Source: Verrucomicrobiota bacterium (lineage in GTDB: Bacteria > Verrucomicrobiota > Verrucomicrobiia > Verrucomicrobiales > Verrucomicrobiaceae). From it: 64,000 nucleotides of DNA. The stretch spans positions 124,001 to 188,000 of the forward strand of contig JAFLEI010000006.1 of NCBI GenBank assembly GCA_017301975.1, given 5' to 3'. Both the position numbers and the translations under genes were made by a program. Below the pieces are notes generated by a model. That model was not told the DNA's origin. It worked only from the letters and a program-made list of their open reading frames with translations, and made no database searches. Shown in pieces: positions 1-64,000 of the stretch. The first letter of the stretch is position 1, and every line of letters starts with the position of its first letter.

Positions 1-124
1 CTGGCAAAACCCAACTGAACCGCTTCTTCACCCCGAAATGAAACACGCCACGAAAGTGAAGGAACTCAGATTGCAGTTAGACACCCGGATTTTTCCGCTC
101 AATATCCTTGCCGTTTCATCGGGG

Positions 125-136
125 TTTGTTAACAAA
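125..136. promoter_or_regulatory. 12-bp perfect palindrome upstream of dnaN
   Basis: The sequence TTTGTTAACAAA is a perfect palindrome 24 bp before the dnaN start codon. Its position would suit an operator or a promoter-proximal site. No DnaA box (TTATCCACA-like) was found in the 159 bp upstream of dnaN. A regulatory role is inference from position and symmetry only. Confidence 0.2.
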
Positions 137-159
137 TCGACCCACAGCAGGCATTTTAT

Positions 160-1257
160 ATGAAGTTTACCATCAGCAAAGAATCCTTCCTGGACGCCAT
201 CAACCAGGTTCAGCATGTGGTCAGTTCGCGTACCACACTCGCCATTCTCTCCAATGTGCTGCTCAAGGCGAAGGATGGAAGGCTTGAACTTACCACCACC
301 GACCTGGATGTCGGCGTGACTTGTTCTGTTCCAGCCGAGGTCGATGAGCCCGGTGCCACGACGCTCCCTGCGCGTCGTCTGGCGACCATTGTGCGAGAGC
401 TCCCGTCCGAGGAGATCGAAGTGAAGGTGGACGAGAAAAACGTGGCCTCCATTCGCAGCGGTCCCAGCTATTTCAAAGTGCTGGGCCTGACGAGCGAGGA
501 ATTTCCCGCGCTGCCGCGATTCGATGATGCGCGTGAATTCCGGATCGAGCAGCAGGTGCTGCGTGACTGCCTGCGCAAGACCAGCTACGCGATTTCGACG
601 GACGAGACGCGGTATGTGCTCAATGGCATTCTCTTTGCCTTCAAGGACAACGCGCTGACGATGGTGGCCACGGACGGCCGGCGTCTGGCGATGGTGGAGC
701 AGGAACTGGAGTTTCCGCAAAGCCAGGAGATCGACATCATTGTGCCGACCAAGGCTGTGAACGAGCTTTCCCGTTTGCTGGGAGATTCCGGCGAGGTGGC
801 GATCCGTGTGACGGGTTCCCAAGTTGGTTTTGATCTGGGCGAGAGCCTGCTGGTGAGCAAACTGATCGACGGGAACTACCCGAACTACCGACAGGTGATT
901 CCTGGTGAGTCGAAGGAGCGCATTCCGCTGGAGCGGGAGGCGTTTCTGCGGGCGATCTCGCGTGTGTCCCTGCTGGTCACGGAGAAATCGAACTCGATCA
1001 AATTCATCTTCACGCCAGGGAGCGTGGAAATCGTCGCCACGTCTCCGGATGTGGGGGAAGCGCGTGAAACGGTGGCGATCAACTACAAGGGGGCCTCGAT
1101 CACGATCGCGTTCAATCCTGAGTTTGCGATGGCGCCGCTGCGCAACCTGAGCGCCGATGAAGTGCATCTGCATCTCATTGATGAAATCAGCCCGGGGGTG
1201 CTGCGGAGCGGCACGAATTTCCTGTATGTGCTGATGCCTATGCGAGTGAACGCCTGA
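160..1257 (+). CDS. dnaN: DNA polymerase III beta subunit (sliding clamp)
   Basis: This is the ring-shaped processivity factor of the replicative DNA polymerase. It dimerises around DNA and tethers Pol III and other clamp-binding proteins. The 365-residue length is normal for the family. The N-terminus opens with the typical MKFTISKESF start, and three consecutive clamp domains of about 120 residues can be followed. The C-terminus LYVLMPMRVNA is a classic DnaN ending (L-P-M-R). The start is an ATG at the expected distance from the first beta strand. No dnaA is visible in the short upstream piece. A small lipoprotein gene follows 23 bp downstream on the same strand. Identification is firm. Confidence 0.97.
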   Translation: MKFTISKESFLDAINQVQHVVSSRTTLAILSNVLLKAKDGRLELTTTDLDVGVTCSVPAEVDEPGATTLPARRLATIVRELPSEEIEVKVDEKNVASIRSGPSYFKVLGLTSEEFPALPRFDDAREFRIEQQVLRDCLRKTSYAISTDETRYVLNGILFAFKDNALTMVATDGRRLAMVEQELEFPQSQEIDIIVPTKAVNELSRLLGDSGEVAIRVTGSQVGFDLGESLLVSKLIDGNYPNYRQVIPGESKERIPLEREAFLRAISRVSLLVTEKSNSIKFIFTPGSVEIVATSPDVGEARETVAINYKGASITIAFNPEFAMAPLRNLSADEVHLHLIDEISPGVLRSGTNFLYVLMPMRVNA

Positions 1258-1280
1258 TCCTGTTTTTCCAACCCCACGCC

Positions 1281-1784
1281 ATGAAACGTCTTCTGCAAGC
1301 CTTTCTGCTGATCGCGACAGCCGCCAGCTTCACCGCATGCTATGGCCCTTATGGCCCGAATCCGCCGCCGCCCCGTGGTGGGCGCGGAGGGCGTGGGCGC
1401 TCCTTGGATGTGCCGCCGCGTTATGGAGTGCCGCAGGAGCAGACGCAGTATTTTGACGGAGTGGATCTGGGGAATTCCAATGCAGCGGCGGTTCAGACCC
1501 CTGATCCCAACGCGCCTGTGACGGGAGACAATGTCACCCCGCCACCGACGACAGACAACGGCACGGCTCCGCCGCCTGTGTCAGTGACCCCTCCTGGGAG
1601 CGCACAGCCACCTGCCGCCCCGCCTGCACCTGTCGAGATCCCCTACGCCACCCGCATCACCGGCAAGCCGGGCTTTGTGAAAAGCCCCTTTGATCCGAAT
1701 GGGCAGGCCATTGATGTGCGTGACTTCCAGTCCGGCCAGAAGGCGCGCTGCCCGTATACGGGCAAGATCTTCCGTGTGCCCTGA
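1281..1784 (+). CDS. Small proline-rich lipoprotein
   Basis: The 167-residue product begins with a lipoprotein signal peptide: MKRLL, a hydrophobic core, then a lipobox ending FTAC with Cys20. It is therefore expected to be lipid-anchored in the cell envelope. The mature part is rich in Gly, Arg and Pro up to about residue 115 and looks unstructured. A compact C-terminal segment from about residue 120 to 167 (PYATRITGKPGF to the end) contains one Cys (KARCPYTGK). I do not recognise the family. It lies 23 bp after dnaN and may be co-transcribed with it. The tail motif resembles short C-terminal modules of other small verrucomicrobial lipoproteins, but that is an impression only. Confidence 0.8.
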   Translation: MKRLLQAFLLIATAASFTACYGPYGPNPPPPRGGRGGRGRSLDVPPRYGVPQEQTQYFDGVDLGNSNAAAVQTPDPNAPVTGDNVTPPPTTDNGTAPPPVSVTPPGSAQPPAAPPAPVEIPYATRITGKPGFVKSPFDPNGQAIDVRDFQSGQKARCPYTGKIFRVP

Positions 1785-1916
1785 TCTGCCGGGCTGGCTG
1801 CTTCCCGATCCTGATGCAGGATCGGGTGCAGTTTCGGTTTGTCAGGTGTTTCTGAACCGTCTCTGGATGCCGGAATCACGGCATTTTCGGAATTTGTACC
1901 GTTTTCCAACCCTTTC

Positions 1917-2780
1917 GTGTCCGTCGAACGTTCCATTGCCATCTTCAGTCCCGGTCTGTTAGGCGGATCGCTGGCCAAAACGATCCAGCAGCGCATGCCT
2001 GGCCTGGAAGTGCGTGTCTGGGCCAGACGAGACGAGGCCGTGGAGGAGGTGAGGCAGGTGCTTCCCGGGGTGATCGCGAGCAATGACATCCAGGAGGTCA
2101 TCCAAGGAGTTTCTCTGGCCGTGCTGTGCATGCCGATCCAGTACATGCCGGGCATTGCGCAGCAAATCGCGGCGTGTGAACTGGCGGAAGACTTGATCGT
2201 CACGGATGTGGGCAGTGTGAAGGGTGGAGTGGTGGGCGAACTGGAGGGTGTGTTTATGGGGACCAAGGCGGCTTTTCTTGGGAGCCATCCGATGGCGGGG
2301 TCCCAGCGGACCGGGCTGGCGAACGCTCGGGGGGATCTTTTTCACCAGGCGGCCTGCATTTTGACGCCAACCGTGCACACGAAGCCGGAACATCTGGGCC
2401 GGTTGCGCACTTTTTGGGTGAAGCTGGGCTGCCGGATCCAAGAAATGACGCCGCAGCAGCATGACCACTGTGTGGCGCGGGTGTCGCACCTGCCGCACTC
2501 GATGGCGGTGCTGACGACTTTGGCGGCTCTGAGACAGGACACGCGGGTGCTGGACAGCTCCGCCGGCGGATTTCGTGACACCACGCGTGTGGCCGGAGGT
2601 GACCCTGACATGTGGGCGGGCATTCTGATGCAAAACCGCACGGAGGTGATGGCCGCCCTGCAAGATGCTTCTTCTGTGATGCGAGAGCTTCTTGAAATGC
2701 TGCAGAGCATGGACGAAGAAGCCCTCCGCCGTTTTCTCGCGCAGGCCAAAGCCCTGCGCGACCTCCTTCCGGCGGTCTGA
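1917..2780 (+). CDS. tyrA: Prephenate dehydrogenase
   Basis: Oxidative decarboxylation of prephenate to 4-hydroxyphenylpyruvate with NAD(P)+ in tyrosine synthesis. A nucleotide-binding glycine motif (SPGLLGGSLA) sits at the very N-terminus. The motif GSHPMAGS, characteristic of TyrA, lies near residue 120. No chorismate mutase or ACT domain is attached, so this is the simple form of about 287 residues. I chose the GTG at 1917 because the Rossmann fold begins immediately after it. An in-frame ATG at 1839 would add 26 residues with no family counterpart. The gene is followed 5 bp later by aroA, so two aromatic amino acid genes form a unit. Confidence 0.92.
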   Translation: MSVERSIAIFSPGLLGGSLAKTIQQRMPGLEVRVWARRDEAVEEVRQVLPGVIASNDIQEVIQGVSLAVLCMPIQYMPGIAQQIAACELAEDLIVTDVGSVKGGVVGELEGVFMGTKAAFLGSHPMAGSQRTGLANARGDLFHQAACILTPTVHTKPEHLGRLRTFWVKLGCRIQEMTPQQHDHCVARVSHLPHSMAVLTTLAALRQDTRVLDSSAGGFRDTTRVAGGDPDMWAGILMQNRTEVMAALQDASSVMRELLEMLQSMDEEALRRFLAQAKALRDLLPAV

Positions 2781-2785
2781 AGATC

Positions 2786-4168
2786 ATGGCCAGCCTCAAG
2801 TCGAAGAAACTCAAAAGCATTCCTGCCGAAATCACCGTCCCCGGTGACAAAAGCATTTCCCACCGTTCCGCAATGTTCGCCGGACTCGCGAAGGGCACGA
2901 CCATCATTGATGGCTTCCTGCCAAGCGAGGACTGCCTGTGCACCGTGCATGCCATGCAGGCGCTGGGTGCCACGATGGAGCCGCTGGAGGTGGTGGATGG
3001 CGTGGGTCTCGTCAAGCTGGCGATCACTGGCAACGGCATGAAATTGAAGGCCCCTGAGAAGCCCGTGGACTGTGGCAACTCAGGGACCACGATTCGCCTG
3101 CTGTCCGGGATTCTTGCCGGGCAGGACTTCAAGACCGAGCTGTTTGGCGATGCATCGCTTTCGAAGCGCCCGATGAAGCGGGTCGCGGATCCGCTGGGCC
3201 AGATGGGGGCGATGATCACTGGTCAGGGCGAAAAAATCTGCGCTCCGCTGACGATTCAAGGCGCGCCCTTGAAATCGATTTACTACAAGCTGCCGGTGGC
3301 GAGCGCCCAGGTGAAAAGCGCCATCCTGCTGGCCGGCCTTTTTGCCGCAGGCAAGACGACGGTGGTGGAGCCGGTGGCCACACGAAACCACACCGAGCGG
3401 CTCTTTACGCACTTTGGCATCAAGTGGCTGAGGGAAGACGACTGCGTCAGCGTCTATGGCGGGCAGGAGCCGCAGGCGAATGACATCGTGGTGCCTGGAG
3501 ATATTTCCAGTGCCGCGTTTTGGATGGTCGCCGCTGCGGCCACGCCGGGGGCTCAGATCACGCTTAACAATGTGGGGCTCAACCCCACGCGCACTGGCGT
3601 GATCAATGTTCTTCTGCGCATGGGTGCTCTGGTCACCAGCTCAGAAACGCATTCCGATGGTGAGCCGCGTGGCAACATCACGGTACGCGGCGGGGATTTG
3701 AACGCCACGGTGATCGGAGGGGCCGAAATCCCCAATGTCATCGATGAGCTGCCGATCCTGGCGGTTGCGGCGGCGCTGGCCCGTGGCAAGACGCTGATCC
3801 GGGATGCCTCCGAGCTGCGAGTGAAAGAAACGGACCGCATTGCCGCTGTGGCTTCGAATTTGCGCCTGATGGGTGTTACTGTCACCGAGCATCCAGATGG
3901 CATGGAGATCGAAGGCGGAGCGAAGCTGCAGGGGGCCACGCTGCCTTGTTATGGTGATCATCGCATCGCCATGGCGTTTCTGGTTGCGGGCATGTTTGCC
4001 GAGGGCGTCACCACACTGGAAGGCGCGGAATGCATCTCGACCTCCTATCCGGGCTTTGAGAGGCATCTCGACCTGTTCCTGAACGGGGATGATGGCGCAC
4101 GTCCGATTCCGGTCATGTCCGCCGTCCCGCAGCCGCTTGTGGATAAAATGAACCGTGCCAAATCATGA
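2786..4168 (+). CDS. aroA: 3-phosphoshikimate 1-carboxyvinyltransferase (EPSP synthase)
   Basis: Transfers enolpyruvyl from PEP to shikimate-3-phosphate, the sixth step of the shikimate pathway. The substrate-binding motif GDKSISHR is at residues 20-27. Further signatures are CGNSGTTIRLLSG near residue 92, RVKETDRI around residue 350 and GDHRIAM near residue 392. The length of 460 residues is slightly above the usual 430-450, with extra residues at the C-terminus. It sits 5 bp after tyrA and its TGA stop overlaps the ATG of cmk by 4 bp, so the three genes are probably translationally coupled. Identification is firm. Confidence 0.97.
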   Translation: MASLKSKKLKSIPAEITVPGDKSISHRSAMFAGLAKGTTIIDGFLPSEDCLCTVHAMQALGATMEPLEVVDGVGLVKLAITGNGMKLKAPEKPVDCGNSGTTIRLLSGILAGQDFKTELFGDASLSKRPMKRVADPLGQMGAMITGQGEKICAPLTIQGAPLKSIYYKLPVASAQVKSAILLAGLFAAGKTTVVEPVATRNHTERLFTHFGIKWLREDDCVSVYGGQEPQANDIVVPGDISSAAFWMVAAAATPGAQITLNNVGLNPTRTGVINVLLRMGALVTSSETHSDGEPRGNITVRGGDLNATVIGGAEIPNVIDELPILAVAAALARGKTLIRDASELRVKETDRIAAVASNLRLMGVTVTEHPDGMEIEGGAKLQGATLPCYGDHRIAMAFLVAGMFAEGVTTLEGAECISTSYPGFERHLDLFLNGDDGARPIPVMSAVPQPLVDKMNRAKS

Positions 4169-4806
4169 GTGCGGAGCCTTCCGTGATTACGATCGATGGT
4201 CCTGCGGCCTCCGGGAAGAGCAGCATCGCACGCCTTGTCGCCGAGCGACTGGGGCGGATTTACGTCAACACTGGCAACATGTACCGGGCGATGACCTGGG
4301 CGGTGCTGGAGGCTGGGGTGGACCCCAAGGACACCGACGCGGTGCGTGCGGCTGCTGCCGGCATTGTGATTGAGTCGTCGGTCGTTGATGGGAAAACCAA
4401 GGTCGCGATTTCGGGGAGGACGCCCACGGATGCCGAACTCAACAGTGATCCTGTCAACCGAGCGGTCTCATTGATCGCCAGAGTGGATGAAGTTCGTGAC
4501 CGCCTTGTTGCTGATCAACGCGCGCTCGCATCCATCGGCCCGCTGGTCATGGAAGGGCGTGACATTGGCTCGGTGGTATTTCCTGACAGTCCGCACAAGA
4601 TCTATGTCGATGCGAGCGAGGAGGTCCGTGCCAGCCGCCGTGGCGCGCAGGGGCTGTCGGATCAAATTGCCGAGAGGGATCGCATTGACAAACAGCGCAA
4701 GAACAGCCCGCTTGTGATTCCGGCTGGCGCCATCGTCATTGATAACTCCCACATCACTCTCGACCAGGCCGTTGACCAAGTGATCGCGGGGCTTCAGCTG
4801 TCTTAA
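4165..4806 (+). CDS. cmk: Cytidylate kinase
   Basis: Phosphorylates CMP and dCMP using ATP. A P-loop GPAASGKSS lies at residues 12-20. It is followed by NTGNMYRAM, the counterpart of the DTGAMYRA motif of the family, and by GRDIGSVVFPDSPHKIYVDA. The product is 213 residues, a little shorter than the E. coli enzyme. The order aroA-cmk-plsC matches the aroA-cmk clustering common in bacteria. The ATG overlaps the aroA stop (ATGA), and plsC begins 12 bp after the stop. Confidence 0.96.
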   Translation: MSAEPSVITIDGPAASGKSSIARLVAERLGRIYVNTGNMYRAMTWAVLEAGVDPKDTDAVRAAAAGIVIESSVVDGKTKVAISGRTPTDAELNSDPVNRAVSLIARVDEVRDRLVADQRALASIGPLVMEGRDIGSVVFPDSPHKIYVDASEEVRASRRGAQGLSDQIAERDRIDKQRKNSPLVIPAGAIVIDNSHITLDQAVDQVIAGLQLS

Positions 4807-4818
4807 CTGCGAACTGAA

Positions 4819-5430
4819 ATGAACCTCTCCTACTGGCTCGGGCATCGCATCTTTCGCGAACTCGCCCTTGGATTGTTTGACTACCGGGTGGTGGGTGCGG
4901 AAAAACTTCAGTTTTCGGGACCCGCCATCATCGCGTGCAACCATGTGAGTTTCCTTGACCCGCCTTTGGTGGGAATTGCGTTTGATGAGATGGTGTATTC
5001 GTTTGCGCGGAAGACGCTGTTTGATCATCCGCTTGCGGCGATGATTTTGCGGAGCTGGCAGGTGCTGGCGGTTGATCGTGACAAACCAGATGCTGCGTCG
5101 CTCAAGGCGACGATTCGTCTGCTGCTTGATGGCAACAAAGTGATCATGTTTCCTGAAGGCACTCGCAGCTATGACGGGGTGCCCCAGGCGGCCGAGGCAG
5201 GTGTGGGGCTCTTCATTGCCAAGGGGAAGGCACCGGTGCTGCCGGTCCGTCTTTTCGGGACGCATGAAGCCTATCCGCGCGGAGCGAAGAGTCTGCGCCC
5301 TGCGAAGATCACCCTCGTTGTGGGAGATCTGTGGCAGCCGGACTTAAAAAGCTATGCTGAATCTGGCAAGGAGCTTTATCAGGCGCTGGCGGATGAAGTC
5401 ATGCACCGGATCTCGGAGCTGAGAGTGTGA
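4819..5430 (+). CDS. plsC: 1-acyl-sn-glycerol-3-phosphate acyltransferase
   Basis: Acylates lysophosphatidic acid to phosphatidic acid at the inner membrane. The acyltransferase catalytic motif HX4D is present as NHVSFLDPP (H42, D47). The phosphate-binding motif FPEGTRS is at residues 111-117. The length of 203 residues is typical of short PlsC proteins. It lies 12 bp after cmk in the same direction and closes the dnaN-to-plsC run of co-directional genes. The 216 bp after it are AT-rich and precede the next gene. Confidence 0.93.
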   Translation: MNLSYWLGHRIFRELALGLFDYRVVGAEKLQFSGPAIIACNHVSFLDPPLVGIAFDEMVYSFARKTLFDHPLAAMILRSWQVLAVDRDKPDAASLKATIRLLLDGNKVIMFPEGTRSYDGVPQAAEAGVGLFIAKGKAPVLPVRLFGTHEAYPRGAKSLRPAKITLVVGDLWQPDLKSYAESGKELYQALADEVMHRISELRV

Positions 5431-5646
5431 TCTGAACGACCTGCGGGTTGAATTGCCAGGTGTGTTTTGGAACGTCGGGATCGAATCTTTGCTTCAGAAG
5501 CCGTAAGTTTGAAAAACCGGGCAATGTCTGGGTTTTCAAGATTTTCCCGCAGAATTTGTTACAGAACTATCTTCTTCCGTTTAATAAAATTCGTGTAATG
5601 GAACAACGTCTGCTTTGCCTTTATAAATTCACTTCGCCATTCTGTA

Positions 5647-7806
5647 ATGTCTCAGCTCCGATCCTTGATCGTGAAAACTGCTCTTCCGATCAAATCGCAA
5701 ACTCCGTCATCTGCACATACGCATTCAGGGTATGAAGAATTCAGCCCGGCGGGTGGTCCATGGTTGGTGAGGCAGTCCTTCCAGCGTGCGGAGACGGTGT
5801 GGCTTTCAACCATGCTGGGTGCGTATTTTCCTTCGCTGCCGCGGGTGCTGGACATCTTGAACGAGGGAACGCAGACGAATGTGATGCTGGGGACTGCGCC
5901 GGGGGAAGTGGTGAGGCAGTATTGCAGCCGGGTGGGGCCGCTGCCGATCGGCATTGCGTGTGTTTTGGTGTGGCGGTTGGCGGTGGAACTGGAGGCTTTG
6001 GAGTCCTTTCTGCCGGAGGCTGTTTCTTTTGTGGATCCGCTGAACTGTCGGGTGGGTTTGTGGCAGCAGGATTTTTTGCAGTTGTTTGTGGACCGGTTTG
6101 AAACGAGGCCGCTGGGGCGTGCGGAGATCGCCTCCCGAGTGATGCAGGTGTGTGCCATGCTGATCAAGGGGCACCCGACCGAGCCCATCAGCGCGTCCGT
6201 TGCCGCGAAAGTGCCGTCTTCTTTGCTGACGCACCTGCGGGAATGGCAGGCTGCTGGGAGCACGCTGCTGACGCTGGGGCAGATCAAAGGCCTGATGCTG
6301 ATGGCGACTGCGGCGGTGACGCGCGGACTGCGAGGTTCCAACATGATGTCGCAGCTTTTTGCGAATGAGCGCTGGCATCCTTTGCTGCCATTTCAGCGGA
6401 CGACACCGCATGTTTATGGGCGCACTGAGGGATCGCGGATGCCGGTGATTTCTGTGCGTCTTTCGCGCCTGCTGGCGCATCGGCACAGGCTGACGGAGAT
6501 CGAAGTCTTGATGCTGCACAACCGTTTGCGGGAGCAGGCGGCGGCCGTGCCGGTGCTGGGGCTGGCGCTGGATCCTGAGCATATCCTGCTGCGACTTCCC
6601 GGGCTGCGGGAAAGTGCGAATGACTCGAAGATGCTGGACATCCGCCTCGACAGTCTGGCGGAGTTCACGGTGGCCCTGGAGTCTGCCTCTGAGTGCCTGT
6701 CCTTGGGACGCTCTCCGGTGGTCATCCGGGAAGCGGCGGAGCCAGGCAAACCCTTTTCGGATCTGCGTGGGGATGTTGATGAGCAGCTCAGCCGCCTTTG
6801 GCAGACTTTGCAGGATGGAACGTTCAGCCTGTCCGGCTACAATATGGAATCTATTGGGAACCGGGAACTGCCTGGACAATTCTTTTGTTATCTGGGCAAC
6901 TCGTTTCAACGTCCCAGCCGGGGAGGCAGTCCGCAAGCCACCGTCAAGGCTGAAGCTCCCCAAGGTTTACAGCGTGCGCCGGTATTTTCACCTGCGCCGA
7001 GGAAAGCGCAGTACTCCGTGGAGGAGGAAAGCGTGAAATCAGTTTCCCTTTTTCCTTTTAACCAATCTCCCGATAAGCTACCGCAACACCCTATGAAGAT
7101 GATTCTTATCACCGCTGGCAGCGGAGGCACCGGCAAGAGCACCATTGCCCGCCTTATTTATGAACTGGCCAACTTTGAAACGCGTGATGACGTGGCCATG
7201 TTCGACTGCGATGCTTTGGGGAACCGGGATTTTCAGAAAATTTCACCCAACAAGATCGAGTCCATGCCCATCGACAATGTGGACTCCATGCGACGCATCG
7301 TGGAAACGGCGATGGATGGGAAACTTGTTCTCGCGGATCTGCCGGCGAGCTGCCAGGACATCCTAGGCCGTGATCTGAATCCTGAAATCATCCAGAGCCT
7401 GCGTGAGGATGACGGTCTGCACTGGCTGCCGATTCATCCCGTCACTGCGAAGGCGGCCACCCTGCCAGCCATCAAGCAGTGGCGTGCTTCAATTTTTGGC
7501 GAAGCGCCCTCCATCGTGGTCGTTAGTTTGAAGGATGGTCCGGTTTCCTCGGATCTGCTGGATGAGATCATCCGACCGCAGGATCTGGTGCTGCGGATGC
7601 CGGTGCTGGATCAAAGTCTTGCTGCGGCGCTGGATGCTTCAAACGCGACGTGGCTGGACATCCTCGAAGGACGTGTGCAGGACAGCCATCGCATGTTTGG
7701 CAATCCGCTGGTGAAGCGTCAATTGCGCTTCAAGCGCAAGGAGTGCGAGGATGCGCTCTTCCCGCTGCTGCGCCGGATCATCAAGGATCCGATCTCTGCG
7801 AGCTAG
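5647..7806 (+). CDS. Large protein: kinase-like degenerate N-terminal region fused to ParA/TraL-type P-loop ATPase
   Basis: A 719-residue protein with two parts. The C-terminal part, from about residue 483, is a SIMIBI-class ATPase. It has a deviant Walker A SGGTGKST at about 491-498 and a switch-like segment MFDCDALGN, and its overall order resembles plasmid TraL/StbC and ParA/MinD proteins. The N-terminal 480 residues contain two stretches that resemble C-lobes of Ser/Thr kinases: one around residues 95-150 (GPLP followed by a long helix, then VDP where HRD would be) and one around 275-330. No catalytic HRD or DFG is visible, so I infer a pseudokinase-like region at best. A Pro/Arg-rich linker spans about 425-480. 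The gene has an AT-rich upstream region and stands alone. Confidence 0.7.
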   Translation: MSQLRSLIVKTALPIKSQTPSSAHTHSGYEEFSPAGGPWLVRQSFQRAETVWLSTMLGAYFPSLPRVLDILNEGTQTNVMLGTAPGEVVRQYCSRVGPLPIGIACVLVWRLAVELEALESFLPEAVSFVDPLNCRVGLWQQDFLQLFVDRFETRPLGRAEIASRVMQVCAMLIKGHPTEPISASVAAKVPSSLLTHLREWQAAGSTLLTLGQIKGLMLMATAAVTRGLRGSNMMSQLFANERWHPLLPFQRTTPHVYGRTEGSRMPVISVRLSRLLAHRHRLTEIEVLMLHNRLREQAAAVPVLGLALDPEHILLRLPGLRESANDSKMLDIRLDSLAEFTVALESASECLSLGRSPVVIREAAEPGKPFSDLRGDVDEQLSRLWQTLQDGTFSLSGYNMESIGNRELPGQFFCYLGNSFQRPSRGGSPQATVKAEAPQGLQRAPVFSPAPRKAQYSVEEESVKSVSLFPFNQSPDKLPQHPMKMILITAGSGGTGKSTIARLIYELANFETRDDVAMFDCDALGNRDFQKISPNKIESMPIDNVDSMRRIVETAMDGKLVLADLPASCQDILGRDLNPEIIQSLREDDGLHWLPIHPVTAKAATLPAIKQWRASIFGEAPSIVVVSLKDGPVSSDLLDEIIRPQDLVLRMPVLDQSLAAALDASNATWLDILEGRVQDSHRMFGNPLVKRQLRFKRKECEDALFPLLRRIIKDPISAS

Positions 7807-7820
7807 GGGCACGGGGGCGT

Positions 7821-8228
7821 TCATTGCTCCCGGCACTTCACATCCCGCAGTTGCAGGTCCAGCGCGGTGCCGGACATCTGGATTTCCACCAGTGAGAGGC
7901 TCAATGATGCCAGCATCAGGATCAGGCTCACACCGAAGGTGATCTGCCCTTCTGCCTGCTGTTTGAAGAACAACAGGGTGGTGCTGGCCACGCAAAACAT
8001 CAGGCTGAGCACGCCTGCGGTCTGCATGTGCTTGATGATCTGAATGCGTTTCCGCAGGCTCTGAATTTGGGCCAGCAGCATGGGTTCCTGCGTGGTCTGC
8101 CAGTTTGCATGGAGCCCGCGTACCACGGCGGCCAGTCCGAGGAAGCGGTTGGTGAAGGCCAGCATCAGCAGTGAGATGGCGGGGAAGAGGAGTGATGGGG
8201 TGGAGAGCGGGAGTTCTGGCAGAGGCAT
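7821..8228 (-). CDS. DUF2721 family small membrane protein
   Basis: The product of about 135 residues starts at MPLPELPLSTP. It has a hydrophobic N-terminal segment followed by FTNRFLGLAAVVR, a signature I associate with DUF2721 membrane proteins. Two further membrane segments follow: AGVLSLMFCVASTTLLFF and FGVSLILMLASLSLSLV. I chose the ATG at 8228 because family homology begins there. A longer in-frame reading to 8363 would run through an inverted repeat. It converges on the ATPase gene, with only 14 bp between the two stops. The biochemical function of this family is not known to me. Confidence 0.75.
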   Translation of the reverse strand: MPLPELPLSTPSLLFPAISLLMLAFTNRFLGLAAVVRGLHANWQTTQEPMLLAQIQSLRKRIQIIKHMQTAGVLSLMFCVASTTLLFFKQQAEGQITFGVSLILMLASLSLSLVEIQMSGTALDLQLRDVKCREQ

Positions 8229-8290
8229 GGAGATTGATCGTCGAAGGGCGGTGGCTCGGCAAGGCGGAGCACGTGTGTCGTCAATATCAA

Positions 8291-8380
8291 GGCGGCATGC
8301 CGGAGGTATGCGAGAGCCATGGGTGCTCATCGTCAACACCGGGCGTTTGAGGGTTTCTCGCATACCTCCGGCATGCCGCC
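8291..8380. repeat. Perfect 25-bp inverted repeat, REPIN-like (90 bp)
   Basis: The left arm 8291-8315 and the right arm 8356-8380 are exact reverse complements (GGCGGCATGCCGGAGGTATG plus 5 more bases). They enclose a 40-nt spacer. Two inverted palindromic units in about 90 bp is the architecture of a REPIN. A second, shorter pair, CCGGTGGT at 8409-8416 and ACCACCGG at 8447-8454, lies just downstream. A RAYT-type transposase gene is found 4 kb away. That the two are functionally linked is inference. Confidence 0.75.
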
Positions 8381-8495
8381 CTGAGCATGGTCATGGCGTT
8401 TGCGCGGTCCGGTGGTTCACGCTGCACCGCTTCGCGGTTTCGCTTCACCACCGGCTAATTTCTCTGCTCCCTCCGGGAGCCCGTTCCTCCCGGAG

Positions 8496-8768
8496 TCACC
8501 GTATAATGCGAGTCTCAGCTGTCGTCTTTCCGACAGAGGTCCGAGTCATTGCGATCAGCCGTTCGGGCAATGTTTTTTCTCCCAGCAAAATCAAACAAAA
8601 ACAGAGACTCAATATGGATGCCATTTCGCTCGGCTTGGGATCGAGGCAGCAGCAGAGAAACACAATACCTGCAGCAGTTGCGAGGCCGAGCTTGATCCAC
8701 TCACGTATGTTTTTGCATTTCGTTTTGTGGGCATGACGCATTGGCTTCTTTGAGTGCCGGGGTTCCAT
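8496..8768 (-). CDS. Possible small membrane protein, unknown
   Basis: A 90-residue reading frame with a basic, Cys-containing N-terminus followed by a hydrophobic stretch (WIKLGLATAAGIVFLCCCL) and a second one (MASILSLCFCLILLG). This gives a plausible two-helix membrane topology. I do not recognise a family. The start could also be the Met at residue 10 (8741). It sits in about 685 bp between the DUF2721 gene and the aldolase gene that is otherwise empty apart from the inverted repeats. It may be spurious. Confidence 0.3.
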   Translation of the reverse strand: MEPRHSKKPMRHAHKTKCKNIREWIKLGLATAAGIVFLCCCLDPKPSEMASILSLCFCLILLGEKTLPERLIAMTRTSVGKTTAETRIIR

Positions 8769-8913
8769 GCGTGCTTACCATATGCACAAAAATTGAATGG
8801 CAACGAGACTCTGTAACCAGCTCTTCAAACAAAGGACTGAGAATCCCTTGTGCCTCTACGTAAAGTGACTCCTGTGTCTCTTTTTTGATGGTAAATTTTC
8901 TTTCGCTTGTTCC

Positions 8914-10881
8914 TCATATCACCCGGTCGTTGCCGCCATCGACGGGGATTTGGGCACCGGTGACTTTGGCGAAGAGGGGGGAGGCCATGGCGGAGACCAT
9001 GTTACCGATGTCCTTGGATTTGATCTCCACCTTCATGAGGTTTTTGGTCTTGTACTCTTCGACGGTCATGCCGTAGCGGGTCGCGCTCTTTTGGAGGGCT
9101 TCGGGGGTCCAGAGCTTGGTGTCGAAGACGGCGTCAGGGTGAACGATGTTGACGCGGATTTTGTGAGGGGCCAGTTCAAGGGCGGCGACGCGGCAGAGCT
9201 GGGTGAGGGCGGCTTTGGAGCAGGAGTAGGCGCTGGCGCCGGGGCCGGGGGCCTTGAAGTTGCGGCTGCCGACGAAGATGATGCTGGCGTCGATGCCCTG
9301 TTTCACAAACGGGATGACTTTGTTCATCAGCTTCTGATGGCTGGTGAGATTGATCATGATGGTGCGGTCCCAGTCGGCCTGTGCCATGGCGTCGAGGTGA
9401 TCGTTCTTGGGGAAGATGCCGGCGTTGCTGACGACGATGTCGATGCCGCCGAACTCGCGTACGGTGAAGTCGATGGCGTCCTGCACGGGCTGGTCCTCGG
9501 TGAGGTTCACGACGATGCCGATGCCGCCGATCTTCTTCATGATGTCGGGGATTTCCTTGTCGATGTCGAGTCCGACGACCTGAGCGCCTTGTTCGGCGAG
9601 GGATTCAGCGATGGCGAAGCCGATGCCGGCCGCGCAACCGGTGACGAGGGCGACTTTGCCCTGATGCACCTTGCGTGCCGGGCCTTTGCGCAGCTTGGCC
9701 TGCTCCAGATCCCAGTATTCGATTTCGAAGATGTCTTTCTCGGGCAGTGGCTGCCAGCCGCCGACGGATTCGCCTAGCTGAACGGTGGCGGCGGTGGATT
9801 CGGCTATGTCAGCGACGATTTTGGAGTCCTTCAGGGTGTCGCCAAAGCTGACGACGCCGTGGCCCGGCCAGATGGCGAAACGGGGGGCGGGATCGAGCAT
9901 GGTCTGGCCGCTGGCGTGGCGCTGGAAGTAGGCGGCGTAGCCGTCTGCGTACTGCTGCACGCTGGCGTCGAGGTCTTCGCCGATGAAAGCGGGGGAGCGC
10001 TTGGTGCGGATGCTGTGATCCGGGGTCAGGGGACCACGGGTGCCGAAGGTGGAGACGTTGGCGAGATTTGCATAGCCGACGGCCTCGGAGGAGGCATTGA
10101 GGCGGGCGATTTGCGGGAAGCCACGGCGCTTGGAGACGGACTGGCGCAGTTTTGCGAGGGCCATGAGGTCTTCGGTGGCTGCGGCTGTGGCGGCTTTGGC
10201 ACCTTTTTTGGCGAGGTAGTCTTCCGCCATGGTGACCATCTCGATGTGGAGCTCGTAGCTTTTACGGGCGTCGTCGTCGAAGGTGAAGAGGCCGTGCTTG
10301 AGCAAGACCATGCCCTGGATGCCTTCTTGGCGCAGATCGCGGCCTGCGATGAGATCGGCGATGGTTTTGGCCAGGATGAAGCCGGGCATCACGTAGGGGA
10401 CGATGATGACGCGGTTGCCGTAAATCTCCTTCACGCGGGCTTCGCCATCGGCGTTGCAGGTGAGGGCGGAGATGGCGTTGGCGTGGCTGTGATCGACGAA
10501 TTTGAAGGGGAGGATGGCGTGGAGGATCGCCTCGATGCTGGCGGCTGGCGCATTGGGGTTGGTCATCGCGGCGCGCTGCTGCAGGACCATGTCCTCATCG
10601 CTCATGGTGGCGAGTTTGGACATTTTGAGGAGGGCGTCCATGCGTACGGGGGAGAAGCCGGCGCGTTCAATGGTGGCGAGATCCCAGCCGCTGCCTTTAA
10701 CGTAGCAGAGATCGACGGCATCGCCGAAAAAGTCCTTTTCAGTGACCTTGACCGAGGTATTGCCGCCGCCGTGGAGGACGAGGGCGGGATTGCGGCCGAG
10801 CAGGCGGGAGGTGTAAACGCGTTGTCCGAGCAGATCGGTGCCGAAAGTGGCGGCTTCTTGGTCGTTCCAGAGGGATTGCAT
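8914..10881 (-). CDS. Bifunctional class II aldolase / short-chain dehydrogenase (RhaD-like)
   Basis: A 655-residue fusion. Residues 1 to about 390 are a class II aldolase/adducin domain, with HGGGNTSVKV near residue 37 and the metal-site motif DHSHANAISAL near 162. Residues from about 415 to 655 are a short-chain dehydrogenase, with VTGCAAGIGFAIAE as the NAD-binding glycine motif, SNAG, and YSCSKAALTQ as the Y-x3-K active site. Family members act on rhamnulose-1-phosphate or related deoxy-sugar intermediates, cleaving them and oxidising the lactaldehyde. The exact substrate cannot be read from sequence. An EboE-type TIM barrel gene lies 63 bp upstream on the same strand, so the two are probably co-transcribed. 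Confidence 0.9.
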   Translation of the reverse strand: MQSLWNDQEAATFGTDLLGQRVYTSRLLGRNPALVLHGGGNTSVKVTEKDFFGDAVDLCYVKGSGWDLATIERAGFSPVRMDALLKMSKLATMSDEDMVLQQRAAMTNPNAPAASIEAILHAILPFKFVDHSHANAISALTCNADGEARVKEIYGNRVIIVPYVMPGFILAKTIADLIAGRDLRQEGIQGMVLLKHGLFTFDDDARKSYELHIEMVTMAEDYLAKKGAKAATAAATEDLMALAKLRQSVSKRRGFPQIARLNASSEAVGYANLANVSTFGTRGPLTPDHSIRTKRSPAFIGEDLDASVQQYADGYAAYFQRHASGQTMLDPAPRFAIWPGHGVVSFGDTLKDSKIVADIAESTAATVQLGESVGGWQPLPEKDIFEIEYWDLEQAKLRKGPARKVHQGKVALVTGCAAGIGFAIAESLAEQGAQVVGLDIDKEIPDIMKKIGGIGIVVNLTEDQPVQDAIDFTVREFGGIDIVVSNAGIFPKNDHLDAMAQADWDRTIMINLTSHQKLMNKVIPFVKQGIDASIIFVGSRNFKAPGPGASAYSCSKAALTQLCRVAALELAPHKIRVNIVHPDAVFDTKLWTPEALQKSATRYGMTVEEYKTKNLMKVEIKSKDIGNMVSAMASPLFAKVTGAQIPVDGGNDRVI

Positions 10882-10944
10882 GTGGGGAAATGGGGAATGC
10901 CAGACTTCCGATGGATGCGCCCCGGTGCAAGGGGATTTTCCCTC

Positions 10945-12123
10945 TCAAACGGGGGCGAGGGCCCGACTTCTCATCTCGGCCAGTGTCCATTCATATTCGC
11001 GTATGAGCTGATCTACCACATCTCCGCTGCGCATTTCCTGCGGCAGGACTTCCCAGGTGTAGGTTTCCATCTCGATGTGCTGGCATTTGGTTGGATTTTT
11101 GGCGAGCCAGTCCATCGCGCCGATCAGGTGATCGCGGGTGCTGTCAAAACCGCCGCCGGGCTGGGCATGGATGGGGATGTGGAAGTGGATGCGCCATTCT
11201 TCGCCGAGGCTGCCGGGGTTTGCCTGAGCGAACTGAAGGGCATCTGGCAGGTCCTTAAAGCGACGGAGGGGCTCGTCCTTGCCGTAGCTGGCGATGACTT
11301 GGTGGAAGTAAACGGGCTCGTCGAAGGCTGGCAACTGGGCGATGTTCTCGGGCGTGGGCTTGAGCTTGAGGGCGGAACTGAAGTGGAGCTTGCTGAGGCG
11401 GATGCCGGCGCCGGTGATGCGATCGAGGGCTTTTTGCGCCTCTTCGAATTCGATGGCGAGGTGGCAGGTGTCGTAGTTGAGGCCGACGAATTTGAAAAAG
11501 TCGCGGTCGCGGGGATTGCGGTCGAGGTAGAGGCCGAAGAATTTGAGGGTTTCGCCGCTGGTTTCAAACAGGCCGAGGGGCTCGGGTTCGAGGCCGAGAT
11601 GGAGGTCGTGGCCGGTTTTGGTGGCGACTTTTTCGATGTGCTCGCGGCAGAGGCGGAGGTTGGTGAAGATGGCCTGCAATTCATCGGCGCCGACGCCGAA
11701 GGTCTTGTGGGAGCCGGGCAGGGTGCTGACGCTGCCGCTGACGCCGGGGGGCAGCAGTTGGGCGAGGATGTCGAAGAGGAGGTTGGTGTAGGTGAGGCGC
11801 TCCGTGGTGCTCCAGTCTGGCTTGAAGACTTCCTCTTTGACGCGGGTGCCGTGGAAGGAGCCGTAGGGGAAGCCGTTGATGGTGAAGACGTAGCAGTTGT
11901 TGGTGTCGAGCCAGGACTTGAATTCGGCGATTTTACCCGGGGCACTCAGTTCCAGGGCGGCCTGGTGGCTGAGGCGGAGGCCGATGCCGTAGGGCTTGCC
12001 GCCGCTGACGCGGTCTTTGACGCGCAGGGTGTAGTTTTTGAGGCCGCTCCAGGTTTCCTCCCAAGTTTCGCCGCGATGGATGTTGGTGCAGTAGCCGAGG
12101 TGGATGCCGTGGTTGAGGAGCAT
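10945..12123 (-). CDS. eboE: EboE-like TIM-barrel (xylose isomerase-like) protein
   Basis: A 392-residue TIM-barrel protein. It opens with HLGYCTNIHRGETWEE and contains TINGFPYGSFHGTRVKE, both strongly reminiscent of EboE metabolite-traffic proteins. GLEPEPLG, NYDTCHLA and the late IHFHIPIH supply the Glu, Asp and His expected of a xylose-isomerase-like metal site. EboE proteins occur in clusters linked to eustigmatophyte/bacterial ebo operons. No other ebo gene is visible here; instead the gene precedes the aldolase/dehydrogenase fusion. A role as sugar isomerase or epimerase feeding that enzyme is therefore also possible. The gene symbol is by similarity only. Confidence 0.75.
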   Translation of the reverse strand: MLLNHGIHLGYCTNIHRGETWEETWSGLKNYTLRVKDRVSGGKPYGIGLRLSHQAALELSAPGKIAEFKSWLDTNNCYVFTINGFPYGSFHGTRVKEEVFKPDWSTTERLTYTNLLFDILAQLLPPGVSGSVSTLPGSHKTFGVGADELQAIFTNLRLCREHIEKVATKTGHDLHLGLEPEPLGLFETSGETLKFFGLYLDRNPRDRDFFKFVGLNYDTCHLAIEFEEAQKALDRITGAGIRLSKLHFSSALKLKPTPENIAQLPAFDEPVYFHQVIASYGKDEPLRRFKDLPDALQFAQANPGSLGEEWRIHFHIPIHAQPGGGFDSTRDHLIGAMDWLAKNPTKCQHIEMETYTWEVLPQEMRSGDVVDQLIREYEWTLAEMRSRALAPV

Positions 12124-12237
12124 GGCTCTCAGTGCTCAGGGGCGCGGTGGTCGTCAAATGAATCGTCAGGCGAGTTAATAAAATAATGCCAGACGTTTAG
12201 TTGAGTTTGTGGCGTTTTTGCGCTTTGGGTGGGGCTT

Positions 12238-13374
12238 ATGAAACGTGATCAAAGTGCTGATTTAGAGTGTGTGCCGATGGAGGAGCAGCTGGTGGGGGTG
12301 AATGCGAAGACGGGGCTTTATCCTGGCGCGCGGTCGTGGTCGGGTGGGCGGTTGCGGGTTCTTGGCAGGGGGCCGTTGGAGTCTTACTGCTACCACGTGA
12401 TGTCGCGGACCTGTGGCGGTGAGGTGTTTTGGGATGAGGTGGAGAAGGAGGCGCTGCGGCGGGTGATCTGGCGGATGGCGGAGTTTTCGGGGGTCAAGGT
12501 GGTGACTTACTGCGTAATGGGGAATCATTTCCATTTGCTGGCGGAGGTGCCGCATCGGGAGACGTGGATGCAGCGGTTTGCGGGTGCGACAGGCGAGGTG
12601 AAGCTGCTGGAGCACCTGGGTGTGCTATACAGCAAGGCGTACGTAGGTCTGCTGCGCGATGAGTTGAGCGATCTGCGGACGCGGGGCCTGGCTGTGCTGG
12701 CGGAGCAAAAGCTGACGATGATCAAGAGGCGTTTCTGCGACCTTTCTATATTCATGAAGGAGGTGAAGGAGCGTTTCAGCCGGTGGCTGAACAAACGGCG
12801 CGGACGCCGGGGGACGCTGTGGATGGATCGCTTCAAAAGCGTGCTGGTGGAGGGTAAGGGGGAGGCGCTGCGGACGATGGTGGCCTACATTGATCTGAAT
12901 CCGGTGCGTGCGGGGCTGGTGAAGGATCCGAAGGACTATCGCTGGTGTGGTTATGCGGAGGCGTTGGGCGGCAGCCGGAGAGCGCAGCGCGGACTGTGCA
13001 AGGCGCTGGGGAAGCCGGTGGATGGATGGAAGAGCGCGGCGGCGGGGGAGGCGTATCGCTGCCTGCTGCATGCGGAAGGCAGGGAGGTGAAGGATGCGCA
13101 GAATGAGAAGGTGGTGGTGCGGGGAGTGACTGCGGAGTCGGCACGTGCGGTGCTGGCGACGCATGGGAAGTTGAGCCCGGCTGAACTGGTGCGGCTGCGC
13201 GTGCGCTACTTCACCGAAGGCGTGGTGCTGGGCAGCAGGGAATTTGTGGAGGGCATTTTCTCAGCTCAGCGGGAGCGATTCAGTCCGAAGCGCAAGGATG
13301 GGGCGAGACGGATCGCGGAGTCTGAGGCTCCGTTTTATGCCCTGCGAAGGTTGCGTCTCCGACCACTTGGATGA
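12238..13374 (+). CDS. REP-associated tyrosine transposase-like protein (Y1_Tnp / RAYT)
   Basis: A 378-residue HUH endonuclease-like protein of the IS200/RAYT group, which cuts and rejoins single-stranded DNA at palindromic sites. The N-terminal part has YHVMSRTCGG, then VVTYCVMGNHFHLL with the His-x-His metal site at about residues 97 and 99. It continues with RFSRWLNKRRGRRGTLWMDRF and YIDLNPVRAGLV, a layout typical of verrucomicrobial RAYTs. I chose the ATG at 12238; a GTG three codons earlier is possible. No terminal inverted repeats or target duplication flank it, consistent with a domesticated single-copy RAYT rather than an insertion sequence. A REPIN-like repeat lies 4 kb to the left. 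Confidence 0.85.
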   Translation: MKRDQSADLECVPMEEQLVGVNAKTGLYPGARSWSGGRLRVLGRGPLESYCYHVMSRTCGGEVFWDEVEKEALRRVIWRMAEFSGVKVVTYCVMGNHFHLLAEVPHRETWMQRFAGATGEVKLLEHLGVLYSKAYVGLLRDELSDLRTRGLAVLAEQKLTMIKRRFCDLSIFMKEVKERFSRWLNKRRGRRGTLWMDRFKSVLVEGKGEALRTMVAYIDLNPVRAGLVKDPKDYRWCGYAEALGGSRRAQRGLCKALGKPVDGWKSAAAGEAYRCLLHAEGREVKDAQNEKVVVRGVTAESARAVLATHGKLSPAELVRLRVRYFTEGVVLGSREFVEGIFSAQRERFSPKRKDGARRIAESEAPFYALRRLRLRPLG

Positions 13375-13393
13375 CAAGACGGGGACAAAAAAA

Positions 13394-13416
13394 CGGGCGT
13401 CTGGTGAAGACGCCCG
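13394..13416 (-). terminator. Rho-independent terminator of the DUF1080 gene
   Basis: A 9-bp perfect stem (CGGGCGTCT/AGACGCCCG) with a 5-nt loop. On the minus strand it is followed by a run of seven T. It lies 30 bp after the stop of the DUF1080 gene. The stem may also serve the convergent transposase gene, but the T-run is on the minus-strand side. Confidence 0.85.
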
Positions 13417-13445
13417 CTGTGTTGCAATGACTGGTTAAGAGCAGA

Positions 13446-14141
13446 TCAAGGGAGAACCTTGATGGCGATGTCCTTGTAGTAGGTGGTGCTCTTGGGGTCG
13501 TGGCCCTGAATGGCGATGGTGCCTTCGCTAAGCTTGCGGCCGGGCATGTTTTTTAATTCTTTGACGGGATCCCAGCCTTCGGGTTCGACAAAGTCGACGG
13601 TAGTCTTGCCGTTGACGGCAATGGTGATGTGCTTGCCTTCGACCTTGATGTCGTAATCGAACCATTCGCCATCGGTGCTGGGGGCGAGGGGGACTTTGAT
13701 GTGCTTGCCGCCTTCGGGTTCCTTCTGGCCGTCAAGGAGGGCGAGGATGTTGACGACGCCGTAGAGGCTGCCGGTTTTCTTGGGGTCGGTGTGGGTGCTG
13801 TTGACCTGGCACTCGTAGCCTTTATCGGGCCAGCCTTTGTCCTGATACTGGGTGTGAACGTAGACGCCGCTGTTGGAGCCGGGAGTGGTCTTGACCTTGA
13901 GTTTCAGTTCGAAGCTCTGGAACTTGGCTTCACCGTTTTCGCCCATGTAGAAGAGGTGGGCGCGGCCGCCGCTCACTTTGAGTTCGCCGTTTTCGACGGT
14001 GAAAACGCCGGGGACTTCTTCGTTAGACTTCCAGCCAGTGAGGTCCTTGCCGTTAAAGAGGGAGATCCAGCCGTCTTCTGCGGCCTGGGTGGAGGTGAGA
14101 GCGAGCGCCGCGAGGGCGGTGAGTGTGAGTTGTTTGAGCAT
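13446..14141 (-). CDS. Secreted DUF1080 (3-keto-disaccharide hydrolase-type) protein
   Basis: A 231-residue exported protein with a signal peptide ending TSTQA-A around residue 20. The DUF1080 signature follows directly: W-x-SLFNGKDLTGWK. The family has a concanavalin-like jelly-roll fold; some members hydrolyse 3-keto-disaccharides and others bind glycans. Other typical segments are PGSNSGVYVHTQYQDKGWPDKGYECQ and GTIAIQGHD near the C-terminus. The family is greatly expanded in Verrucomicrobia and Planctomycetes. The gene stands alone, with its own terminator downstream. The specific substrate is unknown. Confidence 0.9.
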   Translation of the reverse strand: MLKQLTLTALAALALTSTQAAEDGWISLFNGKDLTGWKSNEEVPGVFTVENGELKVSGGRAHLFYMGENGEAKFQSFELKLKVKTTPGSNSGVYVHTQYQDKGWPDKGYECQVNSTHTDPKKTGSLYGVVNILALLDGQKEPEGGKHIKVPLAPSTDGEWFDYDIKVEGKHITIAVNGKTTVDFVEPEGWDPVKELKNMPGRKLSEGTIAIQGHDPKSTTYYKDIAIKVLP

Positions 14142-14238
14142 AGAGGGGATGGGTTAACGTGATGGCGGAGACGCCTCTAACGAGTGAACTGGAATGACCG
14201 GTTTTCGCGGGATCAGGCGCCGAGAATCGAAGGAGGGC

Positions 14239-15714
14239 TCAGCTGGCCTTTTTGGTCTTTTTCACGGCCGGGGCGGCGCTGAGAGGACTTTCAATCGCAG
14301 CCTTTTTGACGGCGGGAGCGCTGAGGTGGCTTTGAAGCACTGAGCTGTCGACACCGAGGAATTTGGCGGTGCGTTCTGCCTCTTCATTGAAATGGCGGAA
14401 AGCCAGGCGGGAGAGCTCGCGCTCCACCCAGGGAAGAAGCTCGATGTCGGGAGTCTTTTCCGCGACGCTGACCAGCATGCTCAGGGCATCGCGCATGCGG
14501 GTGACGGTGCTGGAGGGGTCCATGTGACGTGCGCCTTTGCTGCCGAGAGGGATGTCGGAGGGCAGGAGGACGTCTGAATTGCAGAGGGCGCAGGCGCGCT
14601 GAATGGTGTTTTCCAGTTCGCGGACGTTGCCGGGCCAGTCGTAGGCGTCGAGCATGTCGAGCGCGTCATCGGTGAAGCGCATCTGCGGCCCACGGCGGCG
14701 TGCTGAGAGGCGGTGAAGGAAGAATTCGGCCAGAAGGCGCACGTCTTCTCGGCGCTCGCGAAGCGGCGGGATGTGAATGCGGACGACGTTGAGGCGGTAG
14801 AACAAGTCCTCGCGGAAATTGCCCTTGGCGACTTCGTCTTCGAGATGCTTGTTGGTGGCGGCGAGGACGCGGACGTCGGTCTTGAGCGTCTGATTGCTGC
14901 CGACGCGGGAGTACTGGCCTTCCTGGAGGACGCGCAGCAGCTTGCTCTGCACGGCAAGCGGCATGTCGCCGATTTCGTCGAGGAAGAGGGTGCCGCCGTC
15001 GCACTGTTCAAAGCGGCCGACGCGCTGGTTCACCGCACCGGTGAAGGAGCCTTTTTCATGGCCGAAGATTTCGCTTTCGAGCAGGTTGTCCGGGATGGCC
15101 GTGACATTGATGGCGACGAATTCTTTCTGCGCACGAGGGCTGAACTTGTGAATGGCGCCTGCGACGAGCTCTTTGCCGCAGCCGCTTTCTCCCGTGATCA
15201 TGACGGGGGCGTCTGAGCGGGAGACGCGGCCGATGAGCTTGAACACCTCCTGCATGGGGGCGGAGCGGCCGATGATGGTCTCCTGAATCGTTTCGGTGGG
15301 GACCTCGGCGGCCTGGGCGCGGGTGGCCTTGCGAGCCTCGATGGAGGTGAGGGCGCTTTCGACGACGGTGCGCAACTCGTAGGGAAGGCGTTCCTTGCCC
15401 AGCACATCGTAGGCACCGAGACGCATGGCCTCGATGACGTGGCTGGTGGTGGCGGTGCCGCTGAAGAGGATGACCATGGACTGCGGATCGGTCTGGCGCA
15501 GGCGCTTGAGGAGTTCGATGCCCGTGGTGCCGTTGAGGCGTACTTCTGACAGCAGCAGGTCAGCGCGCTTCTTGACGTAGGAGGCCAGGGCGTCTTCACC
15601 CCGCTCAAAAGTGCTGATGGAAACGCCCGGTGCTTTCAGATGGGCGGCAGCCCATGCGAGGAAGTCGGCATCTGGATCCACGATAATGAGGTGGGTATCC
15701 GGGTTATCTGGCAT
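14239..15714 (-). CDS. Sigma-54-dependent response regulator (NtrC family) with altered receiver
   Basis: A 491-residue transcriptional activator. A receiver domain spans about residues 7-125 and an AAA+ sigma-54 interaction domain about 155-390, with Walker A GESGCGKE, the sigma-54 contact loop GSFTGA and Walker B GGTLFLDEIGD. The C-terminal region has a divergent Fis-type helix-turn-helix (FNEEAERTAKFLGVDSSVLQ) and a Lys/Ala-rich tail. In the receiver the usual phospho-acceptor Asp is Glu57 (LLLSEVRLNG), and the second acidic residue of the first strand is Pro (IVDPDAD). It may therefore be phosphorylation-independent. No histidine kinase gene is adjacent. Targets are unknown; a sigma-54-like site occurs far away at 39813. 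Confidence 0.9.
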   Translation of the reverse strand: MPDNPDTHLIIVDPDADFLAWAAAHLKAPGVSISTFERGEDALASYVKKRADLLLSEVRLNGTTGIELLKRLRQTDPQSMVILFSGTATTSHVIEAMRLGAYDVLGKERLPYELRTVVESALTSIEARKATRAQAAEVPTETIQETIIGRSAPMQEVFKLIGRVSRSDAPVMITGESGCGKELVAGAIHKFSPRAQKEFVAINVTAIPDNLLESEIFGHEKGSFTGAVNQRVGRFEQCDGGTLFLDEIGDMPLAVQSKLLRVLQEGQYSRVGSNQTLKTDVRVLAATNKHLEDEVAKGNFREDLFYRLNVVRIHIPPLRERREDVRLLAEFFLHRLSARRRGPQMRFTDDALDMLDAYDWPGNVRELENTIQRACALCNSDVLLPSDIPLGSKGARHMDPSSTVTRMRDALSMLVSVAEKTPDIELLPWVERELSRLAFRHFNEEAERTAKFLGVDSSVLQSHLSAPAVKKAAIESPLSAAPAVKKTKKAS

Positions 15715-15776
15715 TAGGCGTTAGTTTTGGGTTGGTAGTGCGTTATCGCAGCGATTGGGGGGGAGGTCAACATTCG

Positions 15777-16499
15777 TCATACGCCTCCGAAGCGGCGATG
15801 GCGCTGGTGGAACGCACGGATCGCGGTTTTGAGATCCTCCTTGGAGAAGTCCGGCCAGAGCTTTTCAGTGATGTAGAATTCGGTGTAGCTGACCTGCCAG
15901 AGCAGGAAATTTGACAGCCGCATTTCGCCTGAAGTCCGGATGAGGAGGTCAGGATCTGGATAGTAGCGGGTGTAGAGATGTTTGCCGAACATTTCGACGT
16001 CGATCATGGCTTTGTCGAGGTGGCCGCGTTCCACGCTCTGAAGCAGGCTTTTCACGCCGTCGATGATCTCTTCACGCCCCCCGTAGCTGAGGGCTAGAAT
16101 GAGTGTGAGGCCGGTATTTTGGGCAGTGGCTTCGATGCAGCGGTGGAGCTCGTTCTGACAGGACTGGGGAAGGTCATGCAGGCGACCGATGGACTGGAGC
16201 CGGACATTTTGCTTCATCATGAGCGGCAGTTCACCGCGCAAAAAGATTTCCAGCAGCTTCATCAGCGCTTCGACTTCGCGTTTGGGGCGCTTCCAGTTTT
16301 CTGACGAAAAGGCGTAGAGCGTGAGGAATTCGACCCCGATTTCGCTGCAGCCTTCGACGACACGCCGGACGGTTTCGGCGCCGGCACGGTGCCCCTCGGT
16401 GCGAGGAAGGCCCCGTTCTTTTGCCCAGCGGCCGTTGCCGTCCATGATCATGGCGATATGGCGGGGGATGGGTTTCAGATCATCGTTAGGGCGACTCAT
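15777..16499 (-). CDS. uppS: Isoprenyl transferase (undecaprenyl diphosphate synthase)
   Basis: A cis-prenyltransferase that builds the C55 carrier lipid for peptidoglycan and surface polysaccharide from FPP and IPP. HIAMIMDGNGRWA near residues 14-26 carries the catalytic Asp. TLYAFSSENWKRP, ALSYGGREEI and DLLIRTSGEMRLSNFLLWQ are all family signatures. Length 240 is normal. It stands alone here rather than beside cdsA or dxr. The carrier lipid would be needed by the polysaccharide locus further right. Confidence 0.95.
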   Translation of the reverse strand: MSRPNDDLKPIPRHIAMIMDGNGRWAKERGLPRTEGHRAGAETVRRVVEGCSEIGVEFLTLYAFSSENWKRPKREVEALMKLLEIFLRGELPLMMKQNVRLQSIGRLHDLPQSCQNELHRCIEATAQNTGLTLILALSYGGREEIIDGVKSLLQSVERGHLDKAMIDVEMFGKHLYTRYYPDPDLLIRTSGEMRLSNFLLWQVSYTEFYITEKLWPDFSKEDLKTAIRAFHQRHRRFGGV

Positions 16500-16625
16500 G
16501 CGAAAGGAAAATCTACTGCATGCCGCTGTCTGCGCCAGAAAGTTCTGTGTTCGTGCCGCTGTTGTTGCGGATTGCTGGAATCAACTCGCGCAAGAGGCGG
16601 AGCATGCGTTAAGTTTTTGCGGACG

Positions 16626-17873
16626 ATGACTTCCGGCACCACCGCCAGCCTGATCTGCCCGGCCTGCGGCCAGGCCTTTCTCTCCATGCAGCAAAGCATG
16701 GAGGGCATGGTGCAGTGCCCGCACTGTGCGCACAATGCGCTGCGGGGCTACTTCGGCACGCAGGCGCAGGTGGCGGGTGTGGCGCAGGTGCGGCGGCGTG
16801 TTTCCCAGCCGCAGCCGGTGCAAAGCCCTCCGGCACCCGTGCAGCAGCCGCCACAATACGAGTCGCACGCTTTTGCGCAGGCAGGTGGAGGTCTGCAGCC
16901 GCGGCAGATGCCGATGACCCCGATCACTGCGGCGCGTCCGGCCTTGCAGCCTTCGCAGGCGCTGCTGCCGACAGGTGCGCCGCCTCCGCCGCCGGATGAA
17001 TTTGTGAGGCCGCAGCACCTGCGCACTTCACCGTGGCGCAATGCGTTTATTCTGCTGGGGTTTGCTGGTGTGTGTGGTGGTGCCCTCTGGTTGTGGTGGG
17101 ACAGTGTCAATGCACCGGCAGTCAAACAAGGGGAGGCTGTGACTGTCCCTCCAGAGAGGACGGCGGTGCAGAAATCGCCCATGGTGGCCAAGACGGAAAC
17201 CGCCCGTGCAGTGATACCGGCTCCCGATGTGGGGGCGATGGCTGCGGACGCGAAAACTTTGGTCACGGAATTGTTTGCCGCGGACACCGCGCAAGGCCGT
17301 GCCGCATGCATTCACGAAGCGGACAAATACGGTGCGGAAATCGAAGCGCAATTTGGTGCCACAGGTGCTCAAAAAACCGAACTGCGGCTGCTTTCGCGCA
17401 TTCCCGGCATGCCGCAGACGCTGCCGGGCCGCCAGCCGGTGCCGTTGTTCAAGCTGGTGACTTCGACGTGTGCCACTGGTGCGCTGATCCGGCTGGAAAC
17501 CGGGACTGATGGCCGGCGGCGCATCAGCTGGCCGCTGCTGTTTGAAACGCATTCCCAAGCGCTGGCTGCTTTCATGAAACAGCCGGCGGAGGCGGCGGCG
17601 TGGTTTCACGTGGGACTGCGGCCCAGCCATGGGCTGGACATTGCGGCAGAGCTGCGGGGCAAATATCTCACGTTTGACGTGCAGGTGTCGGCGGGTGCCG
17701 AGCCGCATTTTGTGGCGTGTGTCGAGCGCGACACGCCTCTGGGGCGCTATCTTGACCGTGAAACAGAATGGGGGAAATCCTATCTCGCGCGCCTGCTCGT
17801 GCGGAGGCTGGACATTCAATCGGCTGCTCCTTGTCTGCTGGTGATCGATTGTGAAGGATCCCCGGAACGCTGA
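16626..17873 (+). CDS. Zinc-ribbon single-pass membrane protein, unknown
   Basis: About 415 residues. The N-terminus has a zinc ribbon (CPACGQ then CPHCAH at about residues 11-35). A long Pro/Gln-rich linker follows, then one membrane helix (FILLGFAGVCGGALWLWW) near residues 140-160 and a C-terminal domain of about 230 residues with no family I recognise. A cytosolic zinc ribbon with an extracytoplasmic C-terminal domain is the simplest topology. I chose the ATG at 16626 because the ribbon begins 10 residues later; a longer frame to 16389 runs back over uppS. It is divergent from uppS and convergent with tatC. Confidence 0.75.
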   Translation: MTSGTTASLICPACGQAFLSMQQSMEGMVQCPHCAHNALRGYFGTQAQVAGVAQVRRRVSQPQPVQSPPAPVQQPPQYESHAFAQAGGGLQPRQMPMTPITAARPALQPSQALLPTGAPPPPPDEFVRPQHLRTSPWRNAFILLGFAGVCGGALWLWWDSVNAPAVKQGEAVTVPPERTAVQKSPMVAKTETARAVIPAPDVGAMAADAKTLVTELFAADTAQGRAACIHEADKYGAEIEAQFGATGAQKTELRLLSRIPGMPQTLPGRQPVPLFKLVTSTCATGALIRLETGTDGRRRISWPLLFETHSQALAAFMKQPAEAAAWFHVGLRPSHGLDIAAELRGKYLTFDVQVSAGAEPHFVACVERDTPLGRYLDRETEWGKSYLARLLVRRLDIQSAAPCLLVIDCEGSPER

Positions 17874-17876
17874 AGA

Positions 17877-17899
17877 GCCACAGGCTGTGTGCCTGTGGC
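17877..17899. terminator. Hairpin between convergent genes
   Basis: A 9-bp perfect stem (GCCACAGGC/GCCTGTGGC) with a 5-nt loop starts 4 bp after the zinc-ribbon gene stop. It lies 30 bp from the tatC stop. Neither side has a long T-run, so termination efficiency is uncertain. Position between convergent stops supports a shared terminator. Confidence 0.5.
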
Positions 17900-17928
17900 C
17901 CCTCGCGAATCACTGACCGATCCTGGTG

Positions 17929-19068
17929 TTACGAATCCTTTGGCGGTTCATTGGAACGTTTTTCATCCTCGCGGGCGAGTTCTTCCAACGTCATTTCCCG
18001 AGGCGGGATGTCGGCCGGATCTTCATCAGGCATCTGTGAGCTTTGGTCTTCACCTTGATCATAGAGGTCGGAATGCTCGACGTCGGGCGGAGGGGCGGAC
18101 GGTTTGGCGGCAGGGGACTGGTAGTCGTCTTTTTCGTCTTCGTCATCGTCGCCGGATGACCAAGGATTGTAGTTTTCGTTGTCCCAGTCGTCGGCGCCGG
18201 GCTGTTCGAGAGCTTTCTCATCTTTGTCGATGTCGGCGTAGTACTCTGGGTAGGCGGCGCGGTCCTTTTTCTCCATGAAGTAGGCGAGCCAGATGCAGGT
18301 CTCATAGAGGAGATAGAGGGGGCCGGCGAGCACCAGCATGGTGAACGGATCGGGGGTGGGGGTGACGATGGCCGCGAAAATGGCGATGGCGACGATGGCG
18401 TAGGAGCGCGTCGTGCTCATGATCTTGTAGTTCAGGAAGTCGAGCTTCACGAGCACCATGACAATGACCGGCAGCTCAAACGCGACGCCGAAGAGAAGGA
18501 TGAAACGGGTGGCGAACTTAACGTAGCCATCGAGACGCCAGCCGTTGGACATGCCGAGGCTTTCATTGAACGTGTAGAAGAATTCCAGGGCCTTGGGCAG
18601 CACCACATAGAAGGCGAAGCAGGCCCCGAGCAGGAACAACCCAGCGCCAATGCCGATGGCGGGGAAGATGGCCTTCTTTTCCGCTGGCTTGAGGCCGGGG
18701 AGGACGAACTGAAGCAGGAAAAAAAGCAGAAGCGGAAATGCGAGGATCACCGCCGCGATCAATGACAGATTCATCACCATGAGGAAACCTTCCTGGGGTG
18801 TCAGAATCTGCAGCATGGCCTTGAGTTCCTCCGGGGTCTTGATGACGCCGGTGGCCCAGAGCGGGTATTTGATGATTTCGAAAAGCTTGTCGTAGAAGCA
18901 GAACGTGACGAGCGTGGAGACCAGCAGCGTCATGGCGATGCGCACGATCATTTTGCGCAGGTCTTCGAGGTGATCGAGGAAGGGTTTTTCCTCATCGCCT
19001 TTGCCGCCGAGGTTCATGGCGACTTTTTCGCGAACTTTGAATACTTTTTGGAGCAGGCCGGACCACAT
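17929..19068 (-). CDS. tatC: Sec-independent translocase subunit TatC with long acidic tail
   Basis: TatC is the core receptor of the twin-arginine translocase in the cytoplasmic membrane. The conserved N-terminal motif FLDHLEDLR is at about residues 30-38. Six hydrophobic helices follow, with the typical LLFGVAFELPVIV and IVTPTPDPFTML. After about residue 280 the protein carries a tail of around 100 residues that is very rich in Asp, Glu, Ser and Pro. This brings the length to 379, against about 250 for a standard TatC. No tatA or tatB is adjacent. The tail function is unknown. Confidence 0.93.
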   Translation of the reverse strand: MWSGLLQKVFKVREKVAMNLGGKGDEEKPFLDHLEDLRKMIVRIAMTLLVSTLVTFCFYDKLFEIIKYPLWATGVIKTPEELKAMLQILTPQEGFLMVMNLSLIAAVILAFPLLLFFLLQFVLPGLKPAEKKAIFPAIGIGAGLFLLGACFAFYVVLPKALEFFYTFNESLGMSNGWRLDGYVKFATRFILLFGVAFELPVIVMVLVKLDFLNYKIMSTTRSYAIVAIAIFAAIVTPTPDPFTMLVLAGPLYLLYETCIWLAYFMEKKDRAAYPEYYADIDKDEKALEQPGADDWDNENYNPWSSGDDDEDEKDDYQSPAAKPSAPPPDVEHSDLYDQGEDQSSQMPDEDPADIPPREMTLEELAREDEKRSNEPPKDS

Positions 19069-19107
19069 GGGAATGAGAGGGGGAAGGGGAGTTACGGATG
19101 CGCAGGA

Positions 19108-19719
19108 CTACGGCAGTCCTTGGGCCGCGATCCGCGCGTAGAGAGCCAGCGTCAGGGCGTTGGTGATCACATTGGCAGCAATCATCCCACGCAGTTCTCC
19201 CGCGCTGACAAACCGCACGTCGCTGATGTGTTCGCTTCCGTCCGGTTCAGGACGACTGACGACACACACGGGCTTCGCCGTAAACAGATAAACGATCTCG
19301 TCGGTAAAACCTTGCGAAGGAAAATACCAACCCAGGGGCTGGAGCGTGCCGAGATCCGGGTGGAGCGCGCAGCCGCACTCCTCACGGAGTTCATTTTGAA
19401 TGGTGTGGATGATGGACTCACGCGTCACGGCGGTGTCGATCTGACCGGCGGGAAATTCCCACATGGTCTGCATGACGGGCAGGCGCTCCTGGTGAACCAT
19501 GACGAAACGGCCGTCCTCCAGCACGGGGGCAATGGCCACGGCGGCCTTGCGCTTGACGACCATCCACGGGACTTCGGTGCTGCGGTTGGGGGTGGTGAAA
19601 TGGGCTTTTTCGACACCTACGTGTGGATTGGCAAACAGCACCTCGCTGCGGGTTTTCTGCCAGCCGGGCTCGGCTCCAGGGGTGTAGAGTTCAAAATCCG
19701 GGATCTGCATGCCGGTCAC
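19108..19719 (-). CDS. NUDIX hydrolase-like protein
   Basis: A 203-residue NUDIX-fold protein with the layout of ADP-ribose pyrophosphatases (W-x-V-V-KRKAAVAI, MVHQERLPVMQTMWEFPAGQID). The NUDIX box is atypical. Three extra residues sit between the first Gly and the first Glu, and the Arg of REXXEE is Asn (NELREECG). The metal-binding EE pair is kept. The start codon overlaps the argH stop by 4 bp, so it is translationally coupled to argH. Catalysis is likely but the substrate cannot be assigned. Confidence 0.8.
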   Translation of the reverse strand: MTGMQIPDFELYTPGAEPGWQKTRSEVLFANPHVGVEKAHFTTPNRSTEVPWMVVKRKAAVAIAPVLEDGRFVMVHQERLPVMQTMWEFPAGQIDTAVTRESIIHTIQNELREECGCALHPDLGTLQPLGWYFPSQGFTDEIVYLFTAKPVCVVSRPEPDGSEHISDVRFVSAGELRGMIAANVITNALTLALYARIAAQGLP

Positions 19720-21086
19720 TCAGGGGTCAAAGTTTTGCGCCAGCGGGCAAGCTGGGCTTTCACATTCTGCGGCGAGGGGGCACCGATGCCCTTGCGGGCG
19801 GCCATGGCGGTTTCCAGGTTCAGGCAGGCGGTCACATCGGCTTCAAAGGCCGGGGAGAAGCGCTGGAATTCCGCGAGCTTCATTTCACCGAAGGCGCGCT
19901 GCTGCTCGATGGAGTAGGCCACGAGTTTGCCGATGACTTCGTGAGCCTGACGGAAGGGGACGCCGTGGTTGACGAGGTAGTCGGCGAGGTCGGTGGCGAG
20001 CAGCATGGGGTCGGCTGCGGCGGCGGTCGTTTTGGCCGGGTTCACATCCATGCCGGTGATCATTTCGGTGAACACCTGAAGGGCGATAACGCAGGTGTCG
20101 ATGGAGTCGAAGAGGGGTTCTTTGTCCTCCTGCAGATCGCGATTGTAGGTCATCGGCAGACCTTTGAGCAGGGTGAGGATGCTCATGAGGTTGCCGATCA
20201 AGCGTGCGGACTTGCCACGGGTGAGTTCGGCGACATCGGGGTTCTTTTTCTGCGGCATCAAGGACGAGCCGGTGGTGTGGGCATCGCTCAGGGAGACGAA
20301 GCCAAATTCGGCGCTGGCCCAGAGGATCACGTCTTCGCTGAGGCGGGAGAGGTGGACGCCCAGGAGGGAAATCGCGAAAAGCAGTTCGGCGACGAAATCA
20401 CGGTCGCTGACGGCGTCCATGGAGTTCTGTGTCACGCTGTCGAAGCCGAGGTGCTGGGCGACGAATTCGCGATCGATGATGATGGTGCTGCCGGCCAGGG
20501 CACCTGAGCCGAGGGGCATGACATTGAGGCGTTTGCGGCAGTCTGACAGGCGGTCGGAGTCACGAGACAGCATCTCCACGTAGGCGAGGAGGTGATGGGC
20601 GAAGAGGACGGGCTGACCACGCTGGAGGTGGGTGTAGCCGGGCATGACGGTCTCGCCGCCGCGTTCGGCGCACTCGACGAGAGCTGCCTGCATGGCGGAG
20701 ATGAGATCGAGGATGCGGGTGATTTCTGTCCGGCAGTAGAGGCGCACGTCGGTGGCGACCTGGTCGTTGCGACTGCGGGCGGTGTGGAGTTTGGCGCCGG
20801 CGGGGCCGATGCGCCGGGTCAGCTCTGACTCGATGTTCATGTGGACATCTTCGAGGGACTCCTTGAACTCAAAGTTTCCTGATTCGATCTCCTGGCAGAT
20901 GGAGAGCAGGCCCGTTTCGATCTGCTGCTGCTCCTCGGCGGTCAAAATGCCTGCTTTGAGCAGGCCTTTGGAATGCGCGATGGAGCCGGCGATGTCATGG
21001 GGGTAGAGCCTCCAGTCAAATGACACAGATTCTCCATAGCGCTGAACGAGAGCGCTGGTTTCCTGAGCAAAACGGCCTTTCCACAT
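19716..21086 (-). CDS. argH: Argininosuccinate lyase
   Basis: Cleaves argininosuccinate to arginine and fumarate, the last step of arginine synthesis. The fumarase-superfamily signature GSSLMPQKKNPDVAEL is near residue 270. HTARSRNDQV and GYTHLQRGQPV are family motifs. Length 456 is typical. The N-terminus MWKGRFAQETSALVQRY is standard for ArgH. It heads a two-gene unit with the NUDIX gene. No other arg gene is in the window. Its upstream side faces the 9-bp tandem repeat. Confidence 0.96.
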   Translation of the reverse strand: MWKGRFAQETSALVQRYGESVSFDWRLYPHDIAGSIAHSKGLLKAGILTAEEQQQIETGLLSICQEIESGNFEFKESLEDVHMNIESELTRRIGPAGAKLHTARSRNDQVATDVRLYCRTEITRILDLISAMQAALVECAERGGETVMPGYTHLQRGQPVLFAHHLLAYVEMLSRDSDRLSDCRKRLNVMPLGSGALAGSTIIIDREFVAQHLGFDSVTQNSMDAVSDRDFVAELLFAISLLGVHLSRLSEDVILWASAEFGFVSLSDAHTTGSSLMPQKKNPDVAELTRGKSARLIGNLMSILTLLKGLPMTYNRDLQEDKEPLFDSIDTCVIALQVFTEMITGMDVNPAKTTAAAADPMLLATDLADYLVNHGVPFRQAHEVIGKLVAYSIEQQRAFGEMKLAEFQRFSPAFEADVTACLNLETAMAARKGIGAPSPQNVKAQLARWRKTLTPE

Positions 21087-21182
21087 AGATTTCGAGGGCG
21101 CGCAGACTAGCGGCTTTCAGGACGGGTGCAACCTCAGGGCTTACGCATGAAGCACTGAGCGTGGCGCTGGGTGCGGTTTGAA

Positions 21183-21371
21183 GGACGGAAAGGACGGAAA
21201 GGACGAAAAGGACGAAAAGGACGAAAAGGACGAAAAGGACGAAAAGGACGAAAAGGACGAAAAGGACGGAAAGGACGGAAAGGACGGAAAGGACGGAAAG
21301 GACGGAAAGGACGGAAAGGACGGAAAGGACGGAAAGGACGGAAAGGACGGAAAGGACGGAAAGGACGGAAA
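21183..21371. repeat. 21-copy 9-bp tandem repeat (GGACGGAAA/GGACGAAAA)
   Basis: Twenty-one uninterrupted 9-bp units. Units 1-2 are GGACGGAAA, units 3-9 are GGACGAAAA, and units 10-21 are GGACGGAAA. There are no other substitutions. The array lies between the divergent argH start (97 bp to the left) and the feoA start (122 bp to the right). All frames stay open because 9 is a multiple of 3, so repetitive peptides appear on both strands, but none is attached to a recognisable domain. It is a minisatellite in a divergent promoter region. Confidence 0.98.
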
Positions 21372-21493
21372 CAGGCGGCGAGCCGGGCATGCGCAAAATC
21401 TGCATTAAGTCCGCATTTGCCAGAATCGGAGTTCTTGTTAATCTCATTGGACGTTCTGCGACAGAGTCTCAGTTGCAGGACCGTTTTACTTTC

Positions 21494-21733
21494 ATGTACG
21501 CCGCCACCCTTGCTGAACTTCCTGTTGGCACAGATGCCATCGTCCAGGCCATGCCCACGGGCCGTGCCGGCCTCACCCGGTTGCGTGAGATGGGCATTGT
21601 CCCTGGAACCCGCGTGCGAGTGACGCGTCGTGCGCCGCTGGGCGAACCCATCGAAATCTGCGTGCGCGGCTCGCATCTTTCCATGCGCAATCATGAGGCG
21701 GCATTCATCGCCATCTCCCCCGCCGCCGCATGA
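21494..21733 (+). CDS. feoA: Ferrous iron transport protein A
   Basis: A 79-residue SH3-like cytosolic accessory protein of the Feo ferrous-iron uptake system. Motifs are LAELPVGTDAIV, LTRLREMGIVPGTRVRVTRRAPLGEP and the C-terminal LSMRNHEAAFI. I chose the ATG at 21494 because the domain starts immediately after it. An in-frame ATG at 21389 would add 35 unrelated residues. Its stop overlaps the feoB start by 4 bp (ATGA). No convincing Fur or DtxR box was seen in the 122 bp between the tandem repeat and the start. Confidence 0.93.
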   Translation: MYAATLAELPVGTDAIVQAMPTGRAGLTRLREMGIVPGTRVRVTRRAPLGEPIEICVRGSHLSMRNHEAAFIAISPAAA

Positions 21734-23814
21734 GCCAGGCCACGTCTGAACCGCCACTCATCGCCATTGTGGGGAACCCGAACTCCGGGAAAACCACGCT
21801 TTTCAACCTGCTCACCGGGCTGAAGCAGAAGGTGGCCAACTATCCTGGGGTGACGGTCGAAAAGAAGATCGGCGAGTGCTACAGCCAGCATGGGAAAAAG
21901 CTGCGGCTGATTGACCTGCCGGGTGCTTACAGCCTGAATGCCCGCTCACCAGATGAAGCCGTGTTGCGGGATGTTTTGCTGGGGCGTCGACCTGAAACAC
22001 CGCGCCCGGACCGGGTGGTGTGTGTGGTGGATTCGGCCAATCTGGAGCGGAATCTTTACATGGTCAGCCAGGTGCTGGAACTCGGCCTGCCGACGATTTT
22101 GGTGCTGAACATGATCGACGTGGCGGTTCAGCGTGAGTGGCGCATCGACGCGGCCAAACTGTCCGAACTGCTCGGGGTCGTGGTGGTGCAAACCCAGGCG
22201 GTGAGCGGTCAGGGGCTGATTGAGCTCAAGCTGGCGCTGAGTCGTGAAGACCTCACGCCGCCGAAGTGGCAGAGTGCGAATCTGCCCGAGGGGATACGCG
22301 CCGCGCTGGAGCAATGCCGCGGGTCCTTGTGCCAGACGGGGGCGATCCACAGCCGGGCGTCGTTGCTGGAGCCGCTGTACCTGCTGTCTGATCATGATCC
22401 GACGCACTATGGCATCGCTGACACGCAGATTGGGCGCATTCATGAACTGCGCGGGCAGATGGAAGCGAGCTTTCCGGGCTGGGAGGATGAACTGGTGGCG
22501 GAACGCTACCGGAGCATCGAGAAACTGTGTGAGCAGGTTTTGAAGCGGCCTGACCAGGAAATTGAAACCATCACCACAAAGATTGACCGTGTGCTGCTGC
22601 ATCCGGTGCTGGGATTCGTGAATCTGCTGCTGGTGCTCGGGCTGCTGTTCTTCCTGATCTTCAAAGTTGCCGAAGGGCCGATGGGGTGGATTGAGACCGG
22701 CTTTGCGGAACTGGGGACCTGGGTGGAGGGGCTGATGTCTGCCGGGGATTTTCGCGATCTGATCGTGAACGGGGTTGTTCCCGGAGTCGGTGGCGTGGTG
22801 ATCTTTCTGCCGCAGATTCTCATCCTGTTTTTCTTCATCGGCATCATGGAGGACACGGGCTACATGTCGCGGCTGGCCTTCATCATGGACTGGGCGATGA
22901 GCAAGGTGGGGCTCAACGGCAAGTCGTTCCTGCCTTTCCTCAGCTCGTATGCCTGCGCCATTCCCGGTGTGATGGCGGCGCGAACGATTGACAGTCCCAA
23001 GGACCGGCTGATCACCATCTTGATTGCGCCGCTGGCGTCGTGCTCGGCGCGGTTGCCGGTGTATTCGCTGCTGATTGGTGTACTGTTCCCCGTGGGGGAA
23101 GTCGGTGCGCTGACGCAGGCGGGGATCATGCTGGGGCTCTATGCGCTGGGCACGTTTGGTGCGTTCTTCTTTGCCTGGGTGTTCAACAAGTGCGTCATGA
23201 AAGGCGCGGCGAGCCCGATGATTCTGGAAATGCCGTCTTACAAGATGCCGGCGATCAAGAGCATCCTGCTGCATGTGTGGCAGCGTGCGAAGATGTTTCT
23301 GGTGCGCGCAGGGACGATCATCATGGGCATCTCCATCATCATCTGGGCGGCTTCGACCTATCCAAAGACCGCCACGGAGGACAAGGCGCTCCAGCTTGAG
23401 AACAGCTTTGCGGGTCGTGCCGGAAAGCTGATTGAGCCCGCCATCGCACCGCTCGGGTATGACTGGAAGATCGGCATCGGGCTGATTGGCAGTTTTGCGG
23501 CCCGCGAGGTGTTCAATTCCACGATGGGTGTGGTTTATGCCGTGGAAAGCGGTGATGACGACAACCTGACGCCGCTGCGAGACAAGCTGGCCTCGGAGCG
23601 CCGACCTGACGGGAGGGCGGTTTACACGCCGCTGGTATGCATCAGCCTGCTGGTGTTTTACGTGTTTGCCATGCAGTGCGTCAGCACCATCGCCATTGTG
23701 AAGCGGGAGACGGGAAGCTGGAAATGGGCGATGTTTCAGCTCGGGTACATGACGGGAACGGCGTATGTATTAAGTCTGCTGATCTTCCAGATTGGCAGTT
23801 CGCTGGGCTATTAA
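21730..23814 (+). CDS. feoB: Ferrous iron transporter FeoB
   Basis: A 694-residue inner-membrane Fe2+ transporter with an N-terminal G-protein domain. G1 is GNPNSGKTT at residues 15-23, G3 is DLPGAY near 60, and G4-like VLNMID lies near 122. The C-terminal half has the two Gate motifs around PFLSSYACAIPGVMAART and PLASCSARLPVYSLL. Length and order match FeoB. It is coupled to feoA by ATGA and followed by a 42-residue Cys-rich membrane protein, the usual FeoA-FeoB-small protein arrangement. Confidence 0.97.
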   Translation: MSQATSEPPLIAIVGNPNSGKTTLFNLLTGLKQKVANYPGVTVEKKIGECYSQHGKKLRLIDLPGAYSLNARSPDEAVLRDVLLGRRPETPRPDRVVCVVDSANLERNLYMVSQVLELGLPTILVLNMIDVAVQREWRIDAAKLSELLGVVVVQTQAVSGQGLIELKLALSREDLTPPKWQSANLPEGIRAALEQCRGSLCQTGAIHSRASLLEPLYLLSDHDPTHYGIADTQIGRIHELRGQMEASFPGWEDELVAERYRSIEKLCEQVLKRPDQEIETITTKIDRVLLHPVLGFVNLLLVLGLLFFLIFKVAEGPMGWIETGFAELGTWVEGLMSAGDFRDLIVNGVVPGVGGVVIFLPQILILFFFIGIMEDTGYMSRLAFIMDWAMSKVGLNGKSFLPFLSSYACAIPGVMAARTIDSPKDRLITILIAPLASCSARLPVYSLLIGVLFPVGEVGALTQAGIMLGLYALGTFGAFFFAWVFNKCVMKGAASPMILEMPSYKMPAIKSILLHVWQRAKMFLVRAGTIIMGISIIIWAASTYPKTATEDKALQLENSFAGRAGKLIEPAIAPLGYDWKIGIGLIGSFAAREVFNSTMGVVYAVESGDDDNLTPLRDKLASERRPDGRAVYTPLVCISLLVFYVFAMQCVSTIAIVKRETGSWKWAMFQLGYMTGTAYVLSLLIFQIGSSLGY

Positions 23815-23826
23815 CCTTTTCTCACC

Positions 23827-23955
23827 ATGAACGCAGACTGGCAATCCATCGCAGCGATCGCGGTCGTGCTTGTCACGATCACGCTTTTCATCGTCCGCTC
23901 CGCCAAACGCCGGAAGAAGCCGGGCTGCGGTGGGAGTTGCGGCTGTGGGAAATGA
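23827..23955 (+). CDS. FeoB-associated Cys-rich small membrane protein
   Basis: A 42-residue protein 12 bp after feoB. It has one membrane helix (SIAAIAVVLVTITLFIV), a basic stretch (RSAKRRKK), then a cysteine cluster GCGGSCGCG at residues 34-42. This matches the FeoB-associated Cys-rich membrane protein type, the analogue of FeoC in other bacteria, which probably helps iron handling or transporter assembly. It is easily missed because of its size. Function is inferred from position and composition. Confidence 0.85.
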   Translation: MNADWQSIAAIAVVLVTITLFIVRSAKRRKKPGCGGSCGCGK

Positions 23956-23970
23956 GGCGCAGAATGCGGG

Positions 23971-24822
23971 ATGATAGCGATTGATCTCTGCACGTTCGAT
24001 CCCGGAGTTGCCGCCAAATCGCCTTCGGCTTTTGCGGCGGTGGTGGTGGATTGTGTGGAGGCGTCCTGGGACAACGGGGCGGACCTCGTGCTGCTGCCTG
24101 AATTTACCTGGGTGGGACTGGAGCCGCTGGTGGAGCCGAGAACCCTCCAACGAGTGGCCGAGGTGTTTTGGGGGGAGGTGCTGCCAGCGCTGAAATCACT
24201 GCTGATCCGTCCGGGCAAGGCGGTGGTGCTGGGTACGGTGCCGTTTTGGGATGCGGAACGCCAGGAACTGCGCAACCGGGCCCCGGTGCTGGTGGAGGAC
24301 AGGATGCTCTATCAGGACAAACTGCACCTGACGCCGTGGGAATCCGAGTTTTCGCCAGGCACTGAACTGCGTGTTTGGGAATTTGCGGGGCTGCGTTTTG
24401 CGGTGGTGATCTGTCTCGACATCGAGATTCCTGAAATCAGCACGAGGCTGCGCGGAGCCGGTGTGGATGTGATGCTGGTGCCGAGCGCCACGGAGACGGT
24501 GCTGGGGGTGGAGCGGGTGGACCGATGCGCCTCAGCGCGTGCGGTGGAACTGGGCTGCGTTGTCGGGGTGTGTCACCTGACAGGCAAAGCCGAGGCCGGA
24601 TTGATCGATGAGAATGTAGGCCGGACGGCGGTCTATTTTCCGTCTCAAGCGGCATTTCGCGATGATCCGCGGTGGAGTGAGACTGAGATCTACGAGAGCG
24701 GCATCCACAAGCAGCGGCTGATCCTTGATCCCAAGCTCCTGCAGGTCATGCGCAGGATGCCTTTGGAGACGAATCCGTCTTTGCTGAAAAAGATGCCGAC
24801 CTTTGAACTGGTGCGGGACTGA
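23971..24822 (+). CDS. Carbon-nitrogen hydrolase (nitrilase superfamily)
   Basis: A 283-residue amidohydrolase of the nitrilase superfamily. The catalytic triad is visible: Glu44 in LLPEFTW, Lys117 in QDKLHLTPWE and Cys148 in VVICLDIEIPE. The later segment DVMLVPSATET is also typical. Members hydrolyse amides or nitriles and some act in acyl transfer; the substrate is unknown. It lies 15 bp after the FeoB-associated gene on the same strand, so it could be transcribed with the feo operon. It converges on the L,D-transpeptidase gene. Confidence 0.88.
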   Translation: MIAIDLCTFDPGVAAKSPSAFAAVVVDCVEASWDNGADLVLLPEFTWVGLEPLVEPRTLQRVAEVFWGEVLPALKSLLIRPGKAVVLGTVPFWDAERQELRNRAPVLVEDRMLYQDKLHLTPWESEFSPGTELRVWEFAGLRFAVVICLDIEIPEISTRLRGAGVDVMLVPSATETVLGVERVDRCASARAVELGCVVGVCHLTGKAEAGLIDENVGRTAVYFPSQAAFRDDPRWSETEIYESGIHKQRLILDPKLLQVMRRMPLETNPSLLKKMPTFELVRD

Positions 24823-24834
24823 GTCCGGCAGGGC

Positions 24835-25683
24835 TCAAGCCTTGGCTTTTCCCTTGTGGGAGCCATGTCCGGCGACTTTCGTGTCGGATTTGGACTTGGA
24901 AGATTTCGACTTGGGGGCGGGCCTTTCGTGGTCAGGGCTGGCTTTACCCTTCGCCTTGGCCTCGTTTTCTTCGGCCCGCTTTTTTTCACCCTCCGAAGGT
25001 GCGATGCGCGCGATTTCGAGAGGCTGAGCGGCAAGAGTGGCAGGAGCGTTCAGGGCAGGAGAACCGTCCACGTCATCCGTGACGGTGGCAGGTTTTTCTT
25101 TGTCACCGGGAGGCAGGGCACCTTTGGTGATGACCACTTTGGCGCCGACATTCACGGTATTGAAGAGATCGACCACATCCTTCATGCCCATGCGTACGCA
25201 GCCATAACTGGCGGGTTTGCCGAGGCGGTTTTCTTCCGGGGTGCCGTGGATATAGATGAAACGGTTGAAGGCGTTTTTGTTGCTGGTTTCCATGCCACGC
25301 AGCCAGAGGATGCGGGAGACGATGGGATCACGGCCGGGAGCATTGGGTTTGAGCACCTCACCATTCCAGCGGCGGCTTTTCAGGACCGCCCCGGCAGGCA
25401 GGCCCTGGCCGATTTTCGCAATGACCTCATGCTTGCCCAGGGGGGTGCGATTGCTGCCTTTCTGGTCGCCGAGGCCGAACTTCGAAGTCGAAATGACGTA
25501 TTGTTTCGTCAATTTACCCTCGTTGTAGATGCCGAGTTTTTGATCTTTGACGCTGACCACCACATCGCCTTTTGGCGTGGAGGTGCATTGGCTGAGCGCT
25601 CCAGCCAGCAGGACAGCCCCAACGGCCTTCAAAAGGCAGTCATTGAAACGGGATTGGTTAGAAGTCCGGCTAAAAAACGGCAT
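24835..25683 (-). CDS. L,D-transpeptidase (YkuD) lipoprotein
   Basis: A 282-residue envelope enzyme that forms L,D cross-links or anchors proteins in peptidoglycan. It has a lipoprotein signal with lipobox LSQC (Cys33). The catalytic YkuD motif is split as IHGT (His146) and SYGCVRM (Cys162). The region from about 200 to 282 is low-complexity, rich in Lys, Ala, Pro and Glu, possibly for contact with the cell wall. It is divergent from the GNAT gene at 25853, with 169 bp of AT-rich sequence between them. Confidence 0.9.
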   Translation of the reverse strand: MPFFSRTSNQSRFNDCLLKAVGAVLLAGALSQCTSTPKGDVVVSVKDQKLGIYNEGKLTKQYVISTSKFGLGDQKGSNRTPLGKHEVIAKIGQGLPAGAVLKSRRWNGEVLKPNAPGRDPIVSRILWLRGMETSNKNAFNRFIYIHGTPEENRLGKPASYGCVRMGMKDVVDLFNTVNVGAKVVITKGALPPGDKEKPATVTDDVDGSPALNAPATLAAQPLEIARIAPSEGEKKRAEENEAKAKGKASPDHERPAPKSKSSKSKSDTKVAGHGSHKGKAKA

Positions 25684-25852
25684 GGGCTAGAAGAATGATA
25701 TAAACTAAGATATTCGCAACTCTGAATTATTACGGTGCTCAACGTTAGAAACTGGGCACCTATTTCGCAAGAGCCGTGCCATTTAAACGATTGATGCTTG
25801 TTTAAGGCGTCACTTATCGCCCTTTTATTCAAATAATTCAACTCCCGCAACC

Positions 25853-26335
25853 ATGGAAGAATCCCCCCTTCATATCCGCCCATATCAGGACAAAGACCTG
25901 TCACAATTGCGCCAGATCACCGTGGCTTCCTTCGGCAGCGTGGCTTTGGAGCAGATGCTGGAGCACAAATTTGGGCTTTGGAATGGGCGAGACTGGAAGG
26001 TGCGGAAGGCCAGCCACATCGACGACGACGTGGCCCAGTGCCCTGAGGGGTGTTTTGTGGCGGAGCGGGGCCAAGAAATCCTCGGCTACATCACCACCCG
26101 GCTGGATCGGGTGAACGAGCGGGGACGCATTCCCAACATCGCCGTGGTGGAAAGCGCCCGGGGACTGGGGCTGGGGCGCCGCCTGATCCAGCATGCGCTG
26201 GATTACATGCGAGACGAGGGAATGAAGCTGGCGCAGATCGAAACCATGGCCTCAAACGCCATCGGCCAGCACCTGTACCCGAGCTGTGGATTTGAGGAAG
26301 TCGCCCGGCAGGTACACTATGCGATGAAGCTCTGA
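25853..26335 (+). CDS. GNAT family N-acetyltransferase
   Basis: A 160-residue GNAT enzyme that transfers acetyl from acetyl-CoA. The N-terminus IRPYQDKDLSQLRQI is typical of the fold. The acetyl-CoA pyrophosphate-binding loop is VVESARGLGLGRRLIQHAL near residues 98-116, and the C-terminal NAIGQHLYPSCGFEEVAR is the usual beta-bulge end of GNATs. The acceptor is unknown. The next gene, a helicase, starts about 80 bp later on the same strand. Confidence 0.88.
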   Translation: MEESPLHIRPYQDKDLSQLRQITVASFGSVALEQMLEHKFGLWNGRDWKVRKASHIDDDVAQCPEGCFVAERGQEILGYITTRLDRVNERGRIPNIAVVESARGLGLGRRLIQHALDYMRDEGMKLAQIETMASNAIGQHLYPSCGFEEVARQVHYAMKL

Positions 26336-26416
26336 CCCGGCCCGTGGGACGTCTGCGGGTTTGCATTGTCGCCCAAACTGGCCGATAGACCCCGCCTCCT
26401 ACCTCTAGAAACGCTT

Positions 26417-28039
26417 GTGACCACCCCACGCAGACCCGAACACTCCCCGAAGAAACCCTCCCTTTTCAGCCGATTTAAAGCCGGACTGAAACGTGTCATT
26501 GGCGGAGGCAAGAAGAAGGAAGCGGCTCATGCACCCGCCAAAGAGCACGGACATTCGAAGGACCACCATCCCGCCACGATCCATGCGCACAAGCGTCCGC
26601 ATGAAGACAAGCCACGGGAGCACGCCCCGCGCCAGCCGCGTGAAGGCCGGCCACCCCGTGAGCGTGGTGAGCGTCCGGAACGCGCAGAGCGCCAGGAACG
26701 TGATGGTCGCCGCGGTCCGCCGCGTGGCCGGGAGCGTGATGACAAGCGTCCGCCGCGTGGTCCCCGTGAGGACAAGCCCGAACGTGTGAACTACACCTCG
26801 GTGGCACCGCCTGCGCCGCCTCCTGTTCCTGAGGGCCCTTATCCTGAGGCCTTTGAAGTGCTGGGTCTCTCGCCCGCCGTGCTGGCCGCCGTGCGTGAAA
26901 CCGGCTACACCACGCCCACGACCATTCAGGAAAAATCGATCCCCATCATTCTCATGGGCAAAGATGTGATCGGTGCTTCGCAGACCGGCACGGGCAAGAC
27001 CGCCGCCTTCGCCCTGCCCACACTGACTCGCATGGGGGCTCCTGGGAAATTCCGGGTGCTCGTGCTCGAACCGGTCCGCGAACTCGCCGCGCAGGTGGTG
27101 GAACAGTTTGAAAAATACGGCAAGCACACCGGGTTGCGCGTTCTTCTTGTCCATGGCGGAGTGGGCTATGACAAGCAGCGCAAGGGATTGCAGGAAGGTG
27201 TGGATATCGTGGTTGCCACGCCAGGACGTCTGCTTGATTTCATGCAGGAAGGCATCGCTGACCTGCGTGGCATTGAAGTGCTGATTCTCGATGAAGTCGA
27301 TCGCATGCTCGACATGGGATTCCTTCCTGACGTGCGCCGCATTGTGGAAAAAACACCGCCTGCACGCCAGACGCTGTTTTTCTCCGCCACGATGCCACCG
27401 CAGATCAAGAGCCTGGCGGATTTCGCGCTCAAAGATCCTGAAAGCGTTGAGGTGGGCATCCGCTTCTCGGCCGCTGAAACTGTGAGCCACTACATGTATC
27501 CGGTGGCCAGCGACCAGCGCATGGAACTGCTGCTGGCGATCCTGAAGCAGACCCATTTCGAGAGCGTCATGATCTTCACCCGCACGAAGGTGCAGGCCGA
27601 CCAGATCTACAACGCGCTCAATCAGCTGAACGAATACAAGGTGGCCGTGATGCACTCTGACATCGGGCAGCGTGATCGCGAGCGCGCGCTGCAGGGCTTC
27701 CGCAATGGTGAATTCGAAATCATCGTGGCGACCGACCTGGCCGCGCGTGGTCTGGATGTCAGCGGCGTGACCCATGTGATCAACTACATGGTGCCCGAGC
27801 ATTCGGAAGACTACGTGCACCGCATCGGGCGCACCGGTCGTGCGCAGAAGGAAGGCGATGCCTTTACCCTCTTCGCCGCCGATGAGCTCATGAACGTGGC
27901 CTCCATCGAGCGACTGATCAGTCAGAAGATCGAGCGTCGGAAGCTGGAAGGATTCAGCTACAAGTACACCACCGCACTCGACGACGAAGATCGTGCCCGT
28001 GCGATCCTCACCGGTCGGAAAAAGAAGAAGCGGCGGTAA
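26417..28039 (+). CDS. DEAD-box ATP-dependent RNA helicase with basic N-terminal extension
   Basis: About 540 residues. The helicase core has a Q motif (PTTIQEKSIP), Walker A ASQTGTGKT, PVRELAAQ (motif Ia), TPGRLLDF, motif II as DEVD, SAT in FFSATMP, ATDLAARGLDV and HRIGRTGR. Before it lie roughly 130 residues rich in Arg, Pro, His, Glu and Lys, probably disordered and RNA-binding. I chose the GTG at 26417; an in-frame TTG at 26366 is the alternative. DEAD-box proteins of this size act in ribosome assembly and cold adaptation. No cold-shock element was sought by computation. Confidence 0.92.
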   Translation: MTTPRRPEHSPKKPSLFSRFKAGLKRVIGGGKKKEAAHAPAKEHGHSKDHHPATIHAHKRPHEDKPREHAPRQPREGRPPRERGERPERAERQERDGRRGPPRGRERDDKRPPRGPREDKPERVNYTSVAPPAPPPVPEGPYPEAFEVLGLSPAVLAAVRETGYTTPTTIQEKSIPIILMGKDVIGASQTGTGKTAAFALPTLTRMGAPGKFRVLVLEPVRELAAQVVEQFEKYGKHTGLRVLLVHGGVGYDKQRKGLQEGVDIVVATPGRLLDFMQEGIADLRGIEVLILDEVDRMLDMGFLPDVRRIVEKTPPARQTLFFSATMPPQIKSLADFALKDPESVEVGIRFSAAETVSHYMYPVASDQRMELLLAILKQTHFESVMIFTRTKVQADQIYNALNQLNEYKVAVMHSDIGQRDRERALQGFRNGEFEIIVATDLAARGLDVSGVTHVINYMVPEHSEDYVHRIGRTGRAQKEGDAFTLFAADELMNVASIERLISQKIERRKLEGFSYKYTTALDDEDRARAILTGRKKKKRR

Positions 28040-28305
28040 AGTGCATCCGCGCCCAGGCTTTGAGCCGCTCGTAATGCAAAGCGGGCGGCGGTGAGTCTGG
28101 GCGGCGCGTGAAAAACGCGCTGAACATCTGCTGCAGGCTGAGCGGGACGCCGAGCCATGTGACGCGGAGCCTGTAACGGCGTGAGAATTGCTGCCTGCAT
28201 GGAACGGTGGAGCGCATTTTCACGCAGACCTGGCTCATGCTGGCCGGGATGGAGATGAGCCGAAGGGCGGCAGTCCGGAGCAAAAAGCTGACGAGTGAGC
28301 GCTGA

Positions 28306-28971
28306 TCAGAAGGCCAGTGCCGGGCCCTGCTGATTGCGGACAAATTTGAGCACGGCTTCGGTGCGTGATCTGACGTTCAGCTTATGATAGATGGTCTTCA
28401 AATAATCCCGCACGGTTTCATAGCTGATGCCCATTTCGTAGGCGGCTTCTTTGGCGCTGAGACCCTTTACAAACAGGCCCAGCAATTCATTTTCACGCTG
28501 GGTGATGCCGGGGATGCGGGGCTGAGCCCTGGCAGCTTTGGTCTGGAAGGCTGAGATCACCACGCGAGAAATGGCGGGGCTCAGAGGACCTCCGCCAATC
28601 GCGGCGACGCGCACGGCTTCGAGCAGATGTTCGATCGGTGCGGTCTTCAGCACATAGCCGCAGGCACCGGCCTTCAGCGCGGCGAAGACCTGCTGCGGGG
28701 TGTCGTCTCCGGTGAGCATGACAAAAGCTGTGGCGGGCATGTGGGATTCGAGCATGCCGAGGCAGTCGATGCCGGTCTTTCCCGGCAGTTTCATGTCCAG
28801 CAGCACGACGTCCGGCCGAGAGTCGATGATTGATGCCACGGCCTGTTCGGCGTTGTTGAAAACATCCAAAAGTACAAAGCCATGCGCTGGCACCAGAATT
28901 TTTCTCAGCAGAGCCTGAAACTGCGGATCATCCTCGACACAGGCGACACGAATGGAGGGTGGGGTGCTCAT
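28306..28971 (-). CDS. LuxR/NarL-family response regulator
   Basis: A 221-residue two-component regulator. The receiver covers about residues 7-125, with acidic pocket VEDD (13-15) and phospho-acceptor Asp59 in VVLLDMKLPG. The LuxR-type helix-turn-helix covers about 150-215 (ITQRENELLGLFVKGLSAKE, then YETVRDYLKTIYHKLNVRSR). No cognate kinase is adjacent. It is the last intact gene before the polysaccharide region, but nothing in the sequence ties it to that locus. Confidence 0.92.
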   Translation of the reverse strand: MSTPPSIRVACVEDDPQFQALLRKILVPAHGFVLLDVFNNAEQAVASIIDSRPDVVLLDMKLPGKTGIDCLGMLESHMPATAFVMLTGDDTPQQVFAALKAGACGYVLKTAPIEHLLEAVRVAAIGGGPLSPAISRVVISAFQTKAARAQPRIPGITQRENELLGLFVKGLSAKEAAYEMGISYETVRDYLKTIYHKLNVRSRTEAVLKFVRNQQGPALAF

Positions 28972-29102
28972 GATTTGGGAGGGGCAGAAGGAACACGGGA
29001 AGTGTGTTACCCTGGTACGCTCCGAACGAAACAGGCCGACCGCAAGCCGGGTCGTTTCAAATGAGGCTTGGGAAGCAAGAATGAATCGAGGTTTAGGCTC
29101 AG

Positions 29103-29391
29103 CTAAGCGGGATTCAGCTCCAAAGAGGCCGATTGCTTATGATGTGCTGATTTTTTATGGCTACCGAGACGGTGTCTCAGGCACAAGAAGGGCTTTTCGA
29201 CCCACTGATGAATCGTCCAGGAGGAGGCGATCGTGAGGATCAATGCGACCGAACCACGCAGAAGCATGAGCTGGACATGGCCCAGACTTTGAGGCGCCGG
29301 AAGCCAGTGAGCGATAAGTGAGAAGGAGTGAGTGTGTCAGATAAAAGGCATATGAAAGCACGCCGAGGCGGCTGACCCAGCGTTGCTGACC
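29103..29391 (-). pseudogene. Remnant of an acyltransferase-3 (OafA-like) gene, C-terminal end, frameshifted
   Basis: On the minus strand one frame reads RLGVLSYAFYLTHSLLLT. After one extra base near 29319 a second frame continues LIAHWLPAPQ, then LTIASSWTIHQWVEKPFL and a stop at 29103. Joined, this is the last helices of an acyltransferase-3 membrane protein. SYAFYLTH and the final EKPF motif are typical of that family. The remaining 250-300 N-terminal residues are missing, because the fragment abuts the stop of the neighbouring glycosyltransferase. It is a decayed boundary of the polysaccharide operon. Confidence 0.65.
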
Positions 29392-29398
29392 TCACCTC

Positions 29399-30556
29399 TC
29401 ATCCACCCCAACTGCGGGAACCTGTGAAAGGCTTTTCATAGACCTCCATGACACGTCTGGCATTGTCGTCCCAGTTGAAGCGCTTCGCATTTTGGAGGCC
29501 TGCAGGAATCAGTGCATCTCGTTGTTCACGATGCGTGGCCACATCCTGCATGGCCTGGGCCATGTCTCCGACATCTTCGGGATTGATGATGCGAGCGGCT
29601 GTGCCGACAACTTCGCCCAGAGAACCACATTTCGAACTGATCACAGGACAGCCGCAGGCCATGGCCTCGATCGGCGGAAGGCCGAATCCTTCAAACAGGG
29701 AAGGGTAGATCATGGTGGAAGCAGCCCGGTACAAGTCCGGCAGCACAGCGTCCTCCACAAAGCCGAGGAAACGAACATCCCTGCCGTGACGGGAATTCCG
29801 AACGGCCGCATGGACGTGCTCTGCCCCATGCCAGTCGCTCCCTGCGAGCACCAGCTGCCAGGGGGAGCCGGTGCGGGTCTTGAACTGATCAAACGCCTCA
29901 ATCAACCGTGTGTGGTTTTTGGCGGGATGCTCGATCCGGGACACATAGAGAAAGAAGGGCTCGTTTAATTGCCAGCGCTGTGCCACCAGAGCCAGCGCAG
30001 CGGTCCTGTCGCCGGGATTGAAGCGGGCATGGTCAATGCCATTGAGAATGACGTTTTGCCGCTGCACAGGGACGCCGAAGTAGTGCTCGACATCCCTGGC
30101 AGTGCTGGTGCTCACCGCAATGATGCCATTCTGCCGACGGGCGAGATGCTTCACGATGATCCGACCATAAATCATGCGGGCGAGGTCATACTTCTTCTTC
30201 ACATGAAACGGGGCCAGGTCGTGAATGGTCGAGACGAGGTTGCAGTGCGCCGTGTGCACCATGCGGCGGTAGCTGGGGACGTGAAGCACATCCATCTGCT
30301 GCTGTTCCAACCAGCGAGGCAGAATCTGCTGATGCCACCAGATGTTTCGCACGGCGGGGCGCCACTGCTCATCAACGGGCACAAGCTCCATTCTGCCACG
30401 AGCAAACTCGAAGAGAGGCAAATCCTGAGCGAGGGCGAGGATGTGAAATTTGACCACGTCTGCATAGGGCAGGAGAGCCCGTGTCAGGGCCAGAACGTAT
30501 TGTGCAACGCCGGTTTTTCCGCGCTGGATGACGCTGGTGGAGATGGCGATTTTCAT
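29399..30556 (-). CDS. Glycosyltransferase family 4 (GT-B)
   Basis: A 385-residue GT-B glycosyltransferase of the GT4/Glycos_transf_1 type. The donor-binding part has FFLYVSRIEHPAKNHTRLIEA near residue 200 and the E-x7-E motif in FEGFGLPPIEAMACGCPVI near residue 290. It is the last intact gene of the minus-strand operon. Its start overlaps the stop of the WecG-STAS gene by 4 bp. It would add a sugar from a nucleotide-sugar donor to a lipid-linked acceptor at the cytoplasmic face. The sugar is not predictable from sequence. Confidence 0.9.
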   Translation of the reverse strand: MKIAISTSVIQRGKTGVAQYVLALTRALLPYADVVKFHILALAQDLPLFEFARGRMELVPVDEQWRPAVRNIWWHQQILPRWLEQQQMDVLHVPSYRRMVHTAHCNLVSTIHDLAPFHVKKKYDLARMIYGRIIVKHLARRQNGIIAVSTSTARDVEHYFGVPVQRQNVILNGIDHARFNPGDRTAALALVAQRWQLNEPFFLYVSRIEHPAKNHTRLIEAFDQFKTRTGSPWQLVLAGSDWHGAEHVHAAVRNSRHGRDVRFLGFVEDAVLPDLYRAASTMIYPSLFEGFGLPPIEAMACGCPVISSKCGSLGEVVGTAARIINPEDVGDMAQAMQDVATHREQRDALIPAGLQNAKRFNWDDNARRVMEVYEKPFTGSRSWGG

Positions 30557-32031
30557 GAGGCTAAAAGGTATTCCATGTGTTCGTGACGCAGGGATTCATG
30601 CACGACCGGGCTGGCGTTGGTGAAGCGAAGGTGTATGTGCTGGCTGCAGGCATGATCTTTGAGGCGGGCCATGAGGCCCAGGCCGCCGCTGTCCATGAGC
30701 TGGACGCCCTTCAGATCGATGACGACCGGATTGCGGGCATCGGCAGCATTTTGGATGACTCCGAGCGCGCCCCGCCAGAGACCATCCACACTGTTGGTGG
30801 TGACGGCGCCGGGCCAGTCGAGCATCAGCGGGACTGTTTTGGTGCCAGGGGGGCCGGGCGTGGGGCTGGCGTTTAGGACTTTGTTCAGCGCCTCTTCACG
30901 GTTTGTCGCCTGGCTGAAGATGGAATTGAGGCGGGTCATCTGCAGCAGCTTGAGCACCGCAGGGGAGACGCAGGCCAGGACCAGATGTTTGCCGGACTGG
31001 CGGCAGCGTTTCTGCATGCGCATGAGCAGCCCAAGGCCGGTGCTGTCGATGAATTGAGCGCCGCCACAGTCAATGATGATGCCTTCTTCAGGCCCTTCCA
31101 GGCAGTTCATCCAGATATGGTCGATGACGCGCACCTCGGCGGCATCCAGACGCTCCGGGCAGAAAAGTTCAGGGACGCTCGAAAGCTGGATGTCCGAGGC
31201 TTTGACTGGCACGGGACTGAGTGGGGCGGCTGAGGTGGTGTGCTTGTTTCTTTGAGTCAGCCACCCCTGTTTCAGAATCGTCAGTCCGAAAACCACGAAG
31301 TCCGTGGCGTAGCGTTTGAACAAACGACGTGGCTCCTGAAGCAGGCGGTACAGCCATTCGAGTCCGATCATTTGCATCCGGCGCGGCGCGCGCTGCATGC
31401 GGCCCGCGAGGAAGTCGATCGTGGCGCCGACGCCCATCGTGACAGGTGCTCCGGCACGCTGGTAGTTCATGGCGATCCACTTTTCCTCTTCCGGGCAGCC
31501 GAATGACACCAAGAGAAGGTCGGGACTGGTGGTGTGAATGTCAGCGCAAATGGCTGCATGATCCATTTCGTGCAATGGCTTGAACGGCGGGGACATGACG
31601 CCGGCAATTTTGAGCCGAGGGTGGACCTCTTTCACCACCTCAACCGCCTTGTCCGCCACCTCCTTCTTCCCGCCGAGGAAATAGACGCTCCAATTCTTTT
31701 CTTCAGCAACGGCCAGGAGCTTTGGCAGGAGGTCGGAAGCGGCAACACGTTCTGGAAGCGCATTGCCGAGCCATCGGGCGGCCCAGACGAGGGGCATGCC
31801 ATCGCATACGACGAGATGGGCATCGAGCAGAATGCGGCGCAGATCCTCGTCATACATGGCGAGTGCGGTGAAATCGACATTGGCCGTGGCGATGTAGTGA
31901 GGTTTGCGGGAGGCAATCATTCCGGAGATGGCCTGCAGCGCCTGATCAGTCGTCACATTATCGAACGGGACGCCGAGCATGGACAAGGACGGCCCGCGGC
32001 GAGGGGTGAATGCTGCTTCAGTTCTGTTCAT
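30553..32031 (-). CDS. WecG/TagA-type glycosyltransferase (GT26) fused to two STAS domains
   Basis: A 492-residue fusion. Residues about 15-255 are a WecG/TagA/CpsF transferase: LGVPFDNVT, the catalytic ANVDF with Asp53, FLGG, then DLLLVSFGCPEEEKW and GVGATIDFLAGRMQRAP. These enzymes add ManNAc or a ManNAc-like sugar to undecaprenyl-PP-GlcNAc. Two STAS (anti-sigma antagonist) domains follow, at about 280-388 and 398-492. Each retains the phosphorylatable Ser in the DS-x-GL motif: FIDSTGLGLL (Ser330) and LMDSGGLGLM (Ser448). STAS domains are normally separate regulatory proteins bound by RsbW-type kinases, and such a kinase is encoded at the head of this operon. ATGA overlaps link it to the next gene. 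Confidence 0.9.
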   Translation of the reverse strand: MNRTEAAFTPRRGPSLSMLGVPFDNVTTDQALQAISGMIASRKPHYIATANVDFTALAMYDEDLRRILLDAHLVVCDGMPLVWAARWLGNALPERVAASDLLPKLLAVAEEKNWSVYFLGGKKEVADKAVEVVKEVHPRLKIAGVMSPPFKPLHEMDHAAICADIHTTSPDLLLVSFGCPEEEKWIAMNYQRAGAPVTMGVGATIDFLAGRMQRAPRRMQMIGLEWLYRLLQEPRRLFKRYATDFVVFGLTILKQGWLTQRNKHTTSAAPLSPVPVKASDIQLSSVPELFCPERLDAAEVRVIDHIWMNCLEGPEEGIIIDCGGAQFIDSTGLGLLMRMQKRCRQSGKHLVLACVSPAVLKLLQMTRLNSIFSQATNREEALNKVLNASPTPGPPGTKTVPLMLDWPGAVTTNSVDGLWRGALGVIQNAADARNPVVIDLKGVQLMDSGGLGLMARLKDHACSQHIHLRFTNASPVVHESLRHEHMEYLLAS

Positions 32032-32629
32032 GGGAGTTCCTTTCCGGCTGGAAATGCCGTGAGTAGCAGCTGCTGAGGTGCCGCCCCGGGCCGGGCCAGC
32101 CTAAGCGGTTGCGACAGATCTGCGTGCCACGTGCCCCAAAATACCAGCGAAGTGCATCCACGTTCGGCATGTAGTCCATGTCGCCGCAATAAATAACCGT
32201 GGGAGCTGTGTCGCGTGCGATGTCCGATGAATGGGGGCTGAAGTCGTCGAGATCGGCCCCGTTGGTGACCCCTTGTAGGGGTACATTCAAACTGACCTCT
32301 GAGCGGATGAAGCTCTCATCATCCGGCCCGCAGACCATTTGCACAGAACTGCGACGGGCGACCTTGTGCTCAAACCGGCGCAGTTTCCAGACCTGCTCGC
32401 GGTAAAGGATGGATGATTTGATCCCTTTGGACATGCGGGCGTACTGCTCCTCCTGAACCTGGAGATCCCCCCGACTGCGGTCCACGCTCAGGGGTATTTC
32501 CAAATGATCTTGGAGGAAGTACTGAGCCATGACGATGTCGCAGACATGGACCATGTCGCGAAACACCCGCTGATAGGTGCCGTGATCGATCGGGCAGGGG
32601 ATGTAAGGGTAGACGACCAGAATGTGCAT
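32018..32629 (-). CDS. Truncated GT-B glycosyltransferase
   Basis: 203 residues, about half of a normal GT4 enzyme. The N-terminal half is convincing: MHILVVYPYIPCPIDHGTYQ, a helix-rich middle, then VTNGADLDDFSPH and VIYCGDMDYMPNVDALRWYF, the segment that opens the donor-binding domain. After residue about 168 the sequence no longer resembles a glycosyltransferase, and it stops after overlapping the next start by 14 bp. The C-terminal domain with the E-x7-E motif is missing in all three frames between here and 32018. The protein is probably inactive as a transferase. It follows the nucleotidyltransferase gene by 74 bp. Confidence 0.65.
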   Translation of the reverse strand: MHILVVYPYIPCPIDHGTYQRVFRDMVHVCDIVMAQYFLQDHLEIPLSVDRSRGDLQVQEEQYARMSKGIKSSILYREQVWKLRRFEHKVARRSSVQMVCGPDDESFIRSEVSLNVPLQGVTNGADLDDFSPHSSDIARDTAPTVIYCGDMDYMPNVDALRWYFGARGTQICRNRLGWPGPGRHLSSCYSRHFQPERNSHEQN

Positions 32630-32703
32630 GAGCAGTGGGAACTGCCTGTAACAAAGCTGAAATCATGAACGAAAGCATCGCCCGCAAGTGGGGGGAGCCG
32701 AGG

Positions 32704-33768
32704 CTAGTTGAACCGGTTCCAGAGCGCCGTGTATTGCTGGATGGCTGAGGGTGTGGCGTGGCGTTCGGTCCAAAGCATTCTCACGAGTTCCTGGAGCAGA
32801 TGCTCACGGGGATAACGAGTGATGCCTGATGGTATGCCGCGTGTGCGGAAATGGATGAGCAGATTTTTCCACAACGGTACTTCTGGGCACTTGTTGGTCC
32901 TGGAAGTGGTGTAATCCACGGGTGTTGACAACTTGATTTCCAAGCGGCGGCTTTCGAGCTGGAGAAAGATGTTCTGGGCGAGCTGGGACAAGGCGGAATG
33001 CTGCTGGCGCAATTCGTCACGCGTGTGGGGCGAGCGCTGCGGATGCAGTTTAAACTCCATTCCTGCGGCATGATGGTTCAGGAGTGTTGGATCGACTCCC
33101 GGGAGTTCCTGAAGCCTGCGGTGGCGTTCGCGGCAACTCCAATGATAGAGACCTGCCATCGTCAGCATCACGTCACCCAAGGCGAGCTGCGCCTTGGCCA
33201 GATTGCGCCCGACAAAATCGGCATCGGCGGCGGTGAAGTATTCCTGAGCGAGTCTCGTGCTGGCAAACAACAGGCCGGAGCAGCGATTGAAGAGCAACCG
33301 CGTGGCCTCATGCAGAGGGATGCGGCCGGCGTCGCGGTGGTGATCGCATCCGGCAAAAAGTTTGTCATCGCCAATGAGCCAGCGGTGACCCATGAGCAGA
33401 TCGTAGTAGAACATGCTGACAGGGCTGCGACGCAGCCGGGCGGTGGAAAGAATTTTGAAATCGACGTCCAGGCCCACGGCATGAGAAAGCGATTCACCAA
33501 GCTTGTGCAGGGCTACTTTGAAAAGGCGATCATTGATCAATGTGCTGCCGCGGATGAACACAAAGAACTCCATGTCATTGTAGGGCAGGTCCTGGCCGTT
33601 TTCACGCAGCACGCCGCCTTCGCCCCGGCCATAGCCGCCGGCAAGCGCGAGGCCCTCGAGTTTGCTCGTCGGGATGATGCGTTCAACTCCCGCCCGTACG
33701 TGCGTGCAGGTGACTGCCAGATGTTGCTCCAGCCTCTCACTGCCGTCGATGGTGAAGCGCTCACTCAT
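32704..33768 (-). CDS. Nucleotidyltransferase-fold protein in polysaccharide operon
   Basis: 354 residues. Residues about 40-75 contain a pol-beta-type nucleotidyltransferase signature: GGYGRGEGG, then about 14 residues later DLPYNDMEFFVFI, with the D-h-E pair expected to bind metal. The rest is mostly helical with no family I recognise. Proteins of this type transfer nucleotidyl groups to proteins, antibiotics or sugars. The position between glycosyltransferases suggests work on the polysaccharide pathway or its regulation, but that is inference. The start overlaps the upstream glycosyltransferase stop by 4 bp. Confidence 0.65.
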   Translation of the reverse strand: MSERFTIDGSERLEQHLAVTCTHVRAGVERIIPTSKLEGLALAGGYGRGEGGVLRENGQDLPYNDMEFFVFIRGSTLINDRLFKVALHKLGESLSHAVGLDVDFKILSTARLRRSPVSMFYYDLLMGHRWLIGDDKLFAGCDHHRDAGRIPLHEATRLLFNRCSGLLFASTRLAQEYFTAADADFVGRNLAKAQLALGDVMLTMAGLYHWSCRERHRRLQELPGVDPTLLNHHAAGMEFKLHPQRSPHTRDELRQQHSALSQLAQNIFLQLESRRLEIKLSTPVDYTTSRTNKCPEVPLWKNLLIHFRTRGIPSGITRYPREHLLQELVRMLWTERHATPSAIQQYTALWNRFN

Positions 33769-34987
33769 GCAGGGATGGAGTCACGCAAGTATTGCTCAAC
33801 CTGATCCACGATGGGAGCCATGGCAAAACGCTGATGTACTTCATGGTGGCCTGTCTGGGCGATGCGCGTGCGCAGATGGTCTTCGGTTTGCAGCAGCAGG
33901 ATGCGCTCGGCCAACTCAGTGGCGGCTCCAGCCTCATAAGTCACGGCGTTTTGACCGTGGCGGAAGAGTTCGCGGCTGCCGCCGGTCATGGTGCCGATCA
34001 CCGGCAGGCCGCAGGCCATGGCTTCAAGGGGGGGAGTGCGAACGGTTCCTCCCACTCGGAGGTGAAAAGCAGGGCATCGTGTGCGCGATAGACGTCGGGC
34101 ATTTCTGAGGGCGTGGCACTGTGCCATGTGACCGGAAGGGAGTTTCCCGCAGCGAAGTTCTTCAGCATGGTCACGTAGGCATCGTCCCCCCTGCCATAGA
34201 CATGGAGTTCACCTGCAAAGGAGTTTTGGATCAGGAGCACTGCGCGCAGAGCCGTCAAAATGCCTTTGTCTTCGGCGAGGCGTCCCACCCAGAGCCATTT
34301 TTTTGGAGGACGGGTCACCGGCGTTCCGTGGAAGTGCCGCGTATCCACCGGGCAGTGGATGACGCCGCCATGCATCACATCGTAGCCTTGCTGTGCGGTG
34401 AGTTCGCGCAGACGGGCGCTGGTGAAATAGAGCCGATGAAAACGGATTTCAGAGACGGGATTAGTGGGAGCTACGGCATCACAGCGGCGGCGGACCCCGA
34501 ACAGCGTCCAAAGCGCGCGCTGCACGCGTGATGCGAATGATCCCTGGCTGCGATTCCACCAGTCGAGCCAAGCATCGCTGGTGAGACTGCGCAAAATCCA
34601 ATGATCGCTGACATCGTAGACTGTGGGCACACCGCTCTTCTGCAAGGTGAGGCAGAGCGACTTGGACAGGCCACCCATGCACCAGACATGGACGACATCC
34701 GGTTGCAGGATGGTGAGCGCCTCACGCAAGGTGTGATTGTTGTATAGTTCAAGATACTTGAGGGCCCTTAATCCCAGCCATGGGTGGCCGTGATAGCCGT
34801 GAAGGCGCAGACTCCGATCAACATGAGGCTCCGCGATGGGAGGACTGCCCTGCACTCCATGATTGGATGTGATCACATGCACGTCATGACCGCGCAGGCG
34901 CAGCGCCTCCGTGATTGCGGCGCAGCGCAGTTCATAACCACCGACATAATGGGGCGGGTAAAGATTGGTAAGAACGAGAGTTTTCAT
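33765..34987 (-). pseudogene. GT4 glycosyltransferase interrupted by a frameshift at a 7-base homopolymer
   Basis: Two minus-strand frames together make one normal GT4 enzyme of about 407 residues. The first frame (from 34987) runs through KKWLWVGRLAEDKGILTALRA to FTSEWEEPFALPP, then goes out of frame and stops at 33998. The second supplies PLEAMACGLPVIGTMTGG to the end at 33765. The join falls in a run of seven G (plus strand 34028-34034); eight would restore EEPFALPPLEAMACG, the E-x7-E donor-binding motif. The cause may be a true mutation, slipped-strand phase variation, or a sequencing error. Start and stop overlap both neighbours by 4 bp, so the operon context is intact. Confidence 0.75.
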
Positions 34988-35142
34988 GAGAACACCTCCC
35001 GCGAACTGTCAGTCGAGGCGCTGTCGATGACGATCAGTTCCTGATTCTGCCAGTTTTGCGTGACAAGTGCGGGCAGTGTTTTCTTCAGCGCCCAGGCTTC
35101 ATTGAAGGAGCGCATGACGATGCTGATGAGAGGATCACTCAT
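34984..35142 (-). pseudogene. GT2 glycosyltransferase N-terminal stub (52 residues)
   Basis: A short frame starts with ATG at 35142 and reads SDPLISIVMRSFNEAWALKK and further on QELIVIDSASTDSS before stopping at 34984. This is the first strand, helix and second strand of a GT-A/GT2 domain, up to the nucleotide-binding Asp. The other 200 or more residues are absent. Both ends are ATGA overlaps with neighbours, so the stub is still translated in register with the operon. It may be a deletion remnant kept for translational coupling. Confidence 0.7.
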
Positions 35143-36437
35143 GACAGTTTGGCGGCGAATTGAACCGGCTGGCAGTGAGTTTTGCTTCTGGAGCCTTTGA
35201 GTTTTTTCGCCTCGACCAGTTCTTCGTAAACACGTGCGACACGAGCTGCCACAGCGGGCACGTCATATTCCGCTCGTACATGATCCAGAGCTTCCGAGCT
35301 GAGGTGGCGGTGCAGCTTGTTGTTAATCATGAGTGTGTCGATGGCGGAGTGAAAATCCGCCGTTTGATCCAGGTCAAAAAGAATACCTGTGCGGCCGTGC
35401 TCGATCAGGGAGGCAGGGCCGGATGTGCGTGAAGAAAGCACCGGAGTGCCTGCGGCCCAGGCTTCAAGGATGACAATGCCGAAGGGTTCGGCGGTGGAGC
35501 AAAGCACAAAGAGACGTGCGGACTGGATGAGGACGACCAACTGCGGACAGCCTGATTCAAGGCCTCCGGTGAGAAGGACGTCAGCGGCCAGACCAAGACG
35601 GGCGATTTCACGATTCAGTTCTTCGACAACGGACTGAGTCGTCCCGGCGCCGATGAGAACGAGCATGGCGCGTGGGTGGCGGCGTTTGATCGCGGGCAAC
35701 TGTCGCACGAGCCAAGGCAGGTTCTTGGCAGGATCAAGGCGCGCGACGTTGACAATGAGATCTCGGTTGGCGATCTGCGGGTAGGCTTTGAGCGCGGCTG
35801 CGCGGCCATCCGCAGCATATTGTGCAGCCGGAACGGAGTGTGGCTGCACGATGATGCGCTGCCGCGGGTATTTTTCCTGGAGCAAGGCCGCTTCGCGCGG
35901 GTTGCAGGTGAAGACTGCATCTGTGTTTTGCAGCAAGCGGCGGCTGCGCACGAGCGCGCCGAGTGCCTTGCCCCACTCGAAACCGCCTTTTAACGGGGCG
36001 GCAGGTTTGGCATTCACTTCATCGTGAATATCGAGAGCACCTCCGTGCAAGGTAATCACGTGAGGAACGCCGCGAGACCTTGCTGCCAGCAGGCTGATGC
36101 CGGCTATGCGATTGAGCGCATGAGAGTGCATCACCTGTGAACCGCTGGCACGCAGCTGCCAGAACAGTTCAAAGGAAAACAGATTGCCACCCCATGAAAC
36201 GAGCGCCTCGCGCTGAGCTGCGGAAATCCCAATGACGGGAACGAAGGCACGGTAGCGCTGAAACCGGGCGCCCGCATCGCGCCAAGAATCAATGTCGCTG
36301 TGCGAGGCGTTATGTGGAGCATGCACCAGGGAGGAAATGCCATGCATTTGGAGGCCTTGAACAAGGCGCTGCACGGCAGTCTCGCTTCCGCCCCACTGGG
36401 CCGGATCGTATTTGTGGAGAATGTGTGAGGCTTGCAT
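35139..36437 (-). CDS. Glycosyltransferase family 4 (GT-B)
   Basis: About 432 residues. The N-terminus MQASHILHKYDPAQWGGSET gives the glycine loop of the acceptor domain. ITLHGG, the donor-domain LIVNVARLDPAKNLPWLVRQL and the E-x7-E motif in TAEPFGIVILEAWAAGTPVL follow. I chose the ATG at 36437. The longer frame to 36563 would overlap the kinase-like gene by 118 bp, and its extra residues have no family counterpart. It is preceded by the anti-sigma ATPase gene (9 bp) and followed by the GT2 stub with an ATGA overlap. Confidence 0.88.
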   Translation of the reverse strand: MQASHILHKYDPAQWGGSETAVQRLVQGLQMHGISSLVHAPHNASHSDIDSWRDAGARFQRYRAFVPVIGISAAQREALVSWGGNLFSFELFWQLRASGSQVMHSHALNRIAGISLLAARSRGVPHVITLHGGALDIHDEVNAKPAAPLKGGFEWGKALGALVRSRRLLQNTDAVFTCNPREAALLQEKYPRQRIIVQPHSVPAAQYAADGRAAALKAYPQIANRDLIVNVARLDPAKNLPWLVRQLPAIKRRHPRAMLVLIGAGTTQSVVEELNREIARLGLAADVLLTGGLESGCPQLVVLIQSARLFVLCSTAEPFGIVILEAWAAGTPVLSSRTSGPASLIEHGRTGILFDLDQTADFHSAIDTLMINNKLHRHLSSEALDHVRAEYDVPAVAARVARVYEELVEAKKLKGSRSKTHCQPVQFAAKLS

Positions 36438-36445
36438 GGGGGAGA

Positions 36446-36961
36446 TCACGTGGCCTGAAGCGCAGTTGGATTTTTTCGGAAAGGGGGCGCTGATATGCTC
36501 GCCTGTTTTGCGCAGCGGGTCTGCGGGGGCAAAGGAGGTGCTTTGCGCCGAGACTTCAGACAAAGCACATTGTGCCCCTCGCCACGAAGGTAAGACACAT
36601 GATCGGTGAGAGAACTGATGATGAAGAGGCCGCGCCCATGATCACATTCATCATCTTCCGGCAACTCCACCTTGTTCGGCCAGTCAAAGCCGCTGGTGTG
36701 ATCGGTGATGCGGACTTCGATGTCTTGCGGGGACAGGGTTGCTTCGATGCGGACCGTGAGCCGGGACTGTTCGGGGGTGGCGTAATTCACAGCATTGTTC
36801 GCCGCTTCCGCCAGCACGAGCTCCCATTGCGGGCACTCGTCCGGCAGGATCTGCGGATCTGCCAGCCATTCAATGACCGAGCGAACGGCATCGCGCGCAT
36901 CATCCAGGGTTGCTGGAAAATCGAGCCGGAAGCCGTCGAATTGCTGCTGAGGAATCGACAT
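36446..36961 (-). CDS. RsbW/SpoIIAB-type anti-sigma factor serine kinase (HATPase_c_2)
   Basis: About 171 residues with a GHKL ATPase fold and no His-kinase dimerisation domain. The N box is ELVLAEAANNAVNYA near residue 57, the G1 box is ITDHTSGFDWP near 88-97, and the G2 box is GRGLFIISSLTD near 111. In partner-switch systems such proteins bind a sigma factor or other target, and phosphorylate a STAS antagonist on Ser. Two STAS domains occur in the same operon, fused to the WecG-type transferase. I chose the ATG at 36961. The C-terminal 35 residues are Pro/Lys-rich. No PP2C phosphatase or sigma gene is visible in the window. Confidence 0.85.
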   Translation of the reverse strand: MSIPQQQFDGFRLDFPATLDDARDAVRSVIEWLADPQILPDECPQWELVLAEAANNAVNYATPEQSRLTVRIEATLSPQDIEVRITDHTSGFDWPNKVELPEDDECDHGRGLFIISSLTDHVSYLRGEGHNVLCLKSRRKAPPLPPQTRCAKQASISAPPFRKNPTALQAT

Positions 36962-36978
36962 GAGCAATCAAGCGTGGA

Positions 36979-37200
36979 TCATTCAAAAACGCGATGAAGT
37001 TCTCCTTCGGGACTCTGCGCATGAAGGACAACCTGCAACAGTGCTCCAGGCACTGCACGCGGGCAGATTTTAGGCAGAAAGGCGCCGGCTTCCGTGATGA
37101 TGTCGTTCGCATCCCAGGCAAAATGGAATGGGAACACCCTTGCGAAATGTCGCATGCTGACATGACCGTGGTCCAATAAACTGGAACTTGCCCTGTTCAT
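36979..37200 (-). CDS. Small HNOBA/PAS-like sensor fragment
   Basis: A 73-residue frame ending 17 bp before the RsbW-like gene. The core RHFARVFPFHFAWDANDI, followed by a Gly-less AGAFLPKICP segment and VPGALLQVVLHAQSPEGE, resembles the start of HNOBA (heme-NO-binding-associated) PAS-like sensor domains of the form FPFH-hh-D-x4-I. No effector domain follows in this frame. It may be a free small sensor module or the remnant of a larger sensor gene. The assignment rests on pattern recall and is weak. Confidence 0.35.
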   Translation of the reverse strand: MNRASSSLLDHGHVSMRHFARVFPFHFAWDANDIITEAGAFLPKICPRAVPGALLQVVLHAQSPEGELHRVFE

Positions 37201-37501
37201 GCGGCGAGGGATGTCCAGCGTATCTGAAAGGCATCGGAGGCAACCCTGGATGCTTTCGATTCAGCCAGAATGACAGCCGGTGACGTGTCATCGGATCGTA
37301 AGGAAACGGGCGCTGAGATTGAATTCAAAGTCACAGCATCACCGGACCGAAAACCAGTTTCGGGTATGTCGGTGGGATGATCTTCAATGCCTTTTGTGCT
37401 GATGATGTACATGCGAAGAGAACTGGGTGTTCGCAAATATCGCCGTTCACGCCGGGCAGTCATTCCCCACAGATGCGGGGTATCATTCATCCCGAGCTGA
37501 T
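37201..37501. other. Intergenic stretch without recognised gene
   Basis: Between the small sensor fragment and the VanZ-like gene. Short frames exist on both strands but none resembles a protein family. Promoters for the minus-strand operon at 36.96 kb would have to lie here. I see no clear -35/-10 pair. Confidence 0.5.
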
Positions 37502-38506
37502 TTATGGACGGCTTGCTCTTGCTTGAGCGGACTCAGGCAGGTCCTCGCGCGGCAGCAAGCGAAGCTGGTGGATTTGAAGAGATGCCGCCGGTTCTCCTGC
37601 TGCCAAAAAGACTACCAACTGATGGACATGCCGGGTGAGATCAGCCTCTGGCCATTGGATTTGGATTCGGTGCCGCCCAGGCTGCATCCACCCGCCGGCG
37701 CGAAGTCGTGACGCTTTTGTTCCTTTCAAATCCAGCCGCAAGCCCACTTCGACTGCCTCCGAAGCCTCCAAGGTTCCATCAATCTCCAGGCGATCAAAGT
37801 GAGTCCAGTCACGATCGAGGGTGTCTAGATGCGCGCTGGCCGCTTGTTGACTGGTGCGATCGAGGATCATACGGCCAGACGGCATGGTTTGATGGTCGCT
37901 GGAGTCCGGGGCAGGTTCCATAGACCAGAAAAAGCCCCCTGATTTTCCGGTGAAATCGGTCAGCACGGGAAATCGCCTGTCGGCAGATTGCCGTGCCATC
38001 ATGACCTGTGCGGTCCAGACGAAAGGTGGTGACAGGAGGCCCGCGACGGCCATGACTCGCATGATTACTCGCAGCCTTGTCGATCGAAACAGGACCGCGC
38101 TGTTCCAGAGGGTGCCTGCGATGATTCCCGCAAGGTCCCACATGAGATCCCGGATGTCTGCGGTTCGGTGAAACCAGGGCTGGATGATTTCCACCAAGGC
38201 AGCCAAAAGGCATGCAGAAAGAGCCGCCGAAAACAGGCTGAGCTTGTTACTGCCGGTGCTGGTTCGGAACAAAGCCTCCAATGCCACGCAGCAGATCCCC
38301 ATCAAGGGTGCATGCATGCGATTGAGGCACTCGGCTCTCCAGCCTGAATTCCAACCTTCTGGCAGCGGCAGCATGAAAGCGAGACCGAACCCGACCAGGA
38401 GGGACGAGCGAATCAAAGTGGGCAGAGATAAACGCTTCACACCGGGTGATTTCAAAGAGGACGCGAAACGCAGGGTACCGCGGAGCCAAAACCTGGCAAT
38501 TGCCAT
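37502..38506 (-). CDS. VanZ-like membrane protein with C-terminal extracytoplasmic domain
   Basis: About 334 residues from the ATG at 38506. The N-terminal half has about four hydrophobic segments and the VanZ hallmark ALVEIIQPWFHRTADIRD followed by LAGIIAGTL. The C-terminal 170 residues (from about 165) are soluble and contain alternating hydrophobic strands, suggesting a beta-rich domain outside the membrane. VanZ-like proteins are frequent in bacterial polysaccharide loci; their activity is not settled. A GTG at 38566 is an alternative start. It is divergent from the YdcF-like gene. Confidence 0.78.
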   Translation of the reverse strand: MAIARFWLRGTLRFASSLKSPGVKRLSLPTLIRSSLLVGFGLAFMLPLPEGWNSGWRAECLNRMHAPLMGICCVALEALFRTSTGSNKLSLFSAALSACLLAALVEIIQPWFHRTADIRDLMWDLAGIIAGTLWNSAVLFRSTRLRVIMRVMAVAGLLSPPFVWTAQVMMARQSADRRFPVLTDFTGKSGGFFWSMEPAPDSSDHQTMPSGRMILDRTSQQAASAHLDTLDRDWTHFDRLEIDGTLEASEAVEVGLRLDLKGTKASRLRAGGWMQPGRHRIQIQWPEADLTRHVHQLVVFLAAGEPAASLQIHQLRLLPREDLPESAQARASRP

Positions 38507-38585
38507 GATGACGAAGTGACGAAAGGTTGGAGCAGGACAAGCAAGGCGGGTTTCAGGGGCGAACACAGAGGCATTTCTTTATCCA

Positions 38586-39401
38586 GTGGTTGCAGAGCGA
38601 ACCCCTGCGGCTCTACTTCTTGGAGTGAACACGCTTTTGAAAATCGCCCTGCAATTGAGTCAGCCTTTATGTTTAATCTGGCTCCTGCTGGGACTTTGGC
38701 TGTTGCGCCTGTTTTGGAAACGGCGAAGCAGCGGCTTGTGGGTGCCTGCCTCCGCCTGGCTGATGCTCACGGCAATCTCTTGCACGCCAATAGCGTCCGT
38801 TTTCCTGGCAAGTCTTGAGGATCAGAATCCCAAGGTCCCATTGGAGCAGATCCCTGCCGCAGATGCGATTTTGTGCTTGGGTGGTGGCGCGGAGCCGTCA
38901 TTGTCAGAGCCCACGGGATTTCACCTGAAAATTGGAGCTGACCGCCTGACTACAGCACTCACGCTCGCGGCGGCGGGGAAGGCTCCTATGCTGATCCTCG
39001 GAGGCGGCGGTTTTCCGCATGAGGGAAGGATGTTTTCAGAGGCAGATGCAGTTCGTGACTATCTCTCAGCCCACGTTCCTCTCAACACCCAAGTGCATAG
39101 CCTGGGAGCGTGCAGCGACACCCATGACGAGGCTTTGAAGGTCGCGGATTTGATGAAGCAGCGCGGATTGAAGCGACTTTTGCTCGTCACCAGCGCGAAC
39201 CACATGCCGCGTGCCGCGGCCACCTTCAGCAAGGCAGGGGTGCAGGTGACTGCTGTTCCCTGCAACTATCACAGCAGCCTCAATCGCGTGGGTGATCTTC
39301 ACTGGTTTCATTGGCCCAGCCACCATGGGTTTGAGATTTTTTCCTTTTGGATTCATGAGGTCATCGGCCACTATGTGTATCGCTGGCGCGGGTGGATTTG
39401 A
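38586..39401 (+). CDS. YdcF/ElyC-type DUF218 membrane protein
   Basis: 271 residues (GTG start). Two N-terminal membrane helices are followed by the DUF218 domain: ADAILCLGGGAE, then PMLILGGGG, and RLLLVTSANHMPRAAATFSK near residue 200. ElyC and related DUF218 proteins influence envelope polysaccharide and carrier-lipid metabolism. The locus supports an envelope role but the biochemical activity is unknown. A GTG at 38624 (NTLLKIAL) is an alternative start. The gene is divergent from the VanZ-like gene. Confidence 0.85.
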   Translation: MVAERTPAALLLGVNTLLKIALQLSQPLCLIWLLLGLWLLRLFWKRRSSGLWVPASAWLMLTAISCTPIASVFLASLEDQNPKVPLEQIPAADAILCLGGGAEPSLSEPTGFHLKIGADRLTTALTLAAAGKAPMLILGGGGFPHEGRMFSEADAVRDYLSAHVPLNTQVHSLGACSDTHDEALKVADLMKQRGLKRLLLVTSANHMPRAAATFSKAGVQVTAVPCNYHSSLNRVGDLHWFHWPSHHGFEIFSFWIHEVIGHYVYRWRGWI

Positions 39402-39812
39402 GGAAGCCTTGTCCATTTTGGCTGCAGACCAACAGGCAGCCGTCTCGAGGGGGCAATGATGTAAAAATGGTAAGAGAGCATTTAAAAATGCACCATTCGT
39501 TTACGGGTGAAGAATGTCTGTTCAGAAGTCGATTTTCGCGATCCCTAGGCACGCTCCGCTCCAGCATCGCTGACTTGTCTGTGGGTTGGACACGTTTAAG
39601 ATTTCACGTCTGCCTGGAGGGCTCCATGCCTGACGGGCTGCGGCCTCGGCCTTATGCAGTTCTTACCCGAAGATATGCAGGTATCAGACTGCCATACACG
39701 GCTCCTGCGTAACTAGCAGACCCTGCTAACTTTTGTGAAAAGTGCATTGCCGTAAAGTGGGCTTTGACAGCCTTCTATGTCGCCGCGAAATAGAAACTGA
39801 TTTCATCAGAAA
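39402..39812. other. Intergenic stretch without recognised gene
   Basis: Four hundred bases with no credible coding region on either strand. A weak sigma-70-like pair (TTGACA at 39764-39769 and AAATAG at 39788-39793, spacer 18) occurs near the right end. The sequence becomes AT-richer towards the following glycosyltransferase gene. Confidence 0.5.
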
Positions 39813-39828
39813 TGGCACAAATAAGGCA
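39813..39828 (+). promoter_or_regulatory. Candidate sigma-54 promoter
   Basis: TGGCACAAATAAGGCA matches the sigma-54 consensus TGGCAC-R-N4-TTGCW at the whole -24 element, the R, the invariant GC of the -12 element and the final W. It misses the TT before GC. It sits 18 bp before the glycosyltransferase ATG at 39846, implying a very short leader. A sigma-54 activator gene is in the window at 14239. The match could be chance. Confidence 0.3.
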
Positions 39829-39845
39829 ATCCAATTTCATCAACT

Positions 39846-41075
39846 ATGCGCATTCTCTGGGTCAAGACAGGTCCCCTTCACCCTATAGACACCGGTGGGA
39901 AGAGGCGCACACATGCGATGCTGACTGAAATCAGCCGAGAACACGAGGTCACCTACCTCTCGCTTTTACCCGACGGCACAGTGCTGGATGACAAAGAAGC
40001 AGATGATGACTATGCAGCACACAAGATATGGATTTCCACCCGGATCGCTCCCAAGTGGACGTTTCAATTTTGGTTCGACTTGATCCGGAGCACAATTTTC
40101 AGCTCCAAACCCTACGCATTGGAGAAGTATGAGGTGCTCCCTATGCGCAAGAAATTGCAAGAGATGTCCGCCACGGGAGGGTTCGACTTGGTGATCTGCG
40201 ACTTTTTGGCCCCTGCGTTGAACTTTGTGGGACTGCGCTTCTCAGCGCCAGCAGTGTTGTTTCAGCACAACATCGAATCTCAGATCTGGAAGCGGCTGGC
40301 ATTAAGCCAGACTTCCGTATTGAAAAGTTGGTATTTTCGCATTCAATACCTCAGGATGAAGAAGTGGGAGGCAAAACTCTCCGCACTTTTTGACGGCGTG
40401 ATCACAGTTTCTTCGGAAGACTCGGAGATTGCACGGGCTGAATACGGCCTCACCAATGTTCTTGGGCACGTGCCGACGGGAGTAGATGTGGCAACTTTCC
40501 GGCCGAGTGTTCAAGGCAACTCCGACAGGCCTTTCACCATTGGATTCCTCGGTTCCATGGACTGGCGGCCTAACGTTGATGCGTGCCTGTACTTTGTCCG
40601 CGAGATACTTCCGAGGGTCTGGGAGATGCTCCCGCAGAGCCGCCTCAAAATCATCGGGCGGAATCCACCCAGCAGTCTTCACAATCTGGCCTCCATTGAT
40701 GCGCGGATTGAGGTAACCGGTACGGTTGATGATGTGCAACCGTATGTACATCAATGCCACGTCATCGCGGTGCCCCTCATGGCGGGTGGAGGTACCCGTA
40801 TCAAGATTTACGAAGCGATGGCGATGGGGGTTCCGGTGGTATCGACAACTATTGGAGCAGAAGGACTGGCGGTCACGCATGGCGAGGACATTCTGCTTGC
40901 GGATGGCTCCGCCGACTTCTCCGCCGCGCTGGTTAAACTGGAGGGCGACCCTGAATTGTCTTCGAAATTAGCCGTTAAGGCTCGCGAGCAAATGGAATTG
41001 TGCCATTCATGGGCCGCAGCCACGCGTTGTTTCATGAAACTGTGCATGCTGCGCCTCTCCTCAACATCGACATAA
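39846..41075 (+). CDS. Glycosyltransferase family 4 (GT-B)
   Basis: 409 residues. The N-terminal motif MRILWVKTGPLHPIDTGGKR gives the acceptor-side glycine loop. LFQHNIES and TVSSEDSEIA are in the middle. The donor domain opens with IGFLGSMDWRPNVDACLYF and has GGGTRIKIYEAMAMGVPVV as its nucleotide-sugar site. This resembles the sugar transferases of exopolysaccharide loci. Its intact GSMDWRPNVDA segment is the counterpart of the point where the truncated enzyme at 32018 breaks off. A methyltransferase gene follows 4 bp later on the same strand. Confidence 0.9.
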   Translation: MRILWVKTGPLHPIDTGGKRRTHAMLTEISREHEVTYLSLLPDGTVLDDKEADDDYAAHKIWISTRIAPKWTFQFWFDLIRSTIFSSKPYALEKYEVLPMRKKLQEMSATGGFDLVICDFLAPALNFVGLRFSAPAVLFQHNIESQIWKRLALSQTSVLKSWYFRIQYLRMKKWEAKLSALFDGVITVSSEDSEIARAEYGLTNVLGHVPTGVDVATFRPSVQGNSDRPFTIGFLGSMDWRPNVDACLYFVREILPRVWEMLPQSRLKIIGRNPPSSLHNLASIDARIEVTGTVDDVQPYVHQCHVIAVPLMAGGGTRIKIYEAMAMGVPVVSTTIGAEGLAVTHGEDILLADGSADFSAALVKLEGDPELSSKLAVKAREQMELCHSWAAATRCFMKLCMLRLSSTST

Positions 41076-41079
41076 ACCC

Positions 41080-41913
41080 ATGTCTGCCGAACACGAACGC
41101 TCACCTGAACGACTGCGTCACCACTTTAACGTAGAGAAAGAACTAGCCCTCCAGATGCGGAGTTCAACACGAGCTGAACGTACGCAACTTTTCAAAACGC
41201 TCTATGATCAGTTATTTGAACGAGTGCCGGACCACCCGCGGCTGACACGGCGCGACACGCCCGAGTCAAGTCGCCGTAAAGTCGAATCTCAACTTCGTCT
41301 TCTACGCCCGTTCCTCAAAAAGGAGACTGTGTTTATGGAGTTTGCACCTGGCGATTGCAGACTTGCGGCCGCCGTGGCCTCCGATGTGAAGCGCGTTATT
41401 GGCATCGACATCTCCGACCAGCGTGCGCTGGGAGATCATCCTCCAGCCAATTTTGAACTCGTTGTCTATGATGGTTACGAGCTTGCTGTTCCCGATGCTA
41501 CTGCTGACGTTATTTTCAGCTACCAATTTCTAGAGCACCTGCACCCAGACGATGTCGATGAGCATTTCGCCATGGTACGCCGCCTGCTCAGGCCTGGCGG
41601 GGTGTATGTTTTCGACACCCCGCATCGTTACTCGGGCCCACATGACATCTCGCGCTACTTTGGTACGCAATTGGTCTGTTTTCATTTTCAGGAATGGACC
41701 TTTCGCGAGATGCGCTCCCTCTTATTGCGTCACGGGTTTGGGAAAGCCTGTGCTTTTCGTTATGGCAAGCCACTCGGGAGTCGAATTTTGAATAGGTCTA
41801 ACGACATCCTTGAAAGGGTGGTGGGGATGCTGCCCTTCTCCATACGCCAACGCATTAGCGCCCACTTGTTTCCCTCCGTCACCGTGGCAGCAACACTTCA
41901 CGAAAGCTCTTAA
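41080..41913 (+). CDS. Class I SAM-dependent methyltransferase
   Basis: 277 residues. The SAM-binding segment is VFMEFAPGDCRLAAAVASD near residue 85-103. The acidic end of strand two is GIDIS, and the later motif is FSYQFLEHLHPDDVDEHF, followed by LLRPGGVYVFDTPHRYSG. The first 75 residues have charged helices. It probably methylates a sugar in the polysaccharide pathway, because it lies 4 bp after a glycosyltransferase gene. The substrate is not predictable. Confidence 0.85.
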   Translation: MSAEHERSPERLRHHFNVEKELALQMRSSTRAERTQLFKTLYDQLFERVPDHPRLTRRDTPESSRRKVESQLRLLRPFLKKETVFMEFAPGDCRLAAAVASDVKRVIGIDISDQRALGDHPPANFELVVYDGYELAVPDATADVIFSYQFLEHLHPDDVDEHFAMVRRLLRPGGVYVFDTPHRYSGPHDISRYFGTQLVCFHFQEWTFREMRSLLLRHGFGKACAFRYGKPLGSRILNRSNDILERVVGMLPFSIRQRISAHLFPSVTVAATLHESS

Positions 41914-41928
41914 CGGAAATCGGGTCGA

Positions 41929-43173
41929 TCAATGAGCAAGCTTGTCATCTAGAAGGCGCAGCCTAGATGTCACCGCGCGATGCTGGGAGGGCCTGTCTTT
42001 TTCAGTCACACACTCCAAAGATGACCAATGATGGTCATAGAACACATAATCAATGCGCATCCATGGCCCACCTAGGCTCAGGGGGTTGCGTGTAGCGCCT
42101 GGCAAAGTGAATCCGAATCCCGAGCCAGACGCCAAATGAGAATCCCCCAGTTCCTTGGTGATCGAACGGTGAATCCATCCGGTGCTTGGGGCGTTGAAGT
42201 CGCCAGCGACAACGCATGGGTTGGGATCGGTCCGCACAGCGTGCAAAATTTTCTCCACATCGGCCATTTGACCGTCCCAAAACGTCTGGTATTCCCGACG
42301 CTTTTTCGCCCAAGGTGTGCCAGGCACCCCCAAAACGCCCCACAAAAAAGCTCCCCGCTTATAAAAACTCAGAACGTCTCGTGGGGTTCGCAGGTGGACA
42401 ACAAAAATGGAGACAGGATGACCGTTCCAATCGATGACAAAACGGGCAACCGCGCCATTCAGGGGTGATTCAGGAGTGCCTAGCGCAGCACTCTCTGTGA
42501 TCGGATAGCGGCTGATCAACGTGAGTTCACCCAAACTGACTCCATGTTTAAATTCAGCATAGTCTGGTGAACGAAGGAACCCATCAGCTCTCCCTGAAGC
42601 CTCCTGAAACGCAATGAGATCAGGACTTGTGGCGTTTTTAAACGGTTGGAGACTCTGGTTCATATGCTGCCCACGGTTGTAGGTCATAATTGTCAATTCG
42701 TCATCCAAATGCGGGCTTCCGTCAGTTGGCTTATGAACCAATCCATACCCCAGCCATCCCCATAGGAGCAAAGCCACCGTTGCAATCTGCGCCAGAAAAG
42801 ATGGCCGATGAAAGATCAGAGCGAGAGGCAGCAGCACGAAGAATGGTAAAAGCCATGCAAGCGGAGGGACATACAGGAGAAATGCCGAGGTTATGTTCTT
42901 TTCTCCCACCCAGCTCAGCGCAAGCCACAGAGCAACACAGAAGCCGCAGTAAGTCACAGCAAGCGAAAAAATGGCTCCTCGAAAAATGCGCAATATGAGA
43001 CTTCCCAACACGCCTTTTTCTGCGGCCGCGACCAGACGGTGCCCGAACCTGGCAACTTTTTGGTTAAACCATCGCTCACCAAAATTACCGCTCCCAGCAT
43101 GTGGCGTGCCGGCCAATGTGACTGACGAAGGCTCTTTAGCAGTTGCCAATTCCTTCCCTGTATCGGTGCTCAT
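41929..43173 (-). CDS. Membrane endonuclease/exonuclease/phosphatase (EEP) family protein
   Basis: 414 residues. After a soluble N-terminus of about 65 residues come three hydrophobic helices (about 68-145). An EEP domain follows from about 165: LTIMTYNRGQHM, LIAFQEASG with the catalytic Glu, VVAGDFNAPSTGW, IDYVFYDH and the terminal SQHRAVTSRL His. Family members cleave phosphodiester or phosphate-ester bonds; membrane-bound ones of this type are seen near polysaccharide genes. Its start overlaps the prepilin-like gene stop by 4 bp. Confidence 0.85.
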   Translation of the reverse strand: MSTDTGKELATAKEPSSVTLAGTPHAGSGNFGERWFNQKVARFGHRLVAAAEKGVLGSLILRIFRGAIFSLAVTYCGFCVALWLALSWVGEKNITSAFLLYVPPLAWLLPFFVLLPLALIFHRPSFLAQIATVALLLWGWLGYGLVHKPTDGSPHLDDELTIMTYNRGQHMNQSLQPFKNATSPDLIAFQEASGRADGFLRSPDYAEFKHGVSLGELTLISRYPITESAALGTPESPLNGAVARFVIDWNGHPVSIFVVHLRTPRDVLSFYKRGAFLWGVLGVPGTPWAKKRREYQTFWDGQMADVEKILHAVRTDPNPCVVAGDFNAPSTGWIHRSITKELGDSHLASGSGFGFTLPGATRNPLSLGGPWMRIDYVFYDHHWSSLECVTEKDRPSQHRAVTSRLRLLDDKLAH

Positions 43174-43469
43174 TTCTCCAATTTCAGGTCACCTTCAACT
43201 GCGGGCACCCTTGGAGTAACTTCTTTTTTGAGGTCTGAAGGCTTTGGTTGACCCAAGCCTGGAGGGGTCGCTTTAGAAGACAACGGCGCAGTTGCAGTCA
43301 TGGAGGCATCTCCGCCCTTCTTCTGCCATTCGGAATCCTGAGCTCCTTGCGGCTTACTGATTCCTTTGTTGTAAACAGCAAGCGATACCATGCTGAACAG
43401 TGTCAGAATAAAGAGCATGAGGAGGGACTCTGCAAAAGTGAATCCGCGTTTTGAGTGGAAGATTGACAT
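43170..43469 (-). CDS. Prepilin-like small membrane protein
   Basis: 99 residues. The N-terminus has a type IV prepilin leader: a short basic segment, KRG, then FTFAESLLMLFILTLFSMVS, with Glu at position +5 after the cleavage Gly. The C-terminal 55 residues are Pro/Lys/Ser-rich and not pilin-like. It could be a minor pseudopilin or an exported protein anchored by a pilin-type helix. It overlaps the EEP gene by 4 bp (ATGA), which suggests a linked function. Confidence 0.7.
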   Translation of the reverse strand: MSIFHSKRGFTFAESLLMLFILTLFSMVSLAVYNKGISKPQGAQDSEWQKKGGDASMTATAPLSSKATPPGLGQPKPSDLKKEVTPRVPAVEGDLKLEK

Positions 43470-43569
43470 CTAGATTTGACGTGAGAAGGCTAAATTGGAC
43501 ACGCCAAGATTAACGTAGCGTTGAACGTATGAGGCAGAGTCCGGAACTGGACTAAGATAGTTTTATTCC

Positions 43570-43779
43570 TCAATGGTTAGCATTATGAGCGTCCACATGT
43601 TGAAAGCGCATCGAAAAAAGCGGACTCTCCCTCTGGAGCGCTTTGGGAACAAAAGTCGAAGGCGCGCTGCTCATGCCCTGTCCCCCAAAATAATTACCGT
43701 TTTTGCTATGTCCAAAGGGATAAGAACAATTTGACAGAGCAAAAGCTATCAATAGTGAAGCGGTCACACGAATGATCAT
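43570..43779 (-). CDS. Small putative lipoprotein
   Basis: 69 residues with a short basic N-terminus, the hydrophobic run ASLLIAFA and a lipobox LSNC (Cys18). The mature part of about 50 residues has no recognised domain. It lies about 100 bp upstream of the prepilin-like gene on the same strand, in an AT-rich part of the window. It is likely but not certain to be a gene. Confidence 0.5.
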   Translation of the reverse strand: MIIRVTASLLIAFALSNCSYPFGHSKNGNYFGGQGMSSAPSTFVPKALQRESPLFSMRFQHVDAHNANH

Positions 43780-44044
43780 AAAGACGGCTTGGAAGTTAGC
43801 TGCAACTCATCAGAATAAGGAATTAACACCGCAACGGTAATCTGTCGAAGAACGACAATTACTCTTATCAATGCCTGTTTCAAATATTAATTTTTGATTT
43901 TTTAACGAAACGTGTACTTGAGCGAAACTTCACGATTGCGCAGGCGGTGTTCGTTACAACGGGGTTATTGATGCGGAATGGGTCGATTTTAACGGCCTTG
44001 AAGCAATCATGCCATTCACAGAAACGCGCTTTGGATAATCTCAT

Positions 44045-44977
44045 ATGATTCAGATGGATATAACCATAATAATAACCGCCTACAATTATGGGCATTTCCT
44101 CAAGGGGGCGATCAATGCGGCACTGGCTCAGGATCATCCAAATGTGCGTGTCATTGTGATTGATGATGGTTCCACTGATAACACTCCTGAAATTGCTGCT
44201 GAATTTGGAGACTCTATCACTTATGTTCGCCAGCAAAATTCCGGCCTCCCTAAAACGCGAAATGCCGGCCTCCGTGAGGCAAGGACGGAGTGGGTGATTT
44301 TCATGGATGCGGATGACAGGCTTTCTCCTGAGGCGGCATCACTGGCTGTGAAATTTCTTCAAAAAAGTGGTGTCGCCACCAATCTTGTTGTTTTCGGGGA
44401 ACAAATTTTTTCTGATGACCTGTATGAACCCGTTCATGTGGATGAGGGTGTTCTTCAACTCCCGCTTCAAGCCATTTCACTGAGGGATGTTGTGTTGCGC
44501 AATCGTTTTGGGATTTGCGGGCTTGCCAGGCGCTCAGCAATGTTAGAGGTGGGAGGCTTTAACCCTTTAGCGGGTGGATCTGATGACCGGGACATGTTGA
44601 TCAAGCTTGCTCATAGTGGGCCTATCTATTTTCTTGACTCCCCCCTTCGGCACTACCGGGTCCACTCGGCAAGCATGTGTCACAATACTGTTAAGCAGTC
44701 TGCGGATACGGAATGGGTTCTCAAGCATGCGAGAGAGAAATTCGGCAGTTTTCTTCCACCGTCTGATTGGGCAATGGCTCGGGCCATTTTTCTCTATCAA
44801 GTTGCTTATAGCTTTTTCTTGGCGCGGAGTCTGAAGAATGCGGCGGGTGCTTGTTTACGTTCGATTGCCACGAAACCATTGATTTCCAGCTCCGATTTCT
44901 CCGCCATGCCTTTTTTAGCTCGAACTCGGTTACTTCTAAGACTGGCTTTTGAACTGACCTGCTTGCGGAAGCATTAG
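44045..44977 (+). CDS. Glycosyltransferase family 2 (GT-A)
   Basis: 310 residues. The GT-A start is ITIIITAYNYGHFLKGAINA, with VIVIDDGSTDNT as the first acidic motif and EWVIFMDADDRLSP carrying the DxD-type metal site. A Gly-rich GGSDDRDMLIKLAHSGP follows. Codon use is AT-richer than in the genes around it, which suggests acquisition. The gene stands alone and converges on the dehydrogenase gene. About 265 bp of AT-rich sequence before it holds no other gene. Confidence 0.9.
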   Translation: MIQMDITIIITAYNYGHFLKGAINAALAQDHPNVRVIVIDDGSTDNTPEIAAEFGDSITYVRQQNSGLPKTRNAGLREARTEWVIFMDADDRLSPEAASLAVKFLQKSGVATNLVVFGEQIFSDDLYEPVHVDEGVLQLPLQAISLRDVVLRNRFGICGLARRSAMLEVGGFNPLAGGSDDRDMLIKLAHSGPIYFLDSPLRHYRVHSASMCHNTVKQSADTEWVLKHAREKFGSFLPPSDWAMARAIFLYQVAYSFFLARSLKNAAGACLRSIATKPLISSSDFSAMPFLARTRLLLRLAFELTCLRKH

Positions 44978-45038
44978 GTTCCAGTGTCTCCCCTCAGCCG
45001 TGGCCAAGCGTTGATGAGAGGATTTCGCGTTTGAATGG

Positions 45039-46340
45039 TCACCAGCAAATCCCCTCATACTGCCAAGCAAGGGTGTCGAGTTCCCTCCAGCCATTCACAT
45101 CGATCACGATCTGATCTGGACGGGCGGATTCCTTCAAGACCTCGAGAGCTACGCATTTTTGGGAAACCACGATCACGTCACTTGAATGTAGTACATCAAG
45201 CACTTCCAACTTCAAAAGTTGCGCCAAGTGAGGCATGCGAGCCTGAATTTGCTGCTCGTTGGCACCGATGAGGCGGGAGAGATTGATGTGGGGATCGTAG
45301 ATCCGCAGCTCATAGCCACGGCCGAGCAGGGTCTCCGCCGCACTGACCATGGGGCTGCCGCGCAGGTCGTCCGTTTCCGCCTTGAAGGCGAGTCCCAGAA
45401 AGCCGATTCGGCGCTTCGCTTTACTCTCAATCAGGCTCACGAAGAGGTCCTGATGCGCGGCATTGGTGGCAGCGGTGTTTTCGAGCAGAGGCAGGCTGAG
45501 ATTTTTATGACGGGCGAAGGACTTCAGCGCAGAGACATCCTTTGGCAGGCAGGAGCCGCCGAAAGGGTTGCCGGGCTTCATGTAGTAGCGGGAGATGTTC
45601 AGCCGTGTGTCGGCACACAAGACTTCCATCACGCGGGTGCCGTCCTCCTCCAAATGCTTGCACAGGCGGCCTATCTCGTTAGCAAAGCCGACCTTCAGGG
45701 CATGGAAGTAGTTGCAGGAGTATTTGATCATTTCGGCACCTTCCCAACGGAGCAGTTCCGGCTTGCCGCCGAGCAGGTCGGCAATGTCGGCCGATGGCGC
45801 TGAGGTGCCGTCTTCTGTGCCGATGACGCTGAGAGAGGGGGATTGAAAGTCTCTGACCGCGGTGCCTTCCCGCAGAAACTCCGGACAGTAATAGATGGTC
45901 ACCTGACCGGATTTGACGAGGTCGGCAAAGACGTCTGTGCAGATCTTGCGGGTGCTTCCGGGCAGCATGGTGCTGCGAAAGAGAATGGCGTGCTTCTTGG
46001 CCGATTTTTTCAAGGCTTCGGCGATTTGGCCGGAGACATGGAGAACGTAGCTCAGATCGAGGCTGCCGGTGGGCAGGGAAGGGGTGCCGACGCAAATGAT
46101 GCTGGCCTCCGACTGCGCGACGGCCTCGGCGGCATTCATCGTCGCGGTGATATGGCCGGAAGCGGTGGCTGTTTTAAGAAGTTGGTCGAGTTCGGGCTCA
46201 ACAATGGGGGAGAGGCCGTCGTTGAAGGCGGCGACCTTCGATGTATGGAGATCGACGCCGATAATGAAGTGACCTTTCTGCGCGAGGCATGCAGCAGTGA
46301 CTGCTCCAACGTAACCGAGGCCAAAAACGGAGATATTCAT
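45039..46340 (-). CDS. UDP-glucose/GDP-mannose 6-dehydrogenase
   Basis: 433 residues. Oxidises a nucleotide hexose twice to the uronic acid. The NAD-binding FGLGYVGAVTAACLA is at residues 6-20. The catalytic Cys264 is in GNPFGGSCLPKDVSALKSF, and the C-terminal LGLAFKAETDDLRGSP is characteristic. The pattern fits GDP-mannose 6-dehydrogenase (AlgD) slightly better than UDP-glucose dehydrogenase, but the donor is not certain. It would supply an acidic sugar to the polysaccharide. It lies 94 bp downstream of the GT39-like gene on the same strand. Confidence 0.9.
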   Translation of the reverse strand: MNISVFGLGYVGAVTAACLAQKGHFIIGVDLHTSKVAAFNDGLSPIVEPELDQLLKTATASGHITATMNAAEAVAQSEASIICVGTPSLPTGSLDLSYVLHVSGQIAEALKKSAKKHAILFRSTMLPGSTRKICTDVFADLVKSGQVTIYYCPEFLREGTAVRDFQSPSLSVIGTEDGTSAPSADIADLLGGKPELLRWEGAEMIKYSCNYFHALKVGFANEIGRLCKHLEEDGTRVMEVLCADTRLNISRYYMKPGNPFGGSCLPKDVSALKSFARHKNLSLPLLENTAATNAAHQDLFVSLIESKAKRRIGFLGLAFKAETDDLRGSPMVSAAETLLGRGYELRIYDPHINLSRLIGANEQQIQARMPHLAQLLKLEVLDVLHSSDVIVVSQKCVALEVLKESARPDQIVIDVNGWRELDTLAWQYEGICW

Positions 46341-46434
46341 GAAGGTGATCGAGGCGGAATAAAAGGGTTCGGCTGCTTATGGAAGGCTCAGGCGTTTTTG
46401 CCAATGTGAGTTGATGGGAGGGCGCTGTGGAGGC

Positions 46435-48000
46435 TTACAGGCGTTTGTAAACGAGCAGTTTTCCAGCGGAGTCCGGGCCGCGCACTATGGGTTGGTCGAA
46501 GTCGAGTGTCCAGTGATCGGGCGCATTGGATAGCGCGTGGTGGAGCTGCAGTTCGTGCTCTTTTCTCACGGACTCTTCGGCGGACAAATCGATGAAGACG
46601 CGGCGAATGTTGAGTTTGTCGAGATGAGCGAGCACTAGAGAGTCGTTGGGGAAAGCGAGCGTGTAACCACGGCCCAGCCAGTCGCTGGTGGAGAGCTCCT
46701 TGGTGCCGCGATAAACCTTTAGCAGGGAGGGGGAGCGCTGCGGGCAGTGGAAGGCGGCAGCAGCGATGATGGCGCCTTCTCCGCGCGGATCGGCGGCCAC
46801 GAGCCAGTTGGTGGGTGGCGTGCCGAGTTGCGGCACGCCGGAGGTTTCGACAGCCTGAGAGAAGCCGGTGACGTTTTTTTCAGGCCAACGCACGGTCAGA
46901 GCGAACGCAGCCAGCATGATGATATAAAATGCTGGCCAGCGGCCCCTGCCGAATCGCGAGCAGAACGCATTGACGGCGGTGACAGCTGCGATGAGGAGCA
47001 CCGGAAGCACGGGCAGGAGGTAGCGAGTGCTGAAACCTGTCGGAACGAACAGACTGATGGCCGTGGTGCCCGCGAGCATGCCAATTCCAGCTGCGAGCAA
47101 GGTCGAGGTTTGTGGCGACCGCACGCAGGTGCGTATGATGAGCGCGAGACCGACGATGATGAAACCGAGCAGCAACCAGCCGACGACATGAGGCATCGAA
47201 GTGGCATAGAAGAGCGCGGCTTCCTGCGCGTATTCGGTCAGCGGCTGATGGAGCATGCCTTCCGAAGTGATGTGCGAGGAGTAAAGCATCCACGGGCCGG
47301 CGAGGATGGCCACAGGAAGAGCGGAGATCCACCACGAGGCCTGTTTGATCAGCTTCCATCTTCCTGTGAGGAGCGTGGCGATTGGTGGCACGAGACAGAG
47401 GGCGAGCGCTGAACCTTTGGTGAGAATCGCCATGGCTGCGAGCAGGCCAAAGCCCAGCGCACGTCGCTTCGTGGGTCGTTGCATGTAGTCCGCCCACGCG
47501 GCGGTCGCCAGCAGGCACAACACGCCGAGCATGAGGTCGGACATGACAAACTCCGCCTGCTTGAGTGTGAAAGGTAATGCTGCAGAGAGAAGGCCCGCCG
47601 CCAACGCTGCCGGAACCGGGAGAATGCGCGAAGCGACGCGATAGATCAGGGTGCCAAATGCGGCAGCCAAGATGGACTGCAACACGAACAGGCTCTTGAT
47701 TGATGCCATCGGCAGAAGCCAGGCACCAGCGAGCAGGTAGTAGCCGGGGGGGTAGTGTCCGAGAGCGACCTTCGGAAAGCTTTCGTAGTAGTTTTTGGCG
47801 AAAAGCATGGGTGACTGCTGCCAGCCGCCGGCCATGTAATCGCGGAGCATCAAACTGGTGACTGCATGTGCGGCTTCGTCAGGATCGCCAGCCAGATCGG
47901 ATGTCCACGCGCCGTGCATGGACTGGAAGGTGAAGTGAAACACTAGAAGCAGCGCAAAGAGCGCCCAAGTGGAGGGACGGCGACAGGCGGTCAGAGTCAT
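46435..48000 (-). CDS. GT39/ArnT-like membrane glycosyltransferase
   Basis: About 521 residues with a dozen hydrophobic helices, typical of the lipid-phosphate-sugar-dependent (GT-C) family. The first loop SDLAGDPDEAAHAVTSLMLR contains the acidic motif, followed by YYESFPKVALGHYPPGYYLL. The C-terminal 130 residues are soluble. I chose the ATG at 48000: it overlaps the upstream methyltransferase stop (ATGA) and is followed directly by the first helix. A frame to 48243 would extend through that gene. It transfers a sugar outside the cytoplasmic membrane. Confidence 0.85.
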   Translation of the reverse strand: MTLTACRRPSTWALFALLLVFHFTFQSMHGAWTSDLAGDPDEAAHAVTSLMLRDYMAGGWQQSPMLFAKNYYESFPKVALGHYPPGYYLLAGAWLLPMASIKSLFVLQSILAAAFGTLIYRVASRILPVPAALAAGLLSAALPFTLKQAEFVMSDLMLGVLCLLATAAWADYMQRPTKRRALGFGLLAAMAILTKGSALALCLVPPIATLLTGRWKLIKQASWWISALPVAILAGPWMLYSSHITSEGMLHQPLTEYAQEAALFYATSMPHVVGWLLLGFIIVGLALIIRTCVRSPQTSTLLAAGIGMLAGTTAISLFVPTGFSTRYLLPVLPVLLIAAVTAVNAFCSRFGRGRWPAFYIIMLAAFALTVRWPEKNVTGFSQAVETSGVPQLGTPPTNWLVAADPRGEGAIIAAAAFHCPQRSPSLLKVYRGTKELSTSDWLGRGYTLAFPNDSLVLAHLDKLNIRRVFIDLSAEESVRKEHELQLHHALSNAPDHWTLDFDQPIVRGPDSAGKLLVYKRL

Positions 48001-48731
48001 AATTTTTGGGCCAATACGAGGTACTGCCCCCCAACCGGGATCTTGCAGAGCAAGGGCTCGATGCCGCGCAGGAAACCCAGCGCGCCTGGGAACACAAAAC
48101 AGGAGTCGGTCTGGAGGATCTTGAAGCCGGCAGCGCGGAGCAGGGCGCGTGATTGAAACGGGAAAAGCATCTGCGCATCGGCATCGAACGGCACTTTGCT
48201 CATCAAATAATGAACGATAGGGTTCCAGCGGTTGTTCTCCCAAAACGCGAATAGTCCGCCGGGCTTAAGCGTGCGCCAGACGAGGTGGGCGGCTGCGGCG
48301 CGCTGATCAGGCGGGATGTGATGAAAAACGCCGTTGGTGAAGGCCAGATCGACGCTTTCGGGTGCGATGACGCCGGGATCATGCATGAAGCGTGCTTCTG
48401 GCCAGGTGCTCTCTTTTGTCGCTCGCTCAATGGAGGCCGACGAGGGGTCATAGCCGATGTAGGAGGTGATTCCGAGGCCACTTTGCAGAAATGGGGCCGC
48501 AGTGCCCGTGCCGCAGCCGAAATCGAGGCAGGAGGCTGCTCGGGCTCCGCGCCGCTCCATCTGCCGCTTCAGCCACAAGACGCGGCCCTTGGCGAAGAAA
48601 TCTTTGCCTTCGCCGGTCAGCGCCAGTCCGCGGTGGAGCGCTTCTTCATAGTTCGCCGCATAAGTGTCGAACTCGGCTGAGGTGGGGCTTTCGGGCATGG
48701 GAAAGTGGGGATCTTCGAGTGCCGTCGTCAT
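47997..48731 (-). CDS. Class I SAM-dependent methyltransferase
   Basis: About 244 residues from the ATG at 48731. The SAM-binding loop is CLDFGCGTGTAAPFL, GYDPSSAS is the acidic strand-two end, and LAFTNGVFHHIP is motif post II. The C-terminal LVLAQKL closes the fold. The longer frame to 48890 has no family counterpart. It is coupled to the GT39-like gene by ATGA. It is divergent from the next methyltransferase gene at 48838. Confidence 0.85.
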   Translation of the reverse strand: MTTALEDPHFPMPESPTSAEFDTYAANYEEALHRGLALTGEGKDFFAKGRVLWLKRQMERRGARAASCLDFGCGTGTAAPFLQSGLGITSYIGYDPSSASIERATKESTWPEARFMHDPGVIAPESVDLAFTNGVFHHIPPDQRAAAAHLVWRTLKPGGLFAFWENNRWNPIVHYLMSKVPFDADAQMLFPFQSRALLRAAGFKILQTDSCFVFPGALGFLRGIEPLLCKIPVGGQYLVLAQKL

Positions 48732-48837
48732 ATGGCAACTAATTCGACGATCAGCGTCGATTTTGACATGAAAACGCCTACGAGTTGACCTTGGGGGGGC
48801 ACGGTGCGAAAGAGCGCGGCCATTAACTCCCTTCTGC

Positions 48838-49656
48838 ATGAAAGATCTCATCGAAAACCGCCGCCATATCACTCTGTTTGGCAAAGCCAAGCTTGCGTGG
48901 TTGATTCTGAAAGAAAACGGCCTGCTTTGGTGCCTGGCTTTCGGCGTTTACTACATCAACAGCTCGATCGCCCAGAAGGCGTTTCAGTTCATGGATCATC
49001 TGCGTCGCAAGACGGGCATCCCCGGCATGAACAGTCTTGCACTCAACAAGGCGATCTGGGAGGCCTGGGACTGGAGCGCGGGGGGCGAGGAATGGAGCCC
49101 TTCGGAGGGGTGGAAGTCGTCCGTGATCAAGTGCGTGCTGGAGAAGGAGGTGCCTGCGGCGACTGAGGTGCTGGAGATCGGCCCTGGTGGCGGGCGCTGG
49201 ACGGTGCCGCTGATCGCGCGTGCGGCGAAATACACTGGGATAGACATCTCGGCATCGTGTGTGGAGGTCTGCCGTGCCAAATTTGCAGGTGAGCCGAAGG
49301 CGTCCTTTGCCGTGGGATCGGGCATCGATCTCAAAGGCGTGCCGGATGACTCGATCGATGCGTTGTGGAGCTTCGATGTCTTTGTTCACATCAATCAGAA
49401 CGAGGTCGAGAAGTACGCCGATGAATTCAAGCGCGTGTTCAAGCCGGGCGCCGTCGGGATTCTGCACCACGGCAGTGTCGGTGGTGCCATGGGTGGCTGG
49501 CGCAGCAACATCACGCACGACAGCATGCTGAAGCTGCTGAAGGACCGGGGCTTCGAGATTGTCTCGTCGTTCAAAGAGTGGCAGGACGGGAGCGAGACGC
49601 ATCAAGCAGGGCTTTACCAGGACGTCATAACCGTCTTTAAGCTGCCAAAAGCATGA
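48838..49656 (+). CDS. Class I SAM-dependent methyltransferase
   Basis: 272 residues. The first 80 residues contain a hydrophobic helix, LLWCLAFGVYYINSS, which may attach it to the membrane. The SAM site VLEIGPGGGRWTVPLIA is near residue 112. GIDISASCVEVC follows, then LWSFDVFVHINQ and KPGAVGILHHGS. It differs from the other methyltransferases in the window by its N-terminal part. The stop overlaps the start of the following glycosyltransferase by 4 bp. Confidence 0.85.
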   Translation: MKDLIENRRHITLFGKAKLAWLILKENGLLWCLAFGVYYINSSIAQKAFQFMDHLRRKTGIPGMNSLALNKAIWEAWDWSAGGEEWSPSEGWKSSVIKCVLEKEVPAATEVLEIGPGGGRWTVPLIARAAKYTGIDISASCVEVCRAKFAGEPKASFAVGSGIDLKGVPDDSIDALWSFDVFVHINQNEVEKYADEFKRVFKPGAVGILHHGSVGGAMGGWRSNITHDSMLKLLKDRGFEIVSSFKEWQDGSETHQAGLYQDVITVFKLPKA

Positions 49657-50762
49657 AGCCGGAAGCTCTGCGAGTGCTCCACGTGTTAGACTCGCTGGCT
49701 CCCGGCGGGCTGGAAAATGGCGTGGTCAATGTGGCGCGTCGTTTGCATGGTCAGGGTTTCGATATTCACGCGGCCTGCCTGCGATTTCGAGGCGACTTCG
49801 CCGCACGGATGCCGGAGCCCGACAAGGTCGTTGTCATGGACAAGACGAGCGGCTTCTCCTTGAAAGCCGTGCGCAAGCTGCGAGCGCACATGAAAGCGAC
49901 CGGCGCGCACCTGCTGCACAGTCACAACCTGGGCACGCTCATTTACGCCGCTGTGGCCACGCTCGGCGGGCGCACGCTGCCGATCGTGCATGGCGAGCAT
50001 GGGCAGTTGCAGCGCCAGGACCTTACGCCGAAGCGGCGCTGGCAGCGGAGGCTGCTGTTCTCTATTTGTCGCCATGTGCATGTCGTTTCAAGCAGCGTTC
50101 GAGTGAATCTGCAAAGCCTTGGCCTTGATCCCCAGCAGCGCATTGTCGTGACACCGAATGGTGTGGATGCCGAGCGCTTTTCGCCTGCCGAGGCACGGCA
50201 GGAGCTAGGTTTTGCCGCTGACGATCAGATCGTTGGGATTGTGGGCCGACTTGTGGCGCTAAAACGGCATGAGATGCTCTTTGATGCCTTCACACAGCTC
50301 TCGCCGGAATTTCCGCGACTTCATTTGCTTGTCGTTGGCGACGGCGGAGCCGAGCGCGAGCAACTGATTAAGGCGATGAAGCAGCATCCGCAGGCTCAAC
50401 GCATTCATTGGGTGGGACATCAGGACGACTTGCCAAAATACTACCGAGTCATGGACCTGCTGGCAGCGCCTTCCGAGATTGAAGGCCTCTCCAACGCCGT
50501 GTTGGAGGCCATGGCCACGGCGGTGCCCGTTTTGGCCCATTCAGCGTGTGGAAATGCCGAAGTCATCGATGATGGCGAGAACGGTTTCCTTTCGCAGCTG
50601 CACTCGGCGGAAGACCTCGCGACCGCATTACGAGCCGCGCTTTCCGACCTCTCCGAACTCCGCCGTCGCGGCGTTGCCGCACGCGAAACGGTGCTGAAGC
50701 GCTACTCGATGGAGGCCATGGCGGAAAGCTACCGTCAGCTCTACCGCTTTGCGGCGGCCTGA
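49653..50762 (+). CDS. Glycosyltransferase family 4 (GT-B)
   Basis: 369 residues. LRVLHVLDSLAPGGLENGVV is the N-terminal acceptor glycine loop, typical of EpsD/EpsF-like transferases of exopolysaccharide loci. VVTPNGVDAERFSP and IVGIVGRLVALKRHEMLFDA form the donor side, and PSEIEGLSNAVLEAMATAVP gives the E-x7-E motif. It is coupled to the preceding methyltransferase gene by ATGA. Confidence 0.9.
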   Translation: MKPEALRVLHVLDSLAPGGLENGVVNVARRLHGQGFDIHAACLRFRGDFAARMPEPDKVVVMDKTSGFSLKAVRKLRAHMKATGAHLLHSHNLGTLIYAAVATLGGRTLPIVHGEHGQLQRQDLTPKRRWQRRLLFSICRHVHVVSSSVRVNLQSLGLDPQQRIVVTPNGVDAERFSPAEARQELGFAADDQIVGIVGRLVALKRHEMLFDAFTQLSPEFPRLHLLVVGDGGAEREQLIKAMKQHPQAQRIHWVGHQDDLPKYYRVMDLLAAPSEIEGLSNAVLEAMATAVPVLAHSACGNAEVIDDGENGFLSQLHSAEDLATALRAALSDLSELRRRGVAARETVLKRYSMEAMAESYRQLYRFAAA

Positions 50763-51163
50763 ACTCAAGCCTGTTGACGTTAGAAAACGAGTGTGCGAGC
50801 CAGCACTTCTTTCGTGGCTTTTCAAGCTAAAGAAGCGTTGAAAGAGATGAGTGTATTTTTAGATGTCATTCTTTTCCGCACTCAGCGGAAGAGTGGGGGG
50901 CAGAAGGGATTTTTTGACGGGGACCTATGCTTGTAAAAGCCAAAATTAACCCAAAAAGGTTGGATATTCGCAAATGCTGGCTACAGACTGTTTCCGCCCC
51001 AGTTTATTTATACTGTAGTTCCAGCGAATCGTTCGAAAGACCATTCACCAAGGGCGGTAGCATTGTTTAATCTTGTGATAGCTCTGAATCAAAATCATAT
51101 TTATTTTCGTGATCAAGGATGCCTGGCGAAGAGCTTGGTGCAGTCCATCAATCTACTCTTTGC
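50763..51163. other. AT-rich intergenic stretch, promoter region of the wecB operon
   Basis: Four hundred bases without a recognised gene, clearly AT-richer than the flanking genes. The wecB-to-MaoC/SDR operon must start here. I see several short T- and A-runs but no clear promoter pair or terminator hairpin. Confidence 0.55.
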
Positions 51164-52300
51164 ATGAAGGTTCTTTGTGTATTTGGTACGCGGCCCGAGG
51201 CGATCAAGTTGGCTCCGGTGATTCGTGCGTTGAGAGAAACTCCGGGCATTGTGTGCCGGATTTGTTTCTCAGGACAACATCGAGAAATGGGCTTGAAGGC
51301 GCTGGGTGCGTTCGATCTCAAGCCTGATGTGGTTCTCGATACGATGCAGCCGGGACAGTCGCTCGCATCACTTACCGCGCGCTTGCTGACGTCGCTTGAC
51401 GCTTTGTATGAGCAGGAACGTCCGGACTGGATCATTGTGCAGGGGGACACGACGACGGCCATGACAGGAGCGCTTGCCGCCTTCTACCGCCGCATTCGAA
51501 TAGCTCATGTTGAGGCCGGCCTGCGAACGTTGGATCGTTTTTCGCCATTCCCTGAGGAGATCAATCGTGTGTTTATCAGCCGGATTACGGACCTTCATTT
51601 TCCACCCACTGCAGAGGCAGCGGAGAATCTACGGAAAGAGGGCATCAGCGACGACATTAATATTGTCACAGGCAACACGGTCGTTGACGCGGTCTTGTGG
51701 ATGAAAGGACGACTGCCGAAAGAGCCACCTGAGGGGTTCGATGCAGAACTGATGGATGGCGGACGCCTGATTTTGGTGACCTGTCATCGGAGGGAATCCT
51801 TTGGAAAACCCATGGAGAATATTTGTGACGCGCTACTGGCCCTAATAGAGCGTTTTGATGATATTCAAATCTTGTTTCCGGTGCATCCCAATCCCGTTGT
51901 GAAGCAATTGGTTCTGGCAAAGCTGGGGGGGCAAAAGCGGATTTCGTTGGTGGAACCGCTGGACTATCTGCCTCTGCTGTGGTGCATGAACAAGGCGGTT
52001 TTGATTCTAACGGACTCAGGGGGAATTCAAGAGGAGGGCCCCTCGTTTGGAAGGCCCATCTTGATTTTAAGAACCACCACGGAGAGGCCTGAAGCCGTGA
52101 CGGCAGGCTGCGCAGAACTTGTGGGAACAGACATCCAAACAATTGTTGAACGTGCGTCGGTTTATCTCCTGAATGAAGAGATCTGTCGTGACTTGGCAGG
52201 ACGCCCCAGCCCTTTCGGGGATGGGCGTGCAGGTGAAGCAATTTCAAGAGCCTTGTGTCATGCTTCAAAAGTCTTAGATGATGACCGCTGCGCTAAATGA
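51164..52300 (+). CDS. wecB: UDP-N-acetylglucosamine 2-epimerase (non-hydrolysing)
   Basis: 378 residues from the ATG at 51164. Interconverts UDP-GlcNAc and UDP-ManNAc. VFGTRPEAIKLAPVI at the N-terminus and SGGIQEEGPSFGRPILILRT near residue 285 are family signatures. HRRESFGKPMENI is also typical. A frame to 51119 adds 15 residues without counterpart. UDP-ManNAc is the donor used by WecG/TagA enzymes, so this gene fits the GT26-STAS protein encoded at 30553. It overlaps the next gene by 23 bp. Confidence 0.95.
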   Translation: MKVLCVFGTRPEAIKLAPVIRALRETPGIVCRICFSGQHREMGLKALGAFDLKPDVVLDTMQPGQSLASLTARLLTSLDALYEQERPDWIIVQGDTTTAMTGALAAFYRRIRIAHVEAGLRTLDRFSPFPEEINRVFISRITDLHFPPTAEAAENLRKEGISDDINIVTGNTVVDAVLWMKGRLPKEPPEGFDAELMDGGRLILVTCHRRESFGKPMENICDALLALIERFDDIQILFPVHPNPVVKQLVLAKLGGQKRISLVEPLDYLPLLWCMNKAVLILTDSGGIQEEGPSFGRPILILRTTTERPEAVTAGCAELVGTDIQTIVERASVYLLNEEICRDLAGRPSPFGDGRAGEAISRALCHASKVLDDDRCAK

Positions 52301-53258
52301 TTGTATCGAGAGAACAAAGCTCATGCTCCCTCCCTCCATCCAGTGGCCTGACGGCAAAAAATTCGCTTTCACCATCTTCGATGACACCGATGCATCCACG
52401 GTGGCAAACTCGGCGCCGGTCTATGCACTGCTCCGAGATCTCGGCTTCCGGACGACCAAATCAGTCTGGGCCCTCGAGGCGACGGAGCCGCCGGTCGTCG
52501 TTGGAGGGGCAACTTGCGCGGAGGGCGATTACCGCGCATGGGCCTTGCAGCTTCAGGCCGAAGGATTCGAGATTGGCTTTCACAACGCGTGCTGCCATCA
52601 CTCGAAGCGCGAGCGCACCCTGGCCGGGCTGCGGCGCTTTGAGGAGATTTTTGGCCATCCGCCGCGTTCGATGGCGAACCACACCGGCTGCCGCGAAAAC
52701 TTGTACTGGGGCGCTGATCGAGTCACAGGATTAAACCGTTTGATCTATCAAGCGGCGACGCTCGGACGCAAAAGCAGATTCAAAGGCCATGTCGAGGGCG
52801 ATGAATACTTCTGGGGCGACATCTGCAAGGAGCGCATCACCTATGCGCGCAATTTCGTCTTTCCGGACATCAACACACTCCGAGCCTGCCCATTGATGCC
52901 GTATTACGATCCTTTGCGACCGTGGGTTAACGAGTGGTACGCCTCGTCCGAGGGCGGCGTGCTCACTTCATTCCTCGAAACGCTTTCCGAAGAGAATCAA
53001 GACCGCCTCGAAGCCGAGGGCGGCGCTTGCGTGATGTATGCCCATCTCGGGAAATTTTTCCGCAAGGATGGCGTCGTTAGTGCGCGATTCCGTGAGTTGA
53101 TGGAACGGCTTGCCTCAAAGAACGGCTGGTTTGCGCCGGTATCCGCCGTGCTTGATCACATCGTTGCGCAGCGCGGCCATCACACCCTGACCGATGCCGA
53201 GCGCCGCCAGCTCGAGCGGCGCTGGCTCCTGCACAAATTCACACGAGGCGAGAGCTGA
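52278..53258 (+). CDS. Polysaccharide deacetylase-like protein
   Basis: 326 residues. FAFTIFDDTDASTVANSAPV resembles the first NodB-fold motif (TFDDG). GFEIGFHNACCHHSKRERT supplies His residues at the position of the second motif, and SMANHTGCRENLYWG is further on. This fits a carbohydrate esterase 4-like TIM barrel with divergent motifs. The start may be 52278 (overlapping wecB by 23 bp), 52281 or 52323. Removal of an N-acetyl group from a sugar would prepare the amine for another acyl group made by the genes downstream; that is inference. Confidence 0.7.
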   Translation: MMTAALNDCIERTKLMLPPSIQWPDGKKFAFTIFDDTDASTVANSAPVYALLRDLGFRTTKSVWALEATEPPVVVGGATCAEGDYRAWALQLQAEGFEIGFHNACCHHSKRERTLAGLRRFEEIFGHPPRSMANHTGCRENLYWGADRVTGLNRLIYQAATLGRKSRFKGHVEGDEYFWGDICKERITYARNFVFPDINTLRACPLMPYYDPLRPWVNEWYASSEGGVLTSFLETLSEENQDRLEAEGGACVMYAHLGKFFRKDGVVSARFRELMERLASKNGWFAPVSAVLDHIVAQRGHHTLTDAERRQLERRWLLHKFTRGES

Positions 53259-53270
53259 TCTGGAAAAGCA

Positions 53271-54386
53271 ATGAAGCTGCAGATCGTCCGCTATGAAGAC
53301 CGACATGTGGAGGCTGTGAAACGCCTCAATGCGCGGCTCGCCGCCGCCGGGGAGACGTGGAGCTTTCCTGAGCGCACGCAGAGCAACTGGCTTCCCGACA
53401 CAGCCAGCGAGGACATCATCGAGCACTACTACATCGCCGAAGAAGGCGATGAAGTGCGAGGCGGCTACATTTTGAAATGGCAGCCTTTTTGGATCGAAGG
53501 CCGCACAGAGCGAGTCTGCACGCTCTACCTTCCGCTCTCCGAAGGCATCATCAATCAGCGTTACAAGCTCCTCGGCCTTATCCTCATCCGCGACGCGCTT
53601 ACGCGAAACCCGCTCGCGTTTTGCCTCGGCATGGGTGGCGCGGCTCGTCCGCTGCCACAGACTTTGAAAATGCTGGGCTGGCAGGTCCATGATGTGCCAT
53701 TCTTTTTCATGCCTTTGTGCGCCGGGCGCTTCCTCACCAATCTGCAACCGCTGCAAACCAAGCCATGGAAACGCATGGCTGTGCGAGTGGCATCAATCAC
53801 GGGAGTCGCGGCTGCCGGACTGGCGCTCGTGAAAATGTGGCGTCGAGCTCCGGGCAAGGTGCGACGCGCTACGACGATGGAAGTGGTCGAGCTGTTTGGA
53901 GATTGGGCCGATGAGCTGTGGCAGGAAGCACGATCAAACTTCTCGCTCTGTGCCGACCGAGCGCGCGTGAATCAGAACCGCATCTACCGAGACAGCGGGG
54001 GTGAAAACATCCGCGTGCTCGTGCGGAGCGAAGGAAAACCCGTCGGCTGGTTTGTGGCGCGCTGCCGTGCGATGAGCGGGCACAAATACTTTGGCAACAT
54101 GCGTGTTGGCTCGATCATCGATGTGCTCGCACACCCGGGACACGAGACACACGTCGCCTGGGCTGCGCGCCAGTTTCTCAACGCGCGGGGCGCAGACATC
54201 ATCGTCTGCAATTTGCAGCATAAGGCATGGCGCGATGCCATCCTGTGCGCCGGCTTCTTCAAGGGGCCGAGCAATTTTGCTCTTGCCGCATCGCCCAAAC
54301 TCTGTGCGATGCTGCCACAGTATGCGGGGCGCATCGAGCACGCCCAATTCATGCGCGGCGATGGCGAGGGACCGACGCATCTTTGA
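53271..54386 (+). CDS. GNAT-like acyltransferase, unknown acceptor
   Basis: 371 residues. The N-terminus LQIVRYEDRHVEAVKRLNAR is typical of GNAT folds. The segment LYLPLSEGIINQRYKLLGLIL fits the acyl-carrier-binding loop. A second, similar half (about 225-360, with VGSIIDVLAHPGHETHVAWA) suggests a duplicated fold. A hydrophobic helix (ITGVAAAGLALVKMW) lies near residue 170. Since an acyl carrier protein gene is two genes downstream, an ACP-bound acyl donor is plausible. It follows the deacetylase gene by 12 bp. Confidence 0.65.
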   Translation: MKLQIVRYEDRHVEAVKRLNARLAAAGETWSFPERTQSNWLPDTASEDIIEHYYIAEEGDEVRGGYILKWQPFWIEGRTERVCTLYLPLSEGIINQRYKLLGLILIRDALTRNPLAFCLGMGGAARPLPQTLKMLGWQVHDVPFFFMPLCAGRFLTNLQPLQTKPWKRMAVRVASITGVAAAGLALVKMWRRAPGKVRRATTMEVVELFGDWADELWQEARSNFSLCADRARVNQNRIYRDSGGENIRVLVRSEGKPVGWFVARCRAMSGHKYFGNMRVGSIIDVLAHPGHETHVAWAARQFLNARGADIIVCNLQHKAWRDAILCAGFFKGPSNFALAASPKLCAMLPQYAGRIEHAQFMRGDGEGPTHL

Positions 54387-54409
54387 CCGCTATTTCTCAA
54401 TCATCAGCC

Positions 54410-56221
54410 ATGCCCGTGCCGCCTGCAGACGTCGCAAAATTGTTCGCCACTTTTGATGGCAGTACCGCCGCGTATCAATCGCTTTCGCGCACGCTAGATG
54501 CTGCGACTGCGGAGTGGCCTGAGCTGCGTGTCGCCGTGCTTTCCACCTGCACGGCAGAAGTGTTGCAACCGTTCCTCGTCGTCGAGGGCGCGCGGCGCGG
54601 CCTGCGGCTCAAGCCGTGGTTTGGACCGTTTGGCCAGATTGAGCAGCAGGTGTTGGATCCGCGAAGCGCCCTCTTCGCTTTTAAGCCCGATATCGTCTGG
54701 GTTTTCGCACGCCTCGAAGACTGGGCTGAGCGCGAGTTGCTGCAATTCGCCGCGCTAGAGGACGCTGCGCGCGCGGAGTTGCGTGATTCCATCATCAAAC
54801 GCATCACCGCGGTCACCGAAGCCGCTCGGCGAAACACAAGCGCGAGCCTGCTGTGGTGCAACTTTGCACCACCTCGTCTGCCTGGAGTGATGAGTGCGCC
54901 GGGTTTGTGCGATGGGCGGTCGCTGACTGCTTTTTGCAATGCGCTCAATGAGGAGATGAGCCGTGCCATTGCACTCGTGGCGGGTGCCTGGACATTCGAC
55001 CTCGCGCGCACGATTTCACAATGCGGTGCGAGCCGCTGGACCGACTCGCGCATGGCATTGCTCGCCCGCATTCCGTTTTCCACCGATGGGGCCATCGCCC
55101 TTTCCCGAGCTCTGACACGAGTGCTGCGCGCAGTACTAATGCCGCCGCGCAAATGTCTCGTGCTCGATCTCGACAATACGCTCTGGGGCGGTGTGGTCGG
55201 TGAAGTGGGCGCTGCCGGAATCAAGCTGGGCGACAGCTTCCCGGGCAACGCTTACGTTGCTCTTCAAAAAGCCGCGCTCGCCCTGAGAAATCGCGGCGTT
55301 GTTCTTGCCGTTGCAAGCAAGAACAACGAAGCCGAGGCTCTCGAAGCTCTCGCGCATCCCGATGGCATTCTGCGGCCTGGCGATTTCGCGGCGATGGAAA
55401 TTCACTGGGAGGACAAGGCCACGAGCCTGCGCCGGATCGCGAGCAAGCTGAACATAGGCACGGACGCGCTCGCATTCTTCGACGACAGCGCAACCGAGCG
55501 CGAATGGGTGCGTGCGCAGATGCCCGAGGTCGGTGTGATCGAGGTGCCGGCATCGCCTGCCGACTACGGCGCGGCTCTCGAAGATTCCGAGATGTTCGAC
55601 GCGCCGCTCATCACGGTGGATGATTTGCGACGAGCCGAGATGTATCAGCAGCAGGAGCAGCGCCGCGCGTTGCAACAGACGAGCGGCAGCGTTGACGATT
55701 TCCTGATGAGCCTCGACATGAAAGTTCAGGTGGGCCCGGTGAATACGGAAACTATGGAGCGCGTGGCGCAGTTGATCGCGAAGACGAATCAATTCAACCT
55801 CACCACCCGGCGCTACACGCACGCGGAGCTGTCTTCGATGATTGATGCGGGAGCGGTCGCGCTGTGGATGCGCGTTACGGATCGCTTTGGCGACAACGGT
55901 CTCACTGGTGCGATCATCGCCCTGCCGGAAGACGACACGGGCCTGTGGCGCGTCGATACACTGGTGCTAAGCTGCCGAATCATTGGCAGAAACATTGAAA
56001 CGGGACTGCTTGGCGTGCTCTGCAGTGAAGTCGCCAAACGCGGCGCGCACACTTTGAAAGGCGAGTATCTGCCGACCGCAAAGAATGAGTTGGTGAAGGA
56101 TTTCTATCCGAGGCACAAGTTCGCCGCCGATGATTCGGACGGCCGTCTATGGCGCAGATCGCTCTTGCCGCTCGACAGTTTCACGATTCCCAGCTACCTG
56201 CATCTCACTTATGCCGAATGA
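54410..56221 (+). CDS. FkbH-like HAD-superfamily (HAD-IIIC) protein
   Basis: About 603 residues. The C-terminal part is the FkbH fold: HAD motif I LVLDLDNTLWGG with Asp253 and Asp255, then VLAVASKNNEAEA and FFDDSATERE. A GNAT-like end follows, with TNQFNLTTRRYT, RIIGRNIETGLLG and KNELVKDFY. FkbH-type proteins load glyceryl or related three-carbon groups onto acyl carrier proteins or take part in acyl-group modification. The N-terminal 240 residues are an SGNH-like region typical of longer FkbH homologues. I chose the ATG at 54410; a TTG at 54383 is possible. It overlaps the ACP gene by 11 bp. Confidence 0.88.
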   Translation: MPVPPADVAKLFATFDGSTAAYQSLSRTLDAATAEWPELRVAVLSTCTAEVLQPFLVVEGARRGLRLKPWFGPFGQIEQQVLDPRSALFAFKPDIVWVFARLEDWAERELLQFAALEDAARAELRDSIIKRITAVTEAARRNTSASLLWCNFAPPRLPGVMSAPGLCDGRSLTAFCNALNEEMSRAIALVAGAWTFDLARTISQCGASRWTDSRMALLARIPFSTDGAIALSRALTRVLRAVLMPPRKCLVLDLDNTLWGGVVGEVGAAGIKLGDSFPGNAYVALQKAALALRNRGVVLAVASKNNEAEALEALAHPDGILRPGDFAAMEIHWEDKATSLRRIASKLNIGTDALAFFDDSATEREWVRAQMPEVGVIEVPASPADYGAALEDSEMFDAPLITVDDLRRAEMYQQQEQRRALQQTSGSVDDFLMSLDMKVQVGPVNTETMERVAQLIAKTNQFNLTTRRYTHAELSSMIDAGAVALWMRVTDRFGDNGLTGAIIALPEDDTGLWRVDTLVLSCRIIGRNIETGLLGVLCSEVAKRGAHTLKGEYLPTAKNELVKDFYPRHKFAADDSDGRLWRRSLLPLDSFTIPSYLHLTYAE

Positions 56222-56456
56222 CACCATCGAAATACGATTGCGCCGCGTTTTTTCGCAGGTGCTTGGCCTGCCCGAGGAAACCGTGGACGACGCCACAGCG
56301 CCTGACAACACAGCGCAATGGGACTCGCTCACGCACCTGCGCCTTGTGATGGCCGTCGAGGAGGAGTTTGGCGTTACGATTCCCGCCGAGCAGATCATGG
56401 ACATGATTTCCTTCAAGATCGCGCGGCTGATGGTCGAGGAGCAGGCTGCTTCCTAG
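56211..56456 (+). CDS. Acyl carrier protein
   Basis: 81 residues. The phosphopantetheine attachment site is Ser39 in QWDSLTHLRLVMAVEEEFGV, the usual DSL motif. The helical layout matches a stand-alone acyl carrier protein. It is not the housekeeping AcpP, because it lies between an FkbH-like and a MaoC/SDR gene. Its start is the ATG at 56211, inside the end of the FkbH gene, and the next gene starts 3 bp after its stop, so the three are translated together. Confidence 0.9.
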   Translation: MPNDTIEIRLRRVFSQVLGLPEETVDDATAPDNTAQWDSLTHLRLVMAVEEEFGVTIPAEQIMDMISFKIARLMVEEQAAS

Positions 56457-56459
56457 CGA

Positions 56460-57632
56460 ATGAGCGCGACCTTTCACACGGGGCAAATTTTCACCGAGCG
56501 CTTCACTCTTGATGCGGAGGTTGTGCGTCGCTTTGCGGAATTCTCTGGCGACACGAACCCGCTGCACGTCGATGCCGGGGAGGCGCGCGAGTATGGATTT
56601 CCTCACGCAGTGGCGCACGGCGCGATCCAGGTCGCTTATCTTTCGAAGCTGATAGGCATGGTTGTGCCAGGACCAGGTGCACTGTGGACCGGCCACCGCA
56701 TCGAATGGCTGCGGCCCGTCTTCGTTGGCGATGAGATCGAGCTTCGTGTGGAAGTAAAATCATGGTCTGCGGGCGCAAGCCTGCTGCAATTGAATTTCAG
56801 TGCGCAGAATGTGAAAGGAGAACTCGTCATGAATGGGGAAGCAGAAGTGAAAGTCGGACAAAAACTCGCGGCAGTGCGGCAGACAGACGCCGGGCAAGCT
56901 CGTGTATCTCTGGTGACAGGAGCCTCACGTGGAATCGGCGCCGAGATCGCCCGGACACTCGCCAGTCGTGGACGGGTCGCGTTGCATTATCACACGAATG
57001 CCGCAGCTGCGAAGGCCGTGGCCGATGAGATTCACGCGGCTGGAGGAGAGGCCGAAATTTTCGCCGCTGACCTTTCCCAGGCGGGAGCCGGCACGACGCT
57101 CCTGCGCGATGTTGCTGCAAAGTTTGGCCGCCTTGACATCGTGGTGCACGCCGCGACGACGCCCATCTCGACGACCACGCTTGCGCAGACGACTGCATCG
57201 CAGTGCGCTGCGTTCTGGCAGATCAATGTCGCCGCAGCGCTTGAGCTTCTGCAGGCGGCCACGCCATTGATGTCTGGCGGAAAATTTGGTCGCGTCATTT
57301 TTATGGGCACCTCGTATCTCTTTGGTGCGCCACCATCTGGAATGGCCGCCTACATTTCCGCGAAACAGGCGCTCTGGGGCATCACGCGCGCCGCATCGCT
57401 CGACCTCGCACCGCAGGGGATCACCGTGAACATGGTGTCGCCTTCGCTGACGATCACCGATCTCAGCGCGCATGTGCCTCAACGGATCAAGGAAGTCGAG
57501 GCGATGAAAAACCCTTGCCGCCGCCTTGCCACCCCCGCAGATTCCGCAGCCGCCGTCGCGTGGCTCGCCTCAGATGCGGCAGCTTTCATCAACGGGATCA
57601 ATTTGCCTGTGACTGGCGGTCCGGTAGTTTGA
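56460..57632 (+). CDS. MaoC-like dehydratase / short-chain dehydrogenase fusion
   Basis: A 390-residue fusion. Residues 1-132 are a MaoC/R-hydratase hot-dog domain with the catalytic Asp31 and His36 in SGDTNPLHVDA, and AHG at 52-54. Residues 146-390 are a short-chain dehydrogenase: LVTGASRGIGAEIA at 151-163, Ser284, and Tyr297-x3-Lys301 in AAYISAKQAL. These two activities are FabG- and PhaJ-like and would act on an acyl group bound to the ACP encoded just upstream, interconverting 3-keto-, 3-hydroxy- and enoyl-acyl forms. It ends the operon; the next gene converges on it. Confidence 0.9.
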   Translation: MSATFHTGQIFTERFTLDAEVVRRFAEFSGDTNPLHVDAGEAREYGFPHAVAHGAIQVAYLSKLIGMVVPGPGALWTGHRIEWLRPVFVGDEIELRVEVKSWSAGASLLQLNFSAQNVKGELVMNGEAEVKVGQKLAAVRQTDAGQARVSLVTGASRGIGAEIARTLASRGRVALHYHTNAAAAKAVADEIHAAGGEAEIFAADLSQAGAGTTLLRDVAAKFGRLDIVVHAATTPISTTTLAQTTASQCAAFWQINVAAALELLQAATPLMSGGKFGRVIFMGTSYLFGAPPSGMAAYISAKQALWGITRAASLDLAPQGITVNMVSPSLTITDLSAHVPQRIKEVEAMKNPCRRLATPADSAAAVAWLASDAAAFINGINLPVTGGPVV

Positions 57633-57647
57633 TCCCCTTGTGGATTA

Positions 57648-58433
57648 TCAGCTTCGCTTACGTGCAAGGATGGCAATTACCCCGGCAAAATGTGAAACAC
57701 CGGGGATGAGGAGCAGGCATTGATCCAACCAGCTAAAAACGCGTTCGGTCCGGTGAAACCAGGAGTCAGGAAACACCCGCCGCAGTCTGCTCAAGAGATA
57801 AAAGTGTCGCTCTTCCTCGATCACAAATCGTTTCCCAATATGCGTAACCTCTTTTGCACTGAGTTGTCGTTCGTCAGGACTCACGTCTTTCTCGACCGCC
57901 GATCGATCACGCAGCCACTGAAGTGTCTGCGAGTATGCGACAGGTTCCAGAAGCGCGACGCGACCGCCTGGACATAGAAGCCGCTCAAACGTATTGAGCG
58001 CATCATCAATAGGCATGTGATGGACGACCGACATAGCGAGGATGGCATCGAAGGCTCCGTTGGTCAGGTTCACACTTGCACCATCCGCTACCATGAACTT
58101 CACGTTGTCGGAGACGCCCTCCAACTGAGCCCTCTCCCGCGCGACTTCGATCAATTCGGGCGAAACATCCAGACCCGTGACACGGAAACCGAGACGTCCC
58201 AGGCGGCAGGCCATCTCACCGCTGCCGCAACCGAAGTCGCAAATGTGTCTGGGGTTGTGCAGCTTTAAAAAATGAATCACGCACTCCGTGTAGCGTGTGC
58301 GCCAGCGCGCACAATTCTGGTAACGGTCTATAATGTCTTGTGGCGTGGGGGCCAGATTTTCACGTTCACGCTGGGCAATCAAGACATGGTAGGCAATCTC
58401 ATTATCCAGTCGTTGTTCATTAGTGATGGACAT
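57648..58433 (-). CDS. Class I SAM-dependent methyltransferase
   Basis: 261 residues. HICDFGCGSGEMACRLGRLG is the SAM-binding motif, preceded by a helical N-terminus (NCARWRTRYTECVIHFLKLH). GLDVSPELIEVA is the strand-two end and ILAMSVVHHMPIDDA the post-II segment. GGRVALLEPVAYSQTL is also typical. It converges on the MaoC/SDR gene with 15 bp between stops, and is divergent from the acyltransferase gene at 58528. The substrate is probably a sugar or lipid of the locus. Confidence 0.85.
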   Translation of the reverse strand: MSITNEQRLDNEIAYHVLIAQRERENLAPTPQDIIDRYQNCARWRTRYTECVIHFLKLHNPRHICDFGCGSGEMACRLGRLGFRVTGLDVSPELIEVARERAQLEGVSDNVKFMVADGASVNLTNGAFDAILAMSVVHHMPIDDALNTFERLLCPGGRVALLEPVAYSQTLQWLRDRSAVEKDVSPDERQLSAKEVTHIGKRFVIEEERHFYLLSRLRRVFPDSWFHRTERVFSWLDQCLLLIPGVSHFAGVIAILARKRS

Positions 58434-58527
58434 AATTCAGGGGCAAACAATTGTTCAGAAGAACTTCAATTCATTCGTGGATAATTCGATCTAGCATTTC
58501 AGTTGTCCTCCTTGTAGCAACTTCGCA

Positions 58528-59607
58528 ATGATAAATGTGCAGAATAAGCGAATTCGTTGTTTCGATACCCTGAGATTTTTTGCGGCCGTCATTGTGCTGG
58601 TGAATCATGCGAGTTGGTTTTTCCCCACTAGTCTGAATTGGATCTTGCATAATTGGGGAATCTGCAACGCAAAGTCAGCCGTGGCTTTCTTCTTCGTGCT
58701 AAGCGGGCTGGTCCTGCACCAAAGCGGGCTAGGTGCCGGGCCGACAGGGGTATCTATCGGCCGATTTCTGGCGCATCGCTGGTTCCGGATATATCCGCTG
58801 TACTACGTGTCATTGATCCTGGGCGCGGCGGCTCTGTGCCTGCCTTTGGAAACGGTTGCCGCTCTGCGAACAGAGGTCACCGCCGCGCCGGTCGTTCTGG
58901 CGCACAATCATTGGGATTTGGCGCAATGGATTAACCATCTGATGTTGATCACTCCGGGGCTTGACTTTGATTTCATCAACCCACCGATCTGGACCCTGGC
59001 GGCTGAAATGCGCATTGCGCTGGTTTTTCCCGTCCTGTCGTTCGTGGTGTCCAGACTTTCGATGGGGGCGGGGGGGGCGTTGCTGGGTATTTCTTTCGCG
59101 GCAGCGCCAGCAATGGGAGCGATGACTGTGCCCACAATCGCATTGATTCCGCTCTTTATCGGCGGCGCGTGGCTGGCCCAGCATCGGCGGCAGTTGCCGC
59201 ACTTGCCGCAAGCCGGCTGGTTGGTCGTCCTGACGGTGGGAGTTGTGTTATATGTCCTCGCTCCCTGGCTTTGCCCCCCGAGCAGCATTCTGCATCTGTA
59301 TGTGGCGGGCTTTGGCAGTTTGCTTATCCTTCCGGCCACCGAGAATTGCCAGGCAGTGAGACAGTTTCTTGAGGCGCGGATACCGGTGGTATTCAACGAC
59401 ACCTCATACGGAATCTATGTTCTCCACTTTCCCCTGCTGCTAGGTGTCGCGTACGGGTTCAACGCTGCCGGCCTTCCTGCTTGGCTGTTCGTTCCCATCA
59501 GCATTTTACTCACGTTTATCGTGGCCGTGATTTTCAATCGTCTGGTCGAGATGCCAATGATTGCCCTGGGCCGGAGGCTGACGCGGAGTCGACCCACCAG
59601 GATTTGA
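58528..59607 (+). CDS. Acyltransferase-3 (OafA-like) membrane protein
   Basis: 359 residues with about ten membrane helices. The N-terminus IRCFDTLRFFAAVIVLVNHA carries the catalytic His of the family. SAVAFFFVLSGLVLHQSG is the second conserved segment, and DTSYGIYVLHFPLLL the late one. These enzymes O-acylate (usually acetylate) polysaccharide on the extracytoplasmic side. The same family is represented only by a broken remnant at 29103. The gene stands alone between two methyltransferase genes. Confidence 0.9.
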   Translation: MINVQNKRIRCFDTLRFFAAVIVLVNHASWFFPTSLNWILHNWGICNAKSAVAFFFVLSGLVLHQSGLGAGPTGVSIGRFLAHRWFRIYPLYYVSLILGAAALCLPLETVAALRTEVTAAPVVLAHNHWDLAQWINHLMLITPGLDFDFINPPIWTLAAEMRIALVFPVLSFVVSRLSMGAGGALLGISFAAAPAMGAMTVPTIALIPLFIGGAWLAQHRRQLPHLPQAGWLVVLTVGVVLYVLAPWLCPPSSILHLYVAGFGSLLILPATENCQAVRQFLEARIPVVFNDTSYGIYVLHFPLLLGVAYGFNAAGLPAWLFVPISILLTFIVAVIFNRLVEMPMIALGRRLTRSRPTRI

Positions 59608-59681
59608 AGGATTTGGATCGCGAAGTGGTGGGGGATCAAAATTGTCGGATGCATCCGTTGAATGCTCATGTAGCATGACGA

Positions 59682-60404
59682 ATGTCGTCGCTAGGCCGAG
59701 TCTTTTTACCCCGATATCTTCATGAGCGCCTGCAGGTGGATCGTTACCCCATCCTGCGCTTCATTCGCGCCGAAGCGATTCCTCTTATGAAGGCGGGAGT
59801 AAAAGTGCTGGATGCCGGTTCTGGCCGGCTTCCCGAACAGACGCTGCGCGGGGAGATTTTGGCCACTGGCGCAGAACTGCACACACTGGATTTCTGTGCC
59901 GGAGAGGGAGTGGACTTTGTGGGTGATGTCTCCGCCATGCCCTTTGGGGCCGACAGCTACGACATTGTGCTCTCTACACAGGTGCTGGAGCATGTGAAGG
60001 ATCCCGCCGGCGTCTGCGCCGAGATGGCCCGCGTCCTGAAACCGGGCGGTCATTTGTTCTTAACGACCCCGCAGTCATCCCCGATCCACAACGAGCCGTG
60101 GAACTTCTTCAATTTCACCCACTACGGGCTTGAACTCCTGTTTCAGAATGCCGGACTCTCTGTGGTGAAGAAAGATCCGCAAGGTGGTCATTTTGCGTTG
60201 CTTGCCTTCATGCTGCATTGGACCGTGCGCGTCATTGAGCGAAAGAAAATGTCCCCGCTCTTGAAGGTGCCGCTTATGCTGGCATCCAAGTTCATGTTTG
60301 GTTTTGTGACCAAGATCATTCTGCTCTGGTTGGACTCATGGGACAAGGAACCGACCAACACGCTAGGCTGGAACTTTCACGGGCAAAAGCCTAAAGGAGT
60401 GTGA
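59682..60404 (+). CDS. Class I SAM-dependent methyltransferase
   Basis: 240 residues. KVLDAGSGRLPEQTLRGEIL is the SAM-binding motif; LHTLDFCAGEGVDFVGDVS and IVLSTQVLEHVKDPAGVC follow, with ARVLKPGGHLFLTTPQSS. The C-terminus has a hydrophobic stretch (FMFGFVTKIILLWLDSW). It is on the same strand as the acyltransferase gene, 74 bp after it. A perfect hairpin follows its stop. Confidence 0.85.
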   Translation: MSSLGRVFLPRYLHERLQVDRYPILRFIRAEAIPLMKAGVKVLDAGSGRLPEQTLRGEILATGAELHTLDFCAGEGVDFVGDVSAMPFGADSYDIVLSTQVLEHVKDPAGVCAEMARVLKPGGHLFLTTPQSSPIHNEPWNFFNFTHYGLELLFQNAGLSVVKKDPQGGHFALLAFMLHWTVRVIERKKMSPLLKVPLMLASKFMFGFVTKIILLWLDSWDKEPTNTLGWNFHGQKPKGV

Positions 60405-60811
60405 TATTGCTCTGTTCTGCAGTCTAATTGCAGAACGGGACATCTGACGTTCGTGTGAAGTTCCGGAGACCATCCGCGAAGCGGTTGTATCGTAAACCAA
60501 ATGATCTATCGCCAAGATTAACATGAGTCAGCGAACCGAATCACTCCATACCATTACCTGTACTCTCCCGAGAAACCGCTGGCAAGGGGCTAAGTGACGG
60601 ACCTTGAGCCTGGGAAAAGCCACGCGCCTTCAGGGATGGCGTACCGTGTGGGACTTTCATGCAGCAACCCAGGCCACCTCTGCTTGGTATCGCACTCGCC
60701 ACACTGACAAAGATGCTGACATGCTGGCATTCACGTGCCAACAGATTCATGATTACGCCGCGCAGGCCCGCCATAAACGTCTCGGCCATACCCTTTAACA
60801 TTGACTCCGAC
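60405..60811. other. Intergenic stretch without recognised gene
   Basis: Four hundred bases before the deoxysugar methyltransferase. Only the hairpin at 60414 stands out. A frame reading into the methyltransferase from 60659 exists but its first 51 residues have no family counterpart. No promoter is clear. Confidence 0.5.
60414..60436 (+). terminator. Hairpin after methyltransferase gene
   Basis: An 8-bp perfect stem (GTTCTGCA/TGCAGAAC) with a 7-nt loop starts 9 bp after the stop at 60404. There is no T-run after it (GGGACAT), so it is either a weak terminator or an RNA-stabilising hairpin. Confidence 0.4.
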
Positions 60812-62041
60812 ATGATCGAAGCCCATCGCTGCCGTTCCTGCGGCTCCACCCACTCCCTCCCCGTCATCGACCTCGGCCTCCAGCCGCTAGCGAACAACCT
60901 CCTGCACCCTGAGGACCTCGGCCAACCGGAGCCTCGTTTCCCGGTGGCTGTATTCGTCTGCGGTGACTGCTGGCTGATGCAGATAACAAATACTGTGCCG
61001 CCGATCGATCTATTCGGCGAGTACCTCTACTTCTCCTCCTTTTCTAATGCCATGCTGCGCCACGCCCGCGCCGCCGTGGAAAAGCACATTGCGGAGAAAA
61101 AACTCGGGAAGGAGAGCTTCGTCGTCGAAATCGCAAGCAATGACGGCTACCTGCTGAAGAACTTCGTTGAAGCCGGGGTCCCCTGCCTTGGCATCGAACC
61201 GGCGGCCAATATCGCCAAGGTGGCGCGGAAGATAGGTGTCGAGACGCATTGTGCATTCTTTGGCAAGGAGACCGCACGGGAACTGCGTGAGCAGAGAGGC
61301 CTCGCGGATCTCATTCTGGGCAACAACGTCTTCGCTCACGCGCCCGACACCAACGACTTCGTCGCCGGCGTCGCCGAGTTGCTCAAGCCTGATGGCTGGG
61401 TGGTGTTCGAGTTTCCCTACGGCGTCGATATGATCGGTAAGGTGGAGTTCGACACGATCTACCACGAACATGTCTATTACTTCACGCTCACGCCCCTTAT
61501 TCCGTTGTTTGCACGGCACGGCATGGATGTTTTCCATGTCGAGCGCGTGGCCATTCATGGCGGCTCCCTGCGGCTGTATGCGTGCAGACAGGGCAGCGAG
61601 ACCATTCGTGGTACGGTTCGGCAAACGCTCGATGATGAGGCGCAGCGTGGGGTGAGCTGCGCTGCCTACTACCAGCGTTTCAGCGACGAAGCCGCCCGCG
61701 TTAGGGCTGATCTGATCGCCTTTTTTGAGGAGCAGAAGAAGGCAGGCAAGCGAGTCGCGGCTTACGGTGCTTCTGCAAAAGGCAGCACGCTGCTCAACTA
61801 CGTGGGCGATGCGGCGAAGACGCTGGAATTTATCGCCGACCGCAGCACCTACAAACATGGCCTCCTCAGCCCCGGCTTGCATGTGCCCATTGTGACCGCT
61901 GAGGAACTCGCCGCCCGCCGCCCCGACTACGCCGTGCTGCTCGTGTGGAATTTTGCTGAGGAAGTCATGGCGCAGCAGCACGAGTTTCGTGCAAAAGGTG
62001 GCCAGTTCGTCATTCCCCTGCCTCAACTCACCGTGACATGA
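60812..62041 (+). CDS. Sugar C-methyltransferase-like protein (Methyltransf_13/14)
   Basis: 409 residues with the three-part layout of TylC3/NovU C-methyltransferases. The N-terminal zinc-binding module has Cys in HRCRSCGS and VFVCGDCW. The SAM domain has VVEIASNDGYLLKNFVEAG, NNVFAHAPDTNDFVAGVA and EFPYGVDMIGK plus YHEHVYYF. The C-terminal domain has RVAAYGASAKGSTLLNY and FIADRSTYKHG. Such enzymes methylate a carbon of a dTDP-keto-deoxysugar. It is coupled by a 4-bp overlap to the RfbC-like gene downstream. Confidence 0.9.
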   Translation: MIEAHRCRSCGSTHSLPVIDLGLQPLANNLLHPEDLGQPEPRFPVAVFVCGDCWLMQITNTVPPIDLFGEYLYFSSFSNAMLRHARAAVEKHIAEKKLGKESFVVEIASNDGYLLKNFVEAGVPCLGIEPAANIAKVARKIGVETHCAFFGKETARELREQRGLADLILGNNVFAHAPDTNDFVAGVAELLKPDGWVVFEFPYGVDMIGKVEFDTIYHEHVYYFTLTPLIPLFARHGMDVFHVERVAIHGGSLRLYACRQGSETIRGTVRQTLDDEAQRGVSCAAYYQRFSDEAARVRADLIAFFEEQKKAGKRVAAYGASAKGSTLLNYVGDAAKTLEFIADRSTYKHGLLSPGLHVPIVTAEELAARRPDYAVLLVWNFAEEVMAQQHEFRAKGGQFVIPLPQLTVT

Positions 62042-62574
62042 AGTTTCACCCGACCGCATTCGAAGGCGTTTTGACTGTGGAGCCCGAACCGCGGCACGAT
62101 GATCGCGGTTTCTTGGCAAGGACCTACTGCGAGCATGCATTTGATGCGCACGGACTCAACACCCGCTGGGCGCAGCAGAATCACACTTCCACGCGTCAGA
62201 AAGGCAGCGTTCGCGGCATGCACTGGCAGGCGGAGCCGCTGCCGGAGATCAAACTTGTGCGCTGTCTCGTTGGCCGGGTGTTGGATGTGATCGTCGATGT
62301 GCGCCCAAGCTCCCCCACCTTCGGGAAATGGCATGCCGAGGAGCTTTCTGCCGAAAACATGCGGGCTCTCTATATCCCGGCGGGTTTTGCGCACGGCTTT
62401 CAGTGCCTGGAAGAACACTGCGAGTTGTTTTACCTCATGTCAGAATTCTACAAACCGGAAGGTGCGCGTGGTCTGCGCTGTGATGATCCCCAGATCGGCA
62501 TCGCCTGGCCATTGCCGGTGATCAATCTGTCTCCGCGGGATGCTGAACTCCCGGGACTCGATGAACTGTCATGA
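62038..62574 (+). CDS. rfbC: dTDP-4-dehydrorhamnose 3,5-epimerase-like protein
   Basis: 178 residues. A cupin-fold epimerase of dTDP-4-keto-deoxysugars: PRHDDRGFLARTYCEHAF, QNHTSTRQKGSVRGMHWQ (catalytic His), GRVLDVIVDVRPSSPTFGKW and YIPAGFAHGFQCLE. The C-terminal GLRCDDPQIGIAWP is also typical. It overlaps genes on both sides by 4 bp. Beside a C-methyltransferase and an epimerase/dehydratase, the product may be a branched deoxysugar rather than L-rhamnose; the specificity is not certain. Confidence 0.92.
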   Translation: MKFHPTAFEGVLTVEPEPRHDDRGFLARTYCEHAFDAHGLNTRWAQQNHTSTRQKGSVRGMHWQAEPLPEIKLVRCLVGRVLDVIVDVRPSSPTFGKWHAEELSAENMRALYIPAGFAHGFQCLEEHCELFYLMSEFYKPEGARGLRCDDPQIGIAWPLPVINLSPRDAELPGLDELS

Positions 62575-63452
62575 GGATCTTCGTTACAGGTGCCACGGGC
62601 TTCGTCGGCCGCGCTTTTTGCCAGGAGGCTGTCCGTCGAGGTCATCAAATCCTCGCGCTTACTCGTGATCCCACCGCGCAAATCGCCCCAGACGTTGAGA
62701 TCGCTGTCGGTAGCCTGGTAGAGACGCCATGGAATCAGGTGGCCCGATTTACGCCGGACGCGGTACTGCACCTCGCATGGTTCACTGGGCCGGGGAAGTA
62801 TCTTCAATCATCGGAAAATGAGGTGTGGCTCGAACTAAGCAAAGCCTGGTTCCGCAAGCTCATCGAACTCGGTGTGCCCTATGTCGCAGGGGCTGGCACC
62901 TGCATCGAATACGCGGCTTCCAAGGAACCCCTGAACGAAGACACTTCACCTCTCGCTCCGCTGTTTGCCTATTCAAAAGCGAAAGTGGCGCTGTTTGAAT
63001 GGCTACGGGGGCTTTCAGATGTGGATTGGTCGTGGTTCCGCCTTTTTTACCCCTACGGTAGCGGCGAACATCCGAACCGCTACACCAGTATGATGGCGCG
63101 CGAGTTGCGGGCTGGAAAGCCTCTGTCAATCAACTCGCCTGGCAGCATTCGCGATTACATCGAGATTCGCGATACTGCCGCCGCGTTTTGCCACGCTATG
63201 GAAGCACGATTGTGTGGAGCGGTGAACGTCGGCACAGGAGCGGGAATCACCATCGCATCGCTGGCGCTTCGCATCGCTGGCTTATTACACGCCGATGAGA
63301 ATCTGATTGGAGGAAATTCGAGCGCACCTTGCGATCCAACGCCAGTGATTGTCGCGGACGTAGGAAGACTTCTGCGATCTGGCTGGAAGCCGCTCATTGG
63401 CATCGACGAGGGCCTGCAACGGCTGATTGACAGCATGCCACTGAGAATATAA
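62571..63452 (+). CDS. NAD-dependent epimerase/dehydratase (extended SDR)
   Basis: 293 residues. IFVTGATGFVGRAFCQEAVR is the NAD-binding motif, LHLAWFTGPG follows, and Y-x3-K occurs in FAYSKAKVALFEWL near residue 140. The remainder is typical of sugar 4-epimerases or 4-ketoreductases. It probably completes the deoxysugar made by the two upstream genes, most likely by 4-keto reduction. It overlaps rfbC by 4 bp. Confidence 0.9.
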   Translation: MRIFVTGATGFVGRAFCQEAVRRGHQILALTRDPTAQIAPDVEIAVGSLVETPWNQVARFTPDAVLHLAWFTGPGKYLQSSENEVWLELSKAWFRKLIELGVPYVAGAGTCIEYAASKEPLNEDTSPLAPLFAYSKAKVALFEWLRGLSDVDWSWFRLFYPYGSGEHPNRYTSMMARELRAGKPLSINSPGSIRDYIEIRDTAAAFCHAMEARLCGAVNVGTGAGITIASLALRIAGLLHADENLIGGNSSAPCDPTPVIVADVGRLLRSGWKPLIGIDEGLQRLIDSMPLRI

Positions 63453-63503
63453 GGACGTTTCAGCCCCTCATGCTAAAGCCCTTCTCCTCAGGCGTCTAAT
63501 ATC

Positions 63504-64000
63504 ATGCAGCTGACAATAGACTCAGACAACAACACGCTGTTCTGCAAGGATGCAGAGGGAGAACGCCACATGCCGCTTTACTGCGATGAAGCGTTCAAGA
63601 TTATTTCCAATCTTTGGGTCAAAGCCGGCTGGAATGCCAAATATCTCTACACCTTCTCTTGGATGGGCCGCCCGATCATACAGTTCCCTGAGGATTTGGT
63701 CCGCGTCCAGGAAATGATTTTCCAGTTGAAGCCCGACGTGATTCTAGAAACAGGTGTTGCTCACGGCGGCTCTCTCATTTTTTACGCCTCGCTCTTTGAA
63801 GCCATGCGCTGCAAGGGGCGCGTCATCGGCATTGATATCGAGATCCGCCCTCACAACCGCGCGGAGATCGAGGCGCACCCCCTGTTTGATCGAATTACTC
63901 TCATCGAGGGTTCCTCCGTGGATACTGAGACATTGCAGAAAGCGCATGCTCTGATCGCCCCAGGGCAAAAAGTGCTCGTCATCCTTGATTCCAATCACCT
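63504..64000 (+). CDS. CmcI-like (cephalosporin hydroxylase family) methyltransferase, partial at window edge
   Basis: Starts at the ATG at 63504 and is open through the last base, so the C-terminus is outside the window. About 165 residues are visible. The SAM-binding region reads VILETGVAHGGSLIFYASLF, followed by VIGIDIEIRPHN and ITLIEGSSVD, then VLVILDSNH, which is the CmcI layout. Members are SAM-dependent methyltransferases despite the old name and are common in deoxysugar clusters. It follows the epimerase by 51 bp on the same strand. Confidence 0.85.
   Translation, partial: MQLTIDSDNNTLFCKDAEGERHMPLYCDEAFKIISNLWVKAGWNAKYLYTFSWMGRPIIQFPEDLVRVQEMIFQLKPDVILETGVAHGGSLIFYASLFEAMRCKGRVIGIDIEIRPHNRAEIEAHPLFDRITLIEGSSVDTETLQKAHALIAPGQKVLVILDSNH

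Follow-up and report, generated by a model that had tools for sequence, protein, structure and literature searches.

We describe a block of six genes, situated in a surface-polysaccharide locus, that, with slightly better than even confidence, we read as an acyl-swapping cassette in which a glyceryl group on a dedicated acyl carrier protein (ACP) would be converted to a lactyl group and placed on an amino sugar. Analysis of the window (the whole 64,000-nucleotide stretch of DNA) and other genomes established which genes the cassette has, their motifs, how they are conserved and where they lie, and we infer every chemical step of the route.

Layout and conservation of the block

The first-pass annotation had described six tightly packed genes, and a frame check of the window bore this out: six intact frames on the + strand, free of internal stops, were found at the positions it had given, spaced by 3 to 23 bases or with small overlaps. 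Four further genomes from the genus repeat the same gene order, and in them the block is accompanied by two methyltransferase genes and often by an acyltransferase-3 gene. Therefore, the block is not a chance array.

The first gene, wecB (51164..52300, +; longest frame from 51119), encodes a non-hydrolysing UDP-GlcNAc 2-epimerase for UDP-ManNAc supply, the product of which scored 453 bits against TIGR00236 (equivalog cut-off 210); copies with 66% identity stand first in the block of the genus relatives. It is followed by genes for a deacetylase-like protein (52278..53258, +; probable start near 52323), remotely similar to NodB/DUF2334 proteins, and for a predicted tandem-GNAT N-acyltransferase (53271..54386, +). 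The fourth gene (54410..56221, +; best start 54410) encodes an FkbH-family putative glyceryl loader, composed of a HAD phosphatase and an acyltransferase domain. This protein scored 284 bits against TIGR01686 (cut-off 147), FkbH_N was also above its cut-off, and the HAD and acyltransferase motifs DLDNT, SKNN, HWEDK, KTNQFNLTTRR and SCRxIGR are retained. The dedicated ACP of 81 amino acids (56211..56456, +) was above the cut-off of the PP-binding model PF00550, and Ser39 in its WDS motif was invariant across 9 homologues. The last gene (56460..57632, +) encodes a fusion of a MaoC dehydratase and an SDR ketoreductase, for which MaoC_dehydratas and adh_short_C2 were both above their Pfam cut-offs. 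The MaoC part contains a GDxNPxH-type motif (FSGDTNPLH at 28-36) with D31 and H36 invariant in the family, and the SDR part contains TGASRGIG at 153 and YISAK at 298, with Y298 and K302 retained in the family.

Two SAM methyltransferase genes downstream are conserved members of the cassette: the first (57648..58433, − strand) has a 65-70% identical copy adjoining the block in four genus relatives, and the second (59682..60404, +) has 75-76% identical copies in genomes G002, G027 and G029. Between them lies an optional member encoding an Acyl_transf_3 membrane acyltransferase (58528..59607, +; PF01757), with a 30% identical counterpart at the same position in G021 and G002. The locus also contains a nucleotide-sugar dehydrogenase gene (45039..46340, − strand; TIGR03026, 335 bits), a homologue of which is likewise found near the block in relatives. 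ManNAcA is not claimed as a product because this dehydrogenase was below the WecC equivalog cut-off.

The deacetylase-like and GNAT-like proteins

The deacetylase label that had been given to the second protein is a weak one, drawn from remote similarity and genomic context; these speak for it, whereas no family model was above cut-off and the canonical HxxxH motif is absent. In a profile search, no Pfam or NCBIfam match was obtained for the frame 52278..53258, there were no matches to CE4 models, and DUF2334 matched only the homologue L085, at 20.1 bits (below the cut-off of 26). The best PDB match was not significant (E 0.4), and the hhalign probability was 8.5%. Alignment of the family showed an invariant DD pair (35-36) and an invariant H102, but not the CE4 HxxxH, the second His at the canonical spacing being missing in distant homologues. 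The AlphaFold2 model, from a two-row alignment lacking usable homologues, was of low confidence (pLDDT 37). The protein is 80-86% identical in genus relatives and 42-43% identical in G363 (a genome from a different family within the phylum) and in Lysobacteraceae, and in these relatives the gene is always beside gnat, FkbH and ACP genes. It was found in only 2 of 388 sampled genomes of the phylum, the second being G363, and the viral contigs scanned for it gave no match.

The third protein had been labelled acyltransferase-like, and structure prediction backed a GNAT fold. A profile search of the frame 53271..54386 gave no Pfam or NCBIfam match. The AlphaFold2 model (pLDDT 73, pTM 0.70) had a best Foldseek E value of 1.1e-10 and matched N-myristoyltransferases in both Foldseek and VIA (Z 20.0 over 307 residues, rmsd 4.5, against 1nmt); its structural matches include 5kf1, a glucosamine N-acetyltransferase. 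The GNAT fold is thus predicted with good confidence, and the protein is a putative tandem-GNAT N-acyltransferase. Three weak gnat matches were found elsewhere in the phylum, none with an adjoining FkbH gene.

The proposed acyl group

As judged from its family, FkbH would take 1,3-bisphosphoglycerate and charge the dedicated ACP with its glyceryl group in dephosphorylated form. On chemical grounds, the MaoC domain could then remove the beta-hydroxyl of glyceryl-ACP to give the enol of pyruvyl-ACP, which the SDR domain would reduce, most likely to lactyl-ACP. WecB would supply or channel the N-acetylamino sugar (ManNAc), the deacetylase-like protein would free the sugar amine, and the tandem-GNAT protein would transfer the ACP-borne acyl group to it; the two linked methyltransferases would probably add O-methyl groups to either the acyl group or the sugar. 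This logic of building an acyl group on the ACP, deacetylating a sugar and transferring the group was put forward in the first-pass annotation and is the best-supported reading; within it, we infer the nature of the acyl group, the acceptor sugar and the chemistry of deacetylation.

The conversion of glyceryl-ACP to lactyl-ACP by the MaoC-SDR fusion is our best guess. Bryostatin may offer a precedent for a glyceryl-to-lactyl conversion. In the literature, no report was found in which a MaoC-type enzyme acts on glyceryl-ACP. The fusion is 66-67% identical and directly behind the ACP in all complete genus copies, and among 80 distant loci MaoC adjoins FkbH in 27, of which 11 have an adjoining SDR. 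Because of this conservation behind the ACP and recurrence beside FkbH, a fusion that is idle on the FkbH product would be hard to explain, which counts against the explanation that glyceryl or O-methylglyceryl is itself the group transferred, as it is in Campylobacter on pseudaminic acid, with MaoC-SDR doing something else such as handling a side substrate or proofreading. We consider a glyceryl end product rather unlikely, although it would agree with the methyltransferases that accompany the cassette, with the di-O-methylglyceroyl made by C. jejuni (PMC3068675) and with the deacetylase-gnat-FkbH-ACP set that occurs without MaoC-SDR in G363 and L085. The lactyl step is, as these two loci show, no part of a universal pathway.

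In sequence, the MaoC and SDR parts are themselves generic, (R)-hydratase and FabG-like, and amino sugars commonly carry 3-hydroxyacyl groups. These points would suit a fusion that makes a 3-hydroxyacyl group (e.g., 3-hydroxybutyryl) from a primary fatty-acid intermediate, with FkbH serving a second acyl group or acting as a phosphatase, but the block is without a ketosynthase, ligase or second ACP, and MaoC-SDR remains beside FkbH-ACP in distant bacteria. We therefore regard a fatty-acid origin of the acyl group as improbable.

FkbH loci in other genomes and known systems

FkbH-ACP pairs are commonly taken for polyketide parts, and whether the block sits beside a polyketide pathway elsewhere was checked by searching for homologues of the ketosynthases of the host genome (a motif regular expression was dropped, having missed the positive controls). 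No ketosynthase was found beside the four genus copies of the block or near the 80 most similar FkbH homologues from named genomes (0/80 loci), and one was found in 3/3 PKS-linked positive-control loci (L123-L125). Two ketosynthases are indeed encoded in the host genome, within very large open frames of contigs C12 and C3, so that FkbH-ACP might feed a polyketide synthase in trans. This we consider very improbable: the single FkbH of the genome is in the glycan locus on a contig different from both, deacetylase and acyltransferase genes are beside FkbH in every block-bearing close relative, and those FkbH proteins of the order that are PKS-linked group apart, on a branch of their own.

Many of the 80 nearest FkbH homologues sit among glycosyltransferase, NeuB and DegT genes. 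Therefore, contrary to what the first-pass annotation had supposed, FkbH-ACP in a glycan locus is not unusual; the flagellar-glycan locus of C. jejuni also includes an FkbH-domain gene, cj1302 (PMC7099621). In G363, gnat, FkbH and a DSL-motif ACP adjoin the deacetylase-like gene in a locus that also encodes a GT4 glycosyltransferase and a Wzy-type ligase, and the order in the Lysobacteraceae locus is FkbH-ACP-gnat-deacetylase. With a broad list of glycan families, at least two were present in 29/61 FkbH loci versus 5/20 control stretches (p 0.12). A stricter list, chosen after the broad one gave weak enrichment, yielded 41/61 versus 5/20 for at least one family (p 0.0015) and 27/61 versus 2/20 for at least two (p 0.0065), values that are indicative only because the 20 control stretches all came from the phylum of the window.

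The acyltransferases adjoining FkbH-ACP belong to unrelated families: hexapeptide in L030 and L031, AAC(3)-like in L051 and L054, and GNAT in L042 and L043. In the genus members L035 and L036, a single fused protein combines an AAC(3)-like domain with a DUF4910/DUF2172 (M28-type) domain, near or overlapping FkbH. The filling of one slot by unrelated transferase families, together with these fusions, supports a system that removes an acetyl group and adds a custom acyl group.

The closest likeness is to C. jejuni, in which a putative N-deacetylating enzyme, the N-acetyltransferase-annotated Cj1296/7 and an FkbH gene are in one surface-glycan locus, and the acetyl group on an amino sugar is replaced by a glyceryl-derived acyl group (PMC3068675, PMC7099621). 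The aminopeptidase-domain gene Cj1295 is required for 2,3-di-O-methylglyceroyl on pseudaminic acid there, and removal of acetyl by Cj1295 was proposed by its authors (PMC3068675). The systems differ in that the putative deacetylase of C. jejuni comes from the aminopeptidase (M28-like) family, which has no relation to the deacetylase-like protein of this block, and the sugar is pseudaminic acid; the biochemistry of its FkbH (cj1302) is putative as well. Genes for an ACP and a methyltransferase are presumably present in the C. jejuni flagellin-glycan locus as well, and we know of no MaoC-SDR in it. The MaoC-SDR fusion makes the cassette a variant of the Campylobacter-type acyl swap. WbmS of Bordetella may also be linked to this kind of system.

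Polyketide FkbH modules (FkbH, OzmB, Mad7, Mad14; methoxymalonyl-ACP, glyceryl-ACP) deliver their product to a PKS or tetronate synthase, in methoxymalonyl modules after two oxidations. In contrast, this block has no PKS and no FkbI or FkbK equivalent, and it instead pairs FkbH-ACP with a dehydratase-reductase fusion, a GNAT and a deacetylase-like protein. In the NodB-NodA-NodF system of rhizobial Nod factors, an amino sugar is deacetylated and then N-acylated from a dedicated ACP; the likeness is one of logic, and the Nod system differs in its long fatty acyls, NodE ketosynthase and NodA. Flagellin glycosylation islands of Enterobacteriaceae and Aeromonas likewise have ACP and reductase (FabG) genes in glycan loci, but the acyl-supply genes reported there are LuxC/LuxE and AMP-ligases rather than FkbH (PMC4875605, PMC7874193).

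Taken together, these results suggest that much of the FkbH family builds surface-sugar acyl groups, the deacetylase and acyltransferase being combined in a modular way, and an acyl swap with interchangeable parts appears to occur in surface-sugar clusters of many bacteria and some archaea. We propose tentatively, and with less than even confidence, that N-lactyl (or N-2-methoxypropionyl) amino sugars are fed from glycolysis by FkbH and MaoC-SDR, and that FkbH-ACP is a general acyl-donor module for bacterial and archaeal surface glycans, with its polyketide use as a side branch. If true, this would make available a set of enzymes, open to testing, for the rare N-acyl groups (glyceroyl, lactyl, methoxypropionyl) of glycans in bacteria and archaea, and would caution against labelling such FkbH-ACP loci as polyketide clusters.

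Gene content and setting of the block

Reading-frame and family profile searches found all six genes named in the first-pass annotation on the + strand, uninterrupted and almost gapless, so that the tightly packed block it described was borne out: wecB (51164-52300), a deacetylase-like gene (52278-53258), gnat (53271-54386), FkbH (54410-56221), an acyl carrier protein (ACP) gene (56211-56456) and a MaoC-SDR fusion (56460-57632). The five genes downstream of wecB have a GC content of 59-61%, close to the window mean of 58.1%, whereas wecB, at 53.3%, is below the rest of the block, and the 400-base stretch 5′ of wecB is at 43.6%. The block lies within a polysaccharide locus, with glycosyltransferases of families GT4 and GT2, a nucleotide-sugar dehydrogenase and a number of methyltransferases on its upstream side and an RmlC gene shortly downstream. 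Past the window end there are a member of the rhamnosyl O-methyltransferase family, a Wzx-type flippase, a GT2, a DegT aminotransferase and a NeuD/PglD-like acetyltransferase scoring below its NCBIfam cut-off. A protein of 762 residues farther downstream in the same locus (L002:12018-14306) has GNAT domains, with Acetyltransf_6 matching in two stretches. A genome search found FkbH in single copy. Large polyketide-type synthases of this genome, with ketosynthase domains at C12:248240-248995 and C3:17075-17830 within open frames 2602 and 2947 residues long, are by position unrelated to the locus.

When the window proteins were compared by tblastn with loci of the same genus, the gene order was identical in genomes G021 and G002, divided across two contig ends in G029, and present from FkbH on, at a contig end, in G027. 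Two methyltransferases accompany the block in these relatives, as does an acyltransferase-3 gene in G021 and G002. Identities were 66% for wecB, 60-67% for gnat, 57-61% for FkbH, 71-76% for the ACP and 66-67% for MaoC-SDR; at 80-86%, against 57-76% for the other five, the deacetylase-like gene is therefore the most conserved part, by a wide margin. Two frames seem broken in two by a frameshift or assembly error, gnat in G021 (L027:4325-5363) and the deacetylase in G029 (L025:13449-14374).

Catalytic residues and the proposed acyl group

The HAD motifs and SCRxIGR cysteine of FkbH, Ser39 of the ACP, D31 and H36 of MaoC, and Y298 and K302 of the SDR are all kept. The structure model of the GNAT-like protein (pLDDT 73) matched N-myristoyltransferases over its whole length, with the glucosamine N-acetyltransferase 5kf1 also among the best matches. 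The first-pass logic, in which an acyl group built on the ACP is passed to a deacetylated amino sugar, appears largely right; its weak point is the deacetylase assignment. DDTD, H102, NH135 and H256 are invariant among homologues of this putative deacetylase, but it had no significant PDB match, its profile comparison with CE4 proteins was insignificant, structure prediction gave no usable model, and the DUF2334 match of one homologue was below threshold.

Glyceryl-ACP is a beta-hydroxyacyl thioester. The MaoC dehydratase would convert it to 2-hydroxyacryloyl-ACP, the enol of pyruvyl-ACP, which the SDR could reduce, and we infer that MaoC-SDR may in this way turn glyceryl-ACP into lactyl-ACP; no published example of this route was found in the literature.

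FkbH neighbourhoods across bacteria and archaea

The 80 closest FkbH homologues from named genomes span many bacterial phyla as well as Thaumarchaeota, Asgard and other archaea. A polyketide neighbourhood, which the first-pass annotation had named as counter-evidence, was found for none: a ketosynthase was near FkbH in 0 of the 80 loci and in all of the positive controls, for which PKS-linked FkbH loci from the window's order were used. A quick tree placed the window FkbH with the genus copies, then with three other copies from the genus or order and three distant ones (99% support), and put the PKS-linked proteins on a separate branch. Recurrent Pfam neighbours in the 80 loci were hexapeptide transferases, MBOAT, GT4, GT2, DegT, NeuB, nucleotidyltransferases, sugar transferases and Wzz; the enrichment of glycan genes over control stretches varies with the gene list chosen and is indicative. 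MaoC was near FkbH in 27 of 80 loci and was adjoined by an SDR in 11, among them loci of Comamonadaceae, Paludibaculum, Omnitrophota, Nitrospinaceae and Clostridiaceae.

Two other neighbours recurred. A glyoxalase/VOC-family protein (PF13669) was present in 15 loci and in L122 (L042:9382-9837, L122:11790-12209 and others related to them). A gene for holo-ACP synthase (PF01648; L053:9470-9919, with similar ORFs in L047, L048, L049, L055, L059, L060, L066 and L081) was found mainly in loci of Thaumarchaeota, Asgard, Nano- and Micrarchaeota, several of which also hold MaoC and glycan genes. Archaea mostly lack ACP-based fatty-acid synthesis, and a dedicated archaeal ACP system for glycans would therefore be notable.

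Recurrence and exchange of parts around FkbH-ACP

The deacetylase-like gene was found in 2 of 388 genomes of the phylum, the window's own and G363, of another family, which was selected without regard to FkbH. Next to it in G363 are gnat, a gene resembling glyoxalases, FkbH and an ORF of 98 residues whose GLDSL motif is of ACP type, in a locus that also has a GT4 and a Wzy-type protein. A Lysobacteraceae locus reached through the FkbH search has the order FkbH-ACP-gnat-deacetylase, and loci of Terriglobia and Gemmatimonadaceae likewise have gnat downstream of FkbH-ACP. Three further gnat matches in the phylum were weak and had no FkbH nearby.

Other transferases take this place elsewhere. G033 and G019, of the window's genus, have FkbH-ACP-hexapeptide transferase-MaoC/SDR, and in Comamonadaceae loci an AAC(3)-like gene overlaps FkbH, with ACP and MaoC/SDR coming next. 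In the congeneric G005 and G010, an AAC(3)-like N-acyltransferase domain is fused to a DUF4910/DUF2172 (M28-type) domain; the fusion overlaps FkbH in G010 (L036:6572-8794) and is 3 kb from it in G005 (L035:14049-16175), where a hexapeptide transferase overlaps FkbH. The DUF2172 annotation suggests that this M28-type domain may be of the Cj1295 type. Such varied transferases around one FkbH-ACP core are consistent with this core serving as acyl donor to sugars.

Campylobacter jejuni needs Cj1295 to place 2,3-di-O-methylglyceroyl on pseudaminic acid, and the proposal is that Cj1295 begins by taking off the acetyl group (PMC3068675). The same locus contains the FkbH gene cj1302 (PMC7099621); no biochemical demonstration of the cj1302 role was found in the literature. 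This locus is a precedent for a glyceryl version of the block's whole logic. Thus, with glycan genes recurring near FkbH and a related system already known in Campylobacter, FkbH-ACP in a polysaccharide locus is not unusual, contrary to the first-pass view. The novelty is in the combination of FkbH-ACP with a distinct family of deacetylase-like proteins, a predicted tandem GNAT and a MaoC-SDR fusion, and in the evidence for exchange of parts around FkbH-ACP between unrelated families.
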